Positions 1-34,893 of a stretch of 34,893 nucleotides of DNA are shown in pieces (position 1 is the first letter of the stretch; each line of letters opens with the position of its first letter). The notes beneath the pieces are model-generated. The model was not told the origin of the DNA. It did not search any database and saw only the letters and a list, made by a program, of their open reading frames with translations. Where the stretch lies: NCBI GenBank assembly GCA_012729595.1, contig JAAYCU010000242.1, positions 1 to 34,893 on the forward strand, written 5' to 3'. This stretch comes from Phycisphaerales bacterium (GTDB lineage Bacteria; Planctomycetota; Phycisphaerae; UBA1845; PWPN01). The position numbers and the translations under genes were made by a program.

Positions 1-966
1 GACCTGTGTGGTTCTGGCAGGCAGGTTATGTCCACCGAGATAATCGGCCAGGACGGCCGCATCCATCTGCAGGTTCCTCTGCAATTCCTCGAAATCCAGA
101 TAAACACTGATGGAGTCGATATCGTAAACCCCGGTGCGCACGTCATCGACATATCGGAAGGTACGTGTGTGCGCACTCAGATCGCTGATGCGGCCGGTAT
201 CACTGAAGGGAACAAACGTTACCGAGACCTCCTCGCCCCGGTAATAGAAACGTTGATAATTCCCGCTTGCATCTCGGCTGGCACACAGATCGCTGCCAAG
301 AATCACGCCGTCGAGGGCCGGTCCCACCCACGCCGGATCGAAAGACCCCAGTTTCGTACTCTCTGCCAATGGAATCGGACGGTAATTGCCGGGACGCCTG
401 TAAAGCGAGTTCTCGCTGACGGCGGCCTTGCCCCGCTCCTTGGGAGTGGCGTTTTCCCACCATTGTTGCCAACGGGCCTCCAGGTCCGGTGGCAGAACGC
501 TGTTACCCTGAGCGTCCCGGCCGTAACAAGGCATCTCGAATTTCCCCAAAGTCGTAGAACCGGGATAATACTTTTCGTAGAACAGACCATGCCCAAACTC
601 ATTGACGCGATTGGTCTCCTCCAACCGAATCCCCACCAGTTGGGCCATGTTGGTCCGGCCGGTATGCGGAAAGCGAATAACCCCATAACTGATGATTACC
701 GGGGTGGCTTCCTCGATGACCTCAGGCATCTCCTCTTTAATTGTGTCAATAAACTCCTGGTAGTAACCGAATCCCTGCAGGGTTCCGTTCTCCATCACCA
801 AATCGCCCAGCATACCGCGTGAGCGGTCCTTGACCATCTGGAGGAAACCGTCCATCACGCTGACCACAATAAGCACCATGGCAACGCATAGGCAGACGGC
901 CGCCATGGCGAAAAAGGCAATTCGCCTTTTGAAGAGATATCGCAGACAAAGAAAAAGCTTATACAT
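1..966 (-). CDS. LolC/LolE-family (FtsX-like) ABC transporter permease, partial (runs off left edge)
   Basis: Reverse-strand translation from ATG at 966 is open to base 1: MYKLFLCLRYLFKRRIAFFAMAAVCLCVAMVLIVVSVMDGFLQMVKDRSRGMLGDLVMENG...; N-terminal TM segment and LolC/E-like start. Missing from the ORF track because there is no stop in the window. Confidence 0.75.
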   Translation of the reverse strand, partial: MYKLFLCLRYLFKRRIAFFAMAAVCLCVAMVLIVVSVMDGFLQMVKDRSRGMLGDLVMENGTLQGFGYYQEFIDTIKEEMPEVIEEATPVIISYGVIRFPHTGRTNMAQLVGIRLEETNRVNEFGHGLFYEKYYPGSTTLGKFEMPCYGRDAQGNSVLPPDLEARWQQWWENATPKERGKAAVSENSLYRRPGNYRPIPLAESTKLGSFDPAWVGPALDGVILGSDLCASRDASGNYQRFYYRGEEVSVTFVPFSDTGRISDLSAHTRTFRYVDDVRTGVYDIDSISVYLDFEELQRNLQMDAAVLADYLGGHNLPARTTQV

Positions 967-1008
967 GCGGGACTGTCACCGTGCGGGGCGAGGCTTATGC
1001 CCTCCTCG

Positions 1009-2529
1009 CTATACCGATTCCTCGTTGTCCAGTTCGTTATCTTGGGCTTCCGCTTCCGCGGGGCTGAGCGGACGTTGCAGGGGGAACAGGATCACGTCGC
1101 GGATACTCGGTGAGTCGGTCAGCAACATTACCAACCGATCCACCCCGATACCCAACCCCCCCGCCGGCGGCATGCCGTACTCCAAGGCCCGTACGAAATC
1201 CTCGTCCATCACGGCCATGGTCTCGTCGCGTTTCTCGCCGGCCAACTGCTGCTGGAAATTCTCCTGCTGAATCCGCGGATCGTTCAATTCCGTATAAGCG
1301 TTACCGACCTCCGTGCCGGCCACGAAAGCCTCGAAACGCAAAGCTATGTCCGGATCGTCGCTCTTGCGTCGAGTTAGTGGGCATAAAGGAGCCGGATAAT
1401 CCAAAACGAAAGTGGGTTGAATAAGCTTCGGCTCCACCAGGGCCTCGAAAACTTCGTTAATAACAATGACATCCGCAAGCTTGGACTGGTCGATGCCCAA
1501 TTCCGCGGCCTTGGCCCGAACGGAAGCGATATCGCCCGGCTTGACCCCGGCGTATTCCTCTAGCAAGTCCGCGTAATAACGTCTTGGCCAAGGCGGGGTA
1601 TAGTCAATCATCAGGTCGCCGAAGGGGCGTTTGTACCCGCCTCCGATCCGCTCGATCGCCGATGATACCATCGCCTCGGTAATATCCATCATGTCGTTAT
1701 AATCACCGTAAGCCTGATACAACTCCAACAGGGTGAACTCCGGATTATGCGAGGTATCGATCCCCTCGTTGCGGAAGACGCGGGAGAACTCGAACACCCG
1801 CTCCATCCCCCCTACCAGCAGTCGTTTGAGATACAGCTCCGGACTGATCCGCAAGAATAGCTTCATATCCAGTGTGTTATGATGGGTGACGAATGGACGA
1901 GCCGCCGCCCCGCCGTAGATCGGTTGCAGGACCGGCGTTTCCACCTCGAAAAAGCGGTGGTCCACCAGACAGCGGCGGATGGAATCGATGATCGCGCTGC
2001 GCTGCTTGAAGGTTTCCTGGACCGCCGGGTTGGAAAACAGGTCAACATAGCGCCGACGATAACGCAGGTCGATATCCTTCAGCCCGTGCCATTTTTCAGG
2101 CGGCGGCTGCACAGCCTTGCATAGCATGGTTACCGCATCGGCCCAGACGGTCAGTTCACCGGTCTTAGTACGACCGAGTACACCGTCAACCCCGATCATA
2201 TCTCCGAGATTCAACAGCTTAGCGGCCAGGGTGAACTCCTGTTCCGTCACCGCCGACTTGCTGACCCCGACCTGGATTACCCCGCCGCTGTCGCGTAGCT
2301 GCATGAATATCAGCTTGCCCGTTGGACGATACAACACCAAGCGCCCGGCAACCCGCACACGGACACCCTCGGCGTGCTGGCCCGGTTCGATATTCCGGGC
2401 CTCGCCATCCCGACGAACCTCGGCGATCGCCTCCACGTTTTCAAAACGCTGGCCGTAGGGGTCTATCCCTAATTCGCGGATCCGCTCTAGCTTGGTTATG
2501 CGATCTTCAACCTGCTGCTGAATACTCAT
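1009..2529 (-). CDS. lysS: Lysyl-tRNA synthetase, class II
   Basis: ORF 1009..2601; likely start MSIQQQVEDRITKLERIRELGIDPYG at 2529. Class II LysRS motifs: KPFVTHHNTLDMKLFLRISPELYLKRLLVGGMERVFEFSRVFRNEGIDTSHNPEFTLLE and GMPPAGGLGIGVDRLVMLLT. Confidence 0.96.
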   Translation of the reverse strand: MSIQQQVEDRITKLERIRELGIDPYGQRFENVEAIAEVRRDGEARNIEPGQHAEGVRVRVAGRLVLYRPTGKLIFMQLRDSGGVIQVGVSKSAVTEQEFTLAAKLLNLGDMIGVDGVLGRTKTGELTVWADAVTMLCKAVQPPPEKWHGLKDIDLRYRRRYVDLFSNPAVQETFKQRSAIIDSIRRCLVDHRFFEVETPVLQPIYGGAAARPFVTHHNTLDMKLFLRISPELYLKRLLVGGMERVFEFSRVFRNEGIDTSHNPEFTLLELYQAYGDYNDMMDITEAMVSSAIERIGGGYKRPFGDLMIDYTPPWPRRYYADLLEEYAGVKPGDIASVRAKAAELGIDQSKLADVIVINEVFEALVEPKLIQPTFVLDYPAPLCPLTRRKSDDPDIALRFEAFVAGTEVGNAYTELNDPRIQQENFQQQLAGEKRDETMAVMDEDFVRALEYGMPPAGGLGIGVDRLVMLLTDSPSIRDVILFPLQRPLSPAEAEAQDNELDNEESV

Positions 2530-2692
2530 GTTCTTTAATACCGTTCTCTCTGTAGCGTGGACCCCTGCCAGGGATCGAAAACATTGCCGTATTGCGGACA
2601 ACCGTCATCGCGCTATTGCTGACGGCTGGGCATTGTCGCCGATTTTCTCCGGAATTGCCAATCGCCCCCCATCTCATGCCATAGTCCCGCGC

Positions 2693-2731
2693 AGCCAAAA
2701 ACCCCCACGCAAGCGTGAGGGTTTCTCGGCT
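2693..2731 (-). terminator. Strong hairpin terminator upstream of lysS (minus-strand reading)
   Basis: Minus strand: AGCCGAGAAACCCTCACGC-TT-GCGTGGGGGTTTTTGGCT; long GC-rich stem with a TTTTT tract. Confidence 0.65.
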
Positions 2732-2855
2732 GGGACGACAGAAAAAAGGCCGCCCCTAAGGAAACACTGAACGACGGGAGCCCGGGATCGATCCGGGAAT
2801 ACTGACAGGGAGACCGGTTCTCCCACACCCGCTAACATCTTTTCATCACGATCAG
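2693..2855 (-). ncRNA. Candidate structured small RNA or lysS leader/attenuator
   Basis: Minus-strand -35 TTGCCA (2885-2890), 17-bp spacer, -10 TATGTT (2862-2867). Then hairpins GGGAGA-accgg-TCTCCC (2808-2824) and CCCGG-atcgatc-CCGGG (2781-2797), then the terminator at 2693-2731. Confidence 0.4.
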
Positions 2856-2932
2856 GAACAAAACATATCGGCTTGGCAACCAGTTGGCAAATCATGACCG
2901 CATATCCGCCTGTCGGCTGAAAGTTAATACGC

Positions 2933-2938
2933 TATAAT
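2933..2938 (+). promoter_or_regulatory. Putative -10 element upstream of larE
   Basis: Perfect TATAAT; -35 is weak. Confidence 0.35.
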
Positions 2939-2955
2939 ATCCTATTAACGTCCAT

Positions 2956-2980
2956 GGCCGACCTTATCGTCGGCCTTTTT
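2956..2980 (+). terminator. Intrinsic-terminator-like hairpin ahead of larE
   Basis: GGCCGAC-cttatc-GTCGGCC followed by TTTTT, 32 nt upstream of the larE GTG. Confidence 0.6.
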
Positions 2981-3012
2981 GATGAGCCCGGACTGCTCGG
3001 GAGGGCCGCCTT

Positions 3013-3855
3013 GTGCAAGAAACCGCGCTGGAAACCAAACTGGAGAAGATGAAAAGTGGCCTGCGGGCCCTGGAGAGCGTGGCCGTCGCGTTTTCGGCCG
3101 GCGTGGACTCGACCTTTCTGCTCAAGGTGGCCGTCGATACGCTCGGCCCGGACAAGGTGATCGCGGTTACCGCCGACAGCGACAGCCTGGCCCGGGCGGA
3201 ATTCGAGGAGGCGGTCAAGCTGGCCGAGGGCATGGGGGCGCGGCATGCGGTAATCAAGACCGGCGAGTTCGACGATCCGAATTATCTGGCCAACCCGGCC
3301 AACCGCTGCTACTACTGCAAGAACGAGTTGTTCGGCAAACTCGGCGAGTTTATCGCCGAGCACGGGTTGAAGGCCGTCGTGGCCGGGGTGAACGCAGACG
3401 ATTACGCCGACTGGCGGCCCGGTATCCAGGCTGGACGCGAACACCATGTGTATACGCCCTGCGCCGATGCGGGGCTGACCAAGCAGGATATCCGAGCGTT
3501 AAGCAGGCGGATGGGCCTGCCCACGTACGACAAGCCGGCCATGCCTTGTCTGGCCAGTCGAATACCATACGGCGAGGCCATCACCCCGGAGAAGCTCAAG
3601 ATGATCGAACGCGGCGAGGCCCTGCTGCGGGAGATGGGCTTTCCCGAGTGCCGGGTACGTCATCATCAAAACCTGGCCCGTATCGAGGTGCCGGCCGGAC
3701 AGATCGAAATCCTCTGCCGCCCCGAGACCCGCCAACAAGTCGAATCCGCCTTTCGCGATATCGGCTACGCCTACGTGGCCGTGGACCTGCGCGGGTTCCG
3801 TAGCGGGAGCATGAACGAAGTGATCGCCTTCGGGCAGAAAACGCCCGCCGAATAA
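3013..3855 (+). CDS. larE: ATP-dependent sacrificial sulfur transferase LarE
   Basis: PP-loop SAGVDSTFLLKVA, ANRCYYCKNELF, DDYADWRPG, MPCLASRIPYGEAIT, VRHHQNLARIEV; GTG start. Confidence 0.93.
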   Translation: MQETALETKLEKMKSGLRALESVAVAFSAGVDSTFLLKVAVDTLGPDKVIAVTADSDSLARAEFEEAVKLAEGMGARHAVIKTGEFDDPNYLANPANRCYYCKNELFGKLGEFIAEHGLKAVVAGVNADDYADWRPGIQAGREHHVYTPCADAGLTKQDIRALSRRMGLPTYDKPAMPCLASRIPYGEAITPEKLKMIERGEALLREMGFPECRVRHHQNLARIEVPAGQIEILCRPETRQQVESAFRDIGYAYVAVDLRGFRSGSMNEVIAFGQKTPAE

Positions 3856-3988
3856 ACGCATTCATGATTTCGCGGGTCTGTCCTTCTCGACCGGGAATAG
3901 GGAAATCTTCGACACTCGACGCATGCGTCGACAAGCATTATTCTACCAGTACCATTAAGCTATTCCGTTGATCGAGGAACAATAATCC

Positions 3989-5062
3989 ATGAGCAATCCG
4001 GAACGTATCCTTCAGGTTGGTATCGTCGGGTTGGGCCATCTGCATCCGCGTCTGTATATGCCCTTGTTCGAATCCTGCCCATTGACCAAGGTCGTGGCCG
4101 TCACCGAATCGAACCCCGACTTGCGCCACGTCTTCTGCGGCGACTACGGAACGGCCGGCTACGCGGGCGTGGAGGAAATGCTCCACGCGCACCAGTTGGA
4201 CGTGGCCGCTGTGTTCCTGCCACACGCCGATTGCCCGGCGGCGGCGGAGGCGTGCGCCCAGGCAGGCGTGCATCTCATGGTGGAAAAGCCGATGGCCGCC
4301 GACGTGGGAGGCGCGCAACGCATCGTGCAAGCCGCCCAGCGGCACCGGGTCAAGCTGACCACCGGCTACTGCTGGCGGATGCACCCGGCCGCCCGCGAGT
4401 TCAAGGCCCTGATCCAGGAAGGCATCATCGGCCAGCCGGTCGGGGCCGAGGGGCGCTGCGCCGCCGGCCGACTCAGCCGCTACATCGTCGGGCATTCGCC
4501 CTGGATGCTCCAGAAGAGCCGATCCGGCGGCGGGCCGATGTATAACCTCGGCGTACATTGGATCGACCTGTTCCGCTGGATGCTCGACGACGAGGTCATC
4601 GAGGCCGAGGGGCGAAACGTCAAGGTCAATACGGAGTACGACATCGAGGACAATTCCTTCGCCCATCTACGTTTTTCCCGAGGGACCATCGCCGCCTTGG
4701 ATATCAGCTATACCGTGCCGGATTCGTTCCCTTACGGGCGCGATCTATACCTTTCCGTGCGCGGTACGCAAGGGGTGATTTCCTGGTCGCCGGCGTATGA
4801 GGGTGAAAAGGACATTCTGTTCGTGTGCAGCGATCACGAGGCCTTCGCCGGCTCACCGCGGCGCAGCCTTTCTTTTGAGTTGACCACGATCAAGGGTTAT
4901 TCCGGCGTGATGGGGATGGATTATGTGCGCGACTTCGCCGAGGCGGTGTTGTACGACCGCCCGCCGGCCATTTCCGGCGAGGACGGGGTGGCCGCCCTCA
5001 AGGTGGTCGAGGCCGTCTATCGCGCCGCCGAGGAGAAACGGTGGGTTCCCATCACGGGTTGA
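3989..5062 (+). CDS. Gfo/Idh/MocA family oxidoreductase
   Basis: N-terminal Rossmann VGIVGLGHLHPRLYMPLFE; EKPMAADVGGAQRIVQAA; GGPMYNLGVHWIDLFRWML. Confidence 0.9.
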   Translation: MSNPERILQVGIVGLGHLHPRLYMPLFESCPLTKVVAVTESNPDLRHVFCGDYGTAGYAGVEEMLHAHQLDVAAVFLPHADCPAAAEACAQAGVHLMVEKPMAADVGGAQRIVQAAQRHRVKLTTGYCWRMHPAAREFKALIQEGIIGQPVGAEGRCAAGRLSRYIVGHSPWMLQKSRSGGGPMYNLGVHWIDLFRWMLDDEVIEAEGRNVKVNTEYDIEDNSFAHLRFSRGTIAALDISYTVPDSFPYGRDLYLSVRGTQGVISWSPAYEGEKDILFVCSDHEAFAGSPRRSLSFELTTIKGYSGVMGMDYVRDFAEAVLYDRPPAISGEDGVAALKVVEAVYRAAEEKRWVPITG

Positions 5063-5101
5063 GAACCCTGCATCGTTGATGCTCTATTCGAGCGTTTGCC
5101 C

Positions 5102-6520
5102 ATGTCGTCCACGATTGTATGGTTTCGACAGGATCTGCGTCTGGCGGATAATCCGGCGTTGGCGGCGGCCGGGCGGCGGGGCACGCCGATCATTCCTGTA
5201 TTTATTTTCGACCCCGAGTCGGAAGGCCGCTGGGCGCCGGGCGGCGCCGCCCGCTGGTGGATGCACCATTCGCTGTATGAATTGGACAATCAACTGCGCG
5301 GTCGCGGCTCGCGTCTGATTATCCGCCAGGGTCAAACACTCGATACACTTGATGAACTTGTCCGGCAAAGCGGGGCGGACGCCGTCTTCTGGAACCGCCG
5401 GTACGAGCCGGCGGCCAGGCGACAAGATGAAACAATCGCCCGTAACCTGAAAAAACGCGGGCTGACCGTGGAAACCTTCAATGCAACCCTGCTGTTCGAG
5501 CCCGATGAGGTGATGAACAAACAGGGCGAACCGTATCGGGTATTCACGCCTTATTATCACGCCTGCCTCGCCCGCGGCGAGCCCACTGCCCCGTTGCCTC
5601 CGCCGCACCGTCTGCCGAGTCCCCAGCGCTGGCCCGACACGTTGAAACTTGCGGAGCTGCAACTGCGCCCGACCATCGACTGGGCCGGCGGGCTGGCGGA
5701 AGCTTGGAAGCCCGGCGAAACAGCAGCCCAACAATGTCTGAAGCGATTCGTGACCCGGGCCTTGAACGACTACAACGAACAACGCGAGCGTCCCGATCTG
5801 GAAGGCACCTCGCGTTTATCGCCTTATCTGCACTGGGGTGAAATCAGTTCGCGACAGGTATGGTCGGCGATCAGGGCGGAGAGCGGGCGGGACGCGGAGG
5901 CGTTTTGTCGCCAACTGATCTGGCGTGAATTCGCCCATCACCTTCTCTATCATTTTCCGCGTACACCGACCAAGCCGTTACGACCGGAGTTCGAACGGTT
6001 CCCGTGGACGAGGCAACGCAAGCTGCTATCCGCCTGGCAGCGCGGCCGTACCGGCTACCCGCTGGTCGACGCGGGGATGCGGCAATTATGGCATACCGGC
6101 TGGATGCATAACCGGGTACGCATGGTTGTCGCTTCCTTCCTGGTTAAACATCTGCTGATCCCCTGGACGGCCGGGGCGGACTGGTTCTGGGATACCCTGG
6201 TCGACGCCGATCTGGCGAATAATACGTTCGGCTGGCAGTGGACCGCCGGTTGCGGGGCCGACGCCGCCCCCTATTTCCGCATTTTCAATCCGGTTGGTCA
6301 GGCGGAACGTTTCGATCCGGACGGCGAATACGTCCGCCGCTGGGTGCCGGAACTGGCCCGGCTGCCGGTACCATGGATTCACCGGCCGTGGGAGGCTGCG
6401 ACCGCTCTACTCGAAAAATCCGGCGTCCGCCTCGGCCATACCTATCCCGAACCGATCGTCGAGCACTCCGAGGCCCGCCGTCTGGCATTGGCCGCCTACC
6501 AGCAAATGCGTAACACCTGA
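5102..6520 (+). CDS. phrB: Deoxyribodipyrimidine photo-lyase / cryptochrome family
   Basis: STIVWFRQDLRLADNPAL; SRLSPYLHWGEIS; WREFAHHLLYHFP; GYPLVDAGMRQLWHTGWMHNRVRMVVASFLVKHLLIPW; DADLANNTFGWQWTAGCGADAAPYFRIFNP. Confidence 0.96.
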   Translation: MSSTIVWFRQDLRLADNPALAAAGRRGTPIIPVFIFDPESEGRWAPGGAARWWMHHSLYELDNQLRGRGSRLIIRQGQTLDTLDELVRQSGADAVFWNRRYEPAARRQDETIARNLKKRGLTVETFNATLLFEPDEVMNKQGEPYRVFTPYYHACLARGEPTAPLPPPHRLPSPQRWPDTLKLAELQLRPTIDWAGGLAEAWKPGETAAQQCLKRFVTRALNDYNEQRERPDLEGTSRLSPYLHWGEISSRQVWSAIRAESGRDAEAFCRQLIWREFAHHLLYHFPRTPTKPLRPEFERFPWTRQRKLLSAWQRGRTGYPLVDAGMRQLWHTGWMHNRVRMVVASFLVKHLLIPWTAGADWFWDTLVDADLANNTFGWQWTAGCGADAAPYFRIFNPVGQAERFDPDGEYVRRWVPELARLPVPWIHRPWEAATALLEKSGVRLGHTYPEPIVEHSEARRLALAAYQQMRNT

Positions 6521-6803
6521 CAATCATTCGCTCATGATTGCCGGCATTGTCTACACGTAACACCAGATATCCCCTAATCCATTATAGAATCAGAAGATAC
6601 GGCTGCTCGCCACTACTGATCAGGAGTGATTAAGCGTGTACCCCGGCAGTAGACCGACACCCCAACCAACCCAATCCCAACGCGGTTCTTCACTATCGAT
6701 CACTCTACCCCTGGTATATACCGAATTATCTGGTTATCGGACGCAATCTAGCCTGATGTGGAGCGGTCACACAACCGATAAACCAGGTGGGAGTATTGCG
6801 CGC

Positions 6804-8750
6804 ATGCCCGCAAAACAAACTATTTTCCGCCTGCTATTGAAGGACACGGATCCTTCAGCCGACGAGGCCCTTGCTCTGGCCATACCCGGAGCAGACATCA
6901 CCACCATGCGGGCGATCATGGAAACCTTATTACTTCGTAAAACACCGCAGGGGCTATTCTCGACTGTGGCCCACTTCCACCTGCTCGACGAACCATGCAA
7001 GCAACTCGTACTGGAGCAAATCGACATCCTGTACAGCGCACTGCGTCAGGCAATGGGAACCAACGATGAACAGGCCCGCATAAACACCCTGGAAATCATT
7101 CATCGAGGCCATGCTTATCGCGCCGCGTATCTGTTCGATCAGGCCTTGCACGACCGATCCGCCCGGGTACGTCAGGTCGCAACCGAAGCTATTTACGGCA
7201 TGGTCGATGAGCTATACAAAGCCGGTGAATTAATCGCCACCCGCAATCTTGAACCTAACCCCGATCCGGAAACGCTTTGTTCGCGAATGCAGGAACTCGC
7301 GGATTTGGCCGAGGACCGCCTTCAGGTTGTCAGCGCCCTTCAAAGCGGATTGGCCTGCTTCAATATGCATTTGCAACCGCGGATTGTCGAGGCGTCCATG
7401 TGGTTCATCGACGCCATTGGGCCGCGCTTCTGGGCCATGTTAACCGTGCCGGGCAGCCGAGCAGGTCATGCGGCCATTACCATTTTTAACGGATTGAAAT
7501 CCCCGCGACTGGTACCCTTCGCCATGGGTGGGTTGAAACACAACGAATTTCGTGCATCGATCGTCAAAGCTCTTACACATTGCGTAGAACCGGAATTCTG
7601 GTCGGAATGGCTCCGCCAGGGCTGGCGCATCGCCCAACCGAAAACCAGCCGGTCGATGGCCGCAATTAAGGAGCTGCATGCTATGAGCAAAGGCGGAGAT
7701 TTGTTTTTCCAATTACCCGCCGTACAGCAGCCCATGCTGGCTTCCTGGCTGAAGGCCGTCGGCATGCCGGAAACCACCAAATTAGGAGCTCTTAGGGAGT
7801 TGCAGAGACGAGGGACGCCAACGGCCCGTCGGGCGGCTGTTTGGGCTTTGGTCAGAATGCAAGAACCGATGGCTAACACCTTGTTGCACAGTATTGCACA
7901 CGATGAGGATCCGGAACTGGCCCGCATGGCCCGACTGGAACTGGCCCGGCGTAACCCGAGTGCTTTTCCGCTGGCCGACGTGACAACACCAACCACCGGA
8001 TCGTGGACGCCACATGAATCCGCATGGGACGCCGGCTTGGATTCCATGACTTTTGAGGAATATTGGTCACTTTTCGATATGCTCAAGCCAGAGCAGCGCA
8101 TTCGGCAAGGAACACGTCTGCTTTCTGACAGGACGGCCATCCGAACGGTCTTGAATCGTCGGCTGATAGAATCAGATACGGTCAGCCAGATACGGGCTCT
8201 GCGAATCATAGTATTGTTACATCTTGCCGGAGAATTCCCCGAACACCTGTATCGTCTTAGCCAGAATGCCCATGCCGAAGTGCGGGCAGCGGCGGTCACG
8301 GCTCTTGGAGGAGTGGTCACGGAAACCAGCCGACATCTCCTTCGCACGGCGATGCACGATGAAGACCAGCGCGTCCAAGCCAACGCCGTTGAAGCCCTCG
8401 CCGAGGTCGGGGCGGAAAATGTTATCGAGGAACTCAAACCCAAGCTGCACTCCCCGGATAACCGCGTGCGAATCAATGCTGTTCGGGCCCTGTTGAAACT
8501 CGGGGTCCGCGAGGCCGCGGAAACTCTGCTTGGAATGCTGGAAGAGGATAATAGGGCCCAGAGGATCAGTGCTCTGTGGCTGATTGAACAGATGGGATTG
8601 TCTTCAGTGGCCAACCGGATTATGAAGATGGTCGAGGCCGATCAGGACGAAGAAGTCAGCCGGCGTGCCGACCGTCTCCTGCACAAGCTGTCGGAACAAA
8701 TCCCGACCCGGCCGGCCGTACGAGCCACCCTGAAGGAGGTTCCCACATGA
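6804..8750 (+). CDS. HEAT-repeat-containing protein
   Basis: ORF 6636..8750; the first 56 codons look non-coding, likely start MPAKQTIFRLLLKD at 6804. Repeated helical units such as AEVRAAAVTALGGV, QRVQANAVEALAEVGAE and NRVRINAVRALLKLG. Confidence 0.8.
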   Translation: MPAKQTIFRLLLKDTDPSADEALALAIPGADITTMRAIMETLLLRKTPQGLFSTVAHFHLLDEPCKQLVLEQIDILYSALRQAMGTNDEQARINTLEIIHRGHAYRAAYLFDQALHDRSARVRQVATEAIYGMVDELYKAGELIATRNLEPNPDPETLCSRMQELADLAEDRLQVVSALQSGLACFNMHLQPRIVEASMWFIDAIGPRFWAMLTVPGSRAGHAAITIFNGLKSPRLVPFAMGGLKHNEFRASIVKALTHCVEPEFWSEWLRQGWRIAQPKTSRSMAAIKELHAMSKGGDLFFQLPAVQQPMLASWLKAVGMPETTKLGALRELQRRGTPTARRAAVWALVRMQEPMANTLLHSIAHDEDPELARMARLELARRNPSAFPLADVTTPTTGSWTPHESAWDAGLDSMTFEEYWSLFDMLKPEQRIRQGTRLLSDRTAIRTVLNRRLIESDTVSQIRALRIIVLLHLAGEFPEHLYRLSQNAHAEVRAAAVTALGGVVTETSRHLLRTAMHDEDQRVQANAVEALAEVGAENVIEELKPKLHSPDNRVRINAVRALLKLGVREAAETLLGMLEEDNRAQRISALWLIEQMGLSSVANRIMKMVEADQDEEVSRRADRLLHKLSEQIPTRPAVRATLKEVPT

Positions 8751-9199
8751 TCTCCCTGCTCCTGGGCCAAGCCATCGAAAACCCATATGACCGCATACGC
8801 TCCATCAGCGAACGGTTCAGCGAACCGGAACCGGAGACGGGTGCCAAGATTGCGGCCTTTCTGGTCTGCCTGATTTGCGTATTTTTGTTGTTTGGTCTTA
8901 TTTATCGTATCCAGCAGCGCAAATCGAATCCCAAGAAAGCCCGGCCGCTAGGCCTCTTCCTGCGAATGCAGTCCGGTCTGAATCTGCCCCTGCTGGATCG
9001 CTGGCATCTGTGGCGATTAGCCCGCACCGCCAATATCCTTCAGCCGGCCGCCTTGCTGATTTCGGAAACGCTTTTCGATAAGGCCGTCACCGCCTATTGT
9101 GGTACAACCGAATCCTCGTCTGGACCAGCCGCCGTTCGCTATCAGCGTATCCGACAAAGGCTGTTCGATTCGACGACGGATGACCACCCGGTCAACTGA
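8747..9199 (+). CDS. Small single-TM membrane protein, unknown function
   Basis: ATGA overlap with the preceding HEAT gene; TM KIAAFLVCLICVFLLFGLIYRIQ followed by a basic cytoplasmic-like segment. Confidence 0.7.
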   Translation: MISLLLGQAIENPYDRIRSISERFSEPEPETGAKIAAFLVCLICVFLLFGLIYRIQQRKSNPKKARPLGLFLRMQSGLNLPLLDRWHLWRLARTANILQPAALLISETLFDKAVTAYCGTTESSSGPAAVRYQRIRQRLFDSTTDDHPVN

Positions 9200-9314
9200 G
9201 GAACATCTGAAACGCCCCCCAAGACCATGACATACGATAAGGCTCCAGCCTTATAGTACACGCCCCATTATTTCGCAGGAGAGGCATGAACCGGCAAACC
9301 TATCGAAACTATGG

Positions 9315-9965
9315 TTATACTCCGATTTTCATTAAGGCAATCTGATAGATTGGACGCCCTTCGCGAAGATATTTAACCTCGAAATTGGTAGCGACCCGCC
9401 CGGCGATCACCCCCGACTCGGGGCAATCGAAAGGGATTTCAACCAAGCCCTGGTACTCGGCTACGACCCGGCGGATCCATGAGAAATACTCGGCATGGTC
9501 GGTCTGTATGGCGAGCCGCCCGCCGGGTAACAGGATCCTTGCGGCCGCGGCGACAAATTCCGGCTGAAACAGCCGCCTTTTGTGATGACGCTTTTTCGGC
9601 CAGGGGTCGGGATGGTAAATATGCAGAATCCGAACCGATTCCGGGGGCAGTTGATGGATAACCAGATGCCGGGCATCCGTGCGCATCAGCCGGATATTAC
9701 TCAAACCCCAACGCACCACACGAGCGGCAGCGTAGAGATAATATTGATTGGCCCACTCCAACCCGAAAAAATTCCGCTCGGGCATGGCCTTGGCTCGATT
9801 TAACAAAAAGGTGCCCTTGCCCGTGCCGATCTCAATCTCCAATGGGGCCGCACAGCCGAACAGAGCGGTTAAATCCAATACCTCCCCTGCCGCCGGCGGG
9901 GATACGATGACCTCCTCCAGTGTTAACATAGGCAATATCTTGCCCGCGGATTCGTTTTCAATCAA
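9315..9965 (-). CDS. trmB: tRNA (guanine-N7-)-methyltransferase
   Basis: EIEIGTGKGTFLLNRAKAMPERNFFGLEWANQYY; HIYHPDPWPKKRHHKRRLFQPEFV; AIQTDHAEYFSWI. Confidence 0.95.
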   Translation of the reverse strand: MIENESAGKILPMLTLEEVIVSPPAAGEVLDLTALFGCAAPLEIEIGTGKGTFLLNRAKAMPERNFFGLEWANQYYLYAAARVVRWGLSNIRLMRTDARHLVIHQLPPESVRILHIYHPDPWPKKRHHKRRLFQPEFVAAAARILLPGGRLAIQTDHAEYFSWIRRVVAEYQGLVEIPFDCPESGVIAGRVATNFEVKYLREGRPIYQIALMKIGV

Positions 9966-10091
9966 TATGTCGGCGTATAGAACTCCTATTTTCCGTATGA
10001 TAGCTCCGGAAACTGTCTAAATTGGCGGGGTCGCGGCCGTTACAAATACTCATCGGCGCATATAATATCCCGTCTATCGAGAGTACCCGAT

Positions 10092-10829
10092 ATGCGACGC
10101 AAACTTAGCGACAACATCAAACGCATACGCGACCGGATGCAGCAGGCCTGCGCCCGCAGCGGTCGACAATTGCAGGATATCAAACTGATAGCCGTCACCA
10201 AGACCGTCGAGGTCGATATTATCCGTAACGTCATGGAAAGCGGACTGCTCGATTTGGGTGAAAGCCGGGTACAAACCCTGATCAAGCGGGCGGGGATGAT
10301 CTGCGAGCACCTTTCCCGACGGCGGAAGCTGGAACCGGAAAACGCCCCACCCGACCCGAACTGGCACATGATCGGGCACCTGCAGCGGAATAAGGTGCGG
10401 ATGCTGCTGCCTTGGGTGCATACCATCCATTCCCTGGACAGCCTGCGCCTGGCCGAGGAAATCAGCAACGAAGCCCAAAAGCTCAACCGTATCGTTCCGG
10501 CCCTGATCGAGGTTAACATCGCCAACGAAAAGAACAAATACGGTATTGCCGTCGGCGCGGCGGTGCATTTCGCCCGCTCGATCGAGAACCTGCCTGGCCT
10601 GAAAGTCGTCGGCCTGATGGCCATGGCCCCATGGGCGGAAGACGCCGAGAAAGCCCGCCCTTATTTTGTCCGGTTGCGCGAGGTTTTCGAGGACATGATA
10701 TACGAAAAGGTGGTCGGCCCCGCGTTCCGTGAGCTGAGCATGGGCATGAGCAACGATTTCGAGGTGGCTATCGAGGAGGGGGCAACCATGGTACGCGTCG
10801 GCACGGCCCTGTTCGAGGGCCTTTCTTAA
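10092..10829 (+). CDS. YggS family pyridoxal-phosphate-dependent protein (PLP homeostasis)
   Basis: KLIAVTKTVEVDIIRNVMESGLLDLGESRVQ; WHMIGHLQRNKVRMLL; LSMGMSNDFEVAIEEGATMVRVGTALF. Confidence 0.94.
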   Translation: MRRKLSDNIKRIRDRMQQACARSGRQLQDIKLIAVTKTVEVDIIRNVMESGLLDLGESRVQTLIKRAGMICEHLSRRRKLEPENAPPDPNWHMIGHLQRNKVRMLLPWVHTIHSLDSLRLAEEISNEAQKLNRIVPALIEVNIANEKNKYGIAVGAAVHFARSIENLPGLKVVGLMAMAPWAEDAEKARPYFVRLREVFEDMIYEKVVGPAFRELSMGMSNDFEVAIEEGATMVRVGTALFEGLS

Positions 10830-10923
10830 TAGCCCTGCCAAAAACCACGCCCGATGATATAATACCCCCAGTTGCCCGGATGGCTGGATCGGAAATAGTG
10901 GATTATCAATGAGAACCTGACTG

Positions 10924-12105
10924 ATGCCTAATCGCCCATGCAAACTGGCCCTGGAGGACGGGACGATCTTTACCGGCGAGGCCTTCGGAGCGGACGGCAC
11001 CCACGACGGGGAAGTCTGTTTCAACACCTCGATGGCCGGCTACCAGGAAATCCTCACCGACCCTTCCTATACCGGCCAGATCGTGACCATGACCTACCCG
11101 CTCATCGGCAATTACGGCGTGAATATCGAGGACATGGAGTCGCGCGGACCACAAGTCGAGGGCTTCGTCATCAAGGAACTCGCCCGGAGGCGCAGCAACT
11201 TCCGAGCGACGGCCGCCCTGGAGGATTACCTCCAACAGCATGGGGTGGTAGCCATCGAAGGCGTCGACACGCGGGCCATCACCCGAAAGCTGCGTATCCA
11301 GGGCGCCCTCCGCGGGTCGATCTCCACGGAAATACTCGATGACGCCGCCCTGGTCGCCCGGGCCCAGGCTTGGCCGGGCCTGGTCGGACAAGACATGGTC
11401 CAGCGCGTGGCCCCCGAGCAGATTGTTCAGTGGAACGATGGGTTTGAAAGCCCCTTCGCCATGCCTCATAGGCAAGGCGGCGGGCGCGGCCGTCACGTAT
11501 TGGCCATCGACTGCGGCATCAAGCGAAACATCCTGCGTAACCTGGTGGAGACGGGGTGCAAAGTCACCGTGGTTCCGCCAAACACCTCGGCCGAGGCCAT
11601 GCTGGAACAGAAACCGGATGGGATCTTCGTCAGCAATGGGCCGGGCGATCCGGAACCGTTGGATTACGCCGTTGGGGCCTTACGCGGATTGCTCGGCAAG
11701 GTTCCGGTTTTCGGCATCTGCCTGGGGCACCAGTTGCTGAGCCTGGCACTGGGAGCCAAAACGTACAAGCTCAAGTTCGGCCACCGCGGCGGCAACCAGC
11801 CGGTGATGAACCTGGCGACCCGACGGGTGGAAATCACCAGCCAGAATCACGGGTTTGCCGTCGAGACCGAATCGTTGCGCAAGGCCGGCGGCGTCCCCAC
11901 GCACGAGAACCTCAACGACCGGACATTGGAAGGGTTCATGCACCGCGATATGCCCATCTTCTCCGTACAGTACCATCCGGAGGCCAGCCCCGGCCCGCAC
12001 GACGCCACTTACCTGTTCGACTGTTTCATCGACATGATGAACTCCGGCCGGGCCCCGACCGCCGAGGAAATGGCCGCCGCCCAGGCTCGGCTTGAAGGGA
12101 AATAG
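10924..12105 (+). CDS. carA: Carbamoyl-phosphate synthase small subunit
   Basis: CKLALEDGTIFTGEAFGADG...GEVCFNTSMAGYQEILTDPSYTGQIVTMTYPLIGNYGVN; GATase VFGICLGHQLLSLALGAKTYKLKFGHRGGNQPV; SVQYHPEASPGPHD. Confidence 0.97.
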   Translation: MPNRPCKLALEDGTIFTGEAFGADGTHDGEVCFNTSMAGYQEILTDPSYTGQIVTMTYPLIGNYGVNIEDMESRGPQVEGFVIKELARRRSNFRATAALEDYLQQHGVVAIEGVDTRAITRKLRIQGALRGSISTEILDDAALVARAQAWPGLVGQDMVQRVAPEQIVQWNDGFESPFAMPHRQGGGRGRHVLAIDCGIKRNILRNLVETGCKVTVVPPNTSAEAMLEQKPDGIFVSNGPGDPEPLDYAVGALRGLLGKVPVFGICLGHQLLSLALGAKTYKLKFGHRGGNQPVMNLATRRVEITSQNHGFAVETESLRKAGGVPTHENLNDRTLEGFMHRDMPIFSVQYHPEASPGPHDATYLFDCFIDMMNSGRAPTAEEMAAAQARLEGK

Positions 12106-12152
12106 CCGGCCCCGCACAAGGAAAATTATTCTTCTGGTCCCGCCCGGATAAC

Positions 12153-12183
12153 AAAAAAAGGGAGACACCTGGCGGTGTCTCCC
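12153..12183 (-). terminator. Rho-independent terminator downstream of the xerC/D-like gene
   Basis: Minus strand GGGAGACACCgccaGGTGTCTCCC followed by TTTTTT. Confidence 0.8.
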
Positions 12184-12212
12184 GGTATCGTAACACGATA
12201 ATGATTCCGTTC

Positions 12213-13226
12213 TCAGGCTCGCGGATGGGCCTGATCGTAGACCTGCTTCATGCGGTCGGTGGTCAGGTGCGTGTAAATCTGCGTCGTCGAGAGGGACTGG
12301 TGTCCGAGCAACTCCTGGACGCTGCGCAGATCGGCCCCGCGGTTGAGCATATGGGTCGCGAAGCTGTGCCGCAAAGTATGCGGTGAAACATCCGGCGGCA
12401 AACCGGCGATGGCCAGATACTTGTCCAGCTTACGGCGTACGCTACGGGTGCTGAGCCGCTGGCCATGTTTATTGACGAAGACGGCCTGCTGATCGAAGGC
12501 GGCGGCCCGGGCGTCGGCCCGGCGCATTTCCATGTATCGTTTGATCCAGGCCAGGGCGGTCGGAGAAATCGGTGTTACCCGTTCTTTCTTACCCTTACCG
12601 CGGATATGCAGGGCCTCGCCGACAAAATCCACGTCCTCGATATTCAAATCCACCAGTTCACTGACCCGTACGCCGGTGGAGTACATAGTTTCGAGCATGG
12701 CCCGGTCGCGCGCGCCCAGAAGCGTGTTCACTTCCGGGGTTTCGAGAAGCTTGCGGACCTCTTCCTCACCGAGGAACTTCGGCAGGCGCTTGTCCTGCTT
12801 AGGCGTGCGAATGGGGGCCAGCGGATTACTGGGCACGTAGCCGCGTTTCAGACAGAACTTGAAGAAACTGCGGAGCGTGGCCAGCTTGCGGGCCGTAGTG
12901 CTCTTGGAGTATTCCTGATCGCGCAGGAAGGCCAGAAAGCGGCGCACGTCCTCGGTCTCGATGCCCAGCATCAGTTCCCGGGAGATCACGGGCATCGTCG
13001 AGGTACCCGTTGAGGGCGGCGCAACCGCGACTGCCGTACCTCCGCCGTCGGACATACCGTACCCACCCGACGAACCAGGCATCTCGACCGACCCGCCACC
13101 ATGGTCCGCGATGAACTCGCAGAACTGATTCAGGTCGGCCGCGTAACACTTGGCCGTATGCGGCGAGAAATGCCGCTCGAATCGGAGGTAATTCAGAAAT
13201 TCGTCAATCAATTTATTTTCGTTCAT
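12213..13226 (-). CDS. Tyrosine recombinase XerC/XerD family
   Basis: Likely start MNENKLIDEFLNYLRFERHFSPHT at 13226. Catalytic motifs STGVRVSELVDLNIEDVD, HTLRHSFATHMLNRGADLRSVQELLGHQSLSTTQIYTHLT. Confidence 0.95.
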   Translation of the reverse strand: MNENKLIDEFLNYLRFERHFSPHTAKCYAADLNQFCEFIADHGGGSVEMPGSSGGYGMSDGGGTAVAVAPPSTGTSTMPVISRELMLGIETEDVRRFLAFLRDQEYSKSTTARKLATLRSFFKFCLKRGYVPSNPLAPIRTPKQDKRLPKFLGEEEVRKLLETPEVNTLLGARDRAMLETMYSTGVRVSELVDLNIEDVDFVGEALHIRGKGKKERVTPISPTALAWIKRYMEMRRADARAAAFDQQAVFVNKHGQRLSTRSVRRKLDKYLAIAGLPPDVSPHTLRHSFATHMLNRGADLRSVQELLGHQSLSTTQIYTHLTTDRMKQVYDQAHPRA

Positions 13227-13317
13227 AATACTACCAGCAACAGCGGCGAAGGTTTTCGTTTCCAACCTGGCTCGAGACCGAAAGACCTCAGGTGCTTATC
13301 CCCGATCCTTCAATCCC

Positions 13318-13527
13318 TTAGGCTTTAACTTCCTCGAGGTCCATCTCGAGACGACGACCCATTTGATAACTTAAAACCGCGGCATCGAACCAATCGAATC
13401 CCTGGTCGACATCAGCGGCCAAATCCGCGAAAGCGGCCACCACATCCGCTTCCCGCCCCGCGGGGTAGCGGAACACATACCGGTGTTCCCCCTTAACCAA
13501 CGAGAGCTGTCGAAGCAAAGTCATCAC
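13318..13527 (-). CDS. Small hypothetical protein (69 aa)
   Basis: MMTLLRQLSLVKGEHRYVFRYPAGREADVVAAFADLAADVDQGFDWFDAAVLSYQMGRRLEMDLEEVKA; 9 bp after the upstream lipoprotein gene, non-repetitive plausible composition. Confidence 0.6.
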   Translation of the reverse strand: MMTLLRQLSLVKGEHRYVFRYPAGREADVVAAFADLAADVDQGFDWFDAAVLSYQMGRRLEMDLEEVKA

Positions 13528-13536
13528 CTATACTCC

Positions 13537-14304
13537 TTATTGATCAGCGGTGGCCTGGGCCAAGGCCGTAACCCCGTCCCGTTCCAACTGCACCATCAAC
13601 TCTCGGGCAGCGGCGTAACAACAATACCGCACATAGAGTTCCTGGCTGGCCAGATATTTGTGCCAGCGATACGGTCCCTGATCCGCTCCATGAGTTTTTG
13701 CATAATCCTTAACTTCATCGCGAACCGCCTCATGGGCGGCATTGAACGTGCGTTGTACCTGACCCCACGGCCGAGTCGCCTCCTGCCTTGGATCGACCGG
13801 CAAGGGGCGGGCCATTCTGGAGGTGGCCACGGGATCCAACATCGGGGCTCTGGAGCGGGGGCCGAACAACTGGACGGCCATACCCACCACCGGCGTGTAC
13901 GCGTCATACTCGGTAATGGCAAAGACCAGAACGACATCAGCGCCAAGCCTTTCGCAGATAGCCAAGGCATGTTCGGCGGACTGAACTTGGTCGACTCCTT
14001 GATCCGCAAGGACCGCCAGAACCCGGTTGACTCCGATGACACGGAGCCCGCGGACACTGCCTAACTCACTGGCCATCAGGTCCGCGATTTTTACTTCGTC
14101 GAATGCCGAGCTCCCGCTATGATTCAGGGCCGGGGCCACGGCTATCGTGATCGGCCGAGTCACATACAACGCGCCACGTGTTGTATTATTCGCGTCTCCA
14201 TGCGAGCAGCCGAACCAACCACAACCAAGCAGGCTCGCGATGCAAACGGCAATATGTCTTTTCGCTACGATCATCCGTGATCGATGCCCCATCCCATTTT
14301 TCAA
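13537..14304 (-). CDS. Putative lipoprotein, FlgO/CsgG-like fold possible
   Basis: Signal/lipobox-like AVCIASLLGCGWFGC; LMASELGSVRGLRVIGVNRVLAVLADQGVD...ERLGADVVLVFAITEYDAYTPVVGMAVQLF. Start may be MIVAKRHIAV further in. Confidence 0.65.
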   Translation of the reverse strand: MKNGMGHRSRMIVAKRHIAVCIASLLGCGWFGCSHGDANNTTRGALYVTRPITIAVAPALNHSGSSAFDEVKIADLMASELGSVRGLRVIGVNRVLAVLADQGVDQVQSAEHALAICERLGADVVLVFAITEYDAYTPVVGMAVQLFGPRSRAPMLDPVATSRMARPLPVDPRQEATRPWGQVQRTFNAAHEAVRDEVKDYAKTHGADQGPYRWHKYLASQELYVRYCCYAAARELMVQLERDGVTALAQATADQ

Positions 14305-14427
14305 CCCGCCGGCGGCTTCACTCCGCCACAGGATCGCTCTCTCGATATTTCGGGCAACAGAGCGACAGAAATAACTTCGTCTACTTTCAGGACCACCTTG
14401 AACCCGAAGTTCCGAATTTCATGTTGC

Positions 14428-15618
14428 TTACCCACCCTGTCCGCTCTCCTCGAACCGGACACCAACCCCACGGTTGGGCATATGGGCAGCACTATCCTTC
14501 GTCGGTTGATGCACTTGCAAACCGTCTTGCAACGCAGGTCTTACGGACCAGACATTTTCGACCCCACCTTGCAGGCTCGTAAAATAAACTCGATTATCGG
14601 AACTCCATGCCGGTCCGAAGTGTGCACCTCCCCCATCGGTCAAACACATGTTCATCGTGCCGTCGGCGCGCATGATCCATATGTCGCCGCGCGAGGCCAC
14701 CGGATTAAGCGTTTCTTCCGGGGGCTGACCGGGGCTCCCCAGCATGGCCGTCCCGTAGGAAACCCACGCCCCGTCCGGGCTCCAACCCGGCTGGATCAGG
14801 GCCATCTCGGCGCTGGCCGCCAGTTCGATGGGGAAACGCGGCTCGCCCATGACCAAGTCCATGCGCCAGATGCTGAACCAGCGTCCGCCGCGTTGCCGCG
14901 CTTTTTGATAAACGATGCTGTCTTCGACCGGGGACCATTTGGGAAACAATCCGATCCCAATCGTTTTCTGGGAGCCGGGCTGGTCTAATTGCAGCACGCA
15001 TATCTCCCACTGGTCGGCCCGCTGATTGAACAGGCAAAAGACCATCCGCCGCCCGTCCGGGGCGAATGATGGGTGGATTTCATGATGTGGAGAAAAGGTA
15101 ACCTGGGTCGCCTGCCCGCCGTCGAGGCCGATCATCCAGATATCCCAATTACCCGCGCGGTAACTGGCGAAGGCGATGCTCTTGCCATCGGGGCTGAAAC
15201 AGGGTTGGACATCGGCGGCAGGGTCCGAAGTCAACTGGGTCACCGCCCGGCCGTCCACGGACTTCAGGTAGATATTCGGCTGCGTGGTGTGCCTAGTGGA
15301 GGCGTAAACCATCCACTTTCCGTCAGGCGAGAGATTAACGTCGAAGTCCGCCCCTTCCGTGGTGAAAGAATGCTGGGTCATGGGCGCGGATGCCTGGGGA
15401 TGGAAGGGGATGCGCGAACGTTCCGGCAACTCGCCGAACAGGGTCAGGTGCGCATCGGCGGTGACGTTCATGCTCGGCTCTGGCGGCGGGGCCTGAACCG
15501 TCACCGGCTCGGCAATGGTTTCCGGTGGGCTCTGGCAACCTCCTGTCCCGAGTACGATCGCCATCACCGCTAATACAGAAGTTATTCCGCCTATACTTGT
15601 AAAGCTATTGCGTATCAT
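14428..15618 (-). CDS. TolB-like / PD40 beta-propeller lipoprotein
   Basis: Lipobox VLGTGGC; repeated FDVNLSPDGKWMVYAST, QPCFSPDGKSIAFASYR, HPSFAPDGRRMVFCLF, QPGWSPDGAWVSYGT. Confidence 0.85.
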   Translation of the reverse strand: MIRNSFTSIGGITSVLAVMAIVLGTGGCQSPPETIAEPVTVQAPPPEPSMNVTADAHLTLFGELPERSRIPFHPQASAPMTQHSFTTEGADFDVNLSPDGKWMVYASTRHTTQPNIYLKSVDGRAVTQLTSDPAADVQPCFSPDGKSIAFASYRAGNWDIWMIGLDGGQATQVTFSPHHEIHPSFAPDGRRMVFCLFNQRADQWEICVLQLDQPGSQKTIGIGLFPKWSPVEDSIVYQKARQRGGRWFSIWRMDLVMGEPRFPIELAASAEMALIQPGWSPDGAWVSYGTAMLGSPGQPPEETLNPVASRGDIWIMRADGTMNMCLTDGGGAHFGPAWSSDNRVYFTSLQGGVENVWSVRPALQDGLQVHQPTKDSAAHMPNRGVGVRFEESGQGG

Positions 15619-15891
15619 AAGTTTTTCCCGGTTTGACCTGTTTGTGCATTTTCACAACACAACCGGGACTCATATCGGTTTCTTGCACCGCCCATTCGAC
15701 CTAAAAACAATTTCCTGTCCGATAATCCCCTCGTATCTATCGACGCGGGATAGGCCACTCCTGTAGGGGTTTCCGGCTTTCCTGAAAGGTCCAATAAAGA
15801 TGTGCAATTTTTGCCGATCGACGGGCAAAATGGGTTATCTGTAGCGATTGTTCGAGTGGATAATCGCCAGGGCAGCGAGAACGATCTTTCA

Positions 15892-15993
15892 GTTCAGAAC
15901 CTGGCCGGGCAACAAGGGGGGAACAGGGCAGCCCAGGGCATCCGCCCAAGCCCGGAACAACTCGGCTTCGGCGTCGGTGATGCGTTTACCTGC
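15892..15993 (-). repeat. Dispersed M48-C-terminus-derived repeat, copy 1
   Basis: Minus-strand reading SAGKRITDAEAELFRAWADALGCPVPPLLPGQVLN*; similar at DNA and protein level to copies at 17228, 21322 and 22307. Confidence 0.8.
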
Positions 15994-16009
15994 ACTGTAT
16001 ATTATAAAC

Positions 16010-16030
16010 AAAAAGAGCTGCGTCCCCTTT
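16010..16030 (+). repeat. Left inverted-repeat end of cassette
   Basis: AAAAAGAGCTGCGTCCCCTTT; inverted match to 17176-17195. Confidence 0.8.
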
Positions 16031-16066
16031 CTTATCTTATCCCCCCCTTATCCCCTCTGAGGTGCT

Positions 16067-16408
16067 TTACTGAAACATCCGCTGGATCATTGAGCGGACT
16101 GTCTGTAATTGTTCTGAAGGCATAACGCCGAGCGTGCTTTTAACGACCTGCTGACTAATGGTCATCAGTATGGACCAGCGAATAGTCTTAGATTGAGCGC
16201 GTAATCCTGTCTGCTTAAACCAATCCGCCCCTGCATCGAGAGGAAAAATGTTCATATCGTTCGGAAATTCCTGAGCACTGATTGGAACGGCAACGAAATC
16301 TTCCCTACTATTGAACACATCGCTGGACACAATCAAAGCAGGGCGCACTTTGCATCCCGATCCATCCGTGAAGGGGTATTCCAACAATATGATCTGCCCA
16401 CATTTCAT
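16067..16408 (-). CDS. PemK/MazF-like type II toxin
   Basis: MKCGQIILLEYPFTDGSGCKVRPALIVSSDVFNSREDFVAVPIS...LRAQSKTIRWSILMTISQQVVKSTLGVM; ATGA overlap with upstream gene. Confidence 0.8.
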   Translation of the reverse strand: MKCGQIILLEYPFTDGSGCKVRPALIVSSDVFNSREDFVAVPISAQEFPNDMNIFPLDAGADWFKQTGLRAQSKTIRWSILMTISQQVVKSTLGVMPSEQLQTVRSMIQRMFQ

Positions 16409-16620
16409 AAAGGCCCGCCGTCACCCGGCGAATAAATATCCTCACATGGATCATTCCAAAAATCCAAACATCCGGCAGATTCTATCAGACGCATTTGCTG
16501 CAATTGCGTAGGGTCGGACACTTGGCCATCCACTACCTGAATGGGGTTCGGGCAAACGACGAAAGAGGGCTCATCTTCATTCATATCTAACGGCGGCAAG
16601 TCCAAGATTGTAGTTGTCAT
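16405..16620 (-). CDS. Putative acidic antitoxin-like protein (71 aa)
   Basis: MTTTILDLPPLDMNEDEPSFVVCPNPIQVVDGQVSDPTQLQQMRLIESAGCLDFWNDPCEDIYSPGDGGPL; adjacent to toxin with ATGA overlaps on both sides; LDFWNDPCEDIY resembles a toxin-binding tail. Confidence 0.6.
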   Translation of the reverse strand: MTTTILDLPPLDMNEDEPSFVVCPNPIQVVDGQVSDPTQLQQMRLIESAGCLDFWNDPCEDIYSPGDGGPL

Positions 16621-17015
16621 GGTTTTTCTCCCGGTTGAACCAAGACCACCTCAAATGGCCGTTGGAGCAAGAGTTCCTCACTCCACAACTCTATATAATG
16701 TCTCCCCGGTTCCTTGAAGCGTACATTTTTTATAAAAAAGTGCATATCGCATATTGTCCCAGGATTTACTTGTGGTGGAAAATCTAATTTCGCCTCGGCG
16801 ACTTGTTCATCTGTTTCAGAATGAACGATTTTGACCTTGATGGATGTTCCAGCGTGCACATCTGTAACCGCCGCATATACACAAAGATTGGGATGCACAC
16901 ATGGAAACTTATGGGACCTTACAGTGTTAAATATACCTACCAAGGCTGTTTTTTTACTTGGATCGACATAAATCGATTCACATACGACCAAAGCTATGGG
17001 ACGTGGGTTGATCAT
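16617..17015 (-). CDS. DUF6941-like family protein
   Basis: MINPRPIALVVCESIYVDPSKKTALVGIFNTVRSHKFPCVHPNLCVYAAVTD...GRHYIELWSEELLLQRPFEVVLV; pattern recalled for DUF6941. Confidence 0.65.
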   Translation of the reverse strand: MINPRPIALVVCESIYVDPSKKTALVGIFNTVRSHKFPCVHPNLCVYAAVTDVHAGTSIKVKIVHSETDEQVAEAKLDFPPQVNPGTICDMHFFIKNVRFKEPGRHYIELWSEELLLQRPFEVVLVQPGEKP

Positions 17016-17052
17016 GGTTTTACACAGCTAATAACGGTTTTTCCCCTCAATA

Positions 17053-17081
17053 ATTTTAGCTAGCCAGGGAAAGAATAACAA
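17053..17081 (-). promoter_or_regulatory. Putative sigma70-type promoter of the DUF6941/antitoxin/toxin operon
   Basis: Minus strand TTGTTA - 17 bp - TAAAAT, 38 bp upstream of the ATG at 17015. Confidence 0.5.
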
Positions 17082-17125
17082 CCAAGGCCATGAAACGCAA
17101 GGCTGTTTGGCAATATCTTCTTATC

Positions 17126-17149
17126 AAATCGGGGGACTTCCCGATTTTT
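17126..17149 (+). terminator. Terminator-like hairpin at cassette edge
   Basis: AAATCGGG-ggactt-CCCGATTT followed by TT (five T in all). Confidence 0.4.
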
Positions 17150-17176
17150 GGGGAGATAGGGGAGATAGGGAAGATA
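17150..17176 (+). repeat. Three tandem 9-bp units abutting right inverted repeat
   Basis: GGGGAGATA GGGGAGATA GGGAAGATA. Confidence 0.8.
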
Positions 17177-17195
17177 AAGGGGACGCAGCTCTTTT
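17176..17195 (-). repeat. Right inverted-repeat end of cassette
   Basis: Plus strand AAAGGGGACGCAGCTCTTTT = reverse complement of AAAAGAGCTGCGTCCCCTTT. Confidence 0.8.
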
Positions 17196-17227
17196 ATTTG
17201 ACGATTCATTGTTCATGCGTTACCCCT

Positions 17228-17309
17228 GTTCCAGGCCTCGGCATCGGCGATGCGTTTATCGGCATTGATGCAGGCAGCGCCGGCCTTGAGGCCGAAAAGA
17301 GCTGCCCTT
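17228..17309 (-). repeat. Dispersed M48-C-terminus-derived repeat, copy 2 (truncated)
   Basis: Minus-strand reading AALFGLKAGAACINADKRIADAEAWN; near-identical DNA to copy 3. Confidence 0.85.
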
Positions 17310-17327
17310 ATGCCACCGAAGCGGCGT

Positions 17328-20300
17328 TCACGGGCACGCCGGGCAATCGCTGTTGCAGTTGGTCGGGCTGTTCCCGTGAACCGTCATGCCGCTGACCACC
17401 GTACCGCCGGCGCAGGCGATCCCGCCACCGCCGGTTGACGCGGAATCCGTCAGCGTGTTGTCGGTCACCACGCAGTCCAAAATCGAGCAGCCCATGCCGG
17501 TCCAGATCCCACCGCCGCCGGTGGTCGCGGTGTTGTCGTTGACCGTACACTGGCTGGCCGTACTCTTGAACAGGCTGAGCCCGCCGCCCCATTGCGAGGC
17601 AACGTTGCCGGTGATCGTGGAGGCCATGATGTCGCCTTCGGCGATGTGGGCACCGCCGCCCTGCGGCGCCGAGTTGTTCTCGATTTGGCACAAGCTGACA
17701 AGAGGGTACCACCGCTCCGCCTGGCCGATCGCGTAGATTCCGCCGCCGCGATAGGACGCCTCGTTGTCCATGAACGATGAACTGAGCACGTAGACATCCT
17801 TGTCGCTGCCGAGCCCGCCACCGTTCCTGGCCGTATTGTAAGCCGCGTACACGTCGGCGATCACCGACGTGACGGCGATATCCGACAGGCTGCCCTGAAC
17901 GAAAATGCCGCCACCGTCGCCCTCGATCGCCTCGTTGCTTGTCAACTGGCAATTCGTGACGTTGGACTGTTCGAGGTAGATGCCGCCGCCCTGGCTGTAG
18001 AAGGCGTTTCCGGCGGTCCCGGCCCGGTTGCGCAGAAGGAAGCCCGAATGGATCCGGCTGTAGCTCGCGCGGATTCCGCCGCCGCGCTGGCCTGCGGTGT
18101 TGTCGATCAATTCGACCTGCGAGACCTCCGTCCCGTCGCACCAGATGCCCCCGCCGTCCTTACCGGCCGAGTTCTCGGTAAACACGCAGCCAACGATGAA
18201 GAGCGGCTTGCCCTCGGAAACGATGTTCGCATGAATGCCCCCGCCATCCTCGCCGGCCTGATTGGCGTCCAGGACACAGTTCTGGATCGACACCCCGTTG
18301 GCCGCCTTGATGCCGCCGCCGTCGCGTTCGGCGATGTTGCGGGCGAAGACGCAGCCGGTGATCGTGGAATACTCGCGGGCCGATACGCCGGCTCCGTTCT
18401 GGGCCGTATTGTCGGTAAAGACACAGTCGGTCAGGATGGCATTGGCAGCGAACGCCCCGCCCCCGCCGGTGAACGCACTGTTTTGCGCAAAGGTGCAATC
18501 GATCAACCGGCATTGGTTCGCCGCGATGCCGCCGCCGGAGGAACCCGCGGTATTGCCGACGAACGTGCAGTTCGTCAGGATCGGCACGTGGTCCTCATCC
18601 TTCGGTACGTTCGCCAGGTTGACCGCTCCGCCGGACGAGGTCGCGTGGTTGGACTCGAAGCGGCAATTCGTGAAGGACACGAGCGTTCCACCGTCCGAGA
18701 CATGGACGGCCCCGCCGTCGCGGGCCTGACAGGCGCGGAAGGTGCAGTTGTTAAAGGCGACGTTGGCGTTGCCGCTCAGCCGCAGGGCCCCGCCAAAGTT
18801 GCCCGAGCCGCGGTAGATCTGCAGATTCCGGAAGGTGACATGCGTGCCGTGCAGCCAACCCAGCCGGGCGGCGTCGGCCAGATCGATGATCGTCGTGTCC
18901 GGGCCGGCCCCTTCGATCACCACGTGGTCGCGCGGGATGATGATTTCGTGGAATCCGTCTCCGGAGTGCGTACCGGCCTCGACATGGATGATGTCGTTGT
19001 AGGTCGCCGCGTTCAACGCGGCCTGGAGCGTGGGGTACTGGCTGGGTACATAGAGCGTCCGCGGCGGGTTGGAGGCGAAGATCGCCCGGACGCTTCTGTT
19101 GGTGGTCATCTCCAACACGCCGGTCAGCTCGTCACCGGTGAGAGAACCCTCCCAATGATGGAACTCGAAACCGGCGGCCGGCTGGGCCGCGACCAGGACG
19201 TTGATCCCCCACGGGTACGGGCCGGTGCCGGGGAACAACTGAATCTCGCCGGCGCCGGGCGGGAAAACCTCGGTGGTAACGGTGTAGGTGGGCAGGCCCG
19301 TTCCCGTCCCCGCCCCGGTCCAACTGTCGCCCATGCCTTCGGGCACGATGCCCGCGATGAACAGCTTGGATGCGTCGACGGGCTGGCCGGACAGGGTGGC
19401 CGCGTGCAGCGTCTGACTGCTGCCGCTCATCAGGTTGCGAACGGTCCAACCGGCCACCTCGTAGCCGGTATTCGGCTGAGCGGTCATATTGAGCGACTGG
19501 TTGAACAGATAGAGATCCCAAATCAGATCTTTCGGCGAAATGGCCGCCGTGCCCAGTCCGGCCGGATCCACATCGGCCAGCATCCGCGCGAGCAAGACCT
19601 GACGGGCCTTGAACAGGTTGTGCGAGTAGGTGTAGCTCGGTAAGCCGTCGATAATCGCGAACTTCAGGTTGAAATCACACTTGCTACCCCGGCCCAGCTC
19701 GGCGCCGAGCACGCCGTCCCTGTAGGTGCCTGCCAGTTCGAGGTACTCCTTCCAGGACAGCGACGGGCCGACGACGCCAAAGAAGGTCATCCCGAACTTC
19801 GGCTTGACGTAGATGCGGGCGGTAATCGGCGTGATGCCCCACTCCGGCGTGTGCGGCGTGACCGTAAGCGTCCTCTCGGCAATGGGGATCCAGCCCTCGC
19901 CCTTTGTGTATTCGGCACCGAGCGTGGCACCGGCGTTGAAGTCCATACCGGCAGTGATGGTGCCCATGTCCCCGAAGACCACCTCCGCGCCGATCGCGAC
20001 CTCGAGGAAGGCCTGGTATATGATGGGCGGCCCGCCGACGATGTAAATGAAGCCGAAGGGATTAGGCCACTTGGCCTTGGCGATCGTCGTTTCCTTGCTG
20101 ATAAGTTCCGAGACCTTGTACGCCTCGACGGAAACCCCCAGCCCGAGATGGAAGTCGGTGCCGGCCGTGAGGCGCAGGTGCTTGAGGCTGCTATCCTCGA
20201 TCTCGGCCGTGAAGTCGAAGTCCGGACTGAAGTCGATCGTCAACTGATCGAGAGTAACCTTACCCCATCCGTCCAACGAGATCGAGTGGTCGGTGAAGGT

Positions 20301-21044
20301 CAGCGAGGCCATGCCCCGGTTGCCGCGCGTCAGGCGGACTTGCTTCATGTTATCCGGCAACGCCATGCCTGCCGTCTCGAGAACCACATCGTCGGGATCG
20401 AATGGAACGCTGAACTCAAGGGTGCCGTTTTGGATCAGGTCGGTCAGGGCCGCCTGCTCGGTCGCGACGGTCGTCTGCTCGCCGTTGCTTATCGCCGGGG
20501 AGATCACGCGGAGCAACCGGCCTTCGCCGCGCGTGGACAGCAGTAACGTACCGGGAGCGATCGAAGCCGGAACCTCGCTGCCGGTCAGCGTGGCTTGTCC
20601 GTCAGCATCGACGATGATCTCAACGGTGTCCGGCAGAACGCGAAGGTTCTTGTTGATCGTAATGTCTCCCGTCCCCTCGTCGATGGCGACGAAGACGGCC
20701 TGGATCTGGACGTTCGCGTTGATCGTGAGCGGCAGTGGGTTGGTGGCGCCGGCGGCGTCGCCTTCCCATCGCTCGAACCGGAAGCCGGCGGCGGGCGTGG
20801 CGGCAAGCGTGACCGGCGCGCCGGCGGCATAGGTGTCCTGGGCGGGATCGAGCGCAACGATACCCCCGCCCTCGGGCATAACCGTCACCGTGATGGTATA
20901 CCCGTCCTCCGGCTCCAGGCCATCCGGAGGCACACAGCTCCCGACCAAGACCGCCAGCGCGCCGGCCAACACGAAGGCTGTTGCCTCGAAGGCAGAAGAC
21001 CGACGGACCCGTGTCACGAGTGGATTACATGCTTGTCGGCTCAT
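17328..21044 (-). CDS. Large lipoprotein with InlB-type repeats and a C-terminal right-handed beta-helix (Pmp-like GGG repeats)
   Basis: Likely start MSRQACNPLVTRVRR at 21044; lipobox LAVLVGSC. Two VTL..P..GF.F..WEG modules; YPTLQAALNAATYNDIIHVEAGTH; many GGGI/CxFxxN repeats. Confidence 0.88.
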   Translation of the reverse strand: MSRQACNPLVTRVRRSSAFEATAFVLAGALAVLVGSCVPPDGLEPEDGYTITVTVMPEGGGIVALDPAQDTYAAGAPVTLAATPAAGFRFERWEGDAAGATNPLPLTINANVQIQAVFVAIDEGTGDITINKNLRVLPDTVEIIVDADGQATLTGSEVPASIAPGTLLLSTRGEGRLLRVISPAISNGEQTTVATEQAALTDLIQNGTLEFSVPFDPDDVVLETAGMALPDNMKQVRLTRGNRGMASLTFTDHSISLDGWGKVTLDQLTIDFSPDFDFTAEIEDSSLKHLRLTAGTDFHLGLGVSVEAYKVSELISKETTIAKAKWPNPFGFIYIVGGPPIIYQAFLEVAIGAEVVFGDMGTITAGMDFNAGATLGAEYTKGEGWIPIAERTLTVTPHTPEWGITPITARIYVKPKFGMTFFGVVGPSLSWKEYLELAGTYRDGVLGAELGRGSKCDFNLKFAIIDGLPSYTYSHNLFKARQVLLARMLADVDPAGLGTAAISPKDLIWDLYLFNQSLNMTAQPNTGYEVAGWTVRNLMSGSSQTLHAATLSGQPVDASKLFIAGIVPEGMGDSWTGAGTGTGLPTYTVTTEVFPPGAGEIQLFPGTGPYPWGINVLVAAQPAAGFEFHHWEGSLTGDELTGVLEMTTNRSVRAIFASNPPRTLYVPSQYPTLQAALNAATYNDIIHVEAGTHSGDGFHEIIIPRDHVVIEGAGPDTTIIDLADAARLGWLHGTHVTFRNLQIYRGSGNFGGALRLSGNANVAFNNCTFRACQARDGGAVHVSDGGTLVSFTNCRFESNHATSSGGAVNLANVPKDEDHVPILTNCTFVGNTAGSSGGGIAANQCRLIDCTFAQNSAFTGGGGAFAANAILTDCVFTDNTAQNGAGVSAREYSTITGCVFARNIAERDGGGIKAANGVSIQNCVLDANQAGEDGGGIHANIVSEGKPLFIVGCVFTENSAGKDGGGIWCDGTEVSQVELIDNTAGQRGGGIRASYSRIHSGFLLRNRAGTAGNAFYSQGGGIYLEQSNVTNCQLTSNEAIEGDGGGIFVQGSLSDIAVTSVIADVYAAYNTARNGGGLGSDKDVYVLSSSFMDNEASYRGGGIYAIGQAERWYPLVSLCQIENNSAPQGGGAHIAEGDIMASTITGNVASQWGGGLSLFKSTASQCTVNDNTATTGGGGIWTGMGCSILDCVVTDNTLTDSASTGGGGIACAGGTVVSGMTVHGNSPTNCNSDCPACP

Positions 21045-21321
21045 TGTTTTCGCCTTTCTGATATGAGGGCGAGTGGAATTGTCGTACCGGTTCAAGATCG
21101 TTCGGCGACCCAGCCTCACCGCCTATTATCATACCAGCGCGGCGCGGTCAAATACAGCACTGGGACCGTCTTTCCCAAGAGCCATCCCCCACACCCGGCA
21201 GGTCGCCGGCGATTCCGGCCGCTAGGCCCTCCCCGTCGATGCCGCCGTGTGCTGCTGCTCTCGATCCGTATCTTAAATAATGATTCCCGTCACGCCGTTA
21301 CGGCATGAGCCGACCCGGATG

Positions 21322-21455
21322 AGTAAGGGGAGGGACGGGCAACCAAGGGCGTCGGCCGCGGTATGGAACAACTCGGCCTCGGCGTTGGTGATACGTTTAT
21401 CGGCATTGATACAGGCCGCGCCGGCCTTGAGGCCGAAAAGAGCTACACCCCCTTA
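21322..21455 (-). repeat. Dispersed M48-C-terminus-derived repeat, copy 3
   Basis: Minus-strand reading GLKAGAACINADKRITNAEAELFHTAADALGCPSLPLLI. Confidence 0.87.
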
Positions 21456-21817
21456 TCCGCCCGGTACAACCGGATGGTCCCTGGGGTAACGACAACGATC
21501 GCACCGATCGCCGATTCTATGTCCATGCCTGCCAGGAGAGACTCGGTGAGATGAATGTAACCGGCTCGACTCTCGCGCGGCAACCGCAGTAGAACGATGC
21601 CCGCATGAGCGCCCGGTGAAAAAAGCCGTGCGTTTGAAAACCCTTTGTCCGCGGTGAACAGACACCGCCGCTCCTGTTGCACTACTTTCCAAAGTTTCTC
21701 GTCGGGAGTTCCGGTCAATCCCTCTTGGATGACCGTTTGCGCATCGTGGCCCGCTCTGCGCAAAATATCAGCAACCTCGACTGGCAAGTCCTCATCAACC
21801 TTTACCGCAATGGACAT
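21443..21817 (-). CDS. DUF5615 family PIN-like toxin
   Basis: MSIAVKVDEDLPVEVADILRRAGHDAQTVIQEGLTGTPDEKLWKVVQQERRCLFTADKGFSNARLFSPGAHAGIVLLRLP; 9 bp after the DUF433 gene. Confidence 0.85.
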   Translation of the reverse strand: MSIAVKVDEDLPVEVADILRRAGHDAQTVIQEGLTGTPDEKLWKVVQQERRCLFTADKGFSNARLFSPGAHAGIVLLRLPRESRAGYIHLTESLLAGMDIESAIGAIVVVTPGTIRLYRADKGV

Positions 21818-21826
21818 GATGTGTAT

Positions 21827-22081
21827 CTACTTCGAGATCGGAACAAGGTCGAAGCGGTTGACCGCTTCCGCGGCGTAGAGCAAGGCCGCCTGGATATCTT
21901 CCCGGGCCAATTGTGGATAACTTCTCATAATCTGTTCGAAGGTGTCACCGTCGGCCACGCTCCCGACAATGACGCTCACGGGTACACGCGTGCCGCCGAC
22001 ACATGGATCGCCATGGTGAACGGCGGGATCACTGCGAATGCGCTCACGCCAATCGGTAGCTGTATCCATAAAGCACCTCAC
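21827..22081 (-). CDS. DUF433 family antitoxin
   Basis: RIRSDPAVHHGDPCVGGTRVPVSVIVGSVADGDTFEQIMRSYPQLAREDIQAALLYAAE; start may be MDTATDWRER at 22069. Confidence 0.88.
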   Translation of the reverse strand: MRCFMDTATDWRERIRSDPAVHHGDPCVGGTRVPVSVIVGSVADGDTFEQIMRSYPQLAREDIQAALLYAAEAVNRFDLVPISK

Positions 22082-22211
22082 AGTAGAACCTCGAATTTGC
22101 CAAGTTCATCATAACAGTATTTCCTCTTTTGGCCAAGACCGGGGGGAAATACGAGGGCGCGGCTCGTTTATTAGACTGGCCCCGCGAGGATGGCGAGTTG
22201 ACGATCAACTC

Positions 22212-22229
22212 AAAGAGCTGCGTCCCTTT
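22212..22229 (+). repeat. Solo copy of the cassette-end motif
   Basis: AAAGAGCTGCGTCCCTTT; matches 16010-16030 with one C fewer. Confidence 0.75.
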
Positions 22230-22275
22230 CGAGTGCGTCCGGAAACTTATTGTATCGGTCTTTCATGGCCGAAGT

Positions 22276-22296
22276 GCACAGGCGAGACGCCTGTGC
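22276..22296. repeat. Short perfect palindromic (REP-like) repeat
   Basis: GCACAGGCG-aga-CGCCTGTGC. Confidence 0.6.
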
Positions 22297-22306
22297 CACA
22301 CCGGTT

Positions 22307-24220
22307 TCAGGATGCATTCTTGATCAGGGGAGGGACAGGGCAGCCTAAGGCGTCGGCCGCAGCGCGGAACAGCTCGGCCTCGGTGATACTTATATCGGCA
22401 CCGATGCAGGCGGCGCCGGCCTTGAGCACCTTTTCCTTCAGCGGCGGGGACAGGCGAGCAAGTTCATCCAAGGCCGCGTCGAGGGTCTTCAAACCGCATC
22501 GGTCCAAAGGACACAGGGTCATATCCTTCAATTGGAGGGTTTGGGCACCGGCCTCGAAGGCAACCCGCACTTTGTCCATCTCTTTTTGTCCCGCATACGC
22601 CAGGGTGGACAGAAACACCTCAAGATGGCCGCGGAGTCGCGGTAAGCCATAGTACATGGATCGGGGAGGGGCGGCCCCGCGCGTAAAATGGGCCTCGAGA
22701 CTATGCAGGACAAGCCTTTGGAGCATCCACTCGAACAGCTCGATCTTCCGGTCGGCCTCGACCAGGGCGACAAAATTACGCTTGAACGTCTGGTACTGGC
22801 TCGGCGAGAGCTGTTTCAAGGCCGGCAAGGTCAGATCGATCAAGGGCAGTCGTTCGCGGGTTTTCAGCCGCTCGGCCGACGGCAGCAGCTTCAAGGTGAT
22901 CTGAAACACGTCCGGATCGGCGTACTGGGCCAGCCATTCGATCTGATTCTTGCGGACATCGCCCTCACGTTGAATCAGGAGAGCATAAATGACCGCCCGC
23001 GCTCCGAAAGGATCATGGGCGGCGCTCACCAGCGGTTCCGGAAGGTCATGGAGTACCTGGCCAGCATACTGAATATGTTCCTCGGTCGGCTCCGCGATCT
23101 GGGCGACCACCGGTTTAGCTTGCCCCACGAAGGCCGCCGGGGCCATTCCCCGAGCCGTGGTTTCCCGGGCGGAACTGGCCGCCGGCCGCCCCTTGGCAAA
23201 ACCACCATCCCAGTCCGGCTCGATCCGACGGATGCGCTCGGTCAGCGGCGGGTGGGTGGCAAAAACACCTCCGAACCAGGTGGAAAACCCCTGACTGAAA
23301 AACATGTGGCTGGCCTGCGCGGCGTTGGGATTTTCCAGCCGCGACCCAAGGGAGAATCCGCCGATCCGCTTCAAGGCCCCGGCTATCCCGGAAGGGTTGC
23401 GGGTGAACTGCACGGCCGAGGCGTCGGCGAGATATTCACGTTGGCGGCTGACGGCGGCCTTGATCAATTTGCCGAAAAAGGTGCCCGTATAACCGATGAT
23501 TATGAGGGCAATCCCCAAGGCCAGGAGAATGAACACGCCCCCATCGCCCTTGCCGCGGCTGGAACGCCGCGTACGATGAGTCGAACCGCCTATCGAACGA
23601 AGCAAGATATACCCGATCATCCCGATGATCAGGATCCCGTGCAAAAAGCCCATAAGACGGATATTCAAACGCATGTCGCCGTTGAACACGTGACTGAACT
23701 CGTGAGCGATGACGCCCTGCAATTCGTCGCGGGAGAGTTGCTCGGCACATCCGCGGGTGACGGCCACCACCGCGTCGGCGGGCGAATAGCCGGCGGCGAA
23801 GGCATTGATGCCTGCTTCCTCCAGGATGTAGACCGGGGGGACCGGCGTTCCCGAGGCGATGGCCATTTCCTCGACCACGTTGAACAGCCGGCGTTCGGTG
23901 TGGTCCGTGGTATTGGGCGGGACGAGTCGGCCACCCAACGCCTCCGCAACCGCCTTGCCGCCACCGGCTCGCAACTCAACAATTTTATACAGACTGCCCA
24001 GCCCCACGACGGCCAAGGTTCCCAAGCCGACCGCGAGCAAGAGGGTAGGATGAAAAAGATCCACACTCGGCTGGCCCATATCCTGTTCGATAAAACCAAC
24101 CAACAGGAAGGCCACCACCATATAAACCATGAACATGATGGCCAGAACGGCCAGCGTGAATAACACGATGAGTCGGCCGGTCTTTTTTCGAGCTATCTCC
24201 TGGCTCTCGAAGAAGTTCAT
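22307..24220 (-). CDS. M48 family metallopeptidase (HtpX-like) with long C-terminal extension
   Basis: N-terminal TM helices; GINAFAAGYSPADAVVAVTRGCAEQLSRDELQGVIAHEFSHVFNGDMRLN (HExxH); ends KAGAACIGADISITEAELFRAAADALGCPVPPLIKNAS. Confidence 0.93.
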   Translation of the reverse strand: MNFFESQEIARKKTGRLIVLFTLAVLAIMFMVYMVVAFLLVGFIEQDMGQPSVDLFHPTLLLAVGLGTLAVVGLGSLYKIVELRAGGGKAVAEALGGRLVPPNTTDHTERRLFNVVEEMAIASGTPVPPVYILEEAGINAFAAGYSPADAVVAVTRGCAEQLSRDELQGVIAHEFSHVFNGDMRLNIRLMGFLHGILIIGMIGYILLRSIGGSTHRTRRSSRGKGDGGVFILLALGIALIIIGYTGTFFGKLIKAAVSRQREYLADASAVQFTRNPSGIAGALKRIGGFSLGSRLENPNAAQASHMFFSQGFSTWFGGVFATHPPLTERIRRIEPDWDGGFAKGRPAASSARETTARGMAPAAFVGQAKPVVAQIAEPTEEHIQYAGQVLHDLPEPLVSAAHDPFGARAVIYALLIQREGDVRKNQIEWLAQYADPDVFQITLKLLPSAERLKTRERLPLIDLTLPALKQLSPSQYQTFKRNFVALVEADRKIELFEWMLQRLVLHSLEAHFTRGAAPPRSMYYGLPRLRGHLEVFLSTLAYAGQKEMDKVRVAFEAGAQTLQLKDMTLCPLDRCGLKTLDAALDELARLSPPLKEKVLKAGAACIGADISITEAELFRAAADALGCPVPPLIKNAS

Positions 24221-24306
24221 GAGCTATCTCGTATTTCTGCTGGGTACCGGTTCAGGTTTTCCGACGACGCGTTCAGCCGAAGACGAGCCGCGGCCTACTC
24301 CGGGGT

Positions 24307-25581
24307 TCACGGCTTCATGGCCTTGGCTCCGATGTCGCGACGACAATAAGCTCCCTCGAAATGAATCTTGTCCACCGCGGCGTAGCAGCGTCGGGCGGCG
24401 TCCTCCAGCGTATCGCCCAAGGCCGTCACGCCCAGAACCCGTCCACCGGCCGTGACCACCTGATGACCGCGCGACTGGGTTCCCGCGTGAAAAACGACGA
24501 CATCTTCCATCGCGCCGGCCTCGGCTAATCCGGTAATCGGTTTGCCTGGCTGATAATCGCCCGGATAACCGCCCGAGGACATCACCACGCAGATCGCCGG
24601 CCGCGGATCCCATTCGAGCGATACCGAATCGAGCTTGCCCTCGACCACGGCCATGCAGACTTCCAGCAGGTCGGTTTTCAGGCGCATCAACAAAGGCTGG
24701 ATTTCCGGATCGCCGAATCGACAATTAAACTCGAGCACCTTGGGACCGGCGGCGGTCAGCATCAGCCCGGCATAGAGGACGCCTTTGTAACTCACCCCCT
24801 CGGAACGCAGGGCGTCCATGATAGGCACCAGTATCTCCGATTCGATCTGGCGCATGGAGCGATCATTTACCAGCCGAGTCGGCGAATAGGCGCCCATCCC
24901 CCCGGTATTAGGTCCGGTGTCTCCCTCGCCGATGGGTTTATGGTCCTGGGCGCTGTCCATCACATAAATCGTGTTTCCATCGACCAGGGCCAGAATACTC
25001 ACTTCCGGGCCGACAAGCTTCTCCTCGACCACGACCTTGTCCCCGGCCGCTCCGTAGATGCGATTGACCATGATGTTCTCGAGGGCCAGAATCGCATCGG
25101 CAGGATCGTCGCAGACCGCCACGCCCTTACCTTTGGCCAAGCCGGCGGCCTTGACCACCACGCCACCCTCGCGACTGGCCACATAAACCTTGGCGTCTCG
25201 AAACGTGGTAAATATGCGGGCCTCGCCGGTTGGCACCGAACGTTGGCGCATCATCTCCTTGGCAAAGGCCTTATCCCCCTCCAAGCGGGCAGCGGCTTGT
25301 GAAGGCCCGAACGCCCGGATGCCGGCGGCCTGCAATGCATCCACCATCCCCGCGCACAGCGGATCCTCCGGGCCGACAATCACCAAGTCGATTTTTTCCT
25401 GTCGGGCAAAACCAACAACCCCGGCAATGTCCTCAGCCTGGACCGGCACGCAATCGCCCAAATCGTCCAGCCCGGCATTCCCCGGCGCAAAATACATCCG
25501 GGTGAGGCCCGGGGAACGAGCCAGCTTCCAAGCTAATGCGTGTTCGCGACCGCCACCACCAACCAACAATACTTTCATCAT
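24307..25581 (-). CDS. purD: Phosphoribosylamine--glycine ligase
   Basis: MKVLLVGGGGREHALAWKLARSPGLTRMYFAPGNAG; PSQAAARLEGDKAFAKEMM; LEFNCRFGDPEIQPLLMRLKTDL. Confidence 0.97.
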   Translation of the reverse strand: MMKVLLVGGGGREHALAWKLARSPGLTRMYFAPGNAGLDDLGDCVPVQAEDIAGVVGFARQEKIDLVIVGPEDPLCAGMVDALQAAGIRAFGPSQAAARLEGDKAFAKEMMRQRSVPTGEARIFTTFRDAKVYVASREGGVVVKAAGLAKGKGVAVCDDPADAILALENIMVNRIYGAAGDKVVVEEKLVGPEVSILALVDGNTIYVMDSAQDHKPIGEGDTGPNTGGMGAYSPTRLVNDRSMRQIESEILVPIMDALRSEGVSYKGVLYAGLMLTAAGPKVLEFNCRFGDPEIQPLLMRLKTDLLEVCMAVVEGKLDSVSLEWDPRPAICVVMSSGGYPGDYQPGKPITGLAEAGAMEDVVVFHAGTQSRGHQVVTAGGRVLGVTALGDTLEDAARRCYAAVDKIHFEGAYCRRDIGAKAMKP

Positions 25582-25967
25582 GTCTCCCCAACTAAAAGCC
25601 CTCGGCGGGGGTTTGCCGACTTAGCTCATTACCCCGCCTTTGGCCTGGACCATATCTGGCCAAAGAGTAATCGGATTGTTATATAACCCGACCAACAAGT
25701 AAAGCAAACAACCCTACGCCAGATGAGCGGTCGCCTACTCAAGCAATAGGCCGAAGAGGCGCGGACCTCCGATCACGAACCGATTGCGTATCCGCAAGAA
25801 AATATCAATATTCGCCACATTCCACAAGTGATTGAATCAGAGGCGCACCAATAACGCGAGGGTGTACAAGCCTGCATCAAAGAGATATCGTATCACTCAA
25901 ATATGTGTTTGCGGGCACGGGCCGGCCACACTCTCCAACGACTCCTTTCGCGAGGTTAAGACGCACT

Positions 25968-28900
25968 ATGTTCAATCGTGTCAAGAAAACCGTTTCAGAT
26001 GTCATCCTGATTACATTGTTATTCATCGCGACCTCGACGTGTCGATGCACGAGTTCAGGATCAAAAATGGAACAAGGTTTCCAGGCACCGCCAGAAAGCA
26101 CCAAACCCTGGGTCTATTGGTACTGGGTCAGCGGCCATATCTCAAAGGAAGGGATTACCCGCGACCTTGAAGCCATGGCCCGGGTCGGGATCGGCGAAGC
26201 CTTTATCGGGAATGTGGACGTTAACGAGGACCATCGCGGCCCGATTCAGATCCTGTCGGAAGAGTGGTGGGACATGATCGAGCACGCCATTCGCGAGGGT
26301 GGGCGACTGGGCGTACGGGTGGGCATGTTTAACTGTCCAGGCTGGAGCCAGTCCGGCGGGCCCTGGGTCAAGCCCGATCAGACCATGCGATACTTGGCCA
26401 TCTCGGAGACCCGAATCAGCGGCCCCATCAAATTCGAGGGGGTTCTGCCCGCGCCCAACGAGGAGTTCCAGGATATCGCCGTACTGGCCTTCCCCGCGCC
26501 GGCGTCCGATACCGATTCCGTGTCCATGCGCGGACCGCGCATCACGGCCAGCCCGGAAACCCCGGATGTCGCAAACCTCTTTGACGGCGACATGGGAACG
26601 GTATGCACTATCCCGGAAAACACGACAAGCGATGCCCCCTTTGTAATCGATCTGGAAATGGAAGAGCCATTCACTGCCCGAAGTCTCGTATTTCATCCGG
26701 CCACGACACCCTTTATCGTGCAATGCGAATTACAGGCGGCCGATGAGAACGGCGCTTTCAAAACGGTACGCACCCTGACGATCGATCGATCCAACCCCAA
26801 TATCCATGTCGGCTTCATGCCTTTTGGGCCGGTCGCAGTGGCCTTTCCGTCGGCAACCTCGCAACACTTCCGGCTGGTATTAACCGAACTACAGCCACGT
26901 GGAGTCTTGGCCGAGATCGAACTGACCGGCGGCGCCCGTCTCGAACGATTTGTCGAAAAACAACTGGGAAAAATGTTCCAATTACCAATGCCCCAATGGG
27001 ACAGCTATCTCTGGCCTACGCAAGCGGAGCCGGACGGGGCCAACCTGGCGGTTGAGTCCGAGCAGGTTATTGATCTTTCCGCAAACCTGACGGCCGAAGG
27101 AGCGTTTTCCTGGGAAGTCCCGGAAGGCGAATGGATCGTGTTACGCACGGGGATGTCCCCCACCGGTGTCCAGAACGCGCCCGCGGCACCGGAAGCAACG
27201 GGTTACGAAATAGACAAGATGAATCGGCAACTGATCGCAATACACTTCGATGCCTTCATCGGGCAGGTTCTAAGACGAATGCCCCCCGCTGACCGCACCG
27301 CCTTTTTGCGAGTTGTGGCCGACAGTTACGAGATGGGCTCGCTGAACTGGACGGACGGATTTGCCGAAAGATTCCAGCAACGCTATGGATACGACCCGCT
27401 GCATTGGCTACCAGTGTTAACCGGCCGAATTGTCGAGAGCGCGGAACAGTCTGACCGTTTCCTGTGGGACATGCGACGGCTGATCGCCGATCGGGTCGCT
27501 TATGACTACGTCGGCGGGTTGCGTGAAGAATGTGAAAAACACGGCCTGCGTCTGTGGTTGGAGAATTACGGTCACTGGGGCTTCCCGGCCGAGTTCCTGC
27601 AGTACGGCGGCCAGTCACACGACCTCGGTGGTGAATTCTGGGCGGACCACGACCTGGGCAAAATCGAACGACGAGCCGCGGCCTCCGCTGCCCACATCTA
27701 TGGCAAACCAGTGGTATCCGCCGAAGCGTTCACATCCTCCAGTGGGCTTTGGACAATGAATCCGTGGACGATCAAAAAGCGGGGCGACAGCACCAGCACC
27801 GAGGGGATAAACCATTTCGTACTCCACGTGTACGTCCACCAGCCGCATGAGGACCGGATTCCCGGCATTAACACCTGGTTCGGACTGGAATTCAACCGTC
27901 ATAACACATGGTTCGATCAGACCGAAGAGTGGATCAAATACCTGCGACGCAAACATTTTCTCCTGCAACAAGGTCACTTTGCCGCTGACATCGCCTACTT
28001 CATTGGCGAGGACACTCCCAAAATGACCGGAATTCTCGAACCGGAGCTACCCCCCGGCTATTCCTTCGACTGGATTAACGCCGAGGTCATCGAACAGCGT
28101 TTACAGGTCAAGGACGGAAAATTCGTTCTGCCGGACGGGATGTCCTACCGCCTCTTGATACTGCCCGAAGGCGCATCGATGCGGCCGTCATTACTGCGCA
28201 AGATACGCGACTTGGTCAAAGCCGGTGGAGCCATTCTCGGTACACCGCCGACACAGTCGCCCAGCCTGGAAAACTACCCGGCCTGCGACGACGAGGTACG
28301 CCGACTGGCCGACGAAATCTGGGCCGGATGCAACGATAACCATGCCACCATGACCCGCCTCGGCAAGGGCCTTGTGTTTCGGAAAACGTGCGTACAGAAG
28401 GCCCTGGACGAACTGAAGGTGCCCCCGGATGTCACCGGGCTCGACACAAAGATGTCCCCCTGGATTCACCGGACGACTTCGGAAGGCGAGATTTATTTCA
28501 TCGCGTACCAAGGTGACGAACCAACAAGCATTGCCCCCTCTTTTCGCGTCACCGGTCGTCAACCCGAGCTGTGGGACGCAGTGACCGGGCGATTCCGTGA
28601 TCTTCCGGCTTTCACGCAGGACAATAACCATACTTCCGTGCCGCTGGAAATCGCGCCCCGCCAATCGCTGTTCATCGTCTTCCGTAAACCGGCGGAAAGC
28701 GCCCCACGAGCGGCGACAAACTTCCCGCCGCTGACCACAGTCGAAGAATTAAGCGGCGACTGGAGAGTGCGATTCGATCCCCAATGGGGTGGACCACAAT
28801 CCGTCGTATTCGACGGACTGCTGGATTGGAGCCAGCACCCCGATGATGGGATCAAATACTATAGCGGAACGGCCACGTACAAGAAGGTTTTCGATCTGCC

Positions 28901-29213
28901 GGACGCGGCCGTGCAAAAACGGGTTTATCTCGACCTGGGAGAGGTTAAAGACATGGGGCGCGTACGGCTGAACGGCACCGATCTAGGCCTTATATGGTGC
29001 GCCCCCTGGCATGTGGATATCACGGACGTAGCACAAGCTAAGGATAATGTGCTGGAAATCGACGTGGTGAACACCTGGGCAAACCGGATTATCGGTGACT
29101 GCAAGCTGCCTGCGGATCAACGGCTGACTTGGACAATTCATCCCCACTTCGGCCCGGATTCGCCACTGCTGCCCGCCGGTCTGCTCGGACCGGTCACGCT
29201 CCGCGTGGAGTAG
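25968..29213 (+). CDS. GH106-like glycoside hydrolase (alpha-L-rhamnosidase-like), lipoprotein
   Basis: Likely start MFNRVKKTVSDVILITLLFIATSTC at 25968; KPWVYWYWVSGHISKEGITRDLEAMARVGIGEAFIGNV; VGMFNCPGWSQSGGPWVKP; C-terminal beta-sandwich YLDLGEVKDMGRVRLNGTDLGLIWCAPWHVDIT. Confidence 0.82.
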   Translation: MFNRVKKTVSDVILITLLFIATSTCRCTSSGSKMEQGFQAPPESTKPWVYWYWVSGHISKEGITRDLEAMARVGIGEAFIGNVDVNEDHRGPIQILSEEWWDMIEHAIREGGRLGVRVGMFNCPGWSQSGGPWVKPDQTMRYLAISETRISGPIKFEGVLPAPNEEFQDIAVLAFPAPASDTDSVSMRGPRITASPETPDVANLFDGDMGTVCTIPENTTSDAPFVIDLEMEEPFTARSLVFHPATTPFIVQCELQAADENGAFKTVRTLTIDRSNPNIHVGFMPFGPVAVAFPSATSQHFRLVLTELQPRGVLAEIELTGGARLERFVEKQLGKMFQLPMPQWDSYLWPTQAEPDGANLAVESEQVIDLSANLTAEGAFSWEVPEGEWIVLRTGMSPTGVQNAPAAPEATGYEIDKMNRQLIAIHFDAFIGQVLRRMPPADRTAFLRVVADSYEMGSLNWTDGFAERFQQRYGYDPLHWLPVLTGRIVESAEQSDRFLWDMRRLIADRVAYDYVGGLREECEKHGLRLWLENYGHWGFPAEFLQYGGQSHDLGGEFWADHDLGKIERRAAASAAHIYGKPVVSAEAFTSSSGLWTMNPWTIKKRGDSTSTEGINHFVLHVYVHQPHEDRIPGINTWFGLEFNRHNTWFDQTEEWIKYLRRKHFLLQQGHFAADIAYFIGEDTPKMTGILEPELPPGYSFDWINAEVIEQRLQVKDGKFVLPDGMSYRLLILPEGASMRPSLLRKIRDLVKAGGAILGTPPTQSPSLENYPACDDEVRRLADEIWAGCNDNHATMTRLGKGLVFRKTCVQKALDELKVPPDVTGLDTKMSPWIHRTTSEGEIYFIAYQGDEPTSIAPSFRVTGRQPELWDAVTGRFRDLPAFTQDNNHTSVPLEIAPRQSLFIVFRKPAESAPRAATNFPPLTTVEELSGDWRVRFDPQWGGPQSVVFDGLLDWSQHPDDGIKYYSGTATYKKVFDLPDAAVQKRVYLDLGEVKDMGRVRLNGTDLGLIWCAPWHVDITDVAQAKDNVLEIDVVNTWANRIIGDCKLPADQRLTWTIHPHFGPDSPLLPAGLLGPVTLRVE

Positions 29214-29319
29214 AAATCGGAATACGGCGCGAACGTCCCGAGACAATGCGGTCTTATCGGTCTGCGTTTGGCGGATAAAGCCCGACGTTTCTGGACAAAC
29301 ACAAAGGCCACAATTACAG

Positions 29320-29988
29320 GTGCATGCATCTGATCCATATCCGTTGTCAGCGGTTATCGTAGTCGCCCACCCCGACGACGAGACCCTCTGGGCCGGTGGC
29401 GAGATACTGGCCCATCCGGATTGGGAATGGTTTATCATCAGCCTTTGCCGGGCCTCGGATGTGGATCGCTCGGTCCGCTTTCGGCGGGCCTTGGAACAAC
29501 TCAACGCCACGGGATGCATGGCCGACCTGGACGACGGCCCGGAACAAGCCCCCCTGCCCTCGGAACTGATCCGCCAAACGATCCTGTCCCTGCTGCCCGA
29601 ACGGCCGTTGAATTGTATCTATACCCACGGTCCCGAAGGCGAGTACACCCGCCACCGCCGTCACGAGGAAGTCAGCCGGGCAGTCCACGAAGCTTGGACG
29701 GGCGGGCAAATCATCACCGAACAACTGCGGATGTTCGCCTACGAGGACGGGCAACGGAGCTATTATCCGCGGGCGATCGAATCGGCGCATATCCAGCGGT
29801 CATTGCCCGAGGCGTTATGGCAACGCAAGCATGCGATCATCGTTGACGTTTATGGGTTTTCGCCAGGAAGCTGGGAAGCCCAAACCACTCCCCGCGAGGA
29901 GGCGTTCTGGAGTTTCGATTCGCCGGCAGGTTGCGCGGAATGGATAAGACGGAAAGGAAACTCAAATGAAAGTGCTCGTGCTGTATGA
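29320..29988 (+). CDS. PIG-L family deacetylase
   Basis: VIVVAHPDDETLWAGGEIL and THGPEGEYTRHRRHEEVSRAV zinc-binding motifs. Confidence 0.92.
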   Translation: MHASDPYPLSAVIVVAHPDDETLWAGGEILAHPDWEWFIISLCRASDVDRSVRFRRALEQLNATGCMADLDDGPEQAPLPSELIRQTILSLLPERPLNCIYTHGPEGEYTRHRRHEEVSRAVHEAWTGGQIITEQLRMFAYEDGQRSYYPRAIESAHIQRSLPEALWQRKHAIIVDVYGFSPGSWEAQTTPREEAFWSFDSPAGCAEWIRRKGNSNESARAV

Positions 29989-31108
29989 TTACCCGCCCTC
30001 GCCCGGCGGGTTGGCTACTCAGGGCGATCTGCTTTACAAGGGGCTTCTACAATCGGGCATCGAAGCCCAGGCGGTGCATTTCGAGTCCGCTCAGGAGAAG
30101 GAATGGTATTACCGGTGGTTCAAGCCGGACGTTGTCGTCGGCATTGGCTACTGGGGGCATACACCGCATCTGATCCTGCACCCGCAGCGCTATGGCGTTC
30201 AAGCCGTCCCCTGGCTGGTGGCCGACGGTTACATCGCCAACTACCATGAAGTCCTCAACGCCCTGCCGCTGATTCTGGTCACCTCGAACTGGGTGAAGGA
30301 CGTATATATCCGCGACGGCATCAAGGGCGACAACATTCAGGTGCTGCCCGTCGGCTGCGACACGGACAGCTTTCTTCCGCGCGATCCCTCCGATCCCAAA
30401 GTCGCGGTTGTTCGTGAAGCCCTGGGCGTCGGGACCGATGAACTGATGATCCTCACCATCGGCGGAGACGCCGCCTCGAAAGGCGCTCAGGAAGTCATGC
30501 AGGCCCTGGCCTTGCTCGGCCGGGAGGTGCCGCCCTGGAAATACGTCTGCAAGGTCTGGCCGCAGCCGCGAACCGAGGCCCAGACCCTCATGGACATGAA
30601 ACTCGCCACCCAACTGGGGATCGAAAAGCACGTGGTATTCACGTCCAACGTCGTCTCGCGCAACTTCACCCCATACTTGCTGGATGCCTGCGATATCTAC
30701 GCCGCCCCCTCGCGTCTGGAGGGCTTCGGTATGCCTCAGGTCGAGGCCAACGCCTGTGGGAAACCGGTCATCGGCATCAAGGCCATGGCCATGCTGGACA
30801 CCCTCGTGCATGGCGAAACGGCGTTCCTGGCCGACGTGGCCACGGAAGTGCGAATCGGAGAAACCATCCTGGGCCGTGAGTCCGGATTCGAGGAGGGCCA
30901 TCGGGTGGTGTTCCAGAATTTTCGCACGGCCGACTATCGGGCCAGCGTGTACGATATCGCCGACCACCTGCGCAGGTTGATGGCGGAGCCCGACCTGAGG
31001 CGGCGGATGGGCGAGGCCGGTCGAGCCCGGGTCAAGGCAATGTACGATTATCGGGTAGTGGCCCAACAGTTCGTGCAGTATGTCCAGGAACATCTGGGGA
31101 TATCCTGA
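29966..31108 (+). CDS. Glycosyltransferase family 4
   Basis: YPPSPGGLATQGDLLYKGLLQSGIEAQAVHF; LPVGCDTDSFLP; YAAPSRLEGFGMPQVEANACGKPVIG (EX7E-like). Overlaps the PIG-L gene by 23 bp. Confidence 0.92.
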   Translation: MKVLVLYDYPPSPGGLATQGDLLYKGLLQSGIEAQAVHFESAQEKEWYYRWFKPDVVVGIGYWGHTPHLILHPQRYGVQAVPWLVADGYIANYHEVLNALPLILVTSNWVKDVYIRDGIKGDNIQVLPVGCDTDSFLPRDPSDPKVAVVREALGVGTDELMILTIGGDAASKGAQEVMQALALLGREVPPWKYVCKVWPQPRTEAQTLMDMKLATQLGIEKHVVFTSNVVSRNFTPYLLDACDIYAAPSRLEGFGMPQVEANACGKPVIGIKAMAMLDTLVHGETAFLADVATEVRIGETILGRESGFEEGHRVVFQNFRTADYRASVYDIADHLRRLMAEPDLRRRMGEAGRARVKAMYDYRVVAQQFVQYVQEHLGIS

Positions 31109-31109
31109 A

Positions 31110-32303
31110 ATGAAAACATCTCTAAACGATGATGTGGAACAGGCTCGGCAGGCGGCGGTGGAGGTTTTACTCCACAATCTGAACGGGCCGTGCCGCGGGC
31201 TACCGCGGACCGCGGGGTGGGGCTACCCTGAGCCGTATACCCGCGATCTGATGATTTCCTCGCTGGGTTTTCTGGTCAGCGGCAACCGTGAGTTGATCGA
31301 CGCCCATCGCCGGGTGCTGGAGAACCTGGCCGAGAATCAAACGCCCCTCGGTCATATTCCCTCGCTGGCCCATGATCCCTCGGATGTGGGGGCCTCCGAC
31401 ACGACCCCGTTGTTCCTGTTCGGTCTGGGGCTGTACCGACGATTTACCGGGAAAAACAGTTTTCTGTCCGCCGCCGCGAAAAAGGCCCTGCAATGGATGC
31501 GCTACCAGAGCCCGGACGACATGATCATGGTCGCGCAGCAGCCCACCACCGACTGGCGCGACGAACAATGGGTGCTCGGTTACGGCCTGTACGTCAACAC
31601 CATCGTCCATGCCTATCTGCAACTGTTAGGCCAGGATGAGGACGCCGCACTCCTGAAAAAGCTGATGAACCGCCTGGACGTGCGCGGCTCGAAACGTCAA
31701 CGTCACGTTCATGAGGGATTCGTGGTCCCCTTCAAGCCCTATTACGCCCTGTGGTCTTTCAAAATCTTCAACAGCGAGCGATTCGATCTGCTGGGCAACA
31801 GCCTGGCCATTTTGTGCGGTATCGCCAGTACCTCCCGGGCCCGGGAACTGGTCAGTTGGATTGAAATGGAATGCGCAGCCCTGCGCGAGCGTGGACATCT
31901 GATCAGCCGCCTGCCGCCCTGCTTCTTCCCGTACATCCAGCCGGGCGAGCCGGACTGGCGGCCCCGCTATGAACAATACAACCGGCCGGGCGACTACCAT
32001 AACGGCGGGATATGGCCTTTTATTTGCGGGTTCTATGTGGCCGCCTGCGTCGCCGCCGGCCGGCAGCGTCTGGCCGAGGAAAAACTGATCGATCTGACCC
32101 GTCTGGTCCGGCCGGCCCGCAAGGCGACAGTGGCCTTCGGTTTCAACGAATGGATCAAGGCCCAGAACGACGCCCCGAGCGGACAGGACTGGCAGACCTG
32201 GTCGGCGGCCATGTACCTCTACGCCGTCGAATGCGTGCGGAGTAAACGCACCCCATTTTTCGATGAAATCCGGGGCACGGACAAGGGCGTTGAAACACCG
32301 TGA
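31110..32303 (+). CDS. (alpha/alpha)6-barrel glycosidase-like protein (GH100 / amylo-alpha-1,6-glucosidase-like)
   Basis: GWGYPEPYTRDLMISSLGFLVSGNRELIDAHRRVLENLAENQTPLGHIPSLAHDPSDVGASDTTPLFLFGLGLYRRFTG; PGDYHNGGIWPFICGFYVAACVAAGR; ATG at 31110, 1 bp after the GT4 stop. Confidence 0.72.
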   Translation: MKTSLNDDVEQARQAAVEVLLHNLNGPCRGLPRTAGWGYPEPYTRDLMISSLGFLVSGNRELIDAHRRVLENLAENQTPLGHIPSLAHDPSDVGASDTTPLFLFGLGLYRRFTGKNSFLSAAAKKALQWMRYQSPDDMIMVAQQPTTDWRDEQWVLGYGLYVNTIVHAYLQLLGQDEDAALLKKLMNRLDVRGSKRQRHVHEGFVVPFKPYYALWSFKIFNSERFDLLGNSLAILCGIASTSRARELVSWIEMECAALRERGHLISRLPPCFFPYIQPGEPDWRPRYEQYNRPGDYHNGGIWPFICGFYVAACVAAGRQRLAEEKLIDLTRLVRPARKATVAFGFNEWIKAQNDAPSGQDWQTWSAAMYLYAVECVRSKRTPFFDEIRGTDKGVETP

Positions 32304-32495
32304 ATATCAAGATTTAATACCCGCTTGACCACGGCTGTAGCCTTGCCTCAAAGGCACGCTGTTCAAACATACTGGGATGCCCAACCAACTGAGTGTCCGG
32401 CCGCTATCCAACCCTACCCCTCTCCTCAGGGCGTTTGATAGCACCCATCGATAGATATAACTGCTGAATACATGAAACCATGATCTGGTTCGCGT

Positions 32496-34121
32496 TTACT
32501 CCACCGCCGCCCCCTTCAGGGCAGCGCGGGCCGATTCGACCGCTTCCAGGATTTCCGGCAGAAATTCCTCCGCCGCCTTGGCCCGCGCGAAGCGTTCGAA
32601 TGCATCGAGCATCATTTCCGCCTCGCGAATGGAAGAGGCCACTCTCGGACCGCGTCCATCGACGGTGATATAGATCGGGCTGGTATGGGCGAACCGCAAT
32701 CGGCACGGCGCATTTCCATGCCTCGATTCCAGACGATAGCCAGCCAATTCTTCATCGGGAAGCAGCAGGTCTTCCTCGGTGCAGCGTGCTGCCACCCAGG
32801 AGCCTTCCTCAATGGCCTGAGTAACGGTCAGTTCGGCCGAGCGTGCGTCCGGACCGACGGGCGTGCTGCCGACCACCCGGCCGTTCACCACGATCTCCAG
32901 TGAACGCAGCGGCTGTTCCGAAATGGCTTGAACATTGATCTTCAGCTTGCCGCCCGTTTGGGGCAAATCGACGGTATCACCCGGCCGTAAGGGCTCGCCC
33001 ACCCCGCTCGCCGGATCGACCGTAAGAAAGACCATCGGCCCGTTGGTGACAAAATTCCTTCCCTGTCGCCAGGCCTCGTAGAAATCAGCCAAGGTCGGAC
33101 GTTCTCCTGCCCGCACATAGGCGCGATTATAACCGACCGGCGCATCCTTCGCCCCGGTGGCCGTCCCCGCGCCGGCGGCCAGCCTCAACCCGCAGTTCAG
33201 CAGCCTGTAATACGTCTCCGTGTTCAGCCGCATCATGCCTTCCGGGGTGTCAGGATATTGGGGAAAACCCTCGACTTGCAGAAGATTCGAATACCGACTG
33301 CGCGGTTGAAACTTATGGCGATGAAAGTTGTTATTACAGACATTAACCACATCGACGAGTCCATTCAGGGCGTTGACCAGTACCTCGCGTGACCAACCGC
33401 CCTGATAGCAGATCAGCGCGCCATGGTCACGACCTTCCTTCACGTAGGCCAGGTTCGCCCTCCGCTGCTCGGCCTTCAGGGACAATGGTTGTCGGGGACC
33501 GATGATGTATACCGCACCCCAGACATGTTCAACTTCCGCGTCGAATACACTAAACGGGGTTGTCACGCCCCCGAACGACAGATCGACCGCCCATTTCCAA
33601 TCGGCAGGCAATTCTTCCCGCGGTCCGTTCCACCAGCTCAATATGGTGCCATAAGTCAGATTTTCGCCAGCCGGCATGACCGGAGCCTCGGCGGGCGTCA
33701 CGTGCAGGTGGTTCTCACCGCTGACGTAACCCCGGGCCCGCATGTCGATCCACCGCTCGAGCCCGGCCTCAAAACGTACCGTCCCCGTATCCGGAATAAC
33801 AATAGTGGTCTTGATCGGCCGATATTCCGTCCCCCGCTCGACGCGTATGATTACCTCGCCGGCCGGCAAGTCGATTTGTTCCACGCCGGCGGTATAAAAC
33901 CACCGGTCCTGAACGATCTGCAAGGTTACCGCATCCGGCGGAACATGGTCTTCCCCCCGAGCGTCTCGCACCCGCACCCGGGCGGGTACCGGTTGACCGG
34001 TCGCCGCGTCGATAACCGCCAGATCGAGGGTTCCGGCCATCCCGATCGACGTAATCAACCCCGTACTCGTCAGCACCAGCCACAGCCCGGCCCATCTTGA
34101 TTGCACCTTTGATCTGCGCAT
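32496..34121 (-). CDS. CehA/McbA-like (PHP-type) metallohydrolase, secreted
   Basis: Likely start MRRSKVQSRWAGLWLVLTSTGLITSIGMAG; YVSGENHLHVTPAEAP; YVKEGRDHGALICYQGGWSREVLVNALNGLVDVVNVCNNNFHRHK. Confidence 0.65.
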   Translation of the reverse strand: MRRSKVQSRWAGLWLVLTSTGLITSIGMAGTLDLAVIDAATGQPVPARVRVRDARGEDHVPPDAVTLQIVQDRWFYTAGVEQIDLPAGEVIIRVERGTEYRPIKTTIVIPDTGTVRFEAGLERWIDMRARGYVSGENHLHVTPAEAPVMPAGENLTYGTILSWWNGPREELPADWKWAVDLSFGGVTTPFSVFDAEVEHVWGAVYIIGPRQPLSLKAEQRRANLAYVKEGRDHGALICYQGGWSREVLVNALNGLVDVVNVCNNNFHRHKFQPRSRYSNLLQVEGFPQYPDTPEGMMRLNTETYYRLLNCGLRLAAGAGTATGAKDAPVGYNRAYVRAGERPTLADFYEAWRQGRNFVTNGPMVFLTVDPASGVGEPLRPGDTVDLPQTGGKLKINVQAISEQPLRSLEIVVNGRVVGSTPVGPDARSAELTVTQAIEEGSWVAARCTEEDLLLPDEELAGYRLESRHGNAPCRLRFAHTSPIYITVDGRGPRVASSIREAEMMLDAFERFARAKAAEEFLPEILEAVESARAALKGAAVE

Positions 34122-34153
34122 GGTCGTGATCCTTATATTAATCCCTTCAATCC

Positions 34154-34606
34154 TCAAAAAGTCCGCTCTGAATCCAACAGGATACTTACAGGGCCGTCGT
34201 TGAGGCAGTGTACATGCATGTGCGCGCGGAAAACACCACGAGCCACCTGTAACCCGGCGTGTTCAAGCTCCATGCAGAGCTGGTTATAAAACGACTCCGC
34301 CATTTCCGGCCCGGCGGCCGGATCGAACGACGGCCGACGACCCTTGCGGGCGTCGGCCTGGAGGGCGAAGGCGCTGATGACCAGTACACCCCCGCCGATA
34401 TCGGCGACGCTGAGATTCATTTTGCCCTGGTCATCGTTGAATATGCGCAGGTTGGCGATTTTATCAGCCAGATAGGCCACGTCCGCGGTATCGTCGTTCC
34501 GCCCCACGCCAACGTATACCAACAGCCCCGCCCCGATTGCCCCAACCACTTCCCCATCGACGCTGACCGACGCTTCATCAACCCGTTGCACGATCGCCCG
34601 CATCAA
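34154..34606 (-). CDS. dtd: D-aminoacyl-tRNA deacylase
   Basis: MRAIVQRVDEASVSVDGEVVGAIGAGLLVYVGVGRNDD; KIANLRIFNDDQGKMNLSV; ARKGRRPSFDPAAGPEMAE; NDGPVSILLDSERTF. Confidence 0.92.
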   Translation of the reverse strand: MMRAIVQRVDEASVSVDGEVVGAIGAGLLVYVGVGRNDDTADVAYLADKIANLRIFNDDQGKMNLSVADIGGGVLVISAFALQADARKGRRPSFDPAAGPEMAESFYNQLCMELEHAGLQVARGVFRAHMHVHCLNDGPVSILLDSERTF

Positions 34607-34893
34607 TTACTCCCGTACGCCCGCCCTGACTTATGGTCCCGTACCGCATGCAACCAACGGAAGCAGCGGCACGGGAAAGCCTACGCAATACCCATGAGAT
34701 AAACAACCTCCACAATCACAAAGCCTACCGGCACACCAATACCAAGCGCCGGCGGGCTACACAAACGGGTGTGGCCATTTACTTGGGCGGCACTGACGAA
34801 TCGTAGCCAGGCTTTACAGAAAGAACGCTCCCCCGAGGCATCAATTCGTCGTCTCGCGGCCCTGTATATGGAAAATCCCAAAGCATTATTGCA

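Follow-up and report, generated by a model that had tools for sequence, protein, structure and literature searches.

The window analysed here is a complete contig, C227, of 34,893 nucleotides, in a draft genome of 4.1 Mb and 406 contigs. It contains a toxin-antitoxin (TA) operon between two perfectly inverted 20-mers. A first-pass annotation had taken this 1.19-kb PemK block for a MITE-like or otherwise mobilised cassette. It is most probably an ordinary TA operon that lies between two separate relic units of a REP/TIR-associated Y1 transposase family. The cassette reading is not supported: the ends have the wrong polarity, the block is present in a single copy, and the TA operon is found elsewhere without such ends. 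An operon enclosed by a perfect inverted pair can mislead in this way, and the polarity of the repeats, as known from autonomous copies in relatives, provides a quick test.

Table 1. Coordinates of the repeats, operon genes and M48-derived stretches in the window
Feature	Coordinates	Strand	Remarks
c1, degenerate copy of M48 3' end (KRITDAEAELFRAWADALGCPVPPL)	15907..15997	(-)	On the T-run side of the TIR at 16011-16030
TIR of TIRYT/RAYT-type unit	16011..16030	(-)	Reads AAAGGGGACGCAGCTCTTTT on the minus strand; T-run away from PemK; left edge of unit U(c1)
PemK/MazF-like toxin, 113 aa	16067..16408	(-)	PF02452, E 6e-12, 46.1 bits (cut-off 23.1)
71-aa likely antitoxin, C-terminus EDIYSPGDGGPL	16405..16620	(-)	Similar short ORFs before PemK elsewhere
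DUF6941 protein, 132 aa, leading gene of the three	16617..17015	(-)	PF22091, E 3e-17
TIR of second unit	17176..17195	(+)	T-run away from PemK
c2, partial M48 3' end of about 70 bp (17234-17303), with degenerate far TIR (17295-17310)	17234..17310	(-)	
c3 (21325-21444) joined to degenerate TIR (21436-21455)	21325..21455	(-)	
Solo degenerate TIR, 3 mismatches	22211..22230	(-)	Between M48 and the DUF433/DUF5615 pair
M48 peptidase gene, source of tail copies c1-c3	22307..24220	(-)	

The sequence AAAAGAGCTGCGTCCCCTTT is read at 16011-16030 on the plus strand and has a perfect inverted match at 17176-17195 on the minus strand, and a third copy with 3 mismatches is found at 22211-22230 (+). The chance expectation for matches to the 20-mer is 0 (100 shuffles). 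The perfect inverted pair of about 20 bp that had been pointed out is confirmed, at the place claimed and with a start, 16010, that was one base early; the single further end noted near 22212 is the third copy. The degenerate motifs reported near 17296 and 21434 are also real, at 17295-17310 (AAAAGAGCTGC followed by CCCTTAT) and at 21436-21455, but what was described there as copies 2 and 3 turned out to be incomplete duplicates of the M48 3' end. In the own assembly, allowing up to 3 mismatches, the 20-mer is found at the three window sites, with one related 3-mismatch variant on contig C98, and nowhere else; this genome search, suggested together with the cassette reading, gave no second PemK block, and no empty site was found either. 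The own-genome occurrences of the 11-mer AAAAGAGCTGC are confined to three places of the window locus. The flanks at the edges of the PemK block are TAAACA and ATTTGA, and the target-site duplication that had been envisaged there is not visible. Folded as DNA, the 20-mer reaches -0.5 kcal/mol (z 0.5), meaning that it is not a significant hairpin, nor is it self-complementary. A terminator-like hairpin, AAATCGGG...CCCGATTT, is present at approximately 17126-17149, upstream of the DUF6941 gene (DNA fold -7.3 kcal/mol, z -3.3).

Among relatives, GGGGACGCAGCTCTTTT occurs with up to 1 mismatch in G009 (15 places), G002 (5), G022 (4), G016 (2), and a few others, and among 390 genomes drawn from the phylum the own genome alone carries it exactly. 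A scan with one genome per species gave the exact 20-mer in 88 stretches, from at least 28 assemblies by accession prefix (80 of the 88 stretches listed); among the matches listed, 25 assemblies are labelled planctomycetes and 3 are deltaproteobacterial or Syntrophobacteria MAGs. The presence of the exact 20-mer in L132, L133, and L170, from MAGs labelled Deltaproteobacteria or Syntrophobacteria, may reflect horizontal spread or mis-binned contigs. Copy numbers are low in the genomes examined, none of which gave more than a few dozen exact sites. That the inverted pair is a product of chance or of assembly is hardly credible: misjoins of repeats are possible in a draft MAG, but zero matches are expected by chance, the same 20-mer recurs in all these assemblies, and the four M48-tail stretches of the window all differ in sequence, which means that they are not collapsed repeats.

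The proposed RAYT-type (IS200-like) origin of the 20-mer is upheld by relatives, where it flanks REP-associated Y1 transposase genes. The search for a transposase with matching ends gave seven units of approximately 0.77 kb (L157, L164, L168, L171, L177, L189, and L077) with inverted 20-mers at both ends of the transposase gene. AAAGGGGACGCAGCTCTTTT lies close to the gene's 5' end (in the measured cases 38-43 bp upstream), with its T-run pointing towards the transposase, and the inverted partner at the 3' end has 0-2 mismatches. Two of the transposase proteins match PF01797 (Y1; E 4e-15 and 2e-13), one scores 63 bits against the NCBIfam model 'REP-associated tyrosine transposase', below the cut-off of 80, and both the HUH (NHWHM) and the tyrosine (RYVERN) motifs can be recognized by eye in the sequences. 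The 20-mers are most likely the terminal inverted repeats (TIRs) of REP/TIR-associated Y1 (HUH) transposase units belonging to a Planctomycetota family, and their transposition, by analogy with the known family, would occur by single-strand cut and paste by the Y1 enzyme.

The motif was counted 138 times in 586 kb versus 0 in shuffled loci, and the polarity of the ends was surveyed using neighbouring motifs in 83 loci. Inverted pairs less than 100 bp apart are all T-inward (29/29, 0 T-outward), with spacers of 3-56 bp, and the seven longer T-inward pairs all have a transposase gene inside. T-outward neighbours are rarer and wider apart (338-2125 bp; L131, L146, L164, L167, and L189), and in L146, L164, and L189 they are visibly parts of two different units. 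The PemK pair is T-outward, which is opposite to the autonomous and paired units, and therefore each of its 20-mers most plausibly marks the edge of a different unit that reaches outward from the operon. That the pair forms the two ends of one element was not confirmed, every known unit with these ends having the opposite polarity. One relic unit would lie left of 16030 and the other right of 17176, with the PemK operon in the gap between them, and the ends would have been placed by the family transposase, acting in trans or since lost.

It is rather unlikely that the PemK block is itself mobile, mobilised in trans through its outward 20-mers or, in the manner of a composite transposon, through the outer ends of the flanking units. 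Two perfect ends do enclose a single operon, two TA-like operons adjoin such ends in one stretch, and a relative has a T-outward pair around a lone 181-aa ORF (L061/L131). Apart from the polarity, what speaks against mobility is that the genome holds one copy with no duplication in the edge flanks, that the block has no match in 72,556 plasmids, that the 20-mer was not found in viral contigs, and that the operon is known elsewhere without the ends.

This last point was seen in G197 (L105), where DUF6941, an 80-aa ORF ending in EENIYSLSDGTAL, and PemK occur in the same order; the repeat motif is absent from G197 (up to 1 mismatch) and no such ends are found at L105. In the window, as the first-pass annotation had described, the repeats enclose a single operon, composed only of PemK (PF02452), the 71-aa ORF, and DUF6941 (PF22091), and no transposase is found between them or in the rest of the window. 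The three genes overlap head to tail on the minus strand, with an overlap of 4 bp between PemK and the 71-aa ORF. A toxin domain and an adjacent small antitoxin-like gene are present, as in type II TA systems, and the likeness to PemK/MazF systems extends to the toxin following a short ORF that resembles an antitoxin and carries an EDIYS-like motif at its C-terminus; besides L105, short ORFs with an EDIY(S/T) end stand ahead of PemK-like genes in L213 and L219. The difference from these systems is the leading third gene, DUF6941, which was found in this position elsewhere only in G197. DUF6941 is present in 132 of the 390 phylum genomes, mostly without a nearby PemK in the loci examined. We interpret the whole as a TA operon of the ordinary kind in which DUF6941 is an accessory gene, the toxin role being predicted from the sequence.

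The own genome contains 5 matches to PF01797, none of the cognate type, and candidates for a cognate transposase were discarded, the best long matches to the enzyme of G002 being 30-32% identical. Three short stretches are 63-76% identical to the first 27 residues of the G002 transposase. A transposase 5' relic on contig C151 reads MPRDARITPGGWGYYVLNRAVR, with a stop soon after and with AACGGGGACGCAG/AACAGGGACGCAG-type ends upstream, and a second 5' relic is found on C165. These decayed 5' ends indicate that the lineage formerly carried such elements, of a sister type at least, while an intact cognate transposase could be missing because the assembly is a draft of many contigs. The preferred reading of two relic units has this against it, together with the fact that the own genus is represented by one genome. 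Truncated transposase 5' ends and a second TIR type, AACGGGGACGCAGCTAGTTT, are present in the own assembly (G000) on C151 (L225), C165 (L226), and C98 (L079), and this TIR type is also seen in loci of G009 and G016.

The proposed relic units are accompanied by degenerate, partial duplicates of the M48 3' end. The three copies c1-c3 are on one strand, each adjoining a TIR, are approximately 78-91% alike, and are truncated to different extents; the protein identity to the C-terminal part of M48 is 77% for c3 and 71% for c1. Unit U(c2), at 17176-17310 (about 135 bp), has TIRs at both ends in T-inward orientation, the far one with an apparent 4-bp deletion. After its TIR at 17176-17195 comes TTGAC-N17-GTTACCC, a stretch similar, by eye, to the promoter region in the L077 transposase unit. 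The junction AGCTCTTTTCGGCCTCAAGGCCGGCGC is identical in c2 and c3. Units U(c1) and U(c3) have AAGGGG from the M48 sequence in the place of a canonical second TIR, and this lack speaks against the reading of relic units. So does the fact that both PemK-side 20-mers are perfect and the far ends degenerate, which is unexpected if the pairs aged together. M48-tail copies were found in the own genome only, with none in 12 other family genomes. The tail copies keep 6 bp that are absent from the present M48 gene and apparently occur in the homologues of L011-L013 (C-termini compared by eye), indicating that the copies may be older than a small deletion in that gene.

A single tail copy split by insertion of the PemK block, with a 34-bp overlap between c2 and c1, was considered and is disfavoured. 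The two differ at 6 of the 34 overlap bases and c1 resembles c3 at least as much as it does c2; these differences, together with a TIR junction of their own in each, lead us to prefer separate copies. It is possible, although unlikely, that a TIRYT-type unit swapped its transposase gene for the M48 3' end and was then copied to three places within 6 kb, interleaving cargo operons with tail repeats. Should these units have made the tail copies, such an activity would be new among Y1 transposases, and the capture of the M48 tail by a Y1 transposon, if true, would be comparable to the capture of gene fragments by the Pack-MULEs of plants.

An integron- or island-like accretion at the M48 3' end, with the tail copies as attachment sites of a tyrosine recombinase, is very improbable. 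It would account for the order on one strand (M48 tail, DUF433/DUF5615, c3, 1263-aa protein, c2, PemK operon, c1), and a tyrosine recombinase gene is present at 12213-13265, but by eye the latter looks like a housekeeping enzyme of the XerC/D type, the divergence and varied truncation of the copies are unlike recombination cores, and the tail repeats are in no other genome of the family. The DUF433 (PF04255) and DUF5615 (PF18480) gene pair, at 21443-22081 (-) with the solo TIR (22211) on one side and unit c3 on the other, is likely a second pair of the toxin-antitoxin type, and the stop codon of its DUF5615 ORF is supplied by the degenerate TIR. The 1263-aa protein, encoded at 17328-21119 (-) between two M48-tail copies, has InlB B-repeat-like (PF18998) and Chlam_PMP (PF02415) repeats.

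Duplications next to TIRs were also observed in other loci. In L171 (4162-4606) the transposase 3' end and its TIR are tandemly duplicated, 145 bp at 96%. In L186 (3720-3894), a T-inward TIR pair (3767-3843) at a gene boundary is flanked by 45-bp direct repeats (91%), a single case that looks like a long target duplication. In L169, a 102-bp gene tail with the stop codon is present at both 2324-2425 and 3369-3470 (98%), one copy being on the T-run side of the TIR at 2466-2485 and about 1 kb from the parent-like copy. The general rule of long target duplication or gene-tail linkage prompted by these three loci was not supported, with no significant excess: of 213 TIR-side segments, 13 had a direct repeat within 2.5 kb, versus 35 of 1065 segments taken at random from those loci (Fisher P 0.07, with segments that are not independent). 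A gene fragment suspected within the 146-bp paired units of G009 is actually the antisense of the 5' end of the cognate transposase itself.

In published systems, RAYT genes lie between two inverted REPs (Nunvar et al. 2010, PMC2817692), and REP doublets are mobile units (Bertels and Rainey 2011, PMC3116915). The family described here shares with RAYTs and REPINs the two inverted repeats flanking the gene and the short-spacer inverted doublets scattered without transposase. The 29 T-inward pairs of relatives are such REPIN-type doublets, and the PemK pair is not among them. It differs in that a single 20-mer is not a stable hairpin, has no GTAG tag, and is low in copy number. TIRYTs, or TIRtrons, are Y1 transposases with TIRs instead of REPs (Di Nocera et al. 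2013, PMC3733652); their repeats, most but not all of which share GGGGWSAS, also occur as singles and dimers (PMC3733652), and most TIRYTs have been placed in subclass 2.1 (PMC6006769), to which the transposase family of the 20-mer probably also belongs. The likeness to this group lies in a Y1/HUH gene between inverted repeats that are not significantly self-complementary, in a GGGG-containing core, and in the occurrence of singles and dimers. The differences are a core, GGGGACGC, that agrees with GGGGWSAS at 7 of 8 positions, a 20-bp sequence found almost only in Planctomycetota, and, in the window, ends without a transposase. We file the repeat family as a Planctomycetota addition to the known TIRtron/REPIN kind, and the TIRtron group, itself little explored, gains a 20-bp TIR family present in at least 25 assemblies labelled planctomycetes. 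On contig C217 of the own genome, a transposase has flanking repeats with GGGGACAC, which by eye fits GGGGWSAS.

Follow-up and report, generated by a model that had tools for sequence, protein, structure and literature searches.

Why is a gene of the DUF6941 family placed first in an operon that ends with a PemK/MazF-family toxin, and what could its product contribute to a toxin-antitoxin (TA) system? The operon lies in a stretch of 34,893 nucleotides (in the following, the window), which corresponds to contig C227 in a 97% complete MAG of 4.1 Mb from the Phycisphaerae (Planctomycetota). Between positions 16067 and 17015, its minus strand encodes a DUF6941 protein of 132 aa, an acidic protein of 71 aa and a PemK/MazF toxin, and both gene junctions are ATGA stop/start overlaps. 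A check of the open reading frames reproduced these coordinates, the strand and the overlaps, all of which had been reported in a preliminary description of this DNA. The operon and its upstream region comprise the following features:

16617 to 17015, minus strand: DUF6941 gene, first in the operon (Pfam PF22091 and AlphaFold2 model)
16405 to 16620, minus strand: gene for the acidic 71-aa protein, the proposed antitoxin (no Pfam family; conserved in all relatives)
16067 to 16408, minus strand: gene for the PemK/MazF-family toxin, 113 aa (Pfam PF02452)
17053 to 17081, minus strand: candidate promoter TTGTTA-17-TAAAAT, upstream of DUF6941 (position only)

The candidate promoter had previously been called a good one. 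The pattern exists and matches the consensus at 9 of 12 positions, but this judgement was overstated: there is one match in 1.8 kb, against a mean of 2.2 in shuffled sequences, so the pattern is no evidence by itself. Likewise, a repeat search upstream of DUF6941 found no operator palindromes beyond short chance repeats. Upstream of the operon, a 1263-aa ORF (17328–21119, minus strand) with GGGI-type repeats resembles a secreted β-helix protein.

The toxin belongs to PF02452 (E = 6.3e-12; 46.1 bits against a cut-off of 23.1; positions 1–109 of 109), and a profile of its family retrieves MazF6 (E = 2.7e-5) and Kid (E = 5.2e-5) from the PDB. Residues R22, P23 and S44 are invariant in the eight toxins of the family; we take them to be positions of the MazF catalytic pocket, with serine replacing threonine. 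Homology therefore suggests that the protein would cleave RNA and that this activity would be neutralised by an antitoxin.

The 71-aa protein matches no Pfam family, and a sequence comparison with the PDB returned nothing credible. It has a net charge of −12 (−9 to −15 across the window-type proteins described below) and is built from a disordered N-terminus, a single helix at residues 39–48 and the tail LDFWNDPCEDIYSPGDG, with LDFWNDPCEDIY close to the C-terminal end. The AlphaFold2 model has a mean pLDDT of 62.6, with one helix and the remainder at low confidence. The conserved residues of the family, of which D36, G50, F54, W55, E60 and Y63 are invariant, sit in the short helix and the tail. 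The preliminary description had thus rightly pointed to an antitoxin-like tail without an obvious DNA-binding domain.

The family profile of the 71-aa protein also matches the antitoxins of three PemK loci that lack DUF6941 (L084, L085 and L090), which allows a direct comparison. In two-gene PemK loci of the same class, the related-tail antitoxins of L085 and L090 start with an AF2212-like domain (9.5e-7 and 6.7e-5), and the antitoxins of L088 and L096 carry DUF2281 (1.9e-6 and 5e-6), whereas the trio antitoxins have no recognisable N-terminal domain of either kind and DUF6941 is encoded in trans. At L084 (reverse strand, 487–1842), a bare antitoxin and PemK are preceded by a different protein of 248 aa, which has no match in Pfam or NCBIfam and is perhaps another third component; the missing domain may therefore have been replaced more than once.

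The first gene product is a member of PF22091 (E = 3e-17; 63.6 bits against a cut-off of 27). Its AlphaFold2 model (pLDDT 91.1, pTM 0.83) consists of ten strands and no helix, a predicted Ig-like β-sandwich to which no solved structure is closely related. By sequence, no credible relative was found in the PDB, and by structure, the matches there are UNC119, the carbohydrate-binding domains of Wzt and other sandwiches, all of them weak (TM about 0.45–0.58). Homology to SecB was considered and rejected, as there is no SecB family match and no SecB among the top PDB fold matches. The best matches among predicted structures are small phage proteins without an assigned function (BFVD A0A2H4JCJ7 and A0A2P1JU14; TM 0.79; E = 9e-10 and 1.7e-8).

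These properties bear on the proposal, made in the preliminary description, that DUF6941 is a regulator, a chaperone or a sensor. We retain a role as third component, but the fold and charge disfavour a simple DNA-binding regulator. Such a regulator is nevertheless the main rival to the reading we develop below: DUF6941 would control transcription of the operon and thereby stand in for the DNA-binding domain that is not recognisable in the antitoxin, comparable to omega and PaaR, whose genes are also placed first (PMC4803016). Yet the predicted sandwich is free of helices, its net charge ranges from +2 to −11 across the window type, near neutral or acidic, and Pfam finds no match to a DNA-binding family. 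As modelled, DUF6941 is unlike known DNA-binding antitoxins, or SecB, in both fold and charge, even though some Ig-like folds, such as those of p53 and Rel, do bind DNA. Furthermore, two loci present a four-gene version of the operon, in which a 72-aa RHH-like gene directly upstream of DUF6941 (L008, 1896–2153, minus strand; L040, 3778–3996, plus strand) would be the natural regulator, although these genes match TacA1 below the cut-off (E = 0.0017 and 0.016). Weakened by fold and charge, this explanation appears unlikely to us.

If DUF6941 contributes to the TA system, it should accompany it in other genomes. With the window's DUF6941 as query, 101 genomes yielded seven proteins at 44–51% identity, after which identity falls to about 30%. 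All seven are encoded upstream of the same acidic protein and PemK, in identical order and on the same strand; in one of them (L010), the toxin reading frame breaks off within a few codons, the only broken toxin in the linked subfamilies. Named genomes added two window-type members, L038 (truncated where its contig ends) and L040, and a window-type trio (L079) is found in another family of the class. Within the order, this subfamily occurs in 9 of 114 genomes, and the trio is present in all nine. A second subfamily, which we refer to as type II, repeats the arrangement with other components: at L014, L016, L020 and L024, DUF6941 is followed by a short protein and then by a PemK of a different subfamily, and the antitoxin ends in PPxxWWDxxxDPF or similar. 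The type II profile finds eight members in the 114 genomes, each with the matching antitoxin and toxin. Outside the order, further DUF6941 branches show the same gene order (L048, L059, L081, L082, L083 and L095). The named relatives belong to the Phycisphaerae and other Planctomycetota.

For the family as a whole, the association is uncommon: of the roughly 90 DUF6941 loci that the order-level search matched, 14 are accompanied by PemK, including the new type II loci L117 and L132. This rate covers the loci retrieved by the search itself together with 59 others extracted by coordinate, among which a broader PemK profile found no further PemK, and excludes L079, L081–L083 and L095, which were discovered via the toxin search. 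The neighbourhood analysis that the preliminary description had called for thus gives a divided answer, with few PemK neighbours overall and exceptionless linkage in two subfamilies (9/9 and 8/8); the latter supports its central claim of a three-component TA operon with DUF6941. At L054 (2218–2505, plus strand), a weak, possibly frameshifted MazF-like fragment (E = 0.064) lies downstream of another DUF6941 and may be an extra pairing.

The host itself illustrates both situations. It has exactly two DUF6941 genes and two PemK genes, and its second DUF6941 (G000:C269:22190-22576; L002, L003), which is 34% identical to that of the window, is not accompanied by PemK and precedes an mraZ-like gene, as was also noted for L015. 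Most of the order has roughly one relative at 25–36% identity per genome, and these relatives probably represent an ordinary, housekeeping form. Since most DUF6941 genes have no PemK neighbour, the family must also have some other role.

Could the window's DUF6941 then be a mere passenger, with an unrelated function, that shares the operon by happenstance? The many DUF6941 genes of the order that stand away from PemK would agree with this, but in neither linked subfamily of the order have the neighbours ever been lost, bar the one broken toxin, and the association with PemK is found on several DUF6941 branches. We consider a passenger highly improbable. Chance neighbourhood was likewise rejected: with only two genes of each kind in the genome and an arrangement that recurs across many genera, the association is far above chance. 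When 67 DUF6941 proteins are placed on a tree, association with PemK changes seven times, against a mean of 18.0 after shuffling (0 of 500 shuffles were as low), and the well-supported branches by themselves require no fewer than three changes; as this tree is built on only 131 columns and leaves many forks unresolved, the independent origins are to be understood as a range rather than a count. Finally, the distances between DUF6941 proteins correlate with those between the toxins (Mantel test: r = 0.84, P = 0.0001 for 13 loci; r = 0.53, P = 0.003 for the nine loci of the window type), from which we conclude that the genes travel as a unit, contact between their products not being proven thereby.

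Given these observations, we tentatively favour a type II TA module of three parts, with DUF6941 as a binding partner that stabilises the antitoxin, a reading that we rate at somewhat below an even chance. PemK would cleave RNA, and the short, acidic and mostly disordered antitoxin would wrap the toxin with its C-terminal LDFWxDPxEDIY tail. It would do so without the N-terminal domain by which ordinary PemK/MazF antitoxins bind DNA and dimerise; such a bare, disordered protein likely depends on a partner to remain stable or to assemble. The candidate for this partner is DUF6941, which is present throughout and whose gene invariably comes first: as the first product of the operon, it would bind the antitoxin and maintain its fold, its stability or its correct assembly. 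The toxin would then be set free once DUF6941 is lost, titrated away or released by a ligand, and DUF6941 may itself sense the trigger.

The strict linkage and joint divergence of the genes would also agree with a composite antitoxin, in which both proteins share the neutralisation and DUF6941 has no chaperone role. However, the 71-aa protein has a tail similar to those of antitoxins from two-gene loci and should therefore suffice for PemK binding, which makes a shared neutralisation very doubtful.

The similarity of DUF6941 to phage proteins raises another alternative. As kin of phage β-sandwich proteins, which are its best structural matches (TM 0.79), it could act as a sensor or bait that recognises an invader and frees the toxin, leading to abortive infection. 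There is precedent in a TAC-type system, CmdTAC, which frees its toxin upon T4 infection (PMC11618068), and PHROG 5881 matches one type II DUF6941 (E = 6e-5), while two trio loci adjoin a terminase-like gene. On the other hand, the function of PHROG 5881 is not known, no PHROG matches the DUF6941 of the window itself, and PADLOC gave no match. Searches of viral contigs with the DUF6941 profile and of plasmids with DUF6941 proteins found none, nor did a search of phages with the window's DUF6941; a single Leuconostoc phage match was insignificant (E = 0.6) and discarded. We regard such a sensor as rather improbable. This also applies to a more speculative, and decidedly improbable, combination with the reading we favour, in which DUF6941 represents a new class of third component, a phage-protein-related sandwich that holds a PemK antitoxin devoid of a DNA-binding domain until a competing phage product frees the toxin, so that the module would be a new tripartite anti-phage TA system.

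The surroundings of the trios provide some hints at mobility. In the window, the operon is framed by two pairs of repeats, all found by repeat search:

16011 to 16030, plus strand: left arm of a perfect 20-nt inverted repeat, AAAAGAGCTGCGTCCCCTTT
17176 to 17195, minus strand: right arm of the 20-nt inverted repeat
15964 to 15997, plus strand: left copy of a 34-nt direct repeat (82% identical), outside the inverted repeat
17234 to 17267, plus strand: right copy of the 34-nt direct repeat

The operon within these repeats is possibly a small mobile cassette. The 20-nt repeat has only these two copies in the genome, even when up to two mismatches are allowed, and was therefore rejected as a general mobile-element end of this genome; it is absent around the relatives. 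At L079 (also L166), a perfect 29-nt direct repeat is found on both sides of the trio (525–553 and 1935–1963), and one of its copies coincides with the 3′ end of a terminase-like gene, the position expected of a duplication made by integration. Such a gene lies directly upstream of the distant trios L079 and L082 (L166, 1937–3577; L167, 5576–7024), with an HTH repressor-like gene nearby, so that these locations are possibly prophage-derived sites. The L081 trio lies between queC-like and queE-like genes, names that we assigned by eye from the sequence. Together, the two trio types occur in 17 of the 114 genomes, a patchy distribution that fits a horizontally moving module.

To our knowledge, TA systems have been little studied in Planctomycetota. 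The DUF6941-PemK trio, with an architecture read from sequence, is real and conserved, and it appears to be an undescribed tripartite TA system. That its composition had not been described was already suspected in the preliminary description, and neither DUF6941 nor PF22091 is named in the open-access literature searched; subscription papers and preprints lay mostly outside this search, so a prior report is possible. The trio provides a first functional lead for DUF6941 and suggests how PemK antitoxins could manage without a DNA-binding domain. Furthermore, its two strictly linked subfamilies, with their different toxins and antitoxins, are a ready partner-swap system for studying recognition by DUF6941.

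Among known systems, MazEF and PemIK (Kis-Kid) share with the trio the toxin family, the small acidic antitoxin encoded upstream in an overlapping operon and the aromatic/acidic tail. A 2009 TA survey names AbrB, RHH and XF1863-type partners of MazF. The window operon differs by its additional first gene and by an antitoxin without an AbrB-like, AF2212-like or other N-terminal domain; with three genes and a middle protein in which no domain is recognised, it is not a classical two-gene module whose antitoxin has its own DNA-binding domain. In omega-epsilon-zeta and paaR-paaA-parE, a regulatory or accessory gene comes first and the toxin last (PMC4803016), as in the trio, but omega belongs to the RHH proteins and PaaR regulates transcription, whereas DUF6941 is a predicted β-sandwich, and the toxin families differ. 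The TAC systems, including CmdTAC, likewise have three genes, one of them for a possible antitoxin-stabilising partner, and the antitoxin CmdA has a long unstructured part (PMC5105189, PMC11618068), as does that of the trio. Their third protein, however, is SecB-like, whereas that of the trio is a predicted Ig-like sandwich that is encoded first, and their C-terminal ChAD extension is not recognisable in the trio antitoxin, which ends in a tail of the toxin-binding type. In pasABC of pTF-FC2, a third small protein, PasC, aids neutralisation by the antitoxin (PMC4803016) and is comparable to DUF6941 as a possible helper, although PasA is itself the repressor and both toxin family and gene order differ. 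By analogy, the trio probably follows the partner logic of TAC and pasABC with a new fold, and DUF6941 would then be a non-SecB candidate for the short list of third components in tripartite TA systems.
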